DNA from: an uncultured bacterium
GTDB lineage: Bacteria; Patescibacteriota; Microgenomatia; UBA1400; UBA12108
DNA: 44,949 nucleotides
Direction of reading: 5' to 3'
Assembly: GCA_903945195.1 (NCBI GenBank)
Contig: CAJAUT010000010.1
Span: 1 to 44,949 of the forward strand
The notes under the pieces are model-generated. The model saw only the letters and a list, made by a program, of their open reading frames with translations, did not search any database and was not told the DNA's origin. How positions within the stretch are numbered: position 1 is the stretch's first letter; every line of letters starts with the position of its first letter. A program made the position numbers and the translations under genes. Shown piece after piece: positions 1 to 44,949 of this stretch.

Positions 1-867
1 AGATAAAAGCGCATCCACATTACCTCCCAGTTCTAGCACTTCTATTTCTGCTTCCTTCACTTTCCCCACCTGTAAATTACTAGCAATTCTAGTCAAAGGA
101 GTTTTAAACTCATGTGAAATATTTTCCGTAATCTGTCTTTCTCTTTTATGATGTTCTCGTAATTTAATTATTAAATTATTTATAGCTTTAGTAACAACAG
201 AAACTTCATGGTCCATGAGATGAGAATCTGCAATCACCTGCATAGATTCATGATCGATATTTTCCAAATGTTCTACCAATTTTGTCAGGGGGGTTGTGAC
301 TCGTTTAACCATAAAATACGCAAATATTAGTGAGATAGTCCACGCCACTGGGAAAATTATCAATATAACTATTCCTATAGTTTGTTTAAGTATTTCTATC
401 TCACTATTTTTTTTAATCATGCGCATATAGCCAAACACTTCATTTCCAGCCCGAATTGGCACAGTATAAGTATCAAACAAACCATATCCAGGGATTACAA
501 TATCCATATATTTTGGGCTGGCAGATTTTTCAACAATCAAATTTTCATCTTCTAAATCTTTATAGATTCCATATCTTGCCAAGATTTCTCCCTTATCATC
601 AATTATGATTGCAGACAAATCTTTTGCACGCAAAGTTACTCCAAGAGTCTGATTATTTGAGAACTCTTTTTGTAATATCTTTTTATCTACTACTGTCAAA
701 TTTTCAGAAATTACATTGTTGACATTGTTGATGAGATCATCTTTTACATGTTGTTCTGTGTGTACAAAGATTCCCGTTGCCAATCCAGTAGTAGCCAATG
801 CTACAGCAATCGTAGTCAGTACTACTATCCCAATACTCAATTTTTTCGCAAATCTTACTTGTCCCAT
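1..867 (-). CDS. Sensor histidine kinase, 3' end cut by window edge
   Basis: This is a membrane histidine kinase of which only the first 289 residues are visible. I translated it by hand from the complement because it runs off the window. An N-terminal membrane segment (about residues 10-30) is followed by an extracytoplasmic sensing region, a second membrane segment (about 180-200), a HAMP-like stretch beginning VTTPLTKLVEHLEN, and an H-box ISHEFKTPLTR with the phospho-accepting His near residue 243. The ATPase domain lies beyond position 1. The start overlaps the stop of the response regulator by 13 nt, so the two are co-translated and should form a cognate pair. What it senses is unknown; its position downstream of the redox genes suggests control of that module. 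Confidence 0.9.
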   Translation of the reverse strand, partial: MGQVRFAKKLSIGIVVLTTIAVALATTGLATGIFVHTEQHVKDDLINNVNNVISENLTVVDKKILQKEFSNNQTLGVTLRAKDLSAIIIDDKGEILARYGIYKDLEDENLIVEKSASPKYMDIVIPGYGLFDTYTVPIRAGNEVFGYMRMIKKNSEIEILKQTIGIVILIIFPVAWTISLIFAYFMVKRVTTPLTKLVEHLENIDHESMQVIADSHLMDHEVSVVTKAINNLIIKLREHHKRERQITENISHEFKTPLTRIASNLQVGKVKEAEIEVLELGGNVDALLS

Positions 868-1517
868 ATCACATATCCTTTTCCACGGACTGTATTTATC
901 AAATCATTTCCCAGTTTTTGTCGTAGATATCGTATATGTACATCCACTGTATTTGAAAAAAGATCTACTTCTTCATTCCATACATGGGTCAATATATCTA
1001 TTCTCTCTACTATCTTTCCACGATTAGCAAGTAAATATTCAAGCACCCCGTATTCTTTCGGAGACAATGTAATTGTTTCACCTTTATATTTCACCTCTCT
1101 CGTATTTGAATCAATTACAACTTTTCCAACCGATACAATAGGGTGTACAGCAATTTTTTTTCTTCTTCTCAGTAGTGCTCTTACGCGTGCAAGTAACACT
1201 GTGCTATCAAATGGTTTAGGTAGATAATCATCAGCTCCAGCATCAAGTCCAGCAATAATATCATCAGAACTATTTTTAGCAGTAAGCATAAGAGAGGGAA
1301 TTGACAAATCATTGGAACGAGCAATTTTTACTACCTCCATTCCGTCCCCATCAGGCAGTCTTCTGTCGCAAATCAAGAGATCATATTCATCAGTGAGCAA
1401 TTTTTCTATACCATCTTCTACGGACGATGCAAGGTCTGTCACATACGTTTCTCTCTCTAGTAAGAGCTTCAAATTATCAGCAATTAGTTCATCATCTTCT
1501 ATCAGTAAAATCTTCAT
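855..1517 (-). CDS. OmpR/PhoB-family response regulator
   Basis: A 220-residue two-domain response regulator. The receiver domain (about 1-115) has the acidic pair EDD at 7-9, the phospho-acceptor Asp in LLICDRRLPDGDG and the Lys in YLPKPFD. The C-terminal winged-helix DNA-binding domain (about 125-218) has the family signature with ITLSPKEYGVLEYL and the final VRGKGYVI. It precedes and overlaps the kinase gene. A TATAAT hexamer lies 7 nt before its ATG, inside the stop region of the cytochrome b5-like gene, so it may have its own leaderless promoter as well as read-through from the redox operon. OmpR-type regulators bind 11-bp direct repeats, and such a repeat is present at 4054-4075. Confidence 0.95.
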   Translation of the reverse strand: MKILLIEDDELIADNLKLLLERETYVTDLASSVEDGIEKLLTDEYDLLICDRRLPDGDGMEVVKIARSNDLSIPSLMLTAKNSSDDIIAGLDAGADDYLPKPFDSTVLLARVRALLRRRKKIAVHPIVSVGKVVIDSNTREVKYKGETITLSPKEYGVLEYLLANRGKIVERIDILTHVWNEEVDLFSNTVDVHIRYLRQKLGNDLINTVRGKGYVIWDK

Positions 1518-1524
1518 ATTTACT

Positions 1525-1530
1525 ATTATA
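1525..1530 (-). promoter_or_regulatory. -10 hexamer (TATAAT) of the regulator-kinase pair
   Basis: The consensus TATAAT is read on the minus strand and ends 7 nt before the regulator ATG at 1517. It overlaps the TAA stop of the upstream b5-like gene. No convincing -35 is seen. The spacing would make the transcript start at or next to the ATG. Confidence 0.55.
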
Positions 1531-2014
1531 TCTTGTATCTAGTCATCCAACTAATATTGTGTCTAGGTGAGGCACCACTAAATATACTGGACATATCAGT
1601 TCCACACTTAAATACATTTCCACCAGAATGTGATTTAACCAGCGAAGTTATGTTGTAAGACGATCCATTTATTGTCACGATGCAACCGGTTGCCACAGGA
1701 GTTGCAGTAGCGGCAGGAGTAGCAGCAACAGTAGGAGTTGGGGTAGCAGTGGCAGCTGTTGTGGGTTTTGGCGTTGCAGTAGTCGTAGTAGCTACTGGTT
1801 TTAAAGTCGGAGTAGTTGTAGTTCCAGCAGGTTTTGGCGTACTAGTTGATATAGGCACGGGAGATTTCACAAACACTGTCTGATTATCCAGCGCATTAGT
1901 TGTAGAAACTGGTACGCTACTAGGCACAGGCCTTGATGCCCCGTACTTTACTAGCCCCATCACAAGGAATGAGTTTAGTATTGTCATAGTAATCAAAATT
2001 TTAATTATTTTCAT
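1526..2014 (-). CDS. Secreted cytochrome b5-like heme-binding protein
   Basis: A 162-residue exported protein. Residues 1-24 form a signal peptide or membrane anchor. Residues 50-110 are a Pro/Thr/Ala-rich flexible linker. Residues 110-162 resemble a minimal cytochrome b5 fold: IVTINGSSYNIT matches the family's first strands, HSGG at 129-132 matches the HPGG heme-ligand motif, and H152 could be the second ligand. The domain is shorter than a usual b5 (about 53 against 80-90 residues), so heme binding is an inference. Its start overlaps the stop of the flavocytochrome gene by 4 nt (ATGA), indicating translational coupling. It probably acts outside the membrane as an electron acceptor or shuttle. 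Confidence 0.7.
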   Translation of the reverse strand: MKIIKILITMTILNSFLVMGLVKYGASRPVPSSVPVSTTNALDNQTVFVKSPVPISTSTPKPAGTTTTPTLKPVATTTTATPKPTTAATATPTPTVAATPAATATPVATGCIVTINGSSYNITSLVKSHSGGNVFKCGTDMSSIFSGASPRHNISWMTRYKI

Positions 2015-3258
2015 TTAAATGCAAAGTCTTCATAAATAATATGTGATCTTTTTATTCCAAGCTCAGCCAGTTGTTCAGCCATAGATTCCATCATCTCTTT
2101 TGGGCCACAAAGCATGTATGTTGCGTTTTTATCTAGTCCAGTCTTTTCAAATATCATCTTCCCAGTCACTCTACCAGATTTTGTCGTCTCACATGGCAAC
2201 CAAACAAATCTAGGATTCCGCATCGCTAGGTTTGCAAAAGGTTCAGTAATCACTTTAGGTGGCAACACTCTCGCACAAAAATACATCTCCACTCGCTGAT
2301 CATCACGCACGGCCTTAGCCATAGACAAAAATGGAGTGATACCTATCCCACCAGCGATCCACACTGCATGCTTAGCATCCTTCATCTTTTCTCCAAATGT
2401 GCCATATGGCCCTTTTACAATTAGCTCAGATCCTGCTTTTAGTTCAGTCAATTTTTCAGTAAAATTTCCAATTACTTTTATACCAACAATTAATTTTTTT
2501 CCATCAATTCCAAGGATCGAAAAGGCATGATCATCTCTTTTTTTACTAGGGATACTAAAAAATCCAAATTGTCCTGGGGAGAAATCGATTGGCGCACCCT
2601 CTGCTTCCATCGAGATTACAAGCAGTTCTCTGTCTCTACCACTCCTGACGATTTTGTACTTTTTAATACCTACAAAATAATAGGCAAATCGTTTGTACAA
2701 AAACGAGATAGTAGCTATAGCACTCCATCCTAGTATCCAGTATCTCAGTGGCATATATCTTGAAGTATCAGAAGATATAAGTACTGCATGAAGTCCGCCA
2801 AATATGATTACAAGCCCCATCCATTCATGACTCCATTTCCAAAATCTATACGGCAGTTTTACATAAATCGTTAGTATTATCAAAAATAGCATGATATATA
2901 AAGAAATGATTCCCATTGTGTAGGCGAGACTTGTACCAGGTAGCAGGTAATACGCAATCATGTTTTCTGGCATTGCCCCAACTATAAGTAGTAGTGCATG
3001 ATTGATCAAAAATACGAGTGCTAGACCACCTAGTATGTGATGAACTTTATATACTATATCTAGCCCACCAAACATTTTCTCTATCACCTTAGCTCGCACT
3101 GCTAGGACAAAAGTCCAGATGAGAGACATGATCCCAAGTAAAGCCATGATCTGTGTACCAGCTTGAGCCAAACCAAAGGCGGGATTTTGAGATTTTGCAA
3201 TCGACCACAATAAAAAAGTAATTAGTTGAGTCGAAACTATTACTATCCATCCAATCAT
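2011..3258 (-). CDS. Ferric-reductase-like transmembrane flavocytochrome
   Basis: A 415-residue NAD(P)H-dependent transmembrane reductase. Residues 1-195 hold about six membrane helices. Histidines at 73/74 and 87 in one helix and 144 and 157 in another fit bis-His heme b ligation, as in the ferric reductase/NADPH oxidase family. Residues 200-290 form an FAD-binding barrel, with HAFSI in place of the usual HPFTI. Residues 296-415 are the nucleotide-binding lobe with AGGIGITPF and a CGP motif (MLCGPKEMM). Electrons would pass from cytoplasmic NAD(P)H through FAD and heme to the outer face, where the two flanking b5-like proteins lie. It overlaps both neighbours by 4 nt. The acceptor (iron, a surface protein or oxygen) cannot be told. 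Confidence 0.9.
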   Translation of the reverse strand: MIGWIVIVSTQLITFLLWSIAKSQNPAFGLAQAGTQIMALLGIMSLIWTFVLAVRAKVIEKMFGGLDIVYKVHHILGGLALVFLINHALLLIVGAMPENMIAYYLLPGTSLAYTMGIISLYIMLFLIILTIYVKLPYRFWKWSHEWMGLVIIFGGLHAVLISSDTSRYMPLRYWILGWSAIATISFLYKRFAYYFVGIKKYKIVRSGRDRELLVISMEAEGAPIDFSPGQFGFFSIPSKKRDDHAFSILGIDGKKLIVGIKVIGNFTEKLTELKAGSELIVKGPYGTFGEKMKDAKHAVWIAGGIGITPFLSMAKAVRDDQRVEMYFCARVLPPKVITEPFANLAMRNPRFVWLPCETTKSGRVTGKMIFEKTGLDKNATYMLCGPKEMMESMAEQLAELGIKRSHIIYEDFAFK

Positions 3259-3629
3259 GGTTTATAGACTCCTACTATCATATATTTTCGTTTAATTATG
3301 TCCCCACCGATTATATTTAGTAGAGCGCTCGAATCTTTGCCTACCAAATCATGGTAGCTTTGATCAGGACCATAAAAATCATTTCTGCCCTCAGAGACGT
3401 CATACACATAGCCGTCCAGTGCTAGATATATTGGGATGTTTGGATCATCTCCATTATATTTTTGTAGCTGCATAGCTGTTATCTGTGGCAAATCACTACT
3501 TACCTGAGCTGGTTGACGAAAGATTTGTTTATATATAAACCAGTCGACTACCAACATCAAGATTAGGGCAGATATTACTATCTTACCTGTCTTCTCGATC
3601 TTCCACTTTTTCAATTTTTTCAGTGTCAT
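3255..3629 (-). CDS. Membrane-anchored MAPR-type cytochrome b5 domain protein
   Basis: A 124-residue protein with one N-terminal membrane segment (about 16-34) and an outside domain. Residues 48-124 match the membrane-associated progesterone receptor branch of cytochrome b5: an MQLQKYNGDD opening, IYLALDGYVYDVSEGR, FYGPDQSYHDLVGKDSS and a final stretch. In this family heme is bound through Tyr; Tyr92 in the SYHDL segment corresponds to the PGRMC1 ligand. The stop overlaps the start of the flavocytochrome gene (ATGA), and the start lies 47 nt inside the acidic protein gene. It is probably the first extracytoplasmic acceptor of electrons from the flavocytochrome. Confidence 0.85.
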   Translation of the reverse strand: MTLKKLKKWKIEKTGKIVISALILMLVVDWFIYKQIFRQPAQVSSDLPQITAMQLQKYNGDDPNIPIYLALDGYVYDVSEGRNDFYGPDQSYHDLVGKDSSALLNIIGGDIIKRKYMIVGVYKP

Positions 3630-4005
3630 GTATTTCGATTTCTTTCACATCTTCATGTTCTAGCTCATCTTGGTCATCATCATCATCACCATCATCATCA
3701 TCAAGTTTTATAACAGGAGCAAATGATGGAGCGATGCTAGGTATAACTATATCATCTTGGATAGAGTCATCTATCTCAGCCTCTACTTCAATCTCTGGTG
3801 TCGAGCTTGGTAAAGGGGTGCTGACAGACAAGGGCGCTGGAGTTGAGGTAGACGAAGGGCTGGGAGTAGGTGTAGACACCTCTGGTACTACAACTTCTTG
3901 ACTACTATTTGCAAACACTTTAAATCCTGCATAGGTACTACTACCTAAAGAGGCAATGATCGCGGTCCCAGTGAGCAAGTTTGTGAGTAATTTATTAGTA
4001 GCCAT
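3583..4005 (-). CDS. Exported acidic, Pro/Ser-rich protein of unknown function
   Basis: A 140-residue first gene of the redox operon with no recognised family. Residues 8-30 are a signal peptide or anchor. Residues 40-72 are a Pro/Ser/Thr-rich linker. Residues 73-140 are strongly acidic, with a run of Asp/Gly-Asp (about 100-112) followed by a Glu/Asp/Lys/His-rich tail. A clear ribosome binding site (AAGGAG) precedes the ATG at 4005. The acidic tract could bind cations such as Ca2+ or iron, which would suit a metal-reducing module, but this is a guess from composition. The 3' end overlaps the MAPR gene by 47 nt in another frame. Confidence 0.75.
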   Translation of the reverse strand: MATNKLLTNLLTGTAIIASLGSSTYAGFKVFANSSQEVVVPEVSTPTPSPSSTSTPAPLSVSTPLPSSTPEIEVEAEIDDSIQDDIVIPSIAPSFAPVIKLDDDDGDDDDDQDELEHEDVKEIEIHDTEKIEKVEDREDR

Positions 4006-4053
4006 ATATTCTCCTTTGTTATCTTATATTTAACTTGCTGCACTTTACCACTA

Positions 4054-4075
4054 CTATCATTAAGAAATCATTAAG
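4054..4075. promoter_or_regulatory. 11-bp-period direct repeat, putative OmpR-type operator
   Basis: Two copies of ATCATTAAG (4056-4064 and 4067-4075) are spaced exactly 11 bp, the layout used by OmpR/PhoB regulators. The repeat lies between the divergent redox and pilus operons, 26 nt from the pilus-operon -10 (4102-4107) and 27 nt from a possible minus-strand -10 (4023-4028). This is where an activator would replace a weak -35. A near copy (TTAAGAAACAGTTAAG) lies at 17807-17822. Confidence 0.6.
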
Positions 4076-4101
4076 ACCTATGTCTCACACAAGTATTTTG
4101 C

Positions 4102-4107
4102 TATACT
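4102..4107 (+). promoter_or_regulatory. Extended -10 (TGCTATACT) of the pilus operon
   Basis: TATACT is preceded by TGC, an extended -10. It ends 6 nt before the ATG at 4114, so the first transcribed base would be the A of the start codon. The -35 region is poor, which fits the activator-type repeat just upstream. Confidence 0.6.
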
Positions 4108-4113
4108 GGAATA

Positions 4114-5235
4114 ATGAATCTACGCGGCAAGATCACCTGGTCCATACTTCTACTCATCTTATTTTTTGGCTCACTAGCCTCAATTTCTACCTACTATCTC
4201 ACAAAAAAAGAATTTACCACTCAAGTCACTAAAGATCTACACAACAATGCGATAGCCTTGTCTCACGAGCTATATCAGATCATGAGACAGTCACGAGATA
4301 TCGCCAAAGCCCTTGCCAATGATAGTCTAGTGAAAGAATATGTAACAACCACAAAACCTTCCTCAGCTCAAGCCGAAGTCATGTTAGACGAATTTAAAGA
4401 CTACAATCTAGGCGAAATGTACTCAGCCATCTATATCCTAGACAAAGATGGTATCGCTCAAATTTCTACTGACCCCAGATTCTTAGGGCAGAATTACAGC
4501 TTTAGAAATTACTTCAAATCTTCAATTGCTGGAAATGACTTTGTCACAACTGCCATCGGAGTCACTTCTAAAGAACTCGGTTATTATTTCTCTAGTCCTA
4601 TACGAAGCAATTTAGACGATACGATATTAGGGGTCTTGGTAGTCAAGCTCAAAACAGAGCATGTCGAGAGAGCCTTGCGCAATCACGTTTCTGCAGGATA
4701 TGAAATCTTGCTCTCTGATCATTACGGCATCATCATCCTTCCAAGTGATAGCACCAAATATCTGCACAGTTTAGGCTCTCTTCCCCCCGACTCACAAGCA
4801 GAACTGGCATCAACTCAAGCTTATGCTACGGCTGAATTTGAAAAACTTGACTATGACGTTCTAATGGATATCATAAATCAAGGATTCGATTCATCAAAAA
4901 TCATCGAAATCCAAGATGTACATGACAACAGAGATGAGATAGTTGCCATAGGTAAGGTCGAAGATTTTCCTTATTATATTATCTTTGAAGGTGACATGAA
5001 CATTATAGACAAAGTTTCGATTAGAGCATCTGCTGTTATAGCTGCATTTGTACTAGTTGCAGCCATATTATCAGTCATTATCATCTTGATAGTAGTCGAA
5101 GTGTTTCTTCGTCAACAACAGCGTACTGAGCAAAAATTATTAGAAAAAACCACCGACTTAGAGAGACTCAACAAACTCATGGTAGGACGTGAATTAAAAA
5201 TGATTGAACTAAAAAAGGAAATCACATCTAAGTAA
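4114..5235 (+). CDS. Membrane Cache-type sensor protein without output domain
   Basis: A 373-residue protein with membrane helices at about 8-29 and 305-330. The 270-residue extracytoplasmic part between them resembles dCache sensors: AIYILDKDGIAQISTDPRF, an NYSFRNYFK segment and YFSSPI are typical of the membrane-distal pocket that binds small ligands. After the second helix only a coiled coil of about 40 residues remains, with no HAMP, kinase or methyl-accepting domain. It is immediately followed by a histidine kinase gene (14 nt gap), so it probably signals by helix contact with that kinase. It is the first gene of the pilus operon and appears leaderless. The ligand is unknown. Confidence 0.85.
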   Translation: MNLRGKITWSILLLILFFGSLASISTYYLTKKEFTTQVTKDLHNNAIALSHELYQIMRQSRDIAKALANDSLVKEYVTTTKPSSAQAEVMLDEFKDYNLGEMYSAIYILDKDGIAQISTDPRFLGQNYSFRNYFKSSIAGNDFVTTAIGVTSKELGYYFSSPIRSNLDDTILGVLVVKLKTEHVERALRNHVSAGYEILLSDHYGIIILPSDSTKYLHSLGSLPPDSQAELASTQAYATAEFEKLDYDVLMDIINQGFDSSKIIEIQDVHDNRDEIVAIGKVEDFPYYIIFEGDMNIIDKVSIRASAVIAAFVLVAAILSVIIILIVVEVFLRQQQRTEQKLLEKTTDLERLNKLMVGRELKMIELKKEITSK

Positions 5236-5249
5236 AAGAAAGTCATTTT

Positions 5250-7205
5250 ATGTACGCTAGCACTCTACAAATCATCATTCTCGCATTTATCACTATCTCA
5301 ATCCTAGGATTTAGTGTCTACTCGTATTATCTCTCTCTCAAAAATGACAAATTATGGTTTTATGCATATTCCATGATGCTTATTATCATAGTTCAGTGGA
5401 TGTCAGATACTGGAGCTGCTATTGTCTATCAAAATTATTATCTTCACTTAGCGTCAATTACTATTTATCCATCTATCATCTTTAGTCTGATAGTCGTGTA
5501 CATTGCTCATGGTATTCACTCCGCCAAGCAAATGCTTAACACTCTCTTAATTGGTGTCATAGGCTATTCTTTAGCAGTTGTAATTATAAATATCTTTGGT
5601 ACCTTGCCAGAAAATCTTCGACTTGGGCTGCCATGGATCCTCAATCATGCTTTTTCATCACTAGCCTTAATAATTTCATTTTTTATCTTGATATATTCAT
5701 GGCCCATCCTACACAACCAAAAACTCAGACTCCCTTTACTATTTAAAATCTGGGCCATTTGCTGGCTACTGCTTATTGTCGACTCATTAGTTTTTAATCT
5801 AGGCACATTTTGGAACTCACCTCAACTAATTGAGATTATCTATGCCAACTTTGTAGTTCGCACAAGCTTATCCATCTTCATCGCTCCCTTCATTTCCATA
5901 TATATTAGTCGTAGTCTCTCACGCACTCTTTCTTATCGCACCTGGAGTGAAAATAGCTTGGGTCAAGACACGCTAAATAATAAAAAAATTACCGAGCTAG
6001 AACAGTTAAAAATCGAACTGATCCAAAACAATCTAGATTTAGATAATCAACGCAAAGCTTTGACCAATGTATTAGAAGATGTGCAAAACGAAAAAAACAT
6101 CGTTGTTAGTCAAGCAGAATCGCTACAAAAATTTGAAGCTGCCACATTACAATCCAACGAAATGGTTGTTTTTACAGATGCAGAGGGGATTGTAGAATGG
6201 GCCAATCAAGCGTCAGAAACCATCACTGGCTTTACTGTCCAAGAAGCAATCGGCAAAAAAGCTGGAGTACTTTGGGGCAAGCTCATGCCTACAGAGTGGT
6301 ACAAAAAACTTTGGGATACAGTCAAAATAGACAAAAAAATATTTATCAGCGAAATCCAAAATCATCGTAAAAACGGCGAAAAGTTTTGGTCTACTATCTC
6401 TGTCTACCCAATTCTAAACGACAATCAGGAAATCATATACCTCGTCGGTACCCAACGTGATATCACCCACGAAAAACAGGCAGATCAAATGAAGACCGAG
6501 TTTATCTCTCTAGCCTCTCACCAGTTACGCACTCCTTTGTCGGCCATGAAATGGTTTCTAGAGATGTTGATTGCTGGTGATTTAGGGAAACTTACGCAGG
6601 AGCAATGCAAAGCCGTAGAAAACATCGATCAGTCAAATGAACGCATGATAGCTCTAGTAAATGGCCTTCTAAATATCTCTCGCATTGAATCAGGTAGGAT
6701 CATCATCGAACCAGTTCCTACAGATATATCAGAGCTCACAAAAACTGTCCTCAGTGATCTAGAACAAAAAATCAAGCTTAAAAAACAAAACCTGACCATA
6801 GATCAGGACGATCAAATCTCAAAAATAAATATAGATCCAAAACTTATTTCCCAAGTTATCATGAATTTACTTACCAATGCTATCAAATACTCGCCAGTAT
6901 CAAGCGATATCCAGATCTCTATGCATGTAAAAGATGACTCACTTGAATACTGTGTCACGGATCATGGCTACGGCATCCCCACAACCGAACAAGAAAAGAT
7001 CTTCACCAGATTCTTTAGAGCCAGCAACATCCAAAAGCAAGAAACAGACGGCACTGGTCTAGGACTATATCTGGCAAAAATCATCATCGAAACTTCTGGT
7101 GGCAAGATTTGGTTCAACAGCACAGAAGGGCAGGGGACTACTTTTTGCTTCACAATTCCCCTCACTGGTATGCAAGCTAAATCAGGTGAGGTAAGATTAA
7201 GCTAA
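5250..7205 (+). CDS. Seven-helix PAS sensor histidine kinase
   Basis: A 651-residue hybrid sensor. Residues 1-235 hold about seven membrane helices, followed by a coiled coil (about 240-292). A PAS domain (about 297-405) ends in the PAC-like VGTQRDITHEKQ. The dimerisation/phospho-acceptor domain has SHQLRTPLSAMKW with His near 424. The ATPase domain has NLLTNAIKYSP (N box), VTDHGYGIP (G1), IFTRFFRA and GTGLGLYLAKII (G2). It shares an operon with an output-less Cache sensor upstream and two receiver proteins downstream, forming a phosphorelay in front of PilB and PilC. Regulation of pilus extension is the likely purpose. Confidence 0.93.
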   Translation: MYASTLQIIILAFITISILGFSVYSYYLSLKNDKLWFYAYSMMLIIIVQWMSDTGAAIVYQNYYLHLASITIYPSIIFSLIVVYIAHGIHSAKQMLNTLLIGVIGYSLAVVIINIFGTLPENLRLGLPWILNHAFSSLALIISFFILIYSWPILHNQKLRLPLLFKIWAICWLLLIVDSLVFNLGTFWNSPQLIEIIYANFVVRTSLSIFIAPFISIYISRSLSRTLSYRTWSENSLGQDTLNNKKITELEQLKIELIQNNLDLDNQRKALTNVLEDVQNEKNIVVSQAESLQKFEAATLQSNEMVVFTDAEGIVEWANQASETITGFTVQEAIGKKAGVLWGKLMPTEWYKKLWDTVKIDKKIFISEIQNHRKNGEKFWSTISVYPILNDNQEIIYLVGTQRDITHEKQADQMKTEFISLASHQLRTPLSAMKWFLEMLIAGDLGKLTQEQCKAVENIDQSNERMIALVNGLLNISRIESGRIIIEPVPTDISELTKTVLSDLEQKIKLKKQNLTIDQDDQISKINIDPKLISQVIMNLLTNAIKYSPVSSDIQISMHVKDDSLEYCVTDHGYGIPTTEQEKIFTRFFRASNIQKQETDGTGLGLYLAKIIIETSGGKIWFNSTEGQGTTFCFTIPLTGMQAKSGEVRLS

Positions 7206-7222
7206 TATAAATAGGAGATCTT

Positions 7223-7582
7223 ATGAAAAAAATCATGATCATAGAAGACGAGCTCAATCAGCAAGAAGCCTACAAGCTCAAGCTAGCGGCAAGTTATGAA
7301 CTAGTATTTGGCCAAACTGGAGATGAAGTGCCTGGACTACTCCAGACAAACATGCCAGACCTAATCATCCTGGATGTCATGTTGCCAGGAGGTCAAAATG
7401 GTTTTGACGTCTTAAATACAATCAAAGAAGATCCAAAAACCTCAAATATCCCTGTTATCATGCTTACAAACCTAGGAGAAGAGCAAAAAGAAACAGCCAT
7501 CAATTGTGGGGCTGCAGAATTTTTAAATAAAACTTTGATCGGTCCAGCAGATCTAGAAAAGATTTTGGAGAAATATATATGA
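7223..7582 (+). CDS. Receiver-only response regulator
   Basis: A 119-residue single receiver domain with IEDE at 6-9, the phospho-Asp in LIILDVMLPGG, Thr in MLTNL and the Lys in EFLNKTL. There is no output domain. A good ribosome binding site (AGGAG) precedes the ATG. It overlaps the next receiver gene by 4 nt. It is probably a phosphate carrier or a protein that docks on the pilus motor. Confidence 0.93.
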   Translation: MKKIMIIEDELNQQEAYKLKLAASYELVFGQTGDEVPGLLQTNMPDLIILDVMLPGGQNGFDVLNTIKEDPKTSNIPVIMLTNLGEEQKETAINCGAAEFLNKTLIGPADLEKILEKYI

Positions 7583-7941
7583 CCAAGATTCTAATCGCCG
7601 AAGATGATCAATTTTTGGCCAATGCCTATAGAGTCAAATTTGAAAAAGAAGGATTCGAAGTACTGATCGCAGGAGATGGTGAAGAGGCCATCCAAAATCT
7701 AGAAACTTTCAAGCCAGACCTCATCATCCTAGATCTAGTCATGCCAAAAAAAGATGGCTTTGTTACTCTAGCCGAAATCAAATCAAATCCCTCATTTGCC
7801 CAGATACCCGTGATAGTGACCTCCAATTTGTCCCAAACCGCAGATTTCGACAAAGTTAAATCTCTTGGGGCAGTAGAATATCTAGTCAAAAGTGAGACTC
7901 CAATTGGAGATATAGTAAACAAAATACGTAGCTACATTTAA
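7579..7941 (+). CDS. Receiver-only response regulator next to pilB
   Basis: A 120-residue receiver domain with AEDD at 7-10, the phospho-Asp in LIILDLVMPKKDG, Thr in VTSNL and Lys in YLVKSE. It has no DNA-binding or enzymatic output. It starts inside the stop of the preceding receiver (ATGA) and ends 5 nt before pilB, which suggests it acts by contact with the PilB ATPase or with the kinase. It resembles the later receiver at 16239 more than the one before it. Confidence 0.93.
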   Translation: MTKILIAEDDQFLANAYRVKFEKEGFEVLIAGDGEEAIQNLETFKPDLIILDLVMPKKDGFVTLAEIKSNPSFAQIPVIVTSNLSQTADFDKVKSLGAVEYLVKSETPIGDIVNKIRSYI

Positions 7942-7946
7942 AACTT

Positions 7947-9614
7947 ATGGACTTAAACACTGCCCTATACGATAGTATTAAATCACTAAATATTATTCCT
8001 GTTAAAAAATTGGATGAATGTCTAGCAGAAGCCACCAATCTCCACAAAGATTTACACTCTATACTCCTCTCCAAAGATCTCATGTCCGACGAAAATATCG
8101 GCAAACTCAAAGCCGATCTATACGGTCTTCCATTTGTACTACTACAACACGAGGCCCTAGATCAAAAGATCGCCAAACTCATCCCACTGGCATATGCCAA
8201 AGAAAACTTCTGTCTAGTCATCAAGCAAGATAAAACTTCTACTACCGTAGCCATTAGTGATGGCAACAATGAAAATTTAAAAAAACAACTTAGTACCAGA
8301 TTTCAGAACAAACTATCCTTAGTTTATTCCACAAAAAGAGATCTCTCCATGGCCCTCAAAATATACGCCGACGATCCCAAATCTACTTTTGACAAACTCT
8401 TATCCTCAGGCGTTGATGCAGCAAAAAAAGAGCCAGATGAACCACCCATCATCCAGATCGTAGATACGATCATCCGCTTTGCCTACGATCGTGGCGCCTC
8501 AGATATCCATATCGAACCAACCTCAAATGACTCGCTTGTGAGATTTAGGGTAGATGGGATGATGCATGATATCGTTTCACTACCAATAGATATCCATCCT
8601 CGCATCGCAACTCGTATCAAAGTGATGGCAAATTTGCGCACAGATGAAAATCAATCAGCCCAAGACGGTAAACTCACGCTCAATCTAGAAGAAGAAAAGC
8701 TGGATGTCCGTGTCTCGCTGGTTCCCATAGTTGAAGGAGAAAGTATCGTGCTTCGCCTACTTGCCGAAAAATCTCGCCAATTCTCACTCTTAGATTTAGG
8801 ACTTTCTACAGAAGATTCTCTAAAAATCGAAGCAGCCCGTAAAAAACCTCATGGCATGATTTTATCGACTGGCCCTACAGGCAGTGGTAAGACCACGACA
8901 CTATATGCCTTACTCAAACTCCTCAACGAAAGATCTGTGACCATCATGACCATCGAAGATCCAGTGGAATATCAGATAGAAGGCATCAACCAAATCCAAG
9001 TTAACAAAGCCACAAATTTGACCTTTGCAGATGGCCTACGAAGCGTGGTTAGACAAGATCCAGATATTATCTTGGTAGGAGAAATTAGAGACAATGAAAC
9101 AGCCGATATCGCGGTCAACTCAGCTATGACAGGTCACCTAGTACTCTCTACTCTCCACACCAACGATGCCTCAACTGCCATCCCTCGCCTCACCGATATG
9201 GGGATAGAACCATTCCTCATTGCCTCGACCCTCAATGTCATTGTAGCTCAACGCTTGGTACGCAAGATCTGCACCCAGTGCAGGACCAGTAGCGAGATAG
9301 AGGTAGACTCACTTTCTACCTATCTATCCAAAGATATCCTTACAAAGCATTTTGGTACAGGCAAGACTAGAGTTTACAAAGGTGCTGGATGTAAATCCTG
9401 CAACAACCTAGGTTATCTTGGCCGCATTGGTATTTTTGAAATCATGAATATGACGGACGAAATCAAAGAAGCGATCACCAAAAAATTAGATGCTGGAGAA
9501 ATCCAAAAATTAGCAATTGCAGCTGGCATGACCACTATGCTCGACGACGGTCTAGCCAAAGTAAAGTCAGGCATTACCACAATCGAAGAAGTGATGAGAG
9601 TCACCACAGAATAA
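7947..9614 (+). CDS. pilB: Type IV pilus extension ATPase PilB/GspE
   Basis: A 555-residue cytoplasmic motor that powers pilin polymerisation. Residues 1-140 form the N-terminal GspE-type domain. Residues 165-270 are the N2 domain with the SDIHIEP motif. Walker A is GPTGSGKTTT (309-318), followed by the Asp box with TIEDPVEYQ, Walker B (DIILVGEIRDNETA) and the His box (GHLVLSTLHTNDA). Two CxxC pairs (CTQC and CKSC) form the zinc site of GspE. It lies in the operon after two receivers and is followed one base later by pilC. No separate PilT retraction ATPase is seen in the window. Confidence 0.97.
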   Translation: MDLNTALYDSIKSLNIIPVKKLDECLAEATNLHKDLHSILLSKDLMSDENIGKLKADLYGLPFVLLQHEALDQKIAKLIPLAYAKENFCLVIKQDKTSTTVAISDGNNENLKKQLSTRFQNKLSLVYSTKRDLSMALKIYADDPKSTFDKLLSSGVDAAKKEPDEPPIIQIVDTIIRFAYDRGASDIHIEPTSNDSLVRFRVDGMMHDIVSLPIDIHPRIATRIKVMANLRTDENQSAQDGKLTLNLEEEKLDVRVSLVPIVEGESIVLRLLAEKSRQFSLLDLGLSTEDSLKIEAARKKPHGMILSTGPTGSGKTTTLYALLKLLNERSVTIMTIEDPVEYQIEGINQIQVNKATNLTFADGLRSVVRQDPDIILVGEIRDNETADIAVNSAMTGHLVLSTLHTNDASTAIPRLTDMGIEPFLIASTLNVIVAQRLVRKICTQCRTSSEIEVDSLSTYLSKDILTKHFGTGKTRVYKGAGCKSCNNLGYLGRIGIFEIMNMTDEIKEAITKKLDAGEIQKLAIAAGMTTMLDDGLAKVKSGITTIEEVMRVTTE

Positions 9615-9615
9615 T

Positions 9616-10668
9616 ATGCTCAAAAATATCAAAGAAACTGACAAGCTCATGTTCACCAAACATTTAGGCGTCATGATCATGGCTGGCATCCCACTCACCG
9701 AAGCTCTCGGAACCCTAGAAAATGATGCCAAATCCCCAAACCTCAAATCCATCATTCACAGTCTCAAAATCCAAATTGAGTCAGGCAAATCATTGTCTTT
9801 AGCACTAGCTCTCCATCCCAAAATTTTTGACAAAGTCTATATCAGCTTAGTTACAATAGGCGAAGAGTCTGGCACGCTAGACACAACCCTCAAATTTTTA
9901 GCCGAGCAACTATCCAAGCTTCATCTTTTAAAGAAAAAAATCCAAGGCGCCATGATGTATCCTTTACTTGTCATCAGCGTCATGTTTGTCATGGGCATAG
10001 GCTTATCTATCTTTGTCCTGCCTAAACTAGTAGATTTTTTTGCAGCCTTCAATCAACAATTACCTCTCTCTACTCGCATTCTCTTAGGCTTCGCCACACT
10101 CATGCGTGATCATGGCATCCTTGTTGTTGCTTCAATTTTTGGGATCATCATAGGTTTCAACTTGCTCATCAAATTACCTCCTATCAAGCGAGTATGGGAT
10201 CGCCTCATTTTCAAGCTTCCGATTTTTGGTGATTTTTTACTAGAATCAAAAATGGCAGAGTTATCTCGCAACATGAGCGTACTTTTAACTAGTGGTGTGC
10301 CCATCCTAGTAGGACTAGGTACCCTTATCGAATCAGAACCAAATCTATATATCAAAGCCAATCTAAATCAATTAGAGGTTGGTCTTTCCAAAGGCAAAAG
10401 TATGGGAGATACGATGAAAGCTTCAAATCTCACAGTCTTCCCTAGCATCTTTAGCAAGATGGTAGCAGTAGGGGAGCGCACCGGCAAATTAGATGAGATG
10501 CTTAGCTATCTTGCCGATTATTACGAAGAAGAAATCGAGACACTTTCCAAAAACCTCACAACCATTTTAGAGCCCATTCTCCTCGTGATAGTGGGGTTAC
10601 TAGTAGGCTTTATGGCAATCGCAATCATAGGTCCAATTTATCAAATAACAGGAAATATAGGAGGTTAA
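9616..10668 (+). CDS. pilC: Type IV pilus inner-membrane platform protein PilC/GspF
   Basis: A 350-residue polytopic membrane protein with two copies of the GspF domain (about 15-135 and 215-340). The repeats share the signature of glycine-rich starts (MIMAGIPLTEAL, LTSGVPILVGL) and GEESG/GERTGKLDEML motifs. Membrane helices are at about 115-145, 165-190 and 320-345. It forms the platform that couples PilB to pilin assembly. It follows pilB almost without gap, and a strong ribosome binding site for the next small ORF overlaps its last codons. Confidence 0.97.
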   Translation: MLKNIKETDKLMFTKHLGVMIMAGIPLTEALGTLENDAKSPNLKSIIHSLKIQIESGKSLSLALALHPKIFDKVYISLVTIGEESGTLDTTLKFLAEQLSKLHLLKKKIQGAMMYPLLVISVMFVMGIGLSIFVLPKLVDFFAAFNQQLPLSTRILLGFATLMRDHGILVVASIFGIIIGFNLLIKLPPIKRVWDRLIFKLPIFGDFLLESKMAELSRNMSVLLTSGVPILVGLGTLIESEPNLYIKANLNQLEVGLSKGKSMGDTMKASNLTVFPSIFSKMVAVGERTGKLDEMLSYLADYYEEEIETLSKNLTTILEPILLVIVGLLVGFMAIAIIGPIYQITGNIGG

Positions 10669-10669
10669 T

Positions 10670-10780
10670 ATGAAAAAAATTAAACTAAATCAATAGGTAG
10701 ATTTTGCAGTAGTCGCTTTGACTATCATTCTCTTTGGCTCTGCAATTGCTTATATCATGATCACACTTATTCAAAGATGA
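10670..10780 (+). pseudogene. Small membrane protein ORF interrupted by one TAG
   Basis: A GGAGG site and ATG at 10670 open a frame that meets TAG as codon 9 and then continues without another stop for 27 codons to TGA at 10780. That TGA overlaps the next gene's ATG in the ATGA style used throughout this operon. Read through the TAG, the product is 36 residues with a single membrane helix (ALTIILFGSAIAYIMITLIQ). The ribosome binding site, uninterrupted downstream frame and operon-style junction imply a gene that is or was real. The TAG may be a recent mutation, a sequencing error or a suppressed codon. TAG ends other genes here normally, so general recoding is unlikely. Confidence 0.6.
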
Positions 10781-11202
10781 AAAAACTAGGGTTTACTCTC
10801 ATCGAACTACTTATCGTGGTCTCACTTATCATCATAATTGGTACCATGACTGCTCCCTTTGCTAGTGGATTTTTGATTCGGGTATATCAAGAATCCACGG
10901 TAAATTCACTTATCTCATCACTCCATAGAGCACAGAGTTTGTCACTCGATGGCAAGGGTAGTGGTGTCTGGGGAATCTGTAAAACAGGCAACTTTATTAG
11001 GGTCTATCAAGGTTCTTGTGCTAGCCCTACGATCAAAGAAGACTCAAGCATCCCTTCTACAGTCGCGGTCACAGGATTAAACGATATTACTTTTTCAAGG
11101 TTAAATGGAGAGCCTAGCTCTGCCCTAGCCATATCTATAGTTAGTGGCGCCGGCACCAAAAATATTACGCTAAATGAGATTGGAGTCGTAGATGTTAATT
11201 AA
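10777..11202 (+). CDS. Prepilin-like minor pilin, FimT/GspH type
   Basis: A 141-residue protein beginning MKKLGFTLIELLIVV, the class III/type IV prepilin signal: cleavage after Gly5, N-methyl-Phe and Glu at mature position 5. A long hydrophobic helix runs to about residue 30. The C-terminal domain (about 35-141) is small and beta-rich with two Cys that could pair. Its place as the first of a run of pilin-like genes resembles FimT/GspH in minor pilin clusters, which prime pilus assembly. It overlaps the next gene by 11 nt. Confidence 0.88.
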   Translation: MKKLGFTLIELLIVVSLIIIIGTMTAPFASGFLIRVYQESTVNSLISSLHRAQSLSLDGKGSGVWGICKTGNFIRVYQGSCASPTIKEDSSIPSTVAVTGLNDITFSRLNGEPSSALAISIVSGAGTKNITLNEIGVVDVN

Positions 11203-12973
11203 GAGGGCATTTGGAATTATAGAGATTGTTGTTGCCTTAGGCTTGTTTGCTGTCGTGGGCGTCACTGGCATCACTATGGTCTTACATAGCTTTACCGCCA
11301 ACAGGTTAGGCAATGAACAAACCCTTGCTAGCAACACAACTAGTTCTGGCCTAGAAATAGTCAGAAATATCAAAACTCAAAACTGGAGCAATCTTGTAGC
11401 AGGCACCTACGGACTCAAAAATACTGCCGGGATCTGGTCACTCTCGACACTCCCTGAAACTTGGGACAAATACACTCGCACTGTTACGATTGAAGATAGT
11501 CAAAGAGACGGGCTCGGCAACATCGTAGACTCAGGTGGGTCGGCTGACCCAAACACAAAAAAAGTCACAGTTTCAACTGGTTGGAATGTAGGAGCTGCCC
11601 GCAACAACTCAGTCATCTTATCTGAATATTTCACCAATTTTGGCAAAACCATTTCAAGCACCGGTGATGCCATTATCGCTTGGGGTGACACAACTACTAC
11701 CCCCAAATGGAATACATACTCAAACACGACAGACTTGTTTGGCACCAAATCAAATCTAGTAGTAGGGGAGAGTGCCAGAAACATGATAGTCAAAACCTCA
11801 CCCACGAAAACAGAAGCACTAGCTGCTTATACCAGTGCTACCGGATTACTTCATGTGCAGTGCTACAACGGCACTACGTGGACCGAAGATTTCACTACCA
11901 CAGTCGGAGGCACTGGCACTACCCGTCGTTTTGATATCGGATTTGAAAAAACTACAGGCGATGCTATGATCGTCTACTCTACAAATACAACTACCACAAA
12001 TGAGCTAGCCTATCGCACCAAAGCTGGCTCATCAGGTTGTGGAGCGGCCAATTGGACCGCAGCCACCAATCTCAATCCAGTTCGTACCTCAGGAATCGTT
12101 CACTGGGTTAGACTAGAGTCAGATCCTAGGTCAGGTCAAAATATTTTAGGACTTGCTTGGGCCGATGCTCAAAGTGATCTCTCAGCTATGATGTGGAACG
12201 GGACGTCATGGGTAAACGAGCCCACAGCTGTCTCAGAAAATTCTCTAGATATCGTCGTAGTCGGTCAAGACGAAGAAACCTTTGATCTCACCTTTGAATC
12301 AATTACAGGCAACCTAATGTTAGTTTGGGGCAGGACTGTCAGCAACAATACAAACGGGGTCAGATATCGCCAGTGCACAGGTGGCAACGCTACATGCACT
12401 TGGAGCACAGTTACTACTCCTCCAACCTTTTTAGATGATGCCACAAATCTAGATATTTCTTCAAATTTATCAAGCAATGAAATTATTTTTGCTTCTGTAG
12501 GGACCAATCAAAGCGATCTGCAAGTAGGATACTGGAATGGCAGTAGCTGGACAAATACCGCAAACCTAGACACTAGCTGCACCACTCCATTTGCAGGCTC
12601 TCAAAAAGTTGCGACAGGCTGGCTAAAGTCAGGCGCGACTACTCGCAGCATCATAGTTTATGATGACCAAGGTTCAGGTAGGATTAATTGGTATGTCGGC
12701 AACGCTGGTAGCTTTACTGCACAAACAGACTTCCTCCAAAATCCTGTATTTTCTACCAATCAAGGTTATTACAAAATCATCATGGATCCCAAAAATTCTG
12801 ATAGGTTTATGTTTGTAGTGGTAGATGCCTCAAATGATCTTTTTGCCAAAAGACTTGTCATGAATGCCACTCCCACTTTTACCTGGACCAATAGCGATAG
12901 CGCTGCAGCCCTAGAGCTCAATTTATCACAAAATATTGCTGGACCATTTAGTTTAGATTATTGGAGAAACTAA
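11192..12973 (+). CDS. Very large pilin-like protein with adhesin-like C-terminal domain
   Basis: A 593-residue protein with a prepilin-like start (LIKRAFGIIEIVVALGLFAVV, with Glu at the +5 place) and one N-terminal helix. Ordinary minor pilins are 130-250 residues; here the extra 400 or so residues are Thr/Asn/Trp-rich with recurring NGTSW-, WNGSSW- and AYRTKAG-type units about every 40-60 residues, suggesting a beta-propeller or repeated beta domain. By position it matches PilV/GspI. Tip-located PilV or PilY1-like proteins often bind surfaces, so an adhesive pilus tip is a reasonable inference. It overlaps genes on both sides. Confidence 0.82.
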   Translation: MLIKRAFGIIEIVVALGLFAVVGVTGITMVLHSFTANRLGNEQTLASNTTSSGLEIVRNIKTQNWSNLVAGTYGLKNTAGIWSLSTLPETWDKYTRTVTIEDSQRDGLGNIVDSGGSADPNTKKVTVSTGWNVGAARNNSVILSEYFTNFGKTISSTGDAIIAWGDTTTTPKWNTYSNTTDLFGTKSNLVVGESARNMIVKTSPTKTEALAAYTSATGLLHVQCYNGTTWTEDFTTTVGGTGTTRRFDIGFEKTTGDAMIVYSTNTTTTNELAYRTKAGSSGCGAANWTAATNLNPVRTSGIVHWVRLESDPRSGQNILGLAWADAQSDLSAMMWNGTSWVNEPTAVSENSLDIVVVGQDEETFDLTFESITGNLMLVWGRTVSNNTNGVRYRQCTGGNATCTWSTVTTPPTFLDDATNLDISSNLSSNEIIFASVGTNQSDLQVGYWNGSSWTNTANLDTSCTTPFAGSQKVATGWLKSGATTRSIIVYDDQGSGRINWYVGNAGSFTAQTDFLQNPVFSTNQGYYKIIMDPKNSDRFMFVVVDASNDLFAKRLVMNATPTFTWTNSDSAAALELNLSQNIAGPFSLDYWRN

Positions 12974-13467
12974 TGAAAAAAGGCAACACACTCATAGAAC
13001 TCATCATCTATATCACTATCGTTTCTGGGATAGGTATGGCTAGTGTATTATTCGTCACAAATATAATCACAGGCAGAGTCAAATCATCTCTAGAAGAAAA
13101 CGTCATCCACAACATGAGGCTTTCCACCCGTCGCATAACTCAGGAGATCAGACAAGCCACCGCCATCACTTCAATATCTTCGACCGACCTCTGCCTTGCC
13201 TCACCCACAATCGGTAGAAATCCCACTCGCATTTATTTGTCTTCAAATAGACTCTATCTAGGATTTGGCGGTAGCTGCGCAAGCTCTACTACTTCTTACC
13301 CACTCACCAGTACAAACGTGACCGTCTCAAATCTAGTCTTTTCAAACAGCACAACTGGTCTCGCGAAAACGATAGATTATACTTATAAAATATCAGGCAA
13401 CAATGTTGTCGGACGACAGGAATGGTTATATGACACCACAGCTTCTATGTCAGCCAGCATCCGTTAA
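12961..13467 (+). CDS. Prepilin-like minor pilin, PilW/GspJ type
   Basis: A 168-residue protein beginning MEKLMKKGNTLIELIIYITIV; the likely start is the second Met (12973), giving MKKGNTLIELI with cleavage after Gly and Glu at +5. A hydrophobic helix of about 25 residues is followed by a domain with MRLSTRRITQEIRQA, a segment common in PilW/GspJ proteins, and two Cys. It overlaps the large pilin upstream and the PilX-like gene downstream. Role: minor pilin of the tip-priming complex. Confidence 0.85.
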   Translation: MEKLMKKGNTLIELIIYITIVSGIGMASVLFVTNIITGRVKSSLEENVIHNMRLSTRRITQEIRQATAITSISSTDLCLASPTIGRNPTRIYLSSNRLYLGFGGSCASSTTSYPLTSTNVTVSNLVFSNSTTGLAKTIDYTYKISGNNVVGRQEWLYDTTASMSASIR

Positions 13468-13834
13468 AAGCGGCTACGCGGCCATCATCTCGATCATAGT
13501 GATACTAGCTGTCATTGTCACTGTGGGACTTGCTGTCACTACTTTATCTATCGGCAACGCACAGATGTCTCTAGGCCAAAGCAAAGGGGAGGGGGCACTA
13601 TCTTTAGTCAATTCCTGCATCGAAGACACGCTCGTCAAGTACAACGATACTGGTCTAGTCCCTCTCTCTATCACGACACCTCTTGGCAGTTGCACAAATA
13701 CTCTAGATAGCTCAACTCCCACCTCTTCAACTTTTACCACTTCAGCCACCGTAGGCAATTATTCAAAAAGTATCCAAGTCGCAGCAAATCGTACAACAAG
13801 CGTAAATGTAGTAAACTGGATACAAACCAATTAA
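13430..13834 (+). CDS. Prepilin-like minor pilin, PilX/GspK type
   Basis: A 134-residue protein if started at ATG 13430, preceded by AGGA; an upstream ATG at 13403 is possible but lacks this. The segment KSGYAAIISIIVILAVIVTVGLAV is an N-terminal helix after a Gly, as in PilX/GspK proteins, whose mature position 5 need not be Glu. The rest is Thr/Ser-rich with two Cys. The start lies 38 nt within the preceding gene in another frame. The order FimT, PilV, PilW, PilX, pilin is kept. Confidence 0.78.
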   Translation: MTPQLLCQPASVKSGYAAIISIIVILAVIVTVGLAVTTLSIGNAQMSLGQSKGEGALSLVNSCIEDTLVKYNDTGLVPLSITTPLGSCTNTLDSSTPTSSTFTTSATVGNYSKSIQVAANRTTSVNVVNWIQTN

Positions 13835-13835
13835 T

Positions 13836-14294
13836 ATGAACAGATCAATTAAAAAAGGTTTCACGCTAATAGAAATGCTCGTTGTAGTATCCATTATCGC
13901 GATATTGATTGTAGTAGTTTTTGAATCTCTAGATCCGCTTCGTCAATTTAGGGAAGCCCGAAATGCTAGACGCTGGAGTCATATAAACTCTATCTCTATT
14001 GCCACCTATCGCTACATTATAGAAAAAGGAGTTTATCCAACAGGAGTAGGCGAACAAAAACGTCAAATTGGTACTAGTAAAACTGGATGCAGCTCAAATT
14101 GTCCAGGCGCAGTAGATACTTGTATAGACCTAATTAGCACTATTTCAGATTATTTGCCCATAATGCCTATTGAAACAAATGGTGGAACGCAGGACAAAAC
14201 TGGATATGCAATTAGCAAGACAGGGGTCAACAATGTTATAACTGTAACTGCATGTTCACCAGAAAATGGTGCCAATATTTTTGTCATGAGATAA
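13836..14294 (+). CDS. Type IV pilin-like protein
   Basis: A 152-residue prepilin: KKGFTLIEMLVVVSIIAI with cleavage after Gly9 and Glu at +5. After the helix comes ESLDPLRQFREARNARRWSHINSI, closely matching the pilin at 15312. Four or five Cys in the C-terminal half may form disulfides. It begins two bases after the previous stop and has no clear ribosome binding site, so it is probably made in smaller amounts than the 15312 pilin. An assembly-initiating pilin is likely. Confidence 0.9.
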   Translation: MNRSIKKGFTLIEMLVVVSIIAILIVVVFESLDPLRQFREARNARRWSHINSISIATYRYIIEKGVYPTGVGEQKRQIGTSKTGCSSNCPGAVDTCIDLISTISDYLPIMPIETNGGTQDKTGYAISKTGVNNVITVTACSPENGANIFVMR

Positions 14295-14298
14295 AACT

Positions 14299-15303
14299 AT
14301 GTTATTTGGCTCAAGCAAAATAATCATCTACGTAGGCTCAAACCATTTGGTAGTTGGCGATTGTCGTGGCAAAAAACCAGTTTTTTTCCAAATAGATTCC
14401 ACTCCAGATTCGCTCGAATCTTTTGAAAAAATCATCGAAAAATATCCCAAATCAAATTTCAAAATCATCTTAGGTTCAGATGTTTCATACACTGTTTCTT
14501 GGCCGCAAACAGACTCAATTCCTAACAGATCCCTTATTAAAACAGAATTGGCAAAATATATTCCAGAAGATTTTGAGGACAATCAATTTGACTGGAAGCT
14601 AGACAAACAAAAAAACGTAGAGGCAATCGTAGCTACTGGCACTCTCTTCAAAACCTTGACGACCATGTCCTCAAAATATCCAAATATCAGATTTGAAACT
14701 CAATCTTCTATGTCACTTTTGCAAGAAATGGGGGAGTCCAATCTCGCCAAAGAAACAGGAGGGGAGATCTTTTTATATGCCGCCTCAAAAGGCGCCTCTT
14801 CAGGTAGTGATCAATCGGTTCTAGACTTGGATATTGGTCGCTCAACCTCCCCATCAACTATATTATCCAAAAAAACTCTCCACCTCATTCTAGCCATCAT
14901 CATAGTGACGCTATCTAGTATCTTGATTTTAAATATGATAATCCCAAAATCAAATACTCCTCAAACTACTACTCCACTTGCCACGCCCACCCCCACACCA
15001 TCTGTAGCTCCCACAAAAGATATTGGGTCATACAAAGTGAGTGTCCAAAATGGCACCAAGATAGATGGGCTTGCCTCTACCACCAAAGAGTCTCTTTTAT
15101 CCCTAGGCTTTACGCAAGTTTCAACAGAAAACTATAGTACTGGCAGTGCCACAACCAAAGTGATTCTCAAGGAGGCCTTGCCAGAAGAAATCCAACAAAA
15201 AATTATAGCTATACTAACTAATAAACTACCAGATATTTCTCTGAGTACGGTTGACATAAATATTAGCGACAATGATATAGTTATATTATTAGGAGAAAAA
15301 TAG
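14299..15303 (+). CDS. GspL/PilM-like membrane protein with C-terminal LytR_C domain
   Basis: A 334-residue protein. Residues 1-185 form a cytoplasmic region with weak resemblance to PilM/GspL actin-like folds (short beta strands, SWPQTDSIPNRSLIKTELAKYIPEDF is typical of that group). A membrane helix lies at about 195-215, followed by a Pro/Thr linker (220-240). Residues 245-334 are a LytR_C-type domain (KVSVQNGTKIDGLASTT ... LLSLGF), a fold found after LytR-CpsA-Psr enzymes. PilM normally links the motor to PilN/PilO. Here the outer part is replaced by a probable wall-associated domain, and no pilN or pilO is present. Assignment of the N-terminal half is tentative. Confidence 0.7.
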   Translation: MLFGSSKIIIYVGSNHLVVGDCRGKKPVFFQIDSTPDSLESFEKIIEKYPKSNFKIILGSDVSYTVSWPQTDSIPNRSLIKTELAKYIPEDFEDNQFDWKLDKQKNVEAIVATGTLFKTLTTMSSKYPNIRFETQSSMSLLQEMGESNLAKETGGEIFLYAASKGASSGSDQSVLDLDIGRSTSPSTILSKKTLHLILAIIIVTLSSILILNMIIPKSNTPQTTTPLATPTPTPSVAPTKDIGSYKVSVQNGTKIDGLASTTKESLLSLGFTQVSTENYSTGSATTKVILKEALPEEIQQKIIAILTNKLPDISLSTVDINISDNDIVILLGEK

Positions 15304-15311
15304 GAGGAACT

Positions 15312-15776
15312 ATGCCCAAATTAAAGAAAGGGTTTACATTAATTGAGCTACTGGTCGTGATAGGTATTATCGCGCTACTATCTGTCGTAGTCTTTGTAGC
15401 TCTTGATCCAGTCAAGCGCTTTGCCGATGCCCGCAACGCTACGCGCTATACCGACGTCAACAACATCCTTACAGCCGTACATGAGTATATCGTAGACAAC
15501 AAAGGAGCTCTCCCATCAGGACTGACCACTAGCATGGCAGCCACCCAATTAGGATCGTGCGTTTCAGGTGGAGCCACCTTGTGTACAGGAGCTGCAGCAG
15601 CTTGTGTCAACATAGGTACGCCTCTAGCAAAATATCTCAAGTCCATGCCTATCGACAAAGGCACTGGTGCCACAGCCTCTACTTCTGGTTACTCAGTCAC
15701 AGTTGATGCCAACAATATCGTGACCATCAAGTCATGTATGGCAGAAAACGCAGAAGTAGTCGAAGTTTCTCGCTAA
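15312..15776 (+). CDS. pilA: Probable major type IV pilin
   Basis: A 154-residue prepilin beginning MPKLKKGFTLIELLVVIGIIALLSVVVF, cleaved after Gly7 with Phe at +1 and Glu at +5. VALDPVKRFADARNATRYTDVNNI follows, as in the 13836 pilin. The C-terminal half is Ala/Thr/Ser-rich with four Cys. It has the best ribosome binding site of the pilin genes (AGGAGG 6 nt before ATG), which is the basis for calling it the major subunit. It is the last pilin gene of the operon. Confidence 0.9.
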   Translation: MPKLKKGFTLIELLVVIGIIALLSVVVFVALDPVKRFADARNATRYTDVNNILTAVHEYIVDNKGALPSGLTTSMAATQLGSCVSGGATLCTGAAAACVNIGTPLAKYLKSMPIDKGTGATASTSGYSVTVDANNIVTIKSCMAENAEVVEVSR

Positions 15777-15786
15777 CATAAAATTT

Positions 15787-16242
15787 ATGATCAATAAACA
15801 AGCAGCTGTCAATTTTTTACAAGAAGTAAATATATTGACAGCTGCTTTAGTAGGAGAGCGCGGACCCATCTCTACACCGCTTCTTTTTGCCGTTGAAGAT
15901 GATCTCTCCGCTCTATATATTGCCACCCACAAAGATAGTTACAAATCCAAAGCTCTTCTTGCAAACCCTGCCATAAGCGCCTCAATTTGGCAATTTGAAA
16001 AAATGCTTATCCAATTAGATGGCATAGCCAAAGTAGTCTCAGATCAGGCAGAGACCTCAAAATATATCGACAAATTAGTTTCTTCTGTTGGTCGTCTCAA
16101 ATCTTTCTGGCCTCCAGTTTTACAAATCGAAGGGGACAGCTACATAGTCTTTGCCATCACCCCCACCTGGATTCGCGCTCTAGATCTAAGCAGTCCCACG
16201 ATATTATCAGGAGACAATCCTTTTACGGAAATTACCATATGA
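15787..16242 (+). CDS. Pyridoxamine-phosphate-oxidase-fold protein (FMN-binding-like)
   Basis: A 151-residue protein resembling the general stress/pyridoxamine 5'-phosphate oxidase-like split barrel: LTAALVGERGPISTPLLFAVEDDLSALYIATHKDSYKSKALLANPAISASI is the usual strand order, with Ser/Lys residues in the segment that binds flavin phosphate. The substrate is unknown. It lies in the pilus operon between the major pilin and a receiver and overlaps the receiver by 4 nt. Why a flavin-type protein sits here is not clear. Confidence 0.75.
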   Translation: MINKQAAVNFLQEVNILTAALVGERGPISTPLLFAVEDDLSALYIATHKDSYKSKALLANPAISASIWQFEKMLIQLDGIAKVVSDQAETSKYIDKLVSSVGRLKSFWPPVLQIEGDSYIVFAITPTWIRALDLSSPTILSGDNPFTEITI

Positions 16243-16604
16243 TCAAAATCTTAGTCGCAGAAGATGATATTTTTGTCTCCAAAGTTTACAAACTAAAACT
16301 AGAAAAAAAGGGTTTTGAAGTTCTTCTACTTCCAAATGGCACAGAAGTTCTCGCCAAAGCCTTAGAATTTAAACCAAACCTTATCCTCCTGGATATTCTC
16401 ATGCCAGAAAAAGATGGCTTCGAAGTTCTTAAAGAATTAAAATCAAATCCAGCTACCGCATCTATTCCAGTCCTCATACTTTCCGCGCTCCAGATGGACA
16501 AAGACATCCAAAAAGGCAAAGAGCTAGGTGCCAGTGATTACCTCCCCAAAACCAACGTCACCATGGATCAAGTCATAAACGCCATCAATAGCTTAACAAC
16601 CTAA
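16239..16604 (+). CDS. Receiver-only response regulator at the end of the pilus operon
   Basis: A 121-residue receiver domain with AEDD at 7-10, the phospho-Asp in LILLDILMPEKDG, Ser in ILSAL and Lys in YLPKTN. It closely resembles the receiver at 7579 and likely arose from it by duplication. It starts in the stop of the flavin-type gene and ends overlapping the convergent xer gene by 4 nt. It is a third partner for the pilus-locus kinase. Confidence 0.93.
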   Translation: MIKILVAEDDIFVSKVYKLKLEKKGFEVLLLPNGTEVLAKALEFKPNLILLDILMPEKDGFEVLKELKSNPATASIPVLILSALQMDKDIQKGKELGASDYLPKTNVTMDQVINAINSLTT

Positions 16605-17566
16605 CTCTCAGCTTCACCTGTTGAATGATATTTTTCGTGCACCGATTTTAACTGTGGGTTTGTCACGTGAGTGTAGATCTGTGTGGTTGCGATATTCTTG
16701 TGTCCCAGCATCTCCTGGACCTCACGTAGACCAGCTCCATGGCTGATTAGATCAGTGGCAAAGCTATGTCGCATCACGTGTGGTGTAATCGAATATGGCA
16801 GGTGTGCCAGGCGTCCGTATTTTCCAATGATCCGTTGTACGGTACGCACATTGAGTCTAAGTTTCTCGCCAGCCTTAGGATCATCTATCTGTGGCTTGGC
16901 TCCAGAATGTCTGATAAATACTGGATGATAATGGTCATCTCGCTCTCTTAGATATTTCTCTATCCACTGTGCTGCCCGATCAGACAAAAAGACGACACGT
17001 ATTTTGCGACCTTTTCCCATCACGCCAAACTCGCGCGACTCTAGATTTATAGTAGATTTATTCAGTGACACTAGTTCCGAGACGCGAAGTCCCGTAGAAA
17101 ACAACACTTCCATCATTACTCTATCGCGTAGTCCCTGGATCGTATTGGTATCAGCTTTTTTCATCATCGATTCTACGTGTGAGTAGTCCAAAAATTTCAG
17201 TGAATGTTCTTTGCCCTTGGGTAGTTCTAGTCGCTCTGGTGACACCACTTCATAATCTTGTCGCAGTAGATAGCGCAACATAGAGCGAAGGGCTATTACA
17301 TAATACCCCTGAGTCACAGGCGCTAAATATTGTCCCTTATCATCTTTAGTTTGAGCTAAATAAGCGCGGTATGTCTTTAGCATTTTAGAACTCACATCAC
17401 TCAAATCTTTATCCGGGAAAAACTTTTCTAACCAAGAATGAAACTTTAACAAGTAAAATTTGTAATTGCGAATTGTAAAAGGTGAGACCTGTCTTTCGAT
17501 TGCAAGGTACTCGAGGTACTCATCTATGCAGGCCTGGAGTGTGGGAGTAGTACCCTTGGCACTCAT
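16601..17566 (-). CDS. xerD: Tyrosine recombinase, XerC/XerD type
   Basis: A 321-residue site-specific recombinase. The N-terminal SAM-like core-binding domain spans about 8-105. The catalytic domain has R161 (TGLRVSEL), K185 (GKGRKIR), H263 and R266 (HVMRHSF), H289 (LGHKN) and the nucleophile Y298 (QIYTHV). All catalytic residues are present. Length fits Xer proteins, which resolve chromosome dimers; an integron- or phage-type integrase is less likely because no att-like repeats or cargo genes flank it. Convergent with the pilus operon. Confidence 0.92.
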   Translation of the reverse strand: MSAKGTTPTLQACIDEYLEYLAIERQVSPFTIRNYKFYLLKFHSWLEKFFPDKDLSDVSSKMLKTYRAYLAQTKDDKGQYLAPVTQGYYVIALRSMLRYLLRQDYEVVSPERLELPKGKEHSLKFLDYSHVESMMKKADTNTIQGLRDRVMMEVLFSTGLRVSELVSLNKSTINLESREFGVMGKGRKIRVVFLSDRAAQWIEKYLRERDDHYHPVFIRHSGAKPQIDDPKAGEKLRLNVRTVQRIIGKYGRLAHLPYSITPHVMRHSFATDLISHGAGLREVQEMLGHKNIATTQIYTHVTNPQLKSVHEKYHSTGEAES

Positions 17567-17870
17567 AAGGGCTCGATTGCTAAATAGTAAGAATTAACTT
17601 TGGGTGGGATATATCGTTCTTTTTTGCACATACACATCTACCGCACACGATAGTCGTGTGGCTACCTGCCCCATAGTGGTATTTTAGGATATCCTATAGT
17701 TTTGCGTGATATCTCCATTAGGGCAGGGGAGATAATCTATAGTCTAACCAAAGCCTTACGGCAGATCTTCTTTCATTGTGCGACACTCACTGTAACATGT
17801 CAAGGATTAAGAAACAGTTAAGAGCAATTTGACTTGACTTGGTATGAGTTTTGTACTTAACTATAAATAG
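17567..17870. other. 304-nt intergenic region with hairpins between xer and a receiver gene
   Basis: No gene is seen. Inverted repeats include CACACGA/TCGTGTG (17645-17661), the palindrome AGGATATCCT (17686-17695) and a long-range CCTGCCC/GGGCAGG pair that encloses about 60 nt. One copy of the CCTATAGTTTT motif is at 17693. A TTAAG direct repeat with 11-bp spacing lies at 17807-17822. The folded part (about 17640-17740) could be a structured RNA or a leader; no known riboswitch core was recognised on either strand. Confidence 0.5.
17807..17822. promoter_or_regulatory. Second copy of the OmpR-type direct repeat
   Basis: TTAAGAAACAGTTAAG matches TTAAGAAATCATTAAG at 4060-4075 at 13 of 16 positions and keeps the 11-bp period of the TTAAG halves. 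It lies 48 nt upstream of the receiver gene at 17871. A possible promoter (TTGACT at 17834, 17-nt spacer, TTAACT) lies between. Shared control with the redox/pilus junction is inferred. Confidence 0.5.
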
Positions 17871-18245
17871 ATGACACATAAAATATTAATTGTCGAAGAC
17901 GAAGATTCCCAACGTCTAGCACTACAAGAAAATCTTACATTCAACAAATACCAAGTTCTACTAGCTAGAGATGGCGTCGAAGGTTTAACTGTTGCTCTTA
18001 GAGATCGCCCAGACCTTATCATCACCGATGTGCGTATGCCAGCCATGGACGGCATGGCCATGATGCACAAACTTCGTGAAGATGGTCCTTGGGGTCAAAA
18101 CGTACCCATCATCATCCTCACCAACTACGATAGCGACGATTCTCAACTACAGCAAATCAATATCGATCATCCTACTTACTATTTGCTCAAAGTCAAAACC
18201 ACAGTAGATAAAATCATCGAAAAAGTCCAAGAAGTCCTAAAATAG
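17871..18245 (+). CDS. Orphan receiver-only response regulator
   Basis: A 124-residue receiver domain with VEDED at 8-12, the phospho-Asp in LIITDVRMPAMDG, Thr in ILTNY and a Lys in LLKVKT in the position of the conserved Lys. It has no output domain and stands alone, with non-coding DNA on both sides. The start is set by a TTAACT or TATAAA element that ends 3-8 nt before the ATG, so the transcript is probably leaderless. The putative operator at 17807 links it to the two-component system at 855-1517. Confidence 0.9.
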   Translation: MTHKILIVEDEDSQRLALQENLTFNKYQVLLARDGVEGLTVALRDRPDLIITDVRMPAMDGMAMMHKLREDGPWGQNVPIIILTNYDSDDSQLQQINIDHPTYYLLKVKTTVDKIIEKVQEVLK

Positions 18246-18849
18246 CCAATATCCCTCGGTCGTACCAGATATAGAGCTCGTACAATCGATTCTACGGCAC
18301 GTTTAGATACCTAGTCTCACAACCACAAAGCCAAAAACAACCAAAAACTACGGGTATAGTTCGGAAACAGGTAAATGAGGGATACAAATACAATAGGGGA
18401 AGTATAGAAAAAAGAATGCATCGTAAATACGACAAATGTCACAAAAGTAAAATAAATTTCTTAAATATAAAAAACCTCATCCCCCTATCGTATATAGGTA
18501 GCATGTCATAAAAGATATATTGTGCGACATAGTAGATAACCACTTCTAGGAGCCTACATATATCTAAAAGGGCGAGTTTGGGAGCACATGTTCAAATACA
18601 CATAATTGCATACGCACATGCATGACACTACTTCTACCTTTGTATTCATCATGAATAATATATTCGTGACGGATCTTCTAGCCTCTACTACCGTCCTATT
18701 GCATTCCTCCAGATATACATCTGGACACCTGCTCTCACAACCAGATGTGTCCTCTGGTACCGCTAGCGATATTCGGGTTAGGTTGCCAAATAAACTGATC
18801 AAACTATATCATCAATCCATCGCAAGGATCGGATACTTTTTATCCACAT

Positions 18850-18920
18850 CGTGAAAAACTATAGGACATGTCGTGAAAACTATAGGTTTATTATAGGACA
18901 TTGTCAAAAAACTATAGGAC
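18850..18920 (-). repeat. Three direct copies of CCTATAGTTTT-type motif
   Basis: On the minus strand CCTATAGTTTT begins at 18918, 18886 and 18865, followed by a short C/G-rich tail (CACGA in two of them). A fourth copy, followed by GCGTG, lies on the plus strand at 17693-17708, on the other side of the lone receiver gene. Unit spacing is uneven (32 and 21 nt), so this is not a CRISPR array. Confidence 0.6.
18879..18907 (-). promoter_or_regulatory. Near-consensus minus-strand promoter into non-coding DNA
   Basis: TTGACA (18902-18907 complement), a 17-nt spacer and TATAGT (18879-18884 complement) are an almost perfect sigma-70 promoter. It points left into 18246-18870, where no convincing gene exists, so a small RNA is possible. 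Confidence 0.5.
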
Positions 18921-18966
18921 CCCCCCTCCCCTGTGCACTTCAAGTTGCTTTAGCAACATGAGAAAT

Positions 18967-18995
18967 GCCTCCAGAAACAAAGTATTCTGGGAGGC
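18967..18995 (-). terminator. Hairpin after the 19007 membrane protein gene
   Basis: GCCTCCAGAA pairs with TTCTGGGAGGC (one bulge), with an 8-nt loop. It lies just past the stop of the minus-strand gene at 19007 and is followed on that strand by ATTTCTC and a second small hairpin (GTTGCT/AGCAAC). The U-tract is weak, so terminator activity is probable rather than certain. Confidence 0.5.
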
Positions 18996-19006
18996 CCCAG
19001 TCCTTT

Positions 19007-19801
19007 TTATCTCATCCATCTAGAAATTACTGCGCCCGTTACCACTGTAAATACAATCATTGCAAATCCCAAATACTCTTGCATTGTTCTACTAAAAAGT
19101 CTGCCTTCTAGATCGTGCTGAAAGAGACCTAAAATCACATACATCCCCATCGCTAGCAAAACGCTAGATAAAGGCACGCTAATCAACCAAAATGAAAGTG
19201 CCAATGCCATCTCTCCTATTACTACCGCTCCTACAAGTCCATAATAAAATTCGCGCTTGATTGTACTAGATACCACGTGAGACCACACTCCTTGCCAAAG
19301 TATTGGGAGTGCTACCACAAATACAAGTAGTGCCACTATCCATCCTGCCAGGCGCAGCGAAAAGATGACGTGAAACAAAAAAGCACTAGTCATAATCGAG
19401 AGTAAAAAACCTACAGCTCTAGCGGCTCGTAGTAGTTGGATAGTACGGATCGATGCCACCGCAAAAATATTGGCAGTCAAAAGTAGACCATACATCGAGA
19501 TTCCAAATAAGAATACGACTATTCCTTGAGTTACTGGAGCCTGAGGCAACAGAAAATAAAAAAGTGCTACAGATACTGGGTAGAGAGTAGGCAGAATCAG
19601 GTTAATCAGCCAGTTGACTCCGTGCAGATCTTTAAACAAAGACCAAGCAGAAAGCAAATATGATGCAATCGCAAAAAACAATATCGCACTATATCTAGAC
19701 TCAATGGGTAGTCTCTGCACAATGAGTAGTCCAATAGACAACAAAATTGAAACTATCAAAAACTTGCGTCTTTTGCTTCCCTTCTTTTTATCCCAAATTT
19801 G
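19007..19801 (-). CDS. Polytopic membrane protein of unknown function
   Basis: A 264-residue protein from the ATG at 19801; an earlier in-frame start would lie deep in yebC. About eight hydrophobic helices occur from residue 14 onward, after a basic N-terminus (WDKKKGSKRRK). No catalytic motif or family was recognised. It overlaps the end of yebC by 14 nt, so the two are co-transcribed. A hairpin follows its stop. Confidence 0.7.
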   Translation of the reverse strand, partial: QIWDKKKGSKRRKFLIVSILLSIGLLIVQRLPIESRYSAILFFAIASYLLSAWSLFKDLHGVNWLINLILPTLYPVSVALFYFLLPQAPVTQGIVVFLFGISMYGLLLTANIFAVASIRTIQLLRAARAVGFLLSIMTSAFLFHVIFSLRLAGWIVALLVFVVALPILWQGVWSHVVSSTIKREFYYGLVGAVVIGEMALALSFWLISVPLSSVLLAMGMYVILGLFQHDLEGRLFSRTMQEYLGFAMIVFTVVTGAVISRWMR

Positions 19802-20492
19802 CATAGACCTCCTGCACATCATCATACTCAGAAATATGTTCAAGAAATGTCTCTACCTTTGTCGAATCAGCTAGCTCTACCGTAGTTTTTGGTCTATAGC
19901 CTATGCTCCCCTCGACTTGCCTCCCCTTCTCATGTAGATTTTTTATGACCGCATGCATTTTTTCTGGTTCTGTATAAATTGTAGTATGTCCTTCATGAGT
20001 TACCATATCAGTCATCCCTAGATCAATCAGCTCCAACTCTATCTCGTCTGTGATCTCTTCTTCTGTGTGAATGATGCCAGCATGCTCAAAAAGATAGCCT
20101 ACGCTACCTGGCTCACCCATGTGTCCTCCATGTTTTTCTATCAAAGTCCGAATTTCAGCCACTGCTCTATTTCTACTATCTGTCACAAGTTCCAGGATGA
20201 CCATGATCGAGTCAGGTGCAAAGGCTTCAATCGTCAGTTCTACTAGCTCAACTCCACCTTTGCCTAGTCCTTTATCGATTGCCCGGTCGATATTTTCTTT
20301 TGGCATGTTTACACTTCGAGCTCGATCTATCGCAAGACGCAGAGAAAAGTTCATATCAGGATCGCCTATGCCACCACCTTTTTTGACGGCTATTGTGATA
20401 CCTTTGGCCATCTTGGTAAATACACTACCTTTAGCAGCATCATTGGCTGCTTTTTTATTTTTGATGTTGCTCCACTTACTATGTCCTGACAT
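19788..20492 (-). CDS. yebC: YebC/PmpR-family (TACO1) protein
   Basis: A 234-residue member of the YebC/TACO1 family. The signature N-terminus MSGHSKWSNIKNKKAANDA is intact, and the three-domain layout (helical 1-80, alpha/beta 80-235) is of normal length. Members have been described as DNA-binding regulators and, more recently, as factors that help translation of proline-rich or stalling sequences. A TAGAAT hexamer ends 6 nt before the ATG, which suggests a leaderless mRNA. It is divergent from the TPR gene and shares a 43-nt promoter region with it. Confidence 0.95.
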   Translation of the reverse strand: MSGHSKWSNIKNKKAANDAAKGSVFTKMAKGITIAVKKGGGIGDPDMNFSLRLAIDRARSVNMPKENIDRAIDKGLGKGGVELVELTIEAFAPDSIMVILELVTDSRNRAVAEIRTLIEKHGGHMGEPGSVGYLFEHAGIIHTEEEITDEIELELIDLGMTDMVTHEGHTTIYTEPEKMHAVIKNLHEKGRQVEGSIGYRPKTTVELADSTKVETFLEHISEYDDVQEVYANLG

Positions 20493-20508
20493 ACCCCTAT
20501 TCTATCAC

Positions 20509-20537
20509 TTGACAAACATCGCGTAACTCCCGATAAT
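20509..20537 (+). promoter_or_regulatory. Sigma-70 promoter of the TPR gene
   Basis: TTGACA (20509-20514), a 17-nt spacer and GATAAT (20532-20537). The ATG at 20536 overlaps the -10 and cannot be transcribed, which moves the gene start to the next in-frame ATG at 20548. Confidence 0.75.
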
Positions 20538-20547
20538 GAGGCGATCA

Positions 20548-21165
20548 ATGCATGAGATACAAGACAAAGCCATCCAAGCAGCACTCAGGGGAGACTGGGA
20601 GCTAGCCGTCGAAATCAACCTTGAGATATTGTCCACAAATCCCCTAAATATTACCGCTCTCAATCGACTAGGTAGAGCCTATACCGAAATGGGCCAAAAA
20701 GAAGCCGCTAGCGACGCATACAAACAAGTATTAAAAATAGACAAGTACGACACAATTGCTACAAAAAATTTAAAACTCCTACCTCACCAAAAAAACAATC
20801 TCGCTTCTGTCGCATTGGCTACCGAAGATTTTATTGAACTACCAGGGCTTACCAAAAGTACTCAGCTCATCAAAGTAGCTAGTCGCGATATTCTTCTTTC
20901 CTTGGTTTGCAAACAAAAACTCGAACTCGTTCCAAAGAGTAGATTAGTGGCTATTCATACAGATGACAAAGTCTGCATTGGCTGTCTACCAGACGATCTT
21001 TCGCTTCGCTTAATTACTCTAATCAAATCTGGCTATGACTACACTGCCTGTCTCAAAGGCTCAAGTGACAATACAGTAACAATTTTTATTAGAGAACTCA
21101 AACGTCCAAAGAGAGCTTCGGCTGGCCCATCTTTCTCTCGCACTAGTAACGTCAAATTAAAATAA
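20548..21165 (+). CDS. TPR-repeat protein of unknown function
   Basis: A 205-residue protein from the ATG at 20548, chosen because the promoter -10 covers the earlier ATG. Residues 3-72 contain two tetratricopeptide repeats (DWELAVEINLEILSTNPLNITALNRLGRAYTEMGQKEAASDAYKQVL). Residues 80-195 form an alpha/beta region of unknown family and end in a basic tail. No signal peptide is present, so it is cytoplasmic. Its 3' end overlaps the end of the convergent LytR_C gene by 9 nt. Confidence 0.8.
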   Translation: MHEIQDKAIQAALRGDWELAVEINLEILSTNPLNITALNRLGRAYTEMGQKEAASDAYKQVLKIDKYDTIATKNLKLLPHQKNNLASVALATEDFIELPGLTKSTQLIKVASRDILLSLVCKQKLELVPKSRLVAIHTDDKVCIGCLPDDLSLRLITLIKSGYDYTACLKGSSDNTVTIFIRELKRPKRASAGPSFSRTSNVKLK

Positions 21166-22026
21166 GTTTTTTGCGTCTTTTCCTACTTTTATTAATACTT
21201 GGGATCTATACTCACCGCCAATTTTTTCAATAATAGGTTTTGGTAACTCAAACAAATTTTGGAAGATATAGCCAAATTCATCTTGCTTATCAATGTCTTC
21301 TATCTGCCACTCACTATGTTCAAGTATCGCATCACTATTAGCCGAACGAACCATGACCACGTCTAGTCCAAGATTGGTAAGGAATTCTGCCATATCACTA
21401 CCCAGTCCATTTTCGCCACTAGCATTTACTATAGAGACCATTATTTCCTTGCCACCTATCCCCCAATCAAACAATCTGCTTCCTACATATTCTTGCAATC
21501 TTTCACTTTTATATTTGTTGTCCTCTATCACTCCAGCTCTTATCAGTTCTTTTTCTTCAACTATTCTAGTTTTATAACTACTGCTACGAAGCAGTAGTAC
21601 CAAAGCATCAAATCTAGACAAGCTAGTTTCACCTCCACTAAATATGGCCTTAAAAAGCTGTGATTTATAGCCACCTTTGCCTACGATATATCCAGGTACT
21701 GGGACACGCATAAATCCCTGTATTTTCTGCCTGGCAAACCTACCTCCTTGTCCGGTATAAGAGCCCAATTTGTACAAAGACGAGATAGAGTACTCTCCAC
21801 TACTACGAGATGTAATAGCTAGATTTGTAGGAAAAGGGATCAAAAGGACGCTACGCTCAGCTGGATCAAAAGACACAAATGTGACCCCTTTGTCTGGATT
21901 TATCGTAGCCAGATTAAAACGATATTTTGAGTGACCAACTACTTGGCTCTTTTTATACTCTTTGACAAATAGTCCAGCAACAACAAGGATTACCACCAAA
22001 AAAATACTTAGCTTCGCCCACTTCAT
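21157..22026 (-). CDS. Membrane-anchored LytR_C-domain protein
   Basis: A 289-residue protein with one N-terminal membrane helix (about 5-24) and an outside region. Residues 40-185 resemble a reduced LytR-CpsA-Psr-like domain but lack the usual Arg/Asp catalytic set. Residues 194-285 are a LytR_C domain (EIMVSIVNASGENGLGSDMAEFLTNLGLDVVMV). Such proteins are thought to sit at the cell wall. A perfect 9-bp palindrome with a 4-nt loop lies inside the frame at 21577-21598 (encoding LLLRSSSY). A GGAGAA site precedes the start. Confidence 0.75.
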   Translation of the reverse strand: MKWAKLSIFLVVILVVAGLFVKEYKKSQVVGHSKYRFNLATINPDKGVTFVSFDPAERSVLLIPFPTNLAITSRSSGEYSISSLYKLGSYTGQGGRFARQKIQGFMRVPVPGYIVGKGGYKSQLFKAIFSGGETSLSRFDALVLLLRSSSYKTRIVEEKELIRAGVIEDNKYKSERLQEYVGSRLFDWGIGGKEIMVSIVNASGENGLGSDMAEFLTNLGLDVVMVRSANSDAILEHSEWQIEDIDKQDEFGYIFQNLFELPKPIIEKIGGEYRSQVLIKVGKDAKNLF

Positions 22027-22070
22027 TTCTCCATGCTAACATATCCGACTTTTGCGATTATAATGCTCCT

Positions 22071-23207
22071 ATGTTACTTACTGATTTTGCCTACGATCTA
22101 CCCACAGAGCTTATTGCACAGGAACAAGCGGTTCCTCGCGACTCTGCCAGGCTCATGCTCATAAATAGGTCTAGTGGTGAGATCTCGCACCACCATGTCT
22201 CTGATTTACCCAAGCTATTGCCTCCAGATTATTTTATCGTGGCAAACAATACCAAAGTCTTCCCCGCTCGTCTCATGGGTCACAAATCAACAGGGGGTAA
22301 AGTAGAGATCTTACTCACACAACCCCTTGGCCACTCTAGCTATCTCTGTATTTCAAAGCCAGGGTTAAAATTAGGTGATATCGTGCGCTTTCAGGGGTCA
22401 GACCTTGAAGGACGAGCCCAACCGCCAGACTCAAAGGCGGGAAGGTCTGACCCCACAGGATACGAAAGAGTGATAAAATTTAATCAAGAAGAGTCTATGC
22501 TCCGGACCACCCTCTCAACTATTGGCACCATGCCCACTCCTCCATACATCAAAAAATTACTTGGCAACTCAAAAGACTACCAAACTATCTATGCCAAATA
22601 CGGCTTCTCTGCCGCTGCTCCTACGGCCGGTCTCCACTTTACACCTCAACTTCTCAAAGATATCAAAGTAGATCATAGTTGGAACGAACTTACCCTCAAT
22701 GTTGGCCTAGGCACTTTCCTCCCAGTTAAGGAAAACGATATCCAGAATCACCATATGCATAGCGAGTCCTACACCATCTCACCTACCGCCGCCTCCGCAA
22801 TAAATAAACAAAGGTCGGACCTTTGTTTAAAGCTCCTTTCTATCGGCACCACCACCATGCGCGCACTCGAGTCAAACGCCGCCCTACCCCCTAGTTCCCA
22901 TAGTTCCGATCTTAGAGCGGTCTGCAGCGGAGCGAAAGATAGATCGGAACTTTTGCGATCCGGCTCCTTCTCAACTAATATCTTTATCTACCCACCCTAC
23001 AAGTTCCAACTAGTAGATGCCCTTATGACCAATTTCCATTTACCAGGCAGCACACTACTCATGCTCGTCTCCGCTTTTTGTAGCTCACCCAACTCAAACG
23101 AAAAATTCACTAATTTTGCTGACTCTCTCCTAGGTCGCGCCTATGCCATAGCTATAAAGGAAAAATATCGCTTCTTCTCATTCGGCGACGCGATGCTGAT
23201 TATCTAA
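22071..23207 (+). CDS. queA: S-adenosylmethionine:tRNA ribosyltransferase-isomerase QueA, with insertions
   Basis: A 378-residue enzyme that adds the cyclopentene ring precursor to 7-aminomethyl-deazaguanine in tRNA during queuosine synthesis. Core motifs are intact: the N-terminal LPTELIAQEQ, the AAPTAGLHFT motif (about 183-193), LNVGLGTF and the C-terminal TNFHLPGSTLLMLVSAF. It is longer than the usual 340-350 residues because three palindromic segments lie inside the frame (about residues 108-129, 246-253 and 277-295), all in frame and in poorly conserved places. TATAAT ends 6 nt before the ATG, suggesting a leaderless mRNA. No other queuosine genes are nearby. Confidence 0.95.
   Translation: MLLTDFAYDLPTELIAQEQAVPRDSARLMLINRSSGEISHHHVSDLPKLLPPDYFIVANNTKVFPARLMGHKSTGGKVEILLTQPLGHSSYLCISKPGLKLGDIVRFQGSDLEGRAQPPDSKAGRSDPTGYERVIKFNQEESMLRTTLSTIGTMPTPPYIKKLLGNSKDYQTIYAKYGFSAAAPTAGLHFTPQLLKDIKVDHSWNELTLNVGLGTFLPVKENDIQNHHMHSESYTISPTAASAINKQRSDLCLKLLSIGTTTMRALESNAALPPSSHSSDLRAVCSGAKDRSELLRSGSFSTNIFIYPPYKFQLVDALMTNFHLPGSTLLMLVSAFCSSPNSNEKFTNFADSLLGRAYAIAIKEKYRFFSFGDAMLII
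22394..22454 (+). repeat. Palindromic element 1 inside queA (GGTCAGACC core)
   Basis: A perfect 13-bp stem (22394-22406 with 22442-22454) encloses an inner CCGCC/GGCGG stem. It adds about 20 residues (GSDLEGRAQPPDSKAGRSDP) between two QueA strands and keeps the frame. The same GGTCTGA/TCAGACC arms occur in the intergenic element at 25706-25747. Confidence 0.85.
22806..22828 (+). repeat. Palindromic element 2 inside queA (GGTCGGACC core)
   Basis: A 10-bp perfect inverted repeat around a CGG loop, encoding KQRSDLCL. The core GGTCGGACC is shared with the intergenic hairpin at 44732-44756. Confidence 0.75.
22902..22951 (+). repeat. Palindromic element 3 inside queA (AGTTCCGA arms)
   Basis: An 11-bp perfect stem (22902-22912 with 22941-22951) with a 28-nt loop, read through in frame. 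The left arm with its CCCAT flank matches the element inside the gene at 25784 (26026-26060). Confidence 0.8.
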
Positions 23208-23329
23208 TAGTGTTCTAAACCCCATGTAAATAGTGTTCTTCAACTATCAAATAACCTTCTGCCATAAAAATCCCCTAACAATTAATCTAATATAATCAAT
23301 TATCCCACACCCGTCAAATCTGGCGTAAC

Positions 23330-23350
23330 ATCACATACCCGGTATGTGAT
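23330..23350. repeat. Perfect palindrome at the end of the rluD-like gene
   Basis: ATCACATACC, one base, GGTATGTGAT: 10-bp arms around a single base. It spans the stop codon of the minus-strand pseudouridine synthase gene. No U-tract follows, so a plain terminator is doubtful. The preceding 123 nt after queA hold nothing else recognisable. Confidence 0.55.
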
Positions 23351-24125
23351 TCACTGGCGCGCCCATATACTTGAGCGCGTCATTGAGCTCAGTATTGGTC
23401 GATTCAAAATGAATTCGTTTCCCATTGCGCGGATGCTCAAACTCTATCCTCTGTGCCTGCAGCATGACTCTATTGCACCACTTTCTATCTTCCCTATTTC
23501 TCTTGCGTCCAGCATAGTCAAAATCCCCTACGATCGGGTGACCCATCTGCTTAGCATGCACGCGGATCTGGTGAGTTCGTCCAGTTTTGGGTAAAAATTT
23601 GACCAGTGAAAATCCTACATACCCCCTATCATCCACTTTTAGTTCTTTGGGGAACTCCCAGGTCGTATATTCACTTAGCACTTCATAAGCAGTCACGCTC
23701 TCGCGCCCGTCCTCACGTACCCCAAACTTCTTGCGATCATCACGTCTCCTAGCTATAGGCAGGCATATCAGTCCCTCTCTAGCCTCCCAGTATCCATGGG
23801 TGAGCGCCTGATATTGTTTTTGCACCCCACGCTCCTTAAATTGTTTCAGTAGGCTCACAAATGCCTCTACAGTCTTAGCCATCACCATCACGCCACTAGT
23901 TTCTCTATCCAGTCTATGTACGAGTCCACTACGCTCCAAGAAATACTTTTCATCCTCACTTTCAACTTGATGGACTTTATGAACTTGTAACTGCTGGCTA
24001 AAGCGCTCTTCCCACCAGTCCTGGAGAGTCTCCCCCTGCACAGTGTCCGCCCTATTGCACACGATCCCAGATGGCTTGTCGATCACCACTATCTCACTAT
24101 CTTCAAAAATGATTTGTATTTCCAT
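23331..24125 (-). CDS. rluD: RluA-family 23S rRNA pseudouridine synthase
   Basis: A 264-residue enzyme that isomerises uridine to pseudouridine in rRNA (or tRNA). The catalytic Asp is in the signature GLVHRLDRETSGVMVMAKT (about 75-93). Further motifs are GRTHQIRVHAKQMGHPIVGD and the final MLQAQRIEFEHP. No N-terminal S4 domain is present, so it is a short member; the exact target (RluA, C or D type) cannot be told. TATAAT ends 7 nt before the ATG. It follows lspA on the same strand after 95 nt. Confidence 0.88.
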   Translation of the reverse strand: MEIQIIFEDSEIVVIDKPSGIVCNRADTVQGETLQDWWEERFSQQLQVHKVHQVESEDEKYFLERSGLVHRLDRETSGVMVMAKTVEAFVSLLKQFKERGVQKQYQALTHGYWEAREGLICLPIARRRDDRKKFGVREDGRESVTAYEVLSEYTTWEFPKELKVDDRGYVGFSLVKFLPKTGRTHQIRVHAKQMGHPIVGDFDYAGRKRNREDRKWCNRVMLQAQRIEFEHPRNGKRIHFESTNTELNDALKYMGAPVNHIPGM

Positions 24126-24220
24126 ATAAGGTATTATACTTCAGACAATCAGAAAACTCAGAACTTCAGATAAATCAGATATTCTGAAAGTCAGATTCTC
24201 TGAAACTCTGACCATCCGAG
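24126..24220. repeat. Degenerate short repeats of TCAGA/TCTGA between lspA and the rluD-like gene
   Basis: About nine TCAGA, TCTGA or CAGAA words recur at roughly 10-nt intervals in both orientations, including GTCAGA/TCTGAC near 24190-24213. They give many weak hairpins. The rluD-like promoter (TATAAT at 24133-24138) lies in the first part. Function unknown; it may also end lspA transcription. Confidence 0.5.
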
Positions 24221-24523
24221 TCATCTGGTTGTCCGAAAATATTCGAAAATTAATACTACCGCCCCACCCACAATCAAATAATCAAAAACATTATTATAAA
24301 ACAACCCAAAAAAATTTAGATTATCTACCACTCCTCCATACATCACTCTCTGGTACAAATTCCCCAATCCCCCAATGATCATAAGGCCCAACCCTAGTCG
24401 CCCAATTAATTCCCGCACTTTAACCGCATAAATAACAAGCGAGACTATCACAACCCCAATTAAAATATTAGAAATTCCAGGCAACAGACCAAAGGATACT
24501 CCCCTATTTAACATTTTTGGCAC
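24221..24523 (-). CDS. lspA: Short lipoprotein signal peptidase II-like protein
   Basis: A 100-residue membrane protein with LspA motifs: NRGVSFGLL, GGLGNLYQR, GGVVDN and NNVFDYLIVGG. The two catalytic Asp (in VVDN and NVFDY) and the conserved Asn are kept; the Asp of GNxxDR is replaced by Gln. It is only about two-thirds of normal length (150-165 residues): the first membrane helix is missing, and an in-frame TAG close upstream rules out a longer start. The GTG start lies in the end of the dksA-like gene (20-nt overlap). It could be a reduced but active enzyme, since the dyad is present. Confidence 0.75.
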   Translation of the reverse strand: MPKMLNRGVSFGLLPGISNILIGVVIVSLVIYAVKVRELIGRLGLGLMIIGGLGNLYQRVMYGGVVDNLNFFGLFYNNVFDYLIVGGAVVLIFEYFRTTR

Positions 24524-24860
24524 AATCCATACACATTTCTGCGGTAGGATCTATCCCAAGCCTATCAGTATTTATCATTTCTCCACATTTTATACACTTG
24601 CCATAAGTTCCATCGTCCACCCTATCCATGGCTCCTCGTACGCGCTTTAAAGCATCACTAGTTTCTTCACCAAGCGCAGCAGACTGAGCATGCCCAAACT
24701 GCTCTGCAGCTTCGGTATCATCACTTGCATTATCATTTAGTCGACTTGCATCAGCAAAAGGATCTTCTTTAGCAAGAGATTTCTTACGATGCAGCAAATC
24801 AGTTTCCAATTTTTTAAGATAATCAAAAACTGGTTGTAGGATATTTCTTGGGTACTGCAT
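24504..24860 (-). CDS. DksA/TraR-family zinc-finger protein
   Basis: A 118-residue protein with a helical N-terminal half and a C4 zinc finger (CIKC ... CMDC) near the C-terminus, as in DksA/TraR and the Bacillus YteA group. The conserved GTYGKCIKCGE context is intact. Such proteins bind in the RNA polymerase secondary channel; here the N-terminus is that of the general zinc-finger subfamily rather than E. coli DksA. An AGGAGAA site precedes the ATG, and it lies 2 nt after lgt. Operon lgt-dksA-lspA. Confidence 0.88.
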   Translation of the reverse strand: MQYPRNILQPVFDYLKKLETDLLHRKKSLAKEDPFADASRLNDNASDDTEAAEQFGHAQSAALGEETSDALKRVRGAMDRVDDGTYGKCIKCGEMINTDRLGIDPTAEMCMDCAKNVK

Positions 24861-24862
24861 AT

Positions 24863-25675
24863 TTATTTTCTCCTTATTAATCCCTTTAGCTTACCCCACA
24901 AACTAGCATCTCGTCTACCCACTCTTTTCTCTATCAGATACGCACAAACTACAATCAAAACGATTCCCAAAATAAATTCTAGCGGAATCACTCCAAACAA
25001 TTTTATCCATCCATATTGATTAATCCATCCCGAAATTACAAAATACAATCCTGTTGCGACGCCAAACATCAAACTAGCCAATCCCTCTTGCGCCATACTT
25101 GATTCACCTTTATACCAAGAGTAAAAACGGAAATTTTTGCGTACTTTAGATACGATCGCAAAAGTGATCAAAGACCAAATGATGATTAGAGCATCTACAG
25201 GTATTCTATTTTCAGTTTGGCCTGGATACATTACTCCCCAACCGACAGCTATACCTGGATTACTACCATTCAGCAATCCTCCTATGCCGCCAAAGATGAG
25301 GACCATAGACAAAGCAACTGCAAAACTATCTGCGACTTTCCATGGATCCCAATCGTTACTTCTAGCAAACAAGATGATAAAAATTATCGCTGCAAGAATC
25401 CCAACAAAACTATCTATACCAGGGAATGTAAGGATCGCAAGTGAGCGATAAAGAGTACCCACTTGGTTCATATGCAAGAGTACGTAGCCAAGTCTTCCAA
25501 TTACAAAAAATATAATCAAAGATAAAAAATATCCATCAAACAACGAAATCTCATCAAAATGCTCGTCACGCCCCATCTTCCACCAATAATACAAAGCGAT
25601 AAAGAGTCCTATGGCCAGCATTACCCCGTACGAATATATTTTGACTGGACCGATACTAATAAGTATTGGAAACAT
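24863..25675 (-). CDS. lgt: Lgt-like prolipoprotein diacylglyceryl transferase with altered active site
   Basis: A 270-residue polytopic membrane protein. The ATG at 25675 is preferred over the earlier TTG because a TACAAT element ends 9 nt before it. The N-terminus (ILISIGPVKIYSYGVMLAIGLFIALYY) and helix order are those of Lgt. Key residues differ: the HGG His is Val (DSFVGILA), the GRxGNFINGE Arg is Gly (FGGIGGLLNGSNPG, with Asn and Gly kept), and RHPSQLYE is NRIPVDAL. It is therefore either a diverged Lgt with a different catalytic set or a non-lipidating homologue. It is next to a shortened lspA, so both steps of lipoprotein maturation look altered together. Confidence 0.82.
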   Translation of the reverse strand: MFPILISIGPVKIYSYGVMLAIGLFIALYYWWKMGRDEHFDEISLFDGYFLSLIIFFVIGRLGYVLLHMNQVGTLYRSLAILTFPGIDSFVGILAAIIFIILFARSNDWDPWKVADSFAVALSMVLIFGGIGGLLNGSNPGIAVGWGVMYPGQTENRIPVDALIIIWSLITFAIVSKVRKNFRFYSWYKGESSMAQEGLASLMFGVATGLYFVISGWINQYGWIKLFGVIPLEFILGIVLIVVCAYLIEKRVGRRDASLWGKLKGLIRRK

Positions 25676-25705
25676 AATAAACAAATTGTAACATGCCTGT
25701 GATTT

Positions 25706-25747
25706 AAGGTCTGATCTTGTAGGCGTAGTCCTACGAGGTCAGACCTT
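25706..25747. repeat. Intergenic palindromic element (GGTCTGA arms)
   Basis: A 17-nt stem (25706-25722 with 25731-25747) with two mismatches and an 8-nt loop lies between lgt and the divergent 25784 gene. The arms match queA element 1. Confidence 0.75.
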
Positions 25748-25783
25748 GCAGGAATATAAAATAAATTCTGATATACTTTTTAC

Positions 25784-26257
25784 ATGCTATCAATCAGTCA
25801 TGCCGCAACAGGCGCCTTTATCGCAGTCAAAATAGGCAATCCTATACTTGCCATTCCTCTCATACTTTTGTCACACTATCTAGAAGATGCCGTCCCTCAC
25901 TGGGACGCGGGCACAGGCCTTGGTAGCGGCAAAAAGACGAGGAGCGACGCTATAAAGCACGGCATCGTAGATCTAATACTTGCCGGTATCATTGTCCTAG
26001 TTTTCTACTACCCTCGTTTCCCCATAGTTCCGAACCTTGCGGATGCGAGTGTTCGGAACTTTGCACCTTACTGGGGTGCTTTTGTGGGTCTCATTCCAGA
26101 TTTTCTCGAAGCTCCACGGAACTTCCTCAAATACGAACCCTGGTTTTTAAAACCTTTAAACAAATTCCATCACATCTTCCATCACTCTATCCCCTCTGCC
26201 ATCGACGGCCTCGCCCCCCAAGTCTTACTGCTTATTATCCTTTGGATTTTTCGCTAA
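25784..26257 (+). CDS. YdjM/phospholipase-C-like membrane-associated hydrolase family protein
   Basis: A 157-residue membrane protein beginning MLSISHAATGAFIAVKIGNPILAIPLILLSHYLEDAVPHWD. His and Asp residues in SHAATG, SHYLEDAVPHWD and KFHHIFHH fit the metal-binding pattern of the inner-membrane hydrolase group related to YdjM. The substrate is unknown. TATACT ends 6 nt before the ATG. A palindromic element (26026-26060) is read through in frame, adding IVPNLADASVRNF between two helices. The gene runs towards the tRNA-Leu gene. Confidence 0.65.
   Translation: MLSISHAATGAFIAVKIGNPILAIPLILLSHYLEDAVPHWDAGTGLGSGKKTRSDAIKHGIVDLILAGIIVLVFYYPRFPIVPNLADASVRNFAPYWGAFVGLIPDFLEAPRNFLKYEPWFLKPLNKFHHIFHHSIPSAIDGLAPQVLLLIILWIFR
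26026..26060 (+). repeat. Palindromic element in the 25784 gene (AGTTCCGAAC arms)
   Basis: A 10-bp perfect stem (26026-26035 with 26051-26060) around a 15-nt loop. The CCCATAGTTCCGA left side is the same as in queA element 3. It is in frame. Confidence 0.8.
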
Positions 26258-26264
26258 ACTAAAG

Positions 26265-26348
26265 TGCCTAGGGAGAGACTCGAACTCTCAAGGTCATTAC
26301 AACCACGAGTTTTTGAGACTCGCGCGTATACCATTCCGCCACCTAGGC
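26265..26348 (-). tRNA. tRNA-Leu (anticodon CAA)
   Basis: A complete class II tRNA of 84 nt. The acceptor stem is GCCTAGG/CCTAGGC with discriminator A. The D arm carries GGCGGAATGGTA. The anticodon stem CGAGT/ACTCG holds the loop CTCAAAA, giving anticodon CAA for UUG. A long variable arm follows and the T arm has GTTCGAGTC. The CCA end is not encoded. It lies between two genes with no other RNA genes nearby. Confidence 0.97.
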
Positions 26349-26365
26349 ATAATTGTATTTTAACA

Positions 26366-29137
26366 CTAGTGTGCCTTATCCACCCCGTAAAACCGGACGC
26401 GGTCACCTTTAAACCTAAGATCAATGGTGCGTAGAGCCCCATTGCGATGTTTGGCAATATTTAGCTTCACACTAGATAGGTCTTCTGCGTCCTCGCGATA
26501 AAGGAACATCACAACGTCCGCATCTTGCTCGATACTCCCAGATTCACGTAGATCAGATAGTTGTGGCGAGCTACCTGCTCCCCTATTTTCGATTGCACGA
26601 GATAGTTGCGACATAGCTACCACAGGGATCTTTAATTCACGAGCCAAGTTTTTCATACCTTGGGAGATCTCGGCCACCTCCTGGACACGATTTTCTAGAT
26701 TGCGGCCCTTTACTAGCTGCAAATAGTCGACAAATATGAGACCCACGTTGTGCTCCGACTTTAAACGTCTGGCTTTAGTTCTCATCTCTAGTACGGAGAT
26801 ACCTGGCGTATCGTCGATATATAGCGGTGCCTCAGCCAGCACTCCCATGGCCTCAGATAATTTTTCAAAATCACTTGGCGTCAGCTTACCTGTCTTTAGT
26901 CTCCATGCATCAATATCCGCTTGCGACACCAGCATACGGTCCACCAGCTCTTCTTTACTCATTTCAAGCGAAAAATATCCTACAGGCACCTTTGCCACCA
27001 CACTTGCATACTGAGCAATATTTAGCGAAAAGGCTGTGTTGTGCACCAAGATATCGCTAGCCACAAAATTGTGCACATCATCTACAGTCAGATCATATAC
27101 ATTTTCCTTGCCTTTTGGCTCAATAGAAACTATTTGGTCAAAAAATACATCACTACTTGCGATCTCTGACAAAATCCTAGACTGTAAAGCCTTCGCAATC
27201 GCTAGTAAAGTATCTCTGCGGAGCTGTCTTTTCCATGCATGGATATTTGCACCTTCATTTTTCCCCATCATTCTCGAAAGCTCAGCCCAAGAAATATCTC
27301 CCTTTTCTTTTTCTACGATCCCCCACACATTAAAAGGCAAAGTGTCATGGGTCCAGTTTTTTGCACTTGATTTTGGCAAGACTATTTTTACGGCTTTATC
27401 CAACTTTTCTTCCTTACCAAAAATTCCTATCTCACTTGCAAAATGCAAAATTTCGCTAGCTCCAAACACTTCTACCTCAAATGAAATTTTGATCTGGTCT
27501 CTATACTTGATCTTCTTTTCTCGCAATTTGGCAATTATCCCAAATCTAAGGAGCAAATGTTTCACTTGCTCTGCCAAGATATAAGAACTAGATGCATAGC
27601 TCAGTCGTACAGTATTATCTTTATTTATCACAACGCTACCATCGCACGCAAAAAGTCGATTCAAAAACAAAGCCATTTTAGATTTTGGAAGTGTAAATAT
27701 TACATTGGGGATAAATTTCTCTAGTGCATTTTTTCCAAATATATCTAGCTCTATCAACCAGTCTGTCAAAGAATTCTTTTGTGCGTCAGGGATTTGGATA
27801 TTTAATACTTTTGATACTAATCTAAAAGTATCACCTGTAGGCATACTCAAAGCATTCACCCACAAACTTACGCTTGCAACGCTTACGTTTAAATTTTTTG
27901 CAAACTGAGCCTGAGACAGTCCTGTGGATTCAAAATGTTCGACCAACTTTTTGGCAAAAACGTCTCTCTGCTGCTGTTTCCATCCCAAATCTTTGCTTGC
28001 AGACACACTTTGAGTCCGACCATTTGAGCTAATATTTTTTACGACCACACCTTCAAATTGAGTTACGTATTTTGCAAAGTCTGACCTAACTTTCTCAGAT
28101 CCATTGGTAAACCTAGGATTCTTATTAGTCAGTCCACCGTCTCCAAGTAAATACGCAAGCGTTGCTACTTTATACTCTTCGAGCTTCGACTCCCCAAAAA
28201 TCTCTATTTTTCTAGGCACTGCGATTCTGTCACCTGGCACAAGCTCCTCCACCCTTTTCCACCCATCAATAGTCAAAAGAGGATGTACTGCAGTAGCTTT
28301 TATTTTGTTGCCTAGATTAGTTTTTACTTCAAATACGGGTTTTACTCCATCATCCAGATAAATGCTCGGATTTCTAAGCTCCATTTTCCAGTGATTATTT
28401 AAGCTCAGCACCTTACCCTTTCCATTCTTTACAAACGCGTCCATCCTCATACGTTCACCAGTCAGAGTATCTACCATCAGCGTGTCTCCAGCCACACACT
28501 TGCCCATGCCGGGCCTCGCTGCCAAAATGATCAGATTTGAGTCCTGCATCCCAGCCAGCGTATTGTCTAGATCAGTAAAGCCAGATGGTACACCCCGCAG
28601 TGCTCCAGATCTTTTAGACAGTTCGTCCAACCTATCAAAACTTTCAGATAGTACGCTGCGAATAGGAATAAACCCCTGCTTGGTACTAGACTGCGACAAA
28701 GAAAATACTTTTTGCTCGGCCGAGTCCAGGATCCCAGCTATATCACTACCCTCATCAAACGACATCTCTATCATCGAAGCCGAGTCAGAGATCAGTCTGC
28801 GTCTTGTGTAATACCCCTGGATGATCTCCCCGTAGTGGCGGATATTGGCCGAGCTTGGCACCCCTTCCACAAGCGTCGAGATATAAGACACTCCACCCAC
28901 AGCGTCCAGCAGTTTCATAGACTTGAGTTTTTGTGGCAAGGTCACTAGGTCTATCGGTTCGCGCGACTCAAAGAGCTTGATCATTGCTTCAAAGATATCG
29001 CCGTGTTTAGTTTGATAAAAATGTTCTGGTTTTAGAAATTCAGAGATTTGTACGATAGCGTCTTTGTCGATCAGGATTGATCCCAGCACCGACATTTCTG
29101 CATCATCACTATGTGGGGGAACTTTCTGCACTGCCAT
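26366..29137 (-). CDS. dnaB: Replicative DNA helicase DnaB, interrupted by an intein
   Basis: A 923-residue precursor. The N-terminal domain (1-150) starts VPPHSDDAEMSVLGSIL as in DnaB. The RecA-like helicase core carries Walker A split by an intein: ARPGMGK ends at residue 213, the intein runs from Cys214 to Asn700, and TAFSLNIA follows at 701. After splicing the helicase is 436 residues, the usual size. Later motifs are IFVDYLQLV (Walker B), MSQLSR and the final REDAED and LNIAKHRNG. TAGAAT ends 6 nt before the ATG, suggesting a leaderless mRNA. Confidence 0.97.
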   Translation of the reverse strand: MAVQKVPPHSDDAEMSVLGSILIDKDAIVQISEFLKPEHFYQTKHGDIFEAMIKLFESREPIDLVTLPQKLKSMKLLDAVGGVSYISTLVEGVPSSANIRHYGEIIQGYYTRRRLISDSASMIEMSFDEGSDIAGILDSAEQKVFSLSQSSTKQGFIPIRSVLSESFDRLDELSKRSGALRGVPSGFTDLDNTLAGMQDSNLIILAARPGMGKCVAGDTLMVDTLTGERMRMDAFVKNGKGKVLSLNNHWKMELRNPSIYLDDGVKPVFEVKTNLGNKIKATAVHPLLTIDGWKRVEELVPGDRIAVPRKIEIFGESKLEEYKVATLAYLLGDGGLTNKNPRFTNGSEKVRSDFAKYVTQFEGVVVKNISSNGRTQSVSASKDLGWKQQQRDVFAKKLVEHFESTGLSQAQFAKNLNVSVASVSLWVNALSMPTGDTFRLVSKVLNIQIPDAQKNSLTDWLIELDIFGKNALEKFIPNVIFTLPKSKMALFLNRLFACDGSVVINKDNTVRLSYASSSYILAEQVKHLLLRFGIIAKLREKKIKYRDQIKISFEVEVFGASEILHFASEIGIFGKEEKLDKAVKIVLPKSSAKNWTHDTLPFNVWGIVEKEKGDISWAELSRMMGKNEGANIHAWKRQLRRDTLLAIAKALQSRILSEIASSDVFFDQIVSIEPKGKENVYDLTVDDVHNFVASDILVHNTAFSLNIAQYASVVAKVPVGYFSLEMSKEELVDRMLVSQADIDAWRLKTGKLTPSDFEKLSEAMGVLAEAPLYIDDTPGISVLEMRTKARRLKSEHNVGLIFVDYLQLVKGRNLENRVQEVAEISQGMKNLARELKIPVVAMSQLSRAIENRGAGSSPQLSDLRESGSIEQDADVVMFLYREDAEDLSSVKLNIAKHRNGALRTIDLRFKGDRVRFYGVDKAH
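27038..28498 (-). mobile_element. DnaB intein with LAGLIDADG endonuclease
   Basis: A 487-residue protein-splicing element inserted in the Walker A loop between GK and T. It starts CVAGDTLMVD (block A), has block B with TAVHPLLTIDGWKRVEELVPGD and ends with VYDLTVDDVHNFVASDILVHN followed by Thr. Two LAGLIDADG motifs are visible (TLAYLLGDGG at 326-335 and LNRLFACDGSV at 492-502), so a homing endonuclease may be active. Between and after them are two helix-turn-helix-like segments (LSQAQFAKNLNVSVASVSLWV at 407-427 and ISWAELSRMMGKNEGANIHAW at 615-635), which could add DNA contacts. Confidence 0.93.
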
Positions 29138-29182
29138 ATCTTCATTCTACATCAGAGAACTAGGGTCTACACTAAGTACTAA

Positions 29183-29674
29183 CTATTCAAACACTATCAC
29201 TTCAGTCAAATCTTCGGGTAGTGAAACTTTAGACAAATTTAGACTCTTTACACTGCGTGACCCGTGTTCATACGAAGCGATAAACTTGGCTGTTTGCTCA
29301 CCATATGGCAATACATAATAAGGTTCGAGTTTAGACACTAGTTCGACACTATCTTTTGCTGGCATACTGTCAGCAGACAGTATGACTACGTCAATATTTT
29401 CTAGATCAGAAATAGATTTTTCAGACAATGCTTTTTCTATATTGCCTAAATACGCTACTCTCACATCATCAAACTGTATCACGTAGACATTACTTGTTTC
29501 TGCCTTGTATCCAAATACCGAAATTCCCTCTACTTCATACTCTCCAGGTTGAGTGATGATAAAGTCGTCCCCACCACTTTTATGAGAAATCGTCAGCTTC
29601 GCGGCAGCGGCAGTCACTGTCCCATTTTTAGCTTTGATCTTGAAACTATCTTTTCCTAAATAACTTATATCCAT
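29183..29674 (-). CDS. Metallo-beta-lactamase-fold protein without the metal motif
   Basis: A 163-residue protein from the ATG at 29674; an earlier GTG at 29692 is less likely because a TATATT element ends 5 nt before this ATG. It resembles the UlaG-like small beta-lactamase-fold proteins: GPGEYEVEGISVFG-like loop, VRVAYLGNIEKAL and IDVVILSADSMPAKDSVELVSKLEPYYVLPYG. The HxHxDH metal-binding motif is absent, so it probably does not hydrolyse substrates. Such forms are common in small-genome bacteria and have no known role. Confidence 0.65.
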   Translation of the reverse strand: MDISYLGKDSFKIKAKNGTVTAAAAKLTISHKSGGDDFIITQPGEYEVEGISVFGYKAETSNVYVIQFDDVRVAYLGNIEKALSEKSISDLENIDVVILSADSMPAKDSVELVSKLEPYYVLPYGEQTAKFIASYEHGSRSVKSLNLSKVSLPEDLTEVIVFE

Positions 29675-29753
29675 AGGTAAATATACTATCACATCTAAAT
29701 CAGACTTTACAGACTTTACGAACTTACTACTTTAGGCTAATATGTGGCCTAAG

Positions 29754-30194
29754 ATGAAAGTTAAAAAAGAAGTCACCGTAGCTATAGTTATAGGTTTGAT
29801 CATTGCCTTGGTTGTCACTGGTGGCATCTTGAGGGCCAGGACTGCACTCAGCAAAATCAAAATTCCAAGCAAAGATGCACAACAAAATCGTCCTGTAGAA
29901 TCGGGCAAAATCGAGAGAAAGTCGAATGAGCTCTTTGTAGATCTTACGACCCCAGACAACTCCGTCACGACAGAGCCCAAGCTCACGCTCACCGGCAAGA
30001 CTCTCCCAGGCACCTACATCGCTATCCTAGCCGAAAAAGGCGAATATCTGATCGTCCCAAGTGACGCCGGCACCTTTAGCCAAGACATCGTACTTATCAA
30101 AGGTGCCAATACCATCACCGTGACTGTTTATCAAAATGACGGCAAGAAAGTCGAGAAGACCTTGAGTGCGGTGTACACAACAGCTCAGTTGTGA
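29754..30194 (+). CDS. Membrane-anchored protein with one Ig-like domain
   Basis: A 146-residue protein from the ATG at 29754 (an in-frame ATG at 29742 overlaps a TAATAT element). The N-terminus (VKKEVTVAIVIGLIIALVVTGG) is a membrane anchor. After a short linker, residues 58-140 form a bacterial Ig-like domain (LTLTGKTLPGTYIAILAEKGEYLIVPSDAGTFSQDIVLIKGANTITVTVY), of the kind used as surface spacers. The next exported protein follows after 24 nt, so they form an operon. Confidence 0.72.
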   Translation: MKVKKEVTVAIVIGLIIALVVTGGILRARTALSKIKIPSKDAQQNRPVESGKIERKSNELFVDLTTPDNSVTTEPKLTLTGKTLPGTYIAILAEKGEYLIVPSDAGTFSQDIVLIKGANTITVTVYQNDGKKVEKTLSAVYTTAQL

Positions 30195-30218
30195 TAAAGT
30201 TTACCTTCAAAAATATCT

Positions 30219-30896
30219 ATGTATAAAAAACTATATTTAATCCCCTTTATCGCGCTTATCTTGACTGCTTACCCAGCCTATGCCGCTAGCCCCTCTCCTT
30301 CACCTTCCCCCTCAGACAATTCATCCACAGTAAACGAAAATCTCAAAAAAAGACTCCAGGAATCCCTCGCTTCATCAGATGACACAACTACTGCCACCCA
30401 AGATACCAAAGGCTATATCGGCAAAATCAAAGATATCATCAAAGATACCGTCATCATGGAAGACAAAGATGGTAAAAAAGATCTCAAGCTTACTTCCACC
30501 ACAAACATCGTTAGATCTCCAGGTAGCTCCGCGATCAAATCAGATGATATGCGCATAGGCGACTACATCATCGCCATAGGCATCCCCAAAGAAACAGATG
30601 TCTTAGAAGCCAAAAGATTAATTGTGAGCATCGACCCTATCCAAACTTCTACAAAAACCTCAGGTTTTGGCACCATTTCCAAACTTTCAAAAACCTCACT
30701 CACTTTACTAGTTGAAGGCTCAGACAAAGTGATCGAGGTAAATACCAAGTCTCTCTACAAATCAGCAGTAGCCACGATCGATTTCGCCGATCTTTCACTT
30801 GGCGATACTGTCATCTACACAGCCACCAAAGACGATGATGATATCTTGACTGCCTCAGTGATCATGCGCGTCAAGACTGCCGCCCTCAGTGAGTAA
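30219..30896 (+). CDS. Exported beta-domain protein of unknown function
   Basis: A 225-residue protein with a signal peptide (1-22, ending AYAAS) and a Ser/Pro linker. Two related segments (about 65-130 and 142-220) each follow the pattern GxIxxIxxxxxxxxxxDG ... DLxLGDxVI, typical of small beta-barrel surface domains of the DUF5666 kind. No catalytic residues were recognised. It shares an operon with the Ig-like protein and ends just before a toxin-antitoxin promoter. Confidence 0.7.
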   Translation: MYKKLYLIPFIALILTAYPAYAASPSPSPSPSDNSSTVNENLKKRLQESLASSDDTTTATQDTKGYIGKIKDIIKDTVIMEDKDGKKDLKLTSTTNIVRSPGSSAIKSDDMRIGDYIIAIGIPKETDVLEAKRLIVSIDPIQTSTKTSGFGTISKLSKTSLTLLVEGSDKVIEVNTKSLYKSAVATIDFADLSLGDTVIYTATKDDDDILTASVIMRVKTAALSE

Positions 30897-30899
30897 AGT

Positions 30900-30928
30900 T
30901 TGACACCCCCTAAAAACATGTGTATGCT
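30900..30928 (+). promoter_or_regulatory. Sigma-70 promoter of the antitoxin-toxin pair
   Basis: TTGACA (30900-30905), 17-nt spacer, TATGCT (30923-30928). The ATG at 30937 lies 8 nt after the -10, so the message would have almost no leader. Confidence 0.75.
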
Positions 30929-30936
30929 ATATGTGT

Positions 30937-31209
30937 ATGTTGAACCAACGAGCACAAATCCTACTAGATCACGAAACCAAGAGTCTTATTCAGGACGCTG
31001 CCCTAGCCATGAATGTTTCTTTTGGTGAAGCCATCCGCCACGCTGCCAACTTCAGCTACAAAACCAAGCAGATTCACAAACAAAAAAATAATATCAAAAA
31101 TTCCAGGCTAGATGCAGCCGCCAAGATCCAAAAGATTCGCAAGTCACTAAATTTACATCTTACTGTCGAAGAAATCAAAGAGATGGCACACCATGGTCAC
31201 AAATACTGA
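30937..31209 (+). CDS. Antitoxin-like DNA-binding protein
   Basis: A 90-residue protein. The ATG at 30937 is chosen because the ATG at 30931 would fall before the transcription start. MLNQRAQILLDHETKSLIQDAALAMNVSFGEAIRHA is a ribbon-helix-helix-like start (basic strand, helix, turn, helix). A Lys/Asn-rich stretch (about 45-65) and an acidic/helical tail that would wrap the toxin follow. It overlaps the PIN-domain gene by 17 nt, the usual order antitoxin then toxin. Confidence 0.72.
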   Translation: MLNQRAQILLDHETKSLIQDAALAMNVSFGEAIRHAANFSYKTKQIHKQKNNIKNSRLDAAAKIQKIRKSLNLHLTVEEIKEMAHHGHKY

Positions 31210-31600
31210 TCCAAAGCATTATGTAGTTGATTCCTCAGTTATAATCTCCTACTTGATGGTGGATGAAAAAATCGATCCCAATCATGAAAAAATCATTACA
31301 GATCACCTACATCACAGGATCACTCTCAGCGCACCCATTATTCTACCCTTTGAAATCGGCAATAGTCTAAAATCTGGCGTACTTTCAAAAAGATTAACCA
31401 ACTCGCAGGCAAATGAACTTTTTAAACAATTTTTCAATCTTGATATCAAACTCAAGCCAGTCAACTATGACGCAGTCCTAAAACTCGCTACCTCGCGAAA
31501 TCTATCCTTCTACGACGCCTCCTATCTATCCATGCACAAATCAACTCATTATCCCCTCCTCTCCCTAGACAAAAAACTACTATCTGCCGCAAAAATTTGA
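31193..31600 (+). CDS. vapC: PIN-domain toxin (VapC-like ribonuclease)
   Basis: A 135-residue PIN-domain protein. The metal-binding acidic residues are Asp13 (YVVDSSVI), Glu in LPFEIGNSL, Asp in SFYDASYLSM and Asp in LLSLDKKLL. Such toxins cleave tRNA or rRNA when freed from the antitoxin. The start codon lies inside the antitoxin gene; the preceding sequence CACCATGG has no strong ribosome binding site, so translation is probably coupled. It is the first of two PIN systems in the window. Confidence 0.87.
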   Translation: MVTNTDPKHYVVDSSVIISYLMVDEKIDPNHEKIITDHLHHRITLSAPIILPFEIGNSLKSGVLSKRLTNSQANELFKQFFNLDIKLKPVNYDAVLKLATSRNLSFYDASYLSMHKSTHYPLLSLDKKLLSAAKI

Positions 31601-31624
31601 CAATTCTCAGTTAGCTGCTATATT
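31597..31624 (+). promoter_or_regulatory. Promoter of the leader before the 31819 gene
   Basis: TTGACA (31597-31602), 16-nt spacer, TATATT (31619-31624) preceded by TGC. The same design (TTGACA, 16 nt, TGC then TATNNT) occurs at 37889-37916. Confidence 0.7.
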
Positions 31625-31633
31625 ACCCAAACT

Positions 31634-31747
31634 ATGACAAAAATCATGTGTTTATCAGCCGATTCACCCGCCTGCAATAGCTGTGCTATAGCACTGCGGG
31701 CAGGTCATACCCCCCATACATTTGTGGCGGGGACGCATTTTGCGTAA
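31634..31747 (+). other. Possible 37-residue leader ORF with Cys/Pro residues
   Basis: An ATG 9 nt after the -10 opens a 37-codon frame (MTKIMCLSADSPACNSCAIA...) ending TAA at 31747. It contains the hairpin element 31666-31705. A terminator-like hairpin follows at 31777. It may be a leader peptide for attenuation, or the whole unit may be a small RNA of about 170 nt. Confidence 0.4.
31666..31705 (+). repeat. Dispersed hairpin element, copy A
   Basis: A 40-nt imperfect hairpin starting ACCCGCCTGCAA and ending TAGCACTGCGGGCAGGT. The last 17 bases are identical to copy B on the minus strand at 43551-43589. Confidence 0.85.
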
Positions 31748-31776
31748 AAAATAGACAATTAGTCTCTTTCCCATAC

Positions 31777-31798
31777 CCCGCCACCAGGCGGGTTTTTT
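31777..31798 (+). terminator. Rho-independent terminator or attenuator before 31819
   Basis: CCCGCC, loop ACCA, GGCGGG, then TTTTTT. It lies between the leader promoter and the gene at 31819, which begins 21 nt later after an AAAGGAAC ribosome binding site, so it would limit expression of that gene. Confidence 0.85.
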
Positions 31799-31818
31799 GT
31801 ATTTACTAAAGGAACTTT

Positions 31819-32145
31819 ATGAAAGAAAAATATAATAAGATGCCAGAGAGAATTAGAGGAGGAATTGAATTTGCACTATTTCTTACAACCCTTGGAGTAA
31901 TGATTTATGGGGTCGACTCATTTTATGACTCGCAAAATAATCTATCTATTGCCAAAAATACTAAAGATAGTCCACCGGCAAATGCTGAAAAATGCGATTT
32001 ATCTAATCCTCTTAATATGGCATGTTGGTATCAAACAGAAAGTGAATTATGTGACGGACAAAATACAATTTTTGATCGTACTGATGATGTTTGTGAGACA
32101 ATCAAATATTGGAATTATAAGCCTGCTATCAATTATTTTAGGTAA
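31819..32145 (+). CDS. Small membrane protein of unknown function
   Basis: A 108-residue protein with one membrane helix (about 15-34) and an outside tail carrying four Cys (CDLSNPLNMAC ... LC ... VC). It is more AT-rich than its neighbours. No family was recognised. It follows a promoter, leader ORF and terminator hairpin and lies 4 nt before the M20 peptidase gene. Its Cys-rich tail may be disulfide-bonded. Confidence 0.65.
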   Translation: MKEKYNKMPERIRGGIEFALFLTTLGVMIYGVDSFYDSQNNLSIAKNTKDSPPANAEKCDLSNPLNMACWYQTESELCDGQNTIFDRTDDVCETIKYWNYKPAINYFR

Positions 32146-32149
32146 ATAT

Positions 32150-33271
32150 ATGACCAAAACACTAGAACTTACCAGTCAACTCGTCTCCATCCCCTCGTGG
32201 GTGGGGACTGGTTGTGACGAAATAAAAGTTGCTGATTTTATTTTCGATTGGCTCAAAGCCAATACCAAGCTTGATGTCATCAAACAGCCAGTCATAAATG
32301 GCCGCTACAACATAATCGCTAAAACCATAGGCGAAACGCCCACGAGGATCATCTTCGCAGGTCATATAGATACCGTTCAAGCCGGAGCAAACTGGGAGAT
32401 GGATCCATTTGTACCAGTTATCAAAAACGATCGTCTCTATGGTCGCGGTTCAAGCGACATGAAAGGTTCACTTTCAGCCATGCTTCAAGCTATAGCCGAT
32501 TCCAAAGATATGCCCGGTCTTATGGTACTCATCTACATAGACGAGGAGTATGACTTTGCCGGCATGAAAGCTTTTATCAAAGAATATGGTTCAGCTCTGT
32601 CTCCAGAACTAGTTGTCTCTCTCGACGGCTACACTGGCAAGATTGGCACAGGTTGTCGAGGACTCATAGAGGTAAGTTTTAAGTTGCTAGGTAAAACTGG
32701 TCATGCCGGACGGCCCGACAATGGTGTCAATGCTATTGTCAGTGGTACAAACTGCGTGGCCAAACTAAAACGTCAGCTTGCTACCAAATATAGTGATCCA
32801 GTACTTGGTATTAGTACGCTAAATCTGGCTTACATCCAAGGCGGCCTAAATCTAGGTGACAATAGGTATGGTCGTGAAGGCAACAATATCGCAGACATTG
32901 CCGAGTTTGTCCTAGATATCCGCCCTGCTTCGCCAAATTTAGATAGTCAGGTCGTAAAAGCTATCCTTAGTAGATACGCCGCTTCCGCCAAACTAGAACT
33001 TGTTGATTTTGCAGTTAGACACGATTTGGGTGCATGGATCACGCCATATCAGGACATCTCAACCAAGTTAGATTTACCAGGTATCCCAGAAACTTTTGGT
33101 GGTTACGTAGATACTCAGATGATCTGGGCCAGCTGTGGCAAGCCCACCTGCCTAGCTATAGGAGCAGCTACCCCTGCTGTAGCCCACGCGGTCAACGAAT
33201 ACGTAGAGATCATAGATCTAGAAACTACCTATCAAAATGTTTTAAATATCTTAAAAAAATATTCAAAATAA
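32150..33271 (+). CDS. M20-family metallopeptidase (ArgE/DapE/CPG2-like)
   Basis: A 373-residue amidohydrolase. The ATG at 32150 was chosen over an upstream in-frame ATG that lies in the previous gene and encodes an unrelated stretch. Metal ligands and catalytic residues are visible: H72 and D74 (FAGHIDTV), D103 (GRGSSDMKG), E132/E133 (IDEEYD) and the C-terminal His in AVAHAVNEY. The lid domain (about 180-290) carries KTGHAGRPDNGVNAI. Substrate cannot be told: acetylornithine, succinyl-diaminopimelate or a dipeptide are all possible, and no biosynthetic genes are nearby. Confidence 0.9.
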   Translation: MTKTLELTSQLVSIPSWVGTGCDEIKVADFIFDWLKANTKLDVIKQPVINGRYNIIAKTIGETPTRIIFAGHIDTVQAGANWEMDPFVPVIKNDRLYGRGSSDMKGSLSAMLQAIADSKDMPGLMVLIYIDEEYDFAGMKAFIKEYGSALSPELVVSLDGYTGKIGTGCRGLIEVSFKLLGKTGHAGRPDNGVNAIVSGTNCVAKLKRQLATKYSDPVLGISTLNLAYIQGGLNLGDNRYGREGNNIADIAEFVLDIRPASPNLDSQVVKAILSRYAASAKLELVDFAVRHDLGAWITPYQDISTKLDLPGIPETFGGYVDTQMIWASCGKPTCLAIGAATPAVAHAVNEYVEIIDLETTYQNVLNILKKYSK

Positions 33272-33288
33272 AGGTATAATCAAACTAT

Positions 33289-34500
33289 ATGCAAAAACAA
33301 AATCTACAAACACTTAAAGGTTTCCGCGACTTTTTACCTGCCGATGTCTACAAACGTCAGTGGGTCAAAGACATCATGGTCAAAACAGCAGAGGCCTGGG
33401 GCTTTGAACCCATCGAAACCCCCACCATTGAGTCCTACGAAGTTTTTAAAGGTGAAATCGGCGAAGACGAAAAACTCTTTTATAAATTCACAGATCAGGG
33501 GAAACGCGAAGTGATGCTTCGCTATGACCAGACAGTCCCCACTTGCCGCTACGTCGCTGCCAACCAAAATGATCTAGTCTTCCCCTTCCGCCGCTACCAG
33601 ACTCAGTCGGTCTTCCGTGCCGAAAATAGCCAGCGTGGCCGTTACCGTGAGTTCACCCAGTTTGATCTAGATATCTTCGGAGTTGCAGGTCCGAGTGCTG
33701 ATGCAGAGGTCATCGCAGTCAACCTAGATACACTTCTAAAAATCGGCTTCAAAAAACCAGTCATCATTTTCAACAATCGCGATCTTATGAAAGATATACC
33801 CTATGACGCAATCGTGGCCGTCGACAAACTCAAAAAAATAGGTCGTGACGGCGTGATTGTTGACATGATAAAAAAAGGCATCTCAGACTCAGATGCAAAT
33901 AAATATTTCGACGCCATTGCAAATATTCAGCCAGATGAAACCATCAAAACCATCATCTCCTATCTAGAGAAGTCTGGGTTTGGTAGTGAGTATTATCGCT
34001 TCGAACCTACGCTCGCCCGTTCATTCTCTTATTCCCAAGGTCCTATCTGGGAGATCGTGATCGAAGATTACACTGTCGGCTCTGTCGGTGGCGGCGAACG
34101 CTACGACGGCATGATGCAGCGCCTTACAGGTTTAGACATGCCAGCTACAGGCATGGCCTGGGGCTTTGATCGTACGGTAGAAGCCGCCGATCAGCTCGGC
34201 CTCATCCCAGCACTCATTACCAAGACCCAAGTACTTGTAACCATCTTCGCCCCCGACCTTCAAGGCCAGGCCTTGAAGGCTGCGCGCGCTCTACGCGGAT
34301 CAGGGATCAATACCGAGCTTTATCCAGATCCATCTGCCAAGATGGAGAAGCAACTCAAATATGCCGACAAAAAATCTATTCCCTATGTCCTTGTGATAGG
34401 GACTGATGAAGCAGGCAAAAATATGGTCACTCTCAAAGATCTAGCGACTCGGCAGCAATCCACTCTAGCCATTGACGAAGCCATGGCTAAACTGCGATAG
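33289..34500 (+). CDS. hisS: Histidyl-tRNA synthetase
   Basis: A 403-residue class II synthetase. Motif 1 with GFRDFLPADVYKRQWV start, motif 2 with RAENSQRGRYREFTQFDLD, the histidine-specific GSVGGGERYDGM and motif 3 with GMAWGFDRT are all present. The anticodon-binding domain (about 315-403) is normal. A perfect 11-bp palindrome with one-base loop (34257-34279) lies in this last domain. TATAAT ends 8 nt before the ATG, suggesting a near-leaderless message. Confidence 0.97.
   Translation: MQKQNLQTLKGFRDFLPADVYKRQWVKDIMVKTAEAWGFEPIETPTIESYEVFKGEIGEDEKLFYKFTDQGKREVMLRYDQTVPTCRYVAANQNDLVFPFRRYQTQSVFRAENSQRGRYREFTQFDLDIFGVAGPSADAEVIAVNLDTLLKIGFKKPVIIFNNRDLMKDIPYDAIVAVDKLKKIGRDGVIVDMIKKGISDSDANKYFDAIANIQPDETIKTIISYLEKSGFGSEYYRFEPTLARSFSYSQGPIWEIVIEDYTVGSVGGGERYDGMMQRLTGLDMPATGMAWGFDRTVEAADQLGLIPALITKTQVLVTIFAPDLQGQALKAARALRGSGINTELYPDPSAKMEKQLKYADKKSIPYVLVIGTDEAGKNMVTLKDLATRQQSTLAIDEAMAKLR
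34257..34279 (+). repeat. Perfect palindrome inside hisS
   Basis: CCTTCAAGGCC, one base, GGCCTTGAAGG. It encodes DLQGQALKA in the anticodon-binding domain. The design (10-11 bp arms, 1-4 nt loop) matches palindromes at 23330, 21577 and 44732. Confidence 0.6.
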
Positions 34501-34507
34501 TAGTGTA

Positions 34508-35407
34508 GTGACCAAATCTCGTCGTCTTGCCTATACCGCTTTACTTACCAATGTCTTCATCTGGGGTATTGCCTTCCCACTCATCAAACCAGCCTTCGAC
34601 TTTATCTCCCCCATGCAGTATCTCTACTTTCGCTTTTTAGTAGCCGGCATCGTCTCGCTCCCCATTTTTCTCATTTACTACTTCAAATCACATCCAAAGC
34701 TATCTTATATCATCAAAGTCACTCTTATTGAGCTTTTAGGTATCACAATACCTCTATATTTACTTTACGAAGGCTTATCACGTACGAGCTCGATCGAAGC
34801 TTCTCTACTTGGCTCCATCTATCCCCTCTTTATTGTCCTAGGAAGCGTCTGGTTCTTACACGAAAAAGAAAACAAAAGAGAATGGCAAGGTCTAGGACTT
34901 GCACTTCTTGGCTCGTTTATCTTGGTCATCGGTCCAGCTTTATCAGGCGGGATCGATTCTCCCTCTAGCACCATTGGCAATATGTACATCCTTGGTTATG
35001 GCCTGACCTATACTATCTACGCGATCATCGCCAAAAAAATCTACAAAACCAAACCACCACTTTACACAGGTTCACTCACCTACCTCATGACAGCGCTCAT
35101 CTATGGACTCATCTTAAATACTCAAAATATCTTGCCTAGCTTATCTATCCTCACCTCAAATACAGCAGTGCTTATGCCAGTCCTCTATATGGCGATTCCA
35201 GGAGGTATCATCGCCTTTGCACTCCATCTTTATGCTGTCAGCAAGATCGAGGTCTCAGAAGCCAATCTCTTTGGCTATCTAAATGGACTTGTAGCTATCC
35301 CCGCTGCCTACATCATCCTTGGGGAAAAGCCTGGAGTTATCACACTCATCGCGACCGCCATCATCGCCTACGGCGTCTACCGCGCAGAATTCAGATCTTC
35401 CCAATAA
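34508..35407 (+). CDS. EamA/DMT-superfamily transporter
   Basis: A 299-residue protein with ten membrane helices in two EamA repeats (about 8-140 and 155-295). The GTG at 34508 follows the hisS stop; an in-frame ATG at 34472 inside hisS would add 12 unlike residues, so either start is possible. The conserved FIWGIAFPLIK and the closing LGYLNGLVAIPAAYIILGEKP segments are typical of drug/metabolite exporters. Substrate unknown. Confidence 0.85.
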   Translation: MTKSRRLAYTALLTNVFIWGIAFPLIKPAFDFISPMQYLYFRFLVAGIVSLPIFLIYYFKSHPKLSYIIKVTLIELLGITIPLYLLYEGLSRTSSIEASLLGSIYPLFIVLGSVWFLHEKENKREWQGLGLALLGSFILVIGPALSGGIDSPSSTIGNMYILGYGLTYTIYAIIAKKIYKTKPPLYTGSLTYLMTALIYGLILNTQNILPSLSILTSNTAVLMPVLYMAIPGGIIAFALHLYAVSKIEVSEANLFGYLNGLVAIPAAYIILGEKPGVITLIATAIIAYGVYRAEFRSSQ

Positions 35408-35435
35408 ATATGCTCTTGTGGTACAATTCTCTCTT

Positions 35436-35720
35436 ATGAAAGCAAACATACATCCAAAATACAACCAAATCACCATCACCTGTTCCTGTGGTGCTTCTTT
35501 TATCTCTGGTTCTACCAGAGATGCCATGACTGTAGACATCTGCGCCAAATGCCATCCTTTCTTCACTGGTGAGATGCGTTTCGTCGATCAACTAGGTCGC
35601 GTAGAGAAATTCCAGGCCAAACAAAAGGCTGCTACAGGCAAAAAACTCAAAAAAGATCGTAAATCCAGTGGCAATGGTCCCCAAACACTAACAGATATTA
35701 GAGCAGCTTCACTCAACTAG
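35436..35720 (+). CDS. rpmE: 50S ribosomal protein L31
   Basis: A 94-residue ribosomal protein starting MKANIHPKYNQITITCSCGASF. Four Cys (TCSC and CAKC) mark the zinc-binding form. The conserved DICAKCHPFFTGEMRFVD and GRVEKFQ are intact. The C-terminus is about 20 residues longer than usual and basic. An upstream in-frame extension lies in the transporter gene and is not part of it. It is directly upstream of prfA, a common pairing. Confidence 0.96.
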   Translation: MKANIHPKYNQITITCSCGASFISGSTRDAMTVDICAKCHPFFTGEMRFVDQLGRVEKFQAKQKAATGKKLKKDRKSSGNGPQTLTDIRAASLN

Positions 35721-35771
35721 ATTGCTTGTCCCAGCGAAGCCCAATCAGGCGTAGTGGGATATACTCATACT

Positions 35772-36809
35772 ATGGCAACAGATCTTGCGGCACTAATCGA
35801 AAAATATGACGAACTTGTCAAAGAGTCCGCAGATCCAGCCAATACCTCTAGATTAGGCGAAATCGGGGAAGAAATCTCTGATTTGTCACCAAAGGTAGAT
35901 CTAGCCAGGGAAATCCTTTCCAAGGAAAATCAGATATTAGAGAACGAAGAACTCTCAAAAGGCAACGACGAGCTGGCAAATATGGCTAGATCGGAGATCT
36001 ACGATCTTCGCGCGTCTATCGCAGATCTCACCGCACGCTTAGCTTCCCTAGAAACTTCTGCCGATACTGAGCAAGACAAACGTCCAGCTATCATCGAGTT
36101 TCGTGCTGGTGCTGGTGGTGACGAAGCCAAAAACTGGGCAGCCGATCTCGAGCGCATGTACAAACGCTTCGCCGAAATCCAAGGTATCAAATACGAGCTG
36201 ATGGACGAAGGGACCTGGCTGTTCTCTGGCCGCCCCTCTGACCCCACTTTGCCTCAGGGCGCCTACGGCCTATTTAAATGGGAAAGCGGCGTACACCGCG
36301 TCCAGAGAGTCCCCAGCACCGAGTCGCAGGGCCGTATCCACACCTCTACCGCTAGTGTGGCAGTCTTACCAAAAGTCGATGCCCAAAAGATCACGATTCG
36401 TGACGAAGATTTAGAATGGCAGTTTTTTCGCGCTGGTGGCCACGGCGGCCAAAACGTAAACAAAGTTAGTACCGCTGTCCGCCTCATCCATACCCCAACA
36501 GGCATCACCACAGTCTCGACACAGGAGAGATATCAGCAAAGAAACCGTGAAATCTGTCTAGATTTCTTGCGTTCAAAACTTTGGGAGATCCAAGAAGAAG
36601 AACGCATAGCTAAATTAGAAGCAACTCGTCGCTCTGCTGTGGGTCGTGGGTCACGTGCCGAGAAGATCCGCACATACAATTTCCCTCAAAACCGTGTGAC
36701 CGATCACCGCGTCGGCCTTTCCTGGCACAACCTCGAAGCCATCCTCGAAGGAGACCTCACCACCCTACTCTTCGAACTCAACCAAGAAATCAACAAAGAC
36801 CCAGTTTAA
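35772..36809 (+). CDS. prfA: Peptide chain release factor 1
   Basis: A 345-residue release factor that reads UAA and UAG. The GGQ catalytic loop ([10 protein letters not shown]) is present, and the tripeptide region reads PST in [14 protein letters not shown], the RF1 equivalent of PAT; the RF2 SPF motif is absent. The ATG at 35772 is chosen over a GTG at 35754 because TATACT ends 6 nt before it. The N-terminal helical domain is slightly short. It overlaps the convergent 36806 gene by 4 nt. Presence of RF1 and TAG-ended genes argues for normal use of TAG. Confidence 0.95.
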
Positions 36810-37036
36810 TCTTTACTACTCAGCTTTTCTTCCAAACTACCCAATACTTCGGTTATATCATCAACAAAAAGTGTCCCTGGTATTAATCCTTTCCAAACTA
36901 TAAAATGTTCTTTAAAATCCAACTCTATTTCGATACCATAAAAAAAGGTTTTTTCATCTCCCATCTGGGTCACTTGCCACTCTCCTGGTAGTTTCATTTT
37001 TATCACATCCCCAACTTTTACTTCAAAATTTTTCAT
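36806..37036 (-). CDS. Small protein of unknown function
   Basis: A 76-residue protein from the ATG at 37036; GATAAT ends 8 nt before it. Sequence is beta-rich ([26 protein letters not shown]) with an acidic helical tail. No family was recognised, though the start resembles small SH3-like barrels. Convergent with prfA. Confidence 0.6.
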
Positions 37037-37092
37037 CACCCGCAATTATCTCACACTTGGTAAGATTCACTTTCGCCTTCTTCATCTCCTTA

Positions 37093-37530
37093 TCAAGTCA
37101 TAGACATTTCGTCAAAAAACATCTTTGGAGTCCAGATCTTTTTAGGCTTTGCGAACCCTATCACTTTTGGCTGCAAAAAATCCCTTTTATCCAAAGTAAT
37201 CAGGTGCATACAAGCAGATTTTATAAATTGACTTAGTATCGCACTATCCTTATCCGCTATCACACTTCTCGACTTAGACAGTTCTTTGGTATTAGGTAAT
37301 TCAGATATGATTACCAGTTTTTTACTCAATCGCAAAAATCTCTCTACATACATCTCTCCCAGTTTTTTACGGACATTTTTCTCTACTTCATGAAGGACTA
37401 TATTAGACGCATGCAATGTAATATTCTTCATTGTAAACAGTTTTGCAGAGCCACCAAATGATGAATTTACAGCAGTAAATAGTACGCTAGAATCCAAAAA
37501 TATCTTTAAAGTTGATCTTCGTTTTGCCAC
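37093..37530 (-). CDS. PIN-domain toxin
   Basis: A 145-residue PIN-type nuclease. Acidic metal ligands: Asp in IFLDSSVLF (about 13), Glu in VLHEVEKNV, Asp in VIADKDSAILS and Asp in LITLDKRDF. Its start lies in the end of the Phd-like gene (25-nt overlap). It is the second antitoxin-PIN pair in the window and is not closely related to the one at 31193. Confidence 0.82.
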   Translation of the reverse strand: MAKRRSTLKIFLDSSVLFTAVNSSFGGSAKLFTMKNITLHASNIVLHEVEKNVRKKLGEMYVERFLRLSKKLVIISELPNTKELSKSRSVIADKDSAILSQFIKSACMHLITLDKRDFLQPKVIGFAKPKKIWTPKMFFDEMSMT

Positions 37531-37766
37531 TCTAGTATTTCCTTATCACTAAAATCTCTACTAAATTTATCCAGTTTTGGATCAATAAAAGTCTTTTGAG
37601 TGATTTGTTTGACAGTATTTTCAAGTTTCTTTAAATACTCAAGGTCAACTAGCGCCACAGCAGGATTTCCACCTCTGGTCAACACGAAGTAGTTGCTAGC
37701 TACTGCCAAGGTCGCCAAATCCCCTAGCTGTCCCCTGGCCTTAGTAATTGGTACGATATTATTCAT
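37506..37766 (-). CDS. Phd/YefM-family antitoxin
   Basis: An 86-residue antitoxin. The N-terminal half (IVPITKARGQLGDLATLAVASNYFVLTRGGNPAVALVDLEYLKKL) is the Phd/YefM DNA-binding fold; the C-terminal half is the flexible toxin-binding segment. TTGACA with a 16-nt spacer and TATATT ends 6 nt before the ATG. Palindromic GTACA/TGTAC words flank this promoter, as expected for autoregulation. Confidence 0.87.
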   Translation of the reverse strand: MNNIVPITKARGQLGDLATLAVASNYFVLTRGGNPAVALVDLEYLKKLENTVKQITQKTFIDPKLDKFSRDFSDKEILEWQNEDQL

Positions 37767-37772
37767 AATACG

Positions 37773-37823
37773 AATATATCACTATACAAAATAATGTCAA
37801 GTATTGTGTACAATATAGTGTAC
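37773..37823 (-). promoter_or_regulatory. Promoter and operator of the Phd/PIN pair
   Basis: Minus strand: TTGACA (37795-37800), 16-nt spacer, TATATT (37773-37778). Upstream lie the inverted repeat ATTGT-GT-ACAAT (about 37803-37814) and a second GTGTAC word (37818-37823), likely binding sites of the antitoxin. Confidence 0.65.
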
Positions 37824-37888
37824 GTATCTACTTAAAATAATTATTATCAAAGATTCAGTTTAATTTTCCTCTGGTAATCACCAAAAAT

Positions 37889-37916
37889 TTGACAAAAGAC
37901 TTTTCCGTGCTATCAT
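37889..37916 (+). promoter_or_regulatory. Promoter of the leader before the 38063 gene
   Basis: TTGACA (37889-37894), 16-nt spacer, TATCAT (37911-37916) preceded by TGC. Same layout as at 31597. Confidence 0.7.
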
Positions 37917-37927
37917 TCCCAAGCGCT

Positions 37928-38062
37928 ATGAGCATATTAAACATCAACAACTTTCTAAGCTCTCCCCAAATAACCGGGGACAACCCCCTATTTTTTATTA
38001 AAGACCGAGAGGTCTTTTTTTTTGCCCAATTTTTACCAACTTTGAAAGGAGGTGAATATTAA
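37928..38062 (+). other. Possible 44-residue leader ORF abutting the 38063 gene
   Basis: An ATG 11 nt after the -10 opens a 44-codon frame (MSILNINNFLSSPQITGDN...). It runs through the terminator hairpin and ends TAA directly against the next ATG (TAAATG), with its last codons carrying GGAGG. Translation of this leader could affect the terminator. A short RNA ending at the terminator is the other reading. Confidence 0.4.
38000..38023 (+). terminator. Rho-independent terminator or attenuator before 38063
   Basis: AAAGACC, loop GAGA, GGTCTTT and a run of nine T in all. A second CCCC/GGGG hairpin lies just upstream (about 37964-37979). The gene at 38063 follows 40 nt later. Confidence 0.88.
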
Positions 38063-38383
38063 ATGGTACAAGAATTAGATATGCAAATATGGGCTGCAAC
38101 ACATTATGCTACAAAATACGGCATACAGGATGGTGGTAGTATTCTCACTTCACCAATCGAAAGAGATTCTAAAACTCTACTTTATGAGTTTTTACTAGAA
38201 AAGATACCCTTATTGATTGATGAAGCCTCAGGGGAAGAAATGATGGAAACGCGATTAACGCTGGGATATGGGCTTTGCGTAGATATCGCCGTCCTAAACG
38301 GCACAGTTACGCTCACTACTTGGGGTGGAATAAGAGGTAGTGATGGCAAGCCTGAACGGTATCCGCCGGAACCAACAGCATAA
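38063..38383 (+). CDS. Protein of unknown function behind an attenuator-like leader
   Basis: A 106-residue protein with a strong AAAGGAGG ribosome binding site. It has no signal peptide or membrane helix. The middle is acidic (LLIDEASGEEMMETRLTLG) and the end is Gly/Pro-rich. No family was recognised. The preceding promoter, leader ORF and terminator suggest conditional expression. Confidence 0.6.
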   Translation: MVQELDMQIWAATHYATKYGIQDGGSILTSPIERDSKTLLYEFLLEKIPLLIDEASGEEMMETRLTLGYGLCVDIAVLNGTVTLTTWGGIRGSDGKPERYPPEPTA

Positions 38384-38387
38384 TAGC

Positions 38388-38429
38388 TGCCCGCGATGGG
38401 AGGCTTGATCACCCTCTCCCCTGCGGGCA
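38388..38429 (+). repeat. Hairpin between the 38063 gene and dcd
   Basis: TGCCCGC (38388-38394) pairs with GCGGGCA (38423-38429). The arms resemble the dispersed CCCGC hairpins at 31666 and 43551, but the loop differs. It could end transcription of the 38063 gene, though no U-tract follows. Confidence 0.5.
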
Positions 38430-38442
38430 AGAAAGGAACCAG

Positions 38443-38955
38443 ATGTCGCTACTAACAAAACAAAACATCCTAGAAGAAATCAAGTCAAAAAGACTAGTGA
38501 TAGATCCCCCACTCAAATCCACTCAGTTAAACGGCGCCTCAATCGATCTAACTCTCGGCTCTGATTACCGGATCTTTCGCCAGCGCGCTGGCGCAATCGA
38601 CATACTAGAAACGACCGACTACAAACGCTACACTACCAAAAAATCAGCAGGGTCTATTCTCCTTAAACCTCAAGAAACTATCCTAGCAATCACCAAAGAA
38701 AAAATCTCCTTGCCAGACAACATTGTCGGCTGGCTCGAGGGTCGCAGCCGCTTCGCCCGACTAGGTCTCCTCATCCACATCTCAGCAGGCCTCATCCACC
38801 CAGGAGTCAAAAACAGACAGGTACTAGAAATCACAAATCTATCACCAAATATCCTAAGGCTCCACGAAGGCGTGCGCATCTGCCAACTAGCTCTAGAGTT
38901 CACATCAGGACCTATCACATATCAGGGTAAATACAGGACTCAGAGCAAACCATAA
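38443..38955 (+). CDS. dcd: dCTP deaminase / dUTPase-family protein
   Basis: A 170-residue trimeric nucleotide enzyme. Motifs: SIDLTLGSDYRIFR, LPDNIVGWLEGRSRFARLGLLIH and LIHPGVKNRQVLEITNL, matching dCTP deaminase with the catalytic Glu in VLEI. It converts dCTP to dUTP (or, in bifunctional forms, to dUMP). An AAGGAACC site precedes the ATG. The next gene begins directly after its stop. Confidence 0.87.
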   Translation: MSLLTKQNILEEIKSKRLVIDPPLKSTQLNGASIDLTLGSDYRIFRQRAGAIDILETTDYKRYTTKKSAGSILLKPQETILAITKEKISLPDNIVGWLEGRSRFARLGLLIHISAGLIHPGVKNRQVLEITNLSPNILRLHEGVRICQLALEFTSGPITYQGKYRTQSKP

Positions 38956-39288
38956 ATGCGGCAAACATATATAGCTCGCTTGGCAAATCTCCAGGCCCAA
39001 ATTTTTGCCGCTCCAGCAAGCGAATCAGGCCAATTAATACGACAATTTTTAGCCCACGAAGCTATGAATTCTCGTAATCTCAAAAAAAGCACTCTTCTCA
39101 CTCCAATGCTAATACAAATCATCAGAAATCTTTTGCCTCGCACCTTAAATGGTACCTCAATATATGCTTATCAGTACGCCATAAGCACGATTGTCAGCCG
39201 CTCAGAAAATATCATTATTCTCATGATTTTCAACACCAAATCTCAAAAATTAATCTATCAAAAAGAAGTGAGTCTACTCCCCCTTTAG
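38956..39288 (+). CDS. Protein of unknown function downstream of dcd
   Basis: A 110-residue mostly helical protein with a basic middle (NLKKSTLLTPMLIQIIRNLLP) and no recognised motif. It starts immediately after the dcd stop and runs 15 nt into the end of the convergent HtrA-type gene. Probably co-translated with dcd. Confidence 0.55.
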   Translation: MRQTYIARLANLQAQIFAAPASESGQLIRQFLAHEAMNSRNLKKSTLLTPMLIQIIRNLLPRTLNGTSIYAYQYAISTIVSRSENIIILMIFNTKSQKLIYQKEVSLLPL

Positions 39289-40440
39289 CTCCACCTGAAT
39301 CTTCTTCATTTCCTTATCCCTATACACCTCTACCTCCACCTTGTCCCCGATTTTCTTCTTACCTAGCATTCCCGCAAGCCCAGTTTTATCATCCGTCATT
39401 TCTTTGCCGTCAAATCTGGTGATGATATCTCCTTTTACAATTCCCGCTGTATCTGCCGAACTATCTGCAACCACCTCGACCACGTACGCCCCAGCAGGTA
39501 CATTGTTTAGGATCCCCTGTTCTTTAGAGATCAGCTGGTAGCGCACCCCAAAGAATGGTCTCTCAAATTGACCTGTCGTATTAAAATTGTTTAGCGATTC
39601 CTTAACCACATTGATAGGTAGAGCAAAGCCGATATTGTTAGCGCCCTGTGACACCGCCACGCTTACCCCGATCACTTGCCCTACCGAGTTTAGCAGTGGA
39701 CCACCAGAATTACCTGGATTGATCGCTGCATCCGTCTGGATCACATTGTCTAGTTTCTCAGCACCGGTAAATCCACCACCTGCCGTGATCCCACGGCCTA
39801 GCCCAGATACCACACCTGTGGTGACCGTATGGCGAAACTCACCTAGCGCAGTACCTATCGCTACCACAAAGTTCCCTACCTTGATCTTGTCAGAGTCCCC
39901 CATCTCTATCGCCTCAAACTCACCATTTGATATTTTAAGTATTGCCAAATCATTGACTGGGTCACGCCAAATTTTTTCGACTTGATATTCTTTGTCATCC
40001 TTTAGTACTATCTTGTAATCACTTGGAGTCCCTGCTGAAACCACATGCTTATTGGTCACAACGAGCCCTGACTTATCCACAATAAATCCACTGCCGATAT
40101 CTACCTGTTCCGTATCAACTTCACCCGTTGCGCGCCTACCACCAAACATCCCAAATGGGTCCAGGAAATATTGCTCCATCACCGGAGTCTCTCTCTTGTA
40201 CGACACAGTCACGACAGCCGGCGAGACTTTTTCCGCCACGCTTGTCACCACATTTTCTTCTGTCAATATCTTCTGAGTCACTAGTCCTGCCTCGCCGTAA
40301 GGCGGGTCACCGCCATTCAGATTTTTAAGTATCGGCAGTCCCCAGATACGCTCAGACACAGCTCCGCCCACAAACACAATCATGATAAATACGCCTACCA
40401 GTAGTCCCATCCCAAATTGATAACTAGTTTTACTTTTCAT
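39274..40440 (-). CDS. degP: HtrA/DegP-type serine protease with PDZ domain
   Basis: A 388-residue membrane-anchored S1C protease. One N-terminal helix (about 9-28), then the trypsin-like domain with catalytic H132 (TNKHVVS), D164 (PVNDLAIL) and S245 (NPGNSGGPL), then one PDZ domain (about 295-388). It degrades or refolds damaged proteins outside the membrane. TATATT ends 7 nt before the ATG with TTGAAT at -35. A short hairpin segment (40286-40307) lies between anchor and protease and encodes NGGDPPYGEAG. Confidence 0.95.
   Translation of the reverse strand: MKSKTSYQFGMGLLVGVFIMIVFVGGAVSERIWGLPILKNLNGGDPPYGEAGLVTQKILTEENVVTSVAEKVSPAVVTVSYKRETPVMEQYFLDPFGMFGGRRATGEVDTEQVDIGSGFIVDKSGLVVTNKHVVSAGTPSDYKIVLKDDKEYQVEKIWRDPVNDLAILKISNGEFEAIEMGDSDKIKVGNFVVAIGTALGEFRHTVTTGVVSGLGRGITAGGGFTGAEKLDNVIQTDAAINPGNSGGPLLNSVGQVIGVSVAVSQGANNIGFALPINVVKESLNNFNTTGQFERPFFGVRYQLISKEQGILNNVPAGAYVVEVVADSSADTAGIVKGDIITRFDGKEMTDDKTGLAGMLGKKKIGDKVEVEVYRDKEMKKIQVELKGE
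40286..40307 (-). repeat. Hairpin segment inside the HtrA-type gene
   Basis: On the minus strand ACCCGCC TTAC GGCGAGGCAGG, in frame in the linker after the membrane anchor. It resembles the ACCCGCC...GGCAGG ends of the elements at 31666, 43551 and 44250. Confidence 0.55.
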
Positions 40441-40505
40441 ACTTCACAATATACAAAATCATTTCAAAAAATTCAATATATTACAAAAGTAAATTATTTT
40501 GATAG

Positions 40506-40784
40506 TTACATTGGAAGTTGAGTTGGTCCATTATTAGTTACATCATCCATGTTATCGATTCTTACTGAAACTCTATTAGCAATAGCAGTAGCCAATGCCG
40601 CCTCATATACCTCTTGAGCCGATGCTCCAGCTCTTGTTAAATTAGACTGGGTTTCTGCATTCACTTTTACCGAAACTGAAGTATCCACTATACTATTTCC
40701 TTTAGTCATACTTCCAAAAATTTCATCTTTGCGTGTAAATCGATTTACAAAAGCAATCACACCTCTAAATATTTTGTTTTCCAT
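40506..40784 (-). CDS. Small protein of unknown function
   Basis: A 92-residue protein with a GGAGG ribosome binding site. The middle (VSVKVNAETQSNLTRAGASAQEVYEAALATAIANRVSV) looks like a mixed beta/helix fold. No signal peptide or known motif. It lies between the two protease genes on the same strand, each with separate promoters. Confidence 0.55.
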   Translation of the reverse strand: MENKIFRGVIAFVNRFTRKDEIFGSMTKGNSIVDTSVSVKVNAETQSNLTRAGASAQEVYEAALATAIANRVSVRIDNMDDVTNNGPTQLPM

Positions 40785-40868
40785 AGGAATACCTCCATAG
40801 ATTAGTATATTTACTCAGTAAATTTTCTCACACCTGTCAAACTTTCACTGGAATACTGGAAGACCGGA

Positions 40869-42104
40869 TTACTGGAGTACTGTTTGCACAGCTTTATCTA
40901 GCTGCTCATCAACATCTTTTGTCTCAAAATTATCCTCTATCTTTACATCAGGTGTGATCCCCTCTTTACCTATCCACCTACCACTAGGCAGTACCCACTT
41001 AGCCACAGTTACATGGAGCGATGATCCATCTGCCAGGTCCTGTACCTCTTGCACAGTCCCCTTACCAAATGACTGATCACCTATGATCTGCGCTCTCTTG
41101 TTGTCTTGTAGTGCCCCAGCCGTGATCTCACTAGCCGATGCTGATCCTTTATTTACTAGCACGACAAGTGGGATCGAGGTCAGACTTCCTTTGCGATCCA
41201 CACTATATGTCTCTGTACTCTTTCTCCCCTCTTGCTTCACGACCACACCAGATGTCAGGAATTCAGATGATACAAAAACCGCCCCGTCTAGATAGCCACC
41301 AGGATTATTGCGTAGATCTAAGACTACTCCAGATGGTTTAGCAGCTACGATCTCTGCAATCTTTGCAGTCCATTCCCTATCTGTGCGACCACCAAATTTG
41401 TGTAGTTCTAGGTGAGCAATTTTTTTACCGTCTTTCTCGATAAATTTAAGCTCTACGGATGGGACCACTATCTCATCGCGCACGATAGTCACGTCAAAAG
41501 GCTTTGGCGCACCTTCTCTATACATGTTAAGTATTACTGGCGTACCCTTTTCACCTCTAATATATGACACAGCCGTCGGCAAACTCATCTTTAGCGTATC
41601 TATGTCTACATTTTTCTTTTCATCTTTAATGTTAAAAATTAAATCCCCTGCTCTGACTCCGGCTTTTTCTGCAGGAGAATTGGCAATAGGAGAAACCACG
41701 CCAAGCGAATTTTCTATATACCCTAGCTCTATCCCCACTCCAAAAAAAGCACCATTTAAATCTTCACTCGCTGATTTGTTTTCTTTAGGTGGCAAATACT
41801 GAGTGTATGGATCGTCCAGTGCCTGCGATAATCCCTTCATCGCACCCCAGGTCATCTTGGCATAATCTAGTTTGCTAGGATCTACATAGGAGTTTTCTAA
41901 CCTCTTCCACACTTCCCAGAATTTCGAGAAATCAGCAGCCGTTACGGCTCCATCAGTTGGCGACCCTACAAATTTCTTGACGATTGCGTTATCTACATTA
42001 CCATTTTGGACTCTAGCCGTTTGATAACCACCAGCAAATACCAGTAGTCCAAAAGAAACTAGGAAAAAAAAGTTGCGAATGTGTTTTAATCCTATTTTTG
42101 CCAT
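40869..42104 (-). CDS. ctpA: Carboxy-terminal processing protease (CtpA, S41)
   Basis: A 411-residue membrane-anchored protease. The ATG at 42104 is chosen over 42140, which lies inside rpsR. One N-terminal helix (about 9-27), a PDZ domain (about 95-175) and the S41 core with catalytic Ser in NKGSASASEIT and Lys in SFGKGTVQ. It trims C-termini of exported proteins or wall enzymes. Short repeats of ACTGGA occur just past the stop (40850-40880). Confidence 0.94.
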   Translation of the reverse strand: MAKIGLKHIRNFFFLVSFGLLVFAGGYQTARVQNGNVDNAIVKKFVGSPTDGAVTAADFSKFWEVWKRLENSYVDPSKLDYAKMTWGAMKGLSQALDDPYTQYLPPKENKSASEDLNGAFFGVGIELGYIENSLGVVSPIANSPAEKAGVRAGDLIFNIKDEKKNVDIDTLKMSLPTAVSYIRGEKGTPVILNMYREGAPKPFDVTIVRDEIVVPSVELKFIEKDGKKIAHLELHKFGGRTDREWTAKIAEIVAAKPSGVVLDLRNNPGGYLDGAVFVSSEFLTSGVVVKQEGRKSTETYSVDRKGSLTSIPLVVLVNKGSASASEITAGALQDNKRAQIIGDQSFGKGTVQEVQDLADGSSLHVTVAKWVLPSGRWIGKEGITPDVKIEDNFETKDVDEQLDKAVQTVLQ

Positions 42105-42114
42105 AGGATAAAGA

Positions 42115-42333
42115 TTACGCTGCAAATGGTAGGAGTGCAAGTAGACGTGCGCGTTTTACGGCGATTCTAAGAGCTCTCTGACCTTTAGCATCTAGTCCTG
42201 TACGAGCACGTGGTAGTATCCTACCCTGCTCAGTCACAAAACGTGAGAGAGTTGCACTATCTTTGTAATCAAATACGATTGGGGCATCGCCCTTGCTCAT
42301 AATTGGTTTTTCTGGTCTTGGTTTGCGTTGCAT
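42115..42333 (-). CDS. rpsR: 30S ribosomal protein S18
   Basis: A 72-residue ribosomal protein. [47 protein letters not shown] is the S18 core. AAGGAC precedes the start. It follows ssb in the standard rpsF-ssb-rpsR order. The 60-nt gap from ssb is rich in ACTTTA words. Confidence 0.97.
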
Positions 42334-42393
42334 ATTTTTGTCCTTTATATTTTATTATTCTTTATAACTTTACAAACTTTATAAACTTTCAAC

Positions 42394-42927
42394 TTAGAAT
42401 GGTATATCTTCTACGTTGACGCTGTCATCGACTGGCTCTGGGGCCTTTTCTACTTTTTTAGCGACTTTCTTAGGAGATTCAACTTTTTCCTCAGCCGCAG
42501 CTGATTCTTGAGGTTGATTAGAGACCTCCTCACTTACCCCGACAAAATCTTCCTCGTTAGCCCCTCCCATAGGAGCGCCATCGCGATTGCGAGTATCGAG
42601 GATCATCATATTTTCAGCTACGATTTCAGTGATTTCGCGTTGCTGACCATCTTGGCCAGTGAATTTGCGAGTTTGTAGACGACCTTCGATAAAGATCTTG
42701 CGACCTTTAAATAACAGTTGACCACAGATCTCAGCTAGTTTGCTCCAGGCTACAATGCGGTGGAATTGGGTCTCTTCTTGGCGATCACTACCGTCTCCCG
42801 AGCTCCAGCTACGATTGGTAGCTAGTCCAAAGGTGGCCACAGCCGTACCTGACGGGGTATAGCGCACCTCGACGTCGCGAGTTAGGTTCCCGATAAGCAT
42901 TACCTTGTTCAAAGATCTAGATGACAT
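42394..42927 (-). CDS. ssb: Single-stranded DNA-binding protein
   Basis: A 177-residue protein with an OB fold (1-110: LNKVMLIGNLTRDVEVRYTPSGTAVATFGLATNR), an acidic, Glu/Pro/Lys-rich linker and the conserved C-terminal tip DIPF that binds replication partners. GGAGGG precedes the ATG. It lies in the rpsF-ssb-rpsR operon. Confidence 0.97.
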   Translation of the reverse strand: MSSRSLNKVMLIGNLTRDVEVRYTPSGTAVATFGLATNRSWSSGDGSDRQEETQFHRIVAWSKLAEICGQLLFKGRKIFIEGRLQTRKFTGQDGQQREITEIVAENMMILDTRNRDGAPMGGANEEDFVGVSEEVSNQPQESAAAEEKVESPKKVAKKVEKAPEPVDDSVNVEDIPF

Positions 42928-42941
42928 AAACCCTCCTATTC

Positions 42942-43214
42942 TTAAACTCTGACGAACATGTATCTGAGTATACTTTCATCCATTCTAATCGTTTTGTCTA
43001 GTTCTAGCTGAGCTGCAGATTCAAGTGATATCACAAAGTATTCGTAATCAGCAGTCAGTAGTTTCTTGATTGGATAAGCTAGGTGTTTACTACCCCAAGA
43101 CTCCTGTTTACTGATTTCACCTTTGTTTTTCTTGGCAAATGCAGTCACCATCTTTACGACGCGCTCTACGTTTTCGCCTTCTGGGATCACTATTGTTAGT
43201 TCGTATGTATTCAT
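42942..43214 (-). CDS. rpsF: 30S ribosomal protein S6
   Basis: A 90-residue S6 from the ATG at 43214 (MNTYELTIVIPEGENVERVV); an upstream extension to 43250 has no family match. Lys-rich KNKGEISKQESWGSKHLAYPIKKL is the standard S6 core. It overlaps the stop of the small gene upstream by 4 nt, so translation is coupled. Confidence 0.95.
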   Translation of the reverse strand: MNTYELTIVIPEGENVERVVKMVTAFAKKNKGEISKQESWGSKHLAYPIKKLLTADYEYFVISLESAAQLELDKTIRMDESILRYMFVRV

Positions 43215-43534
43215 ACGAGGAATTTTAGCAGGTCCTCGACTGATCTGCAATTAGCAATTGACTCAGCAGGAATAAATCCAAATAAAATCGCAGAACTTAA
43301 AACTTGCCATTCCTGTCTTACCGCCGACCCACCCATGCTAACATATCCTCCTGGATTCATAGCGTTTTCTCTTGAAATAGCAAATCTCCCTGCCCAGGGG
43401 AATTCAAAATCGGTTTCTTTCTTTACGATATACAGAGCCCCGGGACCTTTTATTAATCTTGTCTCTTTTAGTCTTCTTAATTTTCCAGGTACGACATAAT
43501 GAATAATTCCCTTTTCAAAATCACTTACATTCAT
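43211..43534 (-). CDS. Protein of unknown function leading the rpsF operon
   Basis: A 107-residue protein with no recognised family, signal or membrane helix. It ends overlapping rpsF by 4 nt, which is unusual because rpsF normally begins its operon. A C-terminal stretch (IPAESIANCRSVEDLLKFLV) looks helical. Its promoter was not identified; a hairpin element (43551-43589) lies just upstream. Confidence 0.6.
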   Translation of the reverse strand: MNVSDFEKGIIHYVVPGKLRRLKETRLIKGPGALYIVKKETDFEFPWAGRFAISRENAMNPGGYVSMGGSAVRQEWQVLSSAILFGFIPAESIANCRSVEDLLKFLV

Positions 43535-43550
43535 AAGCTATTTTCCTATC

Positions 43551-43589
43551 ACCTGCCCGCAGTGCTACGCACAAGCGTTGCAGACGGGT
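43551..43589 (-). repeat. Dispersed hairpin element, copy B
   Basis: Minus strand: starts ACCCGTCTGCAA and ends TAGCACTGCGGGCAGGT, the latter identical for 17 bases to copy A at 31689-31705. It lies between ychF and the 43211 gene. Confidence 0.85.
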
Positions 43590-43597
43590 AAACTCGA

Positions 43598-44707
43598 CTA
43601 CTTTCCAATCATAAATTCTATAATATCCCCTTCTTTCATCACATAAGTCTTACCTTCTGTCCTCACCTTCCCTTTTTCTGCCGCCCCTTTCCATCCCGAC
43701 AGCTCCACAAAATCATGGTAGTGGCAGACTTTGGCCGAGATAAAGTGTTTCACAAAATCTGTATGGATCACACCAGCTGCCTCAGGTGCTAGTGACCCAA
43801 CAGCTACTGTCCAGGCTCTCACCTCTAGCTCACCTGCGGTCAGAAATGACTGTAGCCCTAGTCTCTTGTAAGCTGCAGCAATCAGTGTCTCTAGTCCTGT
43901 GCGCTCAATCCCAGCTGACTTTAGATACTCTAGCCTTTCTTCCCCTTCAAATCCAGCCAGCTCTTCCTCTAGCTTGGCACAAATACTCACACAATCAGAT
44001 TCCTGGATCTCAATTTTCTTAGCTCTTAGTCTTTCCACAAAGTCAGCTATTATCGTGCCCGATTTACCCATGCCCGCCTCATCTGTATTTAAACAAAACA
44101 TTTGAGGTTTAGCTGTCAGTAAAAATAGCTCGCGAGCCGCTTCTAGCTCTTCATCCAGCAAATCTACGCTTCTGGCAGATACGCCAGCTTCCAGTGCACT
44201 CTTTAGCTTTAGCACTGCCGACCAGCGATACTTTTCATGGTTCTCCTGCCCGCCTGAATGCGAAGCTTTTGGCGGGTTCTGTTTTTCCAGTGTAGAAAGG
44301 TCTGCCAGTTGTAGTTCTGTCTCAATAGTCAGATAGTCTTCTACAGGGTCCCCACTGCCGGTCTGGATCACATTTGAGTCAGCAAAAGTGCGCACGACAT
44401 GCAGCACCACACTAGCTTCCCGGATATGTGAAAGGAATTTATTTCCTAGCCCCTCGCCCTGAGATGCGCCCTTTACGAGCCCTGCAATATCTAGAAATGT
44501 CACAGTAGCTGGCACTAGCTTGGTAGTATTTACGATAGGCGCAAGTACAGCCAGTCGCTCATCTGGCACTGGCACTATCCCCACATTTGGTTCGATCGTG
44601 GCAAAGGGATAATTAGCAGCAAATGCTTGTTGCTTGGACAAGAGCGCATTAAACAAGGTGCTCTTGCCTACATTTGGAAGTCCTACAATTCCTACAGATA
44701 AAGTCAT
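43598..44707 (-). CDS. ychF: YchF/Obg-family ATPase
   Basis: A 369-residue P-loop protein of the Obg family that prefers ATP. G1 GLPNVGKST, G3 DIAGLVKGAS and the C-terminal TGS-type domain are present; the family NxxE-type G4 is read in CLNTDE. The ATG at 44707 is chosen over 44728 because TAAAAT ends 7 nt before it. A CCCGCC/GGCGGG hairpin (44250-44277) adds NPPKASHSGG in the helical domain. It acts with ribosomes and the stress response. Confidence 0.95.
   Translation of the reverse strand: MTLSVGIVGLPNVGKSTLFNALLSKQQAFAANYPFATIEPNVGIVPVPDERLAVLAPIVNTTKLVPATVTFLDIAGLVKGASQGEGLGNKFLSHIREASVVLHVVRTFADSNVIQTGSGDPVEDYLTIETELQLADLSTLEKQNPPKASHSGGQENHEKYRWSAVLKLKSALEAGVSARSVDLLDEELEAARELFLLTAKPQMFCLNTDEAGMGKSGTIIADFVERLRAKKIEIQESDCVSICAKLEEELAGFEGEERLEYLKSAGIERTGLETLIAAAYKRLGLQSFLTAGELEVRAWTVAVGSLAPEAAGVIHTDFVKHFISAKVCHYHDFVELSGWKGAAEKGKVRTEGKTYVMKEGDIIEFMIGK
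44250..44277 (-). repeat. In-frame hairpin element in ychF
   Basis: CCCGCC pairs with GGCGGG around a 16-nt loop. On the minus strand it reads ACCCGCC...GGCGGGCAGG, the ends of the dispersed elements at 31666 and 43551. Confidence 0.7.
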
Positions 44708-44731
44708 ATCTAGTATTTTACCAGACAATTA

Positions 44732-44756
44732 CTTTAAGGGTCGGACCCTTAAAGTG
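44732..44756. repeat. Perfect palindrome upstream of ychF (GGTCGGACC core)
   Basis: ACTTTAAGGGT, loop CGG, ACCCTTAAAGT. A partial direct copy (CCCTTAAAGTGCA) follows. The core is that of queA element 2. The rest of the stretch to 44815 shows a TATAAT at 44780-44785 and no gene. Confidence 0.75.
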
Positions 44757-44819
44757 CACTCCCTTAAAGTGCAGACATGCTATAATATAGGATATTGATC
44801 TCACAATGAACCCCTGCCT

Positions 44820-44949
44820 ACATTCGCACTTGAAACGCACAACCTTGTTGTTTAAGTAATCCCAGTTACTGAGTTATTATCTCAAACGGAGTCATATACC
44901 CGAGACACTTCTTGGGAGTATGGTTGAGCCAGTCTACAACGAGCTGAAC
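44820..44949 (-). mobile_element. Partial IS30-like insertion sequence
   Basis: The 3' end of the transposase gene and probable terminal inverted repeat. The other end lies beyond the window. Confidence 0.65.
44866..44949 (-). CDS. IS30-family transposase, C-terminal end only
   Basis: The last 27 residues before a TAA at 44866, translated by hand because the gene continues past the window. WLNHTPKKCLGYMTPFEI is the closing motif of IS30-type DDE transposases (LNxRPRKCLGYKTPYEV). Past the stop a stretch containing ATTCGCACTTGAAACGCAC (about 44822-44840) looks like the terminal inverted repeat. Completeness cannot be judged. Confidence 0.8.
   Translation of the reverse strand, partial: VQLVVDWLNHTPKKCLGYMTPFEIITQ

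Follow-up and report, generated by a model that had tools for sequence, protein, structure and literature searches.

The window analyzed here, a 44,949-nt stretch of DNA from an uncultured bacterium of the Microgenomatia, is contig C10 of a 34-contig, 1.05 Mb genome. Four genes on its minus strand encode an acidic exported protein (3583..4005, 140 aa), a MAPR-type cytochrome b5 protein that is cytb5MY-like (3255..3629, 124 aa), a flavocytochrome of the FRD/NOX type, hereafter FRD (2011..3258, 415 aa), and a b5 protein on a stalk (1526..2014, 162 aa), with overlaps of 47, 4 and 4 nt between successive genes. An earlier note had described 1526-4005 as a module of four genes overlapping by 4-47 nt. 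Its coordinates and overlaps are correct and all four genes are present on the minus strand, but the continuation of the module was overlooked. The gene for an OmpR/PhoB-type response regulator (855..1517, minus strand; Response_reg 2.5e-26, Trans_reg_C 9.2e-24) lies 8 nt downstream of the stalked b5 gene, a position kept in relatives, and is overlapped by a sensor histidine kinase gene (1..867, minus strand; HisKA 6e-5, PmrB-type model 3.7e-17) that is incomplete and runs off the contig end. The unit has at least six genes and extends into this two-component pair.

The FRD protein had been described as ferric-reductase-like, with four helix histidines plus FAD and NAD motifs, and the searches agree. 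Pfam Ferric_reduct (4.5e-9) and NAD_binding_1 (3.4e-10) both match above the cut-off, FAD_binding_6/8 and NAD_binding_6 match only below it, and NCBIfam returned generic reductase matches only. The best PDB match is the NOX of Streptococcus pneumoniae (SpNOX), over the full length of the protein (1.7e-37 with the single sequence and 4.3e-62 by profile). Residues H73 and H144 align with the inner-haem ligands of SpNOX (H69 and H129) and H87 and H157 with its outer-haem ligands (H83 and H142), and these two histidine pairs on two helices place the protein in the FRD/NOX superfamily as a SpNOX-like member. It also carries a GxGxxP motif (GGIGITP), a CGP motif and a C-terminal aromatic residue (F412). 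All of these residues, including the four haem histidines, are invariant in seven relatives, while the FAD motif reads HAFS in the window protein and HPFS in the relatives. Compared with SpNOX (PDB 8QT6), the domain order, the four haem histidines and the NAD and C-terminal motifs are the same, whereas SpNOX has HPFS and we know of no b5 or MAPR partner for it. The C-terminal Phe of SpNOX lies between the flavin and the nicotinamide (PMC11564096).

The MAPR protein (3255..3629) was expected to be a b5 domain with a membrane anchor, and it matches Pfam Cyt-b5 (PF00173) over the cut-off (E 8e-10), with the plant MAPR At2g24940 and human PGRMC1 as PDB matches and b5-like folds as the best matches of its AlphaFold model (pLDDT 91). 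In PGRMC1 the haem ligand is Y113 and the propionates are contacted by Y107, K163 and Y164 (PMC4802085). The equivalent residues of the window protein, Y92, Y86, K115 and Y116, are invariant in 12/12 relatives, so that the b5-like fold, the Tyr ligand and the three propionate contacts are shared with PGRMC1 (PDB 4X8Y) and At2g24940 (1T0G). The window protein has an N-terminal membrane anchor. In contrast to these proteins, its haem domain is predicted to lie outside the cell, and it lacks the long stretch that precedes K163 and Y164 in PGRMC1, going from LNIIGGDII straight to KRKY where profile alignments show a long gap for both the plant and the human protein. Because this stretch is absent, the protein is better called MAPR-like than MAPR proper, which fits the published name cytb5MY. 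Another difference is a histidine directly after the predicted ligand Tyr (H93, 3351-3353), which is invariant in 12/12 MAPR-like proteins and is Gly in PGRMC1. Judged from the sequence, H93 is a possible alternative or sixth haem ligand.

The stalked protein (1526..2014) consists of a membrane anchor, a Pro/Thr stalk and a compact C-terminal domain (residues about 106-162) with an HSGG motif and a cysteine pair, C111/C137. On its own it falls below the cut-off for Pfam Cyt-b5 (E 0.013), and NCBIfam gave nothing useful for the small proteins of the locus. In the alignment of its family, 18/18 members match Cyt-b5 (best 1.2e-19), and the family profile matches structures of cytochrome b5/b2 (flavocytochrome b2) at 1e-11 to 1e-12. 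For its AlphaFold model (mean pLDDT 78), b5 folds rank first with a probability of 1.00, at an E of only 0.016. Family profile and fold together assign the domain to the b5 class, and both small proteins that had been read as b5-like, the anchored MAPR protein and this secreted domain on its stalk, keep that assignment.

Among 63 b5 domains linked to FRD genes, the two cysteines are kept in 63/63 and 62/63, the HPGG/HSGG histidine in 62/63 and the second histidine in 61/63. From the conserved cysteine pair we infer a disulfide, which would suit an extracytoplasmic location. The best PDB match of this FRD-linked family is cytochrome b558 of Ectothiorhodospira vacuolata (1CXY, 1.8e-21), in which both cysteines are present; the window domain differs from it in being anchored on a stalk, in being shorter and in its HSGG motif. 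The first histidine is present in the window protein (HSGG), and it is the sole FRD-linked domain with Ser at the second-ligand position, with a His three residues on. A model with two frameshifts enclosing 23 nt (1547-1579, minus strand) brings a His into place and raises the leave-one-out profile score of the domain by 3.9 bits, where nine controls gained at most 2.3 bits. This is suggestive of compensating indels in the window gene, either natural or from sequencing. The same genome (G000) encodes two more short anchored b5 proteins with a Cys pair, both away from any FRD (G000:C13:3233-3601, L087, and G000:C23:54032-54415, L100).

The upstream gene (3583..4005) had been described as encoding an acidic exported protein, and the product has an N-terminal hydrophobic segment, a Pro/Thr/Ser stretch and an acidic tail in which D/E make up 23 of the last 50 residues. 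No significant family match was found in Pfam and NCBIfam profile searches. In six related loci (L023, L070, L071, L075, L078 and L079), the same slot, or a position near it, holds anchored acidic-tailed proteins with one or two b5 domains. An N-terminal profile test of this relationship was weakly positive, with 4/6 near the top of 300 shuffles. On this comparison of sequences, the acidic protein is probably a domain-less version of the anchored acidic-tailed b5 protein found in this slot in relatives. In a further locus (L022), the MAPR protein carries a fused segment that is acidic and rich in Pro.

Every MAPR protein examined, and nearly every b5 protein, has a single strong hydrophobic segment close to its N-terminus, which in most follows basic residues; for this reason their haem domains are predicted to be outside (N-in/C-out). 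The L073 b5 entry was translated from an over-long start, which masks its anchor.

The gene order could have been peculiar to one genome, but MAPR, FRD and b5 genes occur together in the window genome and in ten others, covering families f1, f11, f17, f22, f31 and f41. Relatives were recovered with an alignment query; a single-protein scan of genome contigs recovered none. The closest relative locus with the operon is in Microgenomates group bacterium GW2011_GWF2_47_9 (G004), of the same family and with 45% FRD identity. In an even sample of the class (281 genomes), a strong MAPR match (E below 1e-30) was found in nine, and it adjoins an FRD gene in 8/9. Response regulator and histidine kinase genes come next in 6/11 MAPR loci. 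They also follow in L078 and L079, where a classical-type b5 gene stands after FRD and another b5 protein in the upstream slot. MAPR and FRD are separated by a b5 gene in L070 and L071. In G078, a superoxide dismutase (SOD)-like gene, named by eye (L069 4464-5096), directly precedes the MAPR-FRD-b5 block on its upstream side.

The FRD-b5 pair itself is more widespread. A co-directional exported b5 gene lies immediately downstream of FRD in 46/96 non-redundant FRD loci, nearly all of them CPR, a count from which contig ends may conceal some neighbours. The pairs are found in Saccharibacteria, Paceibacterota, Peregrinibacteria, Magasanikbacteria, Buchananbacteria and others, and b5 directly downstream of FRD was seen in 0/21 loci from named non-CPR groups. 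Among the positives is a record that carries the label 'uncultured archaeon', and its FRD groups with the CPR rows. In a quick FRD tree, used only to show clustering of neighbour labels, these labels cluster far beyond shuffles. In two loci (L081 2773-4161 and L084 3086-4402), an exported protein with three tandem b5 domains is encoded about 0.5 kb from an FRD gene, in divergent orientation to it. In G046 (L027 6562-7648), the FRD gene is broken into two overlapping frames, through decay or an assembly error; the b5 gene remains, and no MAPR gene was found beside FRD.

The earlier note knew of no described operon with this set of genes, and this has to be withdrawn. A literature search for ferric reductase or b5 in CPR gave one relevant match, PMC10093951, which summarises a reconstructed, ancestral CPR operon from a preprint (Tamarit et al. 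2021; bioRxiv 10.1101/2021.11.17.468889). As outlined there, it contains a MAPR-like b5 protein (cytb5MY), two more b5 proteins, a putative ferric reductase and a two-component element, all with membrane segments, as well as TSPO. The window combines the cytb5MY gene with those for the ferric reductase and the two-component pair and is a member of this CPR cytb5MY operon, lacking TSPO. TSPO was sought beside the window operon and not found there; a TspO gene lies on another contig (G000:C20:13101-13532). Where the published outline has two further b5 proteins, the window has one (1526-2014), and the upstream slot, b5-bearing in six relatives, holds the acidic protein without a b5 domain. Relative to the operon as summarised in PMC10093951, what is added here is the pairing of FRD with b5 across CPR and the cysteine signature of the pair, a simple handle for finding and testing the system. 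The operon is also the native setting of prokaryotic relatives of the eukaryotic MAPR/PGRMC proteins.

The rest of the genome, which is 97.6% complete, bears on how the operon could work. COX1, cytochrome bd subunit I, the complex I 49-kDa subunit and ferrochelatase gave no match in it, while control genomes matched. As no ferrochelatase was found, haem must come from elsewhere and would be scavenged. With moderate confidence, we read the operon as a two-component-regulated transmembrane electron outlet running from NAD(P)H through FAD and two membrane haems to a surface b5 protein. FRD would oxidise cytosolic NAD(P)H and pass single electrons via FAD to the inner and then the outer b-haem at the outer face of the membrane, from where they would move to the stalked b5 just outside and on to an external acceptor, for which Fe(III), O2, a quinone or a redox protein of a partner cell are candidates. 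The two-component pair would switch the outlet. SpNOX transfers electrons directly and anaerobically to cytochrome c and its outer haem is solvent-exposed (PMC11564096), which makes the step from FRD to b5 plausible. Against this reading, no b5 gene was detected next to FRD at about half of the FRD loci, so FRD can probably also work without b5.

Such a chain, ending on a surface-extended heme protein, was what the earlier note proposed. It fits the haem histidines, the FAD and NAD motifs, the predicted anchors, the adjacency of the genes and the fact that no terminal oxidase was found. Also counted against it is the window b5 domain, which lacks a His at the usual second-ligand position. The part of the proposal that stands less well is the place of the MAPR protein, which may handle haem instead of relaying electrons. 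Tyr-ligated haem is usually poor as a fast electron relay. A five-coordinate Tyr site suits holding or delivering haem better than fast relay and no ferrochelatase was found, so we favour a haem-handling role: the MAPR protein would most likely receive or deliver scavenged haem for the cytochromes of the operon, or else serve as a side electron acceptor.

Other uses of the same proteins have to be weighed. That the nearest solved relative of FRD is SpNOX raises the prospect of a bacterial NADPH oxidase that makes superoxide outside the cell, with the b5 and MAPR proteins as accessory parts or redox sensors; the Fe-SOD in the window genome and the SOD-like gene beside the operon in G078 would go with this. 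We nevertheless think it unlikely, as exported b5 partners are kept across CPR and would be needless for an O2-reducing enzyme, and SpNOX, in whose structure no eukaryotic-type O2 site was found, reduces cytochrome c directly (PMC11564096). A ferric reductase at the cell surface, serving the uptake of iron or haem by reducing Fe(III) or haem outside while the MAPR protein captures haem, would draw on the need to scavenge haem, on the PGRMC1 haem contacts retained by the MAPR protein and on the ferric reductases within the FRD superfamily. Yet the conserved neighbourhood showed no transporter for iron or haem and the stalked b5 would be needless for such an enzyme, which makes this quite improbable to us. 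An MsrPQ-like arrangement, in which b5 would carry electrons to a periplasmic repair enzyme, has precedent in FRD-family proteins that serve repair enzymes (MsrQ/YedZ) and a msrA/msrB-like pair, named by eye, about 3 kb from a more distant FRD of G022 (L026), but the conserved gene set contains no repair enzyme and we give this reading very little weight.

If electrons do flow through the outlet in this way, regulated electron export is available to many CPR bacteria that lack a respiratory chain, which bears on CPR redox balance and partner dependence. A broader idea, speculative and in our judgement doubtful, is that FRD with a Cys-paired exported b5 forms a general CPR surface electron outlet to a partner cell or mineral, in bacteria regarded as living by fermentation only, and that MAPR-type proteins began as its extracytoplasmic haem handlers.

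Elsewhere in the window, a run of pilus-assembly-type genes lies at 7947-15776 (an ATPase and a membrane protein of PilB/PilC-like type and several prepilin-like proteins, named by eye). An ORF of 923 aa at 26366-29137 encodes a DnaB-like replicative helicase with an apparent intein, as read from its sequence only.

Follow-up and report, generated by a model that had tools for sequence, protein, structure and literature searches.

Introduction

REPs lying inside genes were catalogued in 2013 in Opitutus terrae, Thauera, Xanthomonas, Rickettsia conorii (as the intragenic repeats RPE-4 and RPE-6) and others; many of them lie in repair and tRNA-related genes, and the two RPEs have been described as belonging to the REP/REPIN-RAYT system (PMC3733652). 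RPEs proper are about 150 bp long (PMC10969869). In REPINs two inverted REP units enclose a short spacer, in REPtrons a gene for an HUH tyrosine transposase is bordered by matching palindromes (PMC3116915, PMC8266576), and both arrangements recur in the genome described here.

The window, a stretch of 44,949 nucleotides, makes up contig 10 of a 34-contig genome that totals 1,049,355 bases and is 97.6% complete. Neither of the ribosomal proteins uL30 and bL9 had a match in this genome; most control genomes have them. Absence of the two is the pattern of Microgenomates-type CPR bacteria. The best named relatives of its QueA, about 45% identical, include Woesebacteria and Shapirobacteria besides many Clostridia, and we infer a Microgenomates-like CPR lineage. 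A literature search for REPs, RAYTs or in-gene palindromes of CPR bacteria, with most subscription journals outside its coverage, found no relevant report.

Three palindromes within queA

The identity of QueA is confirmed by profile (350.8 bits to NCBIfam NF001140; both NF001140 and TIGR00113 above cut-off), and a fold search returned known QueA structures (1vky, 1wdi, 1yy3) as its only strong matches. Three perfect inverted repeats whose arms measure 11 nt or more lie in the gene, far above chance: synonymous-codon shuffles give 0.017 on average (maximum 1 in 2,000 trials). An earlier note on this DNA had described the same three hairpin segments, here called E1, E2 and E3 (Table 1), and all were recovered, E2 being one nucleotide wider on each side than described. 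E1 consists of two inverted GGTCWGACC units spaced 48 nt; its outer bounds are inferred from other copies of the family. The stem of E2 resembles both the TTTACAAAG..CTTTGTAAA family and the flanks of one RAYT-like gene (L012), and its core GGTCGGACC is common to the intergenic palindrome at 44731-44755. The exact E2 sequence was found once only, its outer stem and core alone being common to other families, and E2 is the weakest of the three as a candidate mobile copy.

Table 1. Palindromic elements of the window, with the flanks of the RAYT-like genes and further sequences of the same genome
Feature	Position in window	Strand	Description	Sequence or encoded peptide	Basis
queA	22071..23207	+	tRNA preQ1(34) S-adenosylmethionine ribosyltransferase-isomerase, 378 aa; three palindromic elements		ORF list, profile match
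E1	22388..22459	+	REPIN-like, family C1; inverted-repeat core 22394-22454	encodes GSDLEGRAQPPDSKAGRSDP	
E1 arms	22394-22406/22442-22454		13-nt arms, perfect inverted repeat	GGGGTCAGACCTT-35-AAGGTCTGACCCC	
E2	22805..22829	+	25-nt perfect palindrome; 12-nt arms 22805-22816/22818-22829	TAAACAAAGGTCGGACCTTTGTTTA	
E3	22902..22951	+	family F; 11-nt arms 22902-22912/22941-22951	AGTTCCGATCT-28-AGATCGGAACT; encodes SSDLRAVCSGAKDRSEL	
Palindrome	23330..23350	.	3' end of pseudouridine-synthase-like ORF 23331-24125(-)	ATCACATACCCGGTATGTGAT	
Intergenic pair	25706..25747	.	two inverted CCTACGAGGTCAGACC-type units, RAYT-flank type	AAGGTCTGATCTTGTAGG / CCTACGAGGTCAGACCTT	
Family F variant	26026..26060	+	inside ORF 25784-26257 (157 aa)	AGTTCCGAACCTTGCGGATGCGAGTGTTCGGAACT	
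Family D palindrome	34257..34279	+	in histidyl-tRNA synthetase gene (33289-34500); ungapped against relatives	CCTTCAAGGCCAGGCCTTGAAGG; peptide LQGQALK	
Intergenic palindrome	44731..44755	.		ACTTTAAGGGTCGGACCCTTAAAGT	
Family A				ATCAAACTCCSGGAGTTTGAT	
Family E				TTTACAAAGAACSGTTCTTTGTAAA	
RAYT-like gene L013, flank			family A	ATCAAACTCCSGGAGTTTGAT	
RAYT-like gene L010, flank			plus AACCTTCAAGGATGATCCTTGAAGGTT inside own frame	CCTACGAGGATGATCCTTGTAGG	
RAYT-like gene L011, flank			CCTTCAAGGTGTAACCTTGTAGG nearly the Mur ligase D element	CTTCAAGGTGTAACCTTGTAGG; CCTTCAAGGTGTAACCTTGTAGG	
RAYT-like gene L012, flank			F copies often start TGCAAAGTTCCGATC	TTGCAAAGTTACGATC	
Element-encoded peptide stretches				GSDLEGRAQPPDSK, SSDHSPKIAQGSE	

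Insertion or replacement

Distances between conserved anchors and motifs in QueA were compared with those of 66 relatives, of which the nearest is about 64% identical. The segment that holds E1 has 83 residues where the relatives have a median of 76 (5-95% range 75-78), a gain of 7 for an element of 20 codons; that of E2 has 25 against 24, a gain of 1 for a palindrome of 8 codons; and that of E3 has 36 against 17, a gain of 19. Orthologs from the same bacterial family (57-64% identical) agree with these distances. By this measure E3 is a clean insertion and E1 a partial one, E2 sits in codons that the relatives also have, and the reading of all three palindromes as insertions was rejected on the net gains. 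The excess of about 30 residues that had been attributed to three insertions is therefore borne out for E3, partly for E1 and not for E2. No aligned relative has the E1-E3 peptides, so the outcome that the earlier note had named as refuting, the same peptides in relatives that lack the palindromic DNA, does not occur for QueA. One relative, G003, has another palindromic insertion (ACTGTCCTT...AAGGACAGT, +25 residues) at the E1 site.

In an AlphaFold2 model of QueA of moderate quality (mean pLDDT 73.8), pLDDT is about 47 in the stretch that holds E3 and about 53 in an inter-strand loop that contains part of E1, and E2 covers a helix end. A surface-loop position, which the earlier note had suggested checking, is thus supported by the model for E3, likely for E1 and not supported for E2. 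E1 and E3 lie in loops that the model predicts with low confidence, and the motifs conserved in QueA are intact, so that the protein probably retains its activity. We take the elements most likely to be passengers, either neutral or of slight cost, with no function in QueA.

Families dispersed through the genome

The arm families of queA, for which a genome-wide search had been proposed, do have dispersed copies. BLAST finds eight more matches to E1 in the genome, and the core GGTCAGACC occurs 57 times against 5 for a reversed control. Among the 88 genomes of the order an excess this strong is seen in this one only; the other 87 have none comparable, and an order-wide enrichment of GGTCAGACC was rejected (it is weak in G021). 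G021, which belongs to a different family within the order, carries GGTCAGACC as inverted pairs with a distance of 61 nt (e.g., C18:36/97, C72:1984/2045 and C79:3866/3927), apparently an independent expansion. Units of the GGTCWGACC type form inverted pairs 48 nt apart (C1, the QueA type) or 71-75 nt apart (C2), or occur as a single CCTACGAGGTCAGACCTTGTAGG (C3). Family F, which includes E3, has 15 copies genome-wide, family B (CCTTCCGGGAGWCTCCCGGAAGG) 13 and family D (CCTTCAAGG-n-CCTTGAAGG) seven, each against none in its control. Element units span 21-90 nt.

Within the window, related copies had been pointed out outside queA, and they were found in intergenic DNA (25706-25747 and 44731-44755) and in an ORF (26026-26060). 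An exact second copy of the palindrome ACTTTAAGGGTCGGACCCTTAAAGT occurs on a different contig, within a ComM-like (Mg chelatase) gene. The palindrome ATCACATACCCGGTATGTGAT resembles the CACACCCGGTGTG family in genes of G003, a resemblance that makes it a candidate member only. Genes of G003 at L164, L169, L174, L198 and L208 carry repeated CACACCCGGTGTGAAGGGCGCCCACACACCGGGTGTG elements, to which window 23330-23350 and L055:17996 look related. Outside the named families, an inverted repeat with 19-nt arms (89% complementary) lies at window 15800-15847, near the start of ORF 15787-16242.

Elements inside genes

The in-gene survey took in 430 kb from this genome and, from two relatives, 0.96 Mb. 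Coding sequence of the 430 kb has 61 inverted repeats (arms of at least 10 nt, spacer at most 60 nt) against 17-26 after synonymous shuffling; for G003 the count is 56 versus 21-40 and includes palindromes of other families. Coding sequence of G001 shows no palindrome excess (10 against 6-11 shuffled), and the trait therefore varies within the bacterial family. In the 430-kb sample about 30 genes carry family copies, about 39 in all, and the products of these genes by Pfam and NCBIfam include LeuRS, ValRS, HisRS, ArgRS, TGT, DnaX, UvrC, MiaA, ComM, UppS, ComEA, a formyltransferase and a Mur ligase. The relative position of the palindromes within genes runs from 0.05 to 0.98. Two queuosine-pathway enzymes, QueA (window 22071-23207) and TGT (L048:19005-20000), carry family F elements, and a 495-aa protein with a Wzy_C-like domain (L045:8608-10095(-)) has four REPIN-like elements in frame.

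All 15 F copies, and nine of the ten B copies examined, fall within open frames that run for at least 100 codons. ORFs make up 92% of the sampled sequence, so that 15 of 15 F copies in genes has a chance of about 0.29; an enrichment in genes was rejected as unremarkable at this coverage, and what the data show is that genes are not avoided, with no preference for them. Nine of ten 41-nt F copies are read in one frame (SSDHSPKIAQGSE or a close variant), when three of the six frames are open (chance about 0.001), and all in-gene C1 copies have the same reading orientation; both biases are consistent with selection for peptides that can be tolerated.

In-frame palindromic insertions relative to orthologs are also found in TGT, ValRS, the formyltransferase and others, and the longer elements mostly add residues. 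In a set of insertions of at least six residues relative to relatives, collected blind to palindromes, arms of at least 10 nt occur in 8 of 47 gene insertions versus 13 of 470 random segments from the same genes. Palindromic elements therefore account for a real share of the protein insertions of this genome.

RAYT-like transposases

Y1_Tnp is encoded by five genes of the genome. The product of one, at 146 aa, is of IS200 size, and those of the other four have 219-258 aa. The four longer proteins match NCBIfam REP_Tyr_transpos at 37.6-57.8 bits, below the equivalog cut-off of 80, and are therefore taken as divergent RAYTs; that of L010 has the HUH motif PNHFHL. All four genes are bordered by palindromes, and the flanks match families A, D/C3 and F/E. 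GGTCAGACC itself was found flanking no RAYT gene of this genome, and the link of E1 to RAYTs is the weaker one, through the outer ends (CCTACGAGG..CCTTGTAGG) that it shares with RAYT-flank units.

Of the 88 genomes in the order, 14 have D palindromes, and Y1_Tnp is present in all 14 of these versus 28 of the 74 others (Fisher p = 8e-6, which overstates independence, the genomes being related). In G007, G008, G026, G028, G029 and G032 the D palindromes are inside RAYT frames or no more than a few hundred bases away, which is the REPtron layout. The RAYT-like genes of several genera have an in-frame D-type palindrome plus flanking copies (L010 ORF 1273-2049(-), palindrome at 1765; L244, L250, L252, L257), placed just upstream of the PSR..KNY motif in the cases read. 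Such a palindrome might regulate the transposase.

Shared sites and short palindromes

Besides QueA, other proteins carry palindromes at sites shared between lineages. The same UvrC codons hold a B palindrome (CCTTCCGGGAGACTCCCGGAAGG) in this genome and a D palindrome (CCTTCAAGGTCCGTCCTTGAAGG) in G003; LeuRS has an F element here and GAAAGCACCTGCGGTGCTTTC nearby in G003; and the Mur ligase has an identical D palindrome in both. Either a few loops accept insertions again and again, or elements already in place get replaced.

Palindromes of 19-25 nt predict a gain of 7-8 residues if inserted, yet those of B, D and E2 often add few or none. B palindromes alter the length by a net -5 to +2 residues, the D palindrome of HisRS by 0, E2 by +1, E2b by +2/-3, and A palindromes by +4 and +8. 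Insertion followed by trimming may explain this, as may loop-length variation among proteins 50% identical, and codons might also have been replaced. One conceivable though doubtful route to replacement is that single-stranded hairpins released by RAYTs anneal at microhomologies and overwrite an equal length of the gene. A mobile element would then alter protein sequence with length unchanged, and lineages would end up with different palindromes at the same codons, as with CCTTCCGGGAGACTCCCGGAAGG versus CCTTCAAGGTCCGTCCTTGAAGG in UvrC.

Origin of the elements

We think it probable, from their sequences, that E1-E3 are short non-autonomous hairpins of the REP/REPIN type, dispersed by RAYT-like HUH-tyrosine transposases of the same genome. 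The families are dispersed, lie in frame in many conserved genes, and match or resemble palindromes at RAYT-like genes. The RAYTs would nick hairpins where DNA is single-stranded, for which the replication fork is the probable place, and would then paste copies elsewhere; copies in genes would persist only if the frame is kept, no stop falls in frame, and the mostly polar peptide is tolerated. To our knowledge RPEs have no assigned transposase, and an RPE-like selfish DNA with its own RAYT-independent mechanism would make the palindromes at RAYT genes coincidental. In-frame, gene-embedded copies, several families per genome and conserved peptide frames are all as in RPEs (PMC10969869), but the RAYT flanks have sequence in common with the families, D palindromes are limited to Y1_Tnp genomes and clustered at RAYT genes in several genera, and units of 21-90 nt are below the RPE length of about 150 bp; we regard this origin as unlikely.

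Functional DNA or RNA sites under selection (binding, uptake, attenuator or mRNA hairpin), whose position in the gene follows their function, are very unlikely, even though the one-base-centred perfect palindromes resemble protein-binding sites, the competence gene comEA is present, and several short palindromes take up codons without added length. Copy numbers are low (7-57) and the many families unrelated, the palindromes share no position within genes, and relatives have different palindromes at the same site (UvrC, LeuRS and QueA). A DNA uptake sequence was rejected on the same low copy number and many families. That quasi-palindromes were perfected locally, gene by gene, by template switching, and are not dispersed elements at all, would accord with the single occurrence of the exact E2 sequence and with the different palindromes at the same UvrC codons in two genera; identical 21-41 nt sequences recur in unrelated genes, however, which contradicts it for families B, C, D and F and renders it extremely improbable overall. 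Template switching is possible for E2 alone, and could be the reason that many palindromes are perfect.

Comparison with known systems

If the elements are REP-like hairpins moved by RAYTs, a Microgenomates-like CPR bacterium joins the Proteobacteria and a few further phyla as a host of gene-embedded mobile palindromes. Its intergenic space is small, and the elements lie in aminoacyl-tRNA synthetases, tRNA-modification enzymes and the replicative clamp loader. They would form a natural test set for how much protein length a random selfish insert can add, which loops are tolerant, and whether RAYTs are active at present, and the different palindromes at one site among lineages offer a way to order insertions. 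They also carry a warning for annotation, as an additional loop in a protein of this kind may stem from mobile DNA and not from adaptation.

The idea of the earlier note, that mobile palindromes spread inside genes as they do in Rickettsia, is supported by the dispersal through the genome, by the insertions seen against relatives and by the link with RAYT-like transposases. The best match is the REP/REPIN-RAYT system and not the RPEs of about 150 bp generally. Like RPEs (PMC10969869), the elements lie in frame in unrelated conserved genes, have one preferred frame and peptide per family, and are absent in relatives; the in-frame palindromic insertions of QueA (E3 +19, E1 +7), which orthologs lack, are a case of this. 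They differ in being 21-90 nt long and tied to RAYT-like genes; sequence homology with RPE families would not be expected across phyla. REP-like features are the many dispersed palindromic copies, the occurrence as singles and inverted pairs, and the RAYT-like genes with cognate flanks, while a mainly extragenic location is not seen for F and B. Compared with REPINs and REPtrons, there are here four divergent RAYT-like genes in a 1.05-Mb genome and tens, not hundreds, of copies, and some genera have a REP inside the RAYT reading frame. The tag GTAG/CGTC at the hairpin foot was found within 6 nt of 1 of 43 copies, versus 236 of 3,000 random sites, and membership of the GTAG/CGTC REP superfamily was rejected on this count. 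The intragenic GTAG/CGTC REPs are alike in being short palindromes, single or in inverted dimers, in frame in known genes, with two insertions in one gene and different REPs at about the same site in recB of two Xanthomonas species (PMC3733652). Most described REPs are intergenic, whereas here a large share of copies is in genes and short forms often appear to replace codons, and a CPR-like lineage goes unmentioned in the parts of the catalogue consulted (PMC3733652). What sets the present elements apart is their lineage, the lack of a GTAG/CGTC tag, their density in essential genes, the same-site palindromes of related genera and the short, apparently codon-overwriting palindromes. They are best matched as REP-like elements, gene-embedded REPs being already known, with REP/REPIN-RAYT as the closest system.
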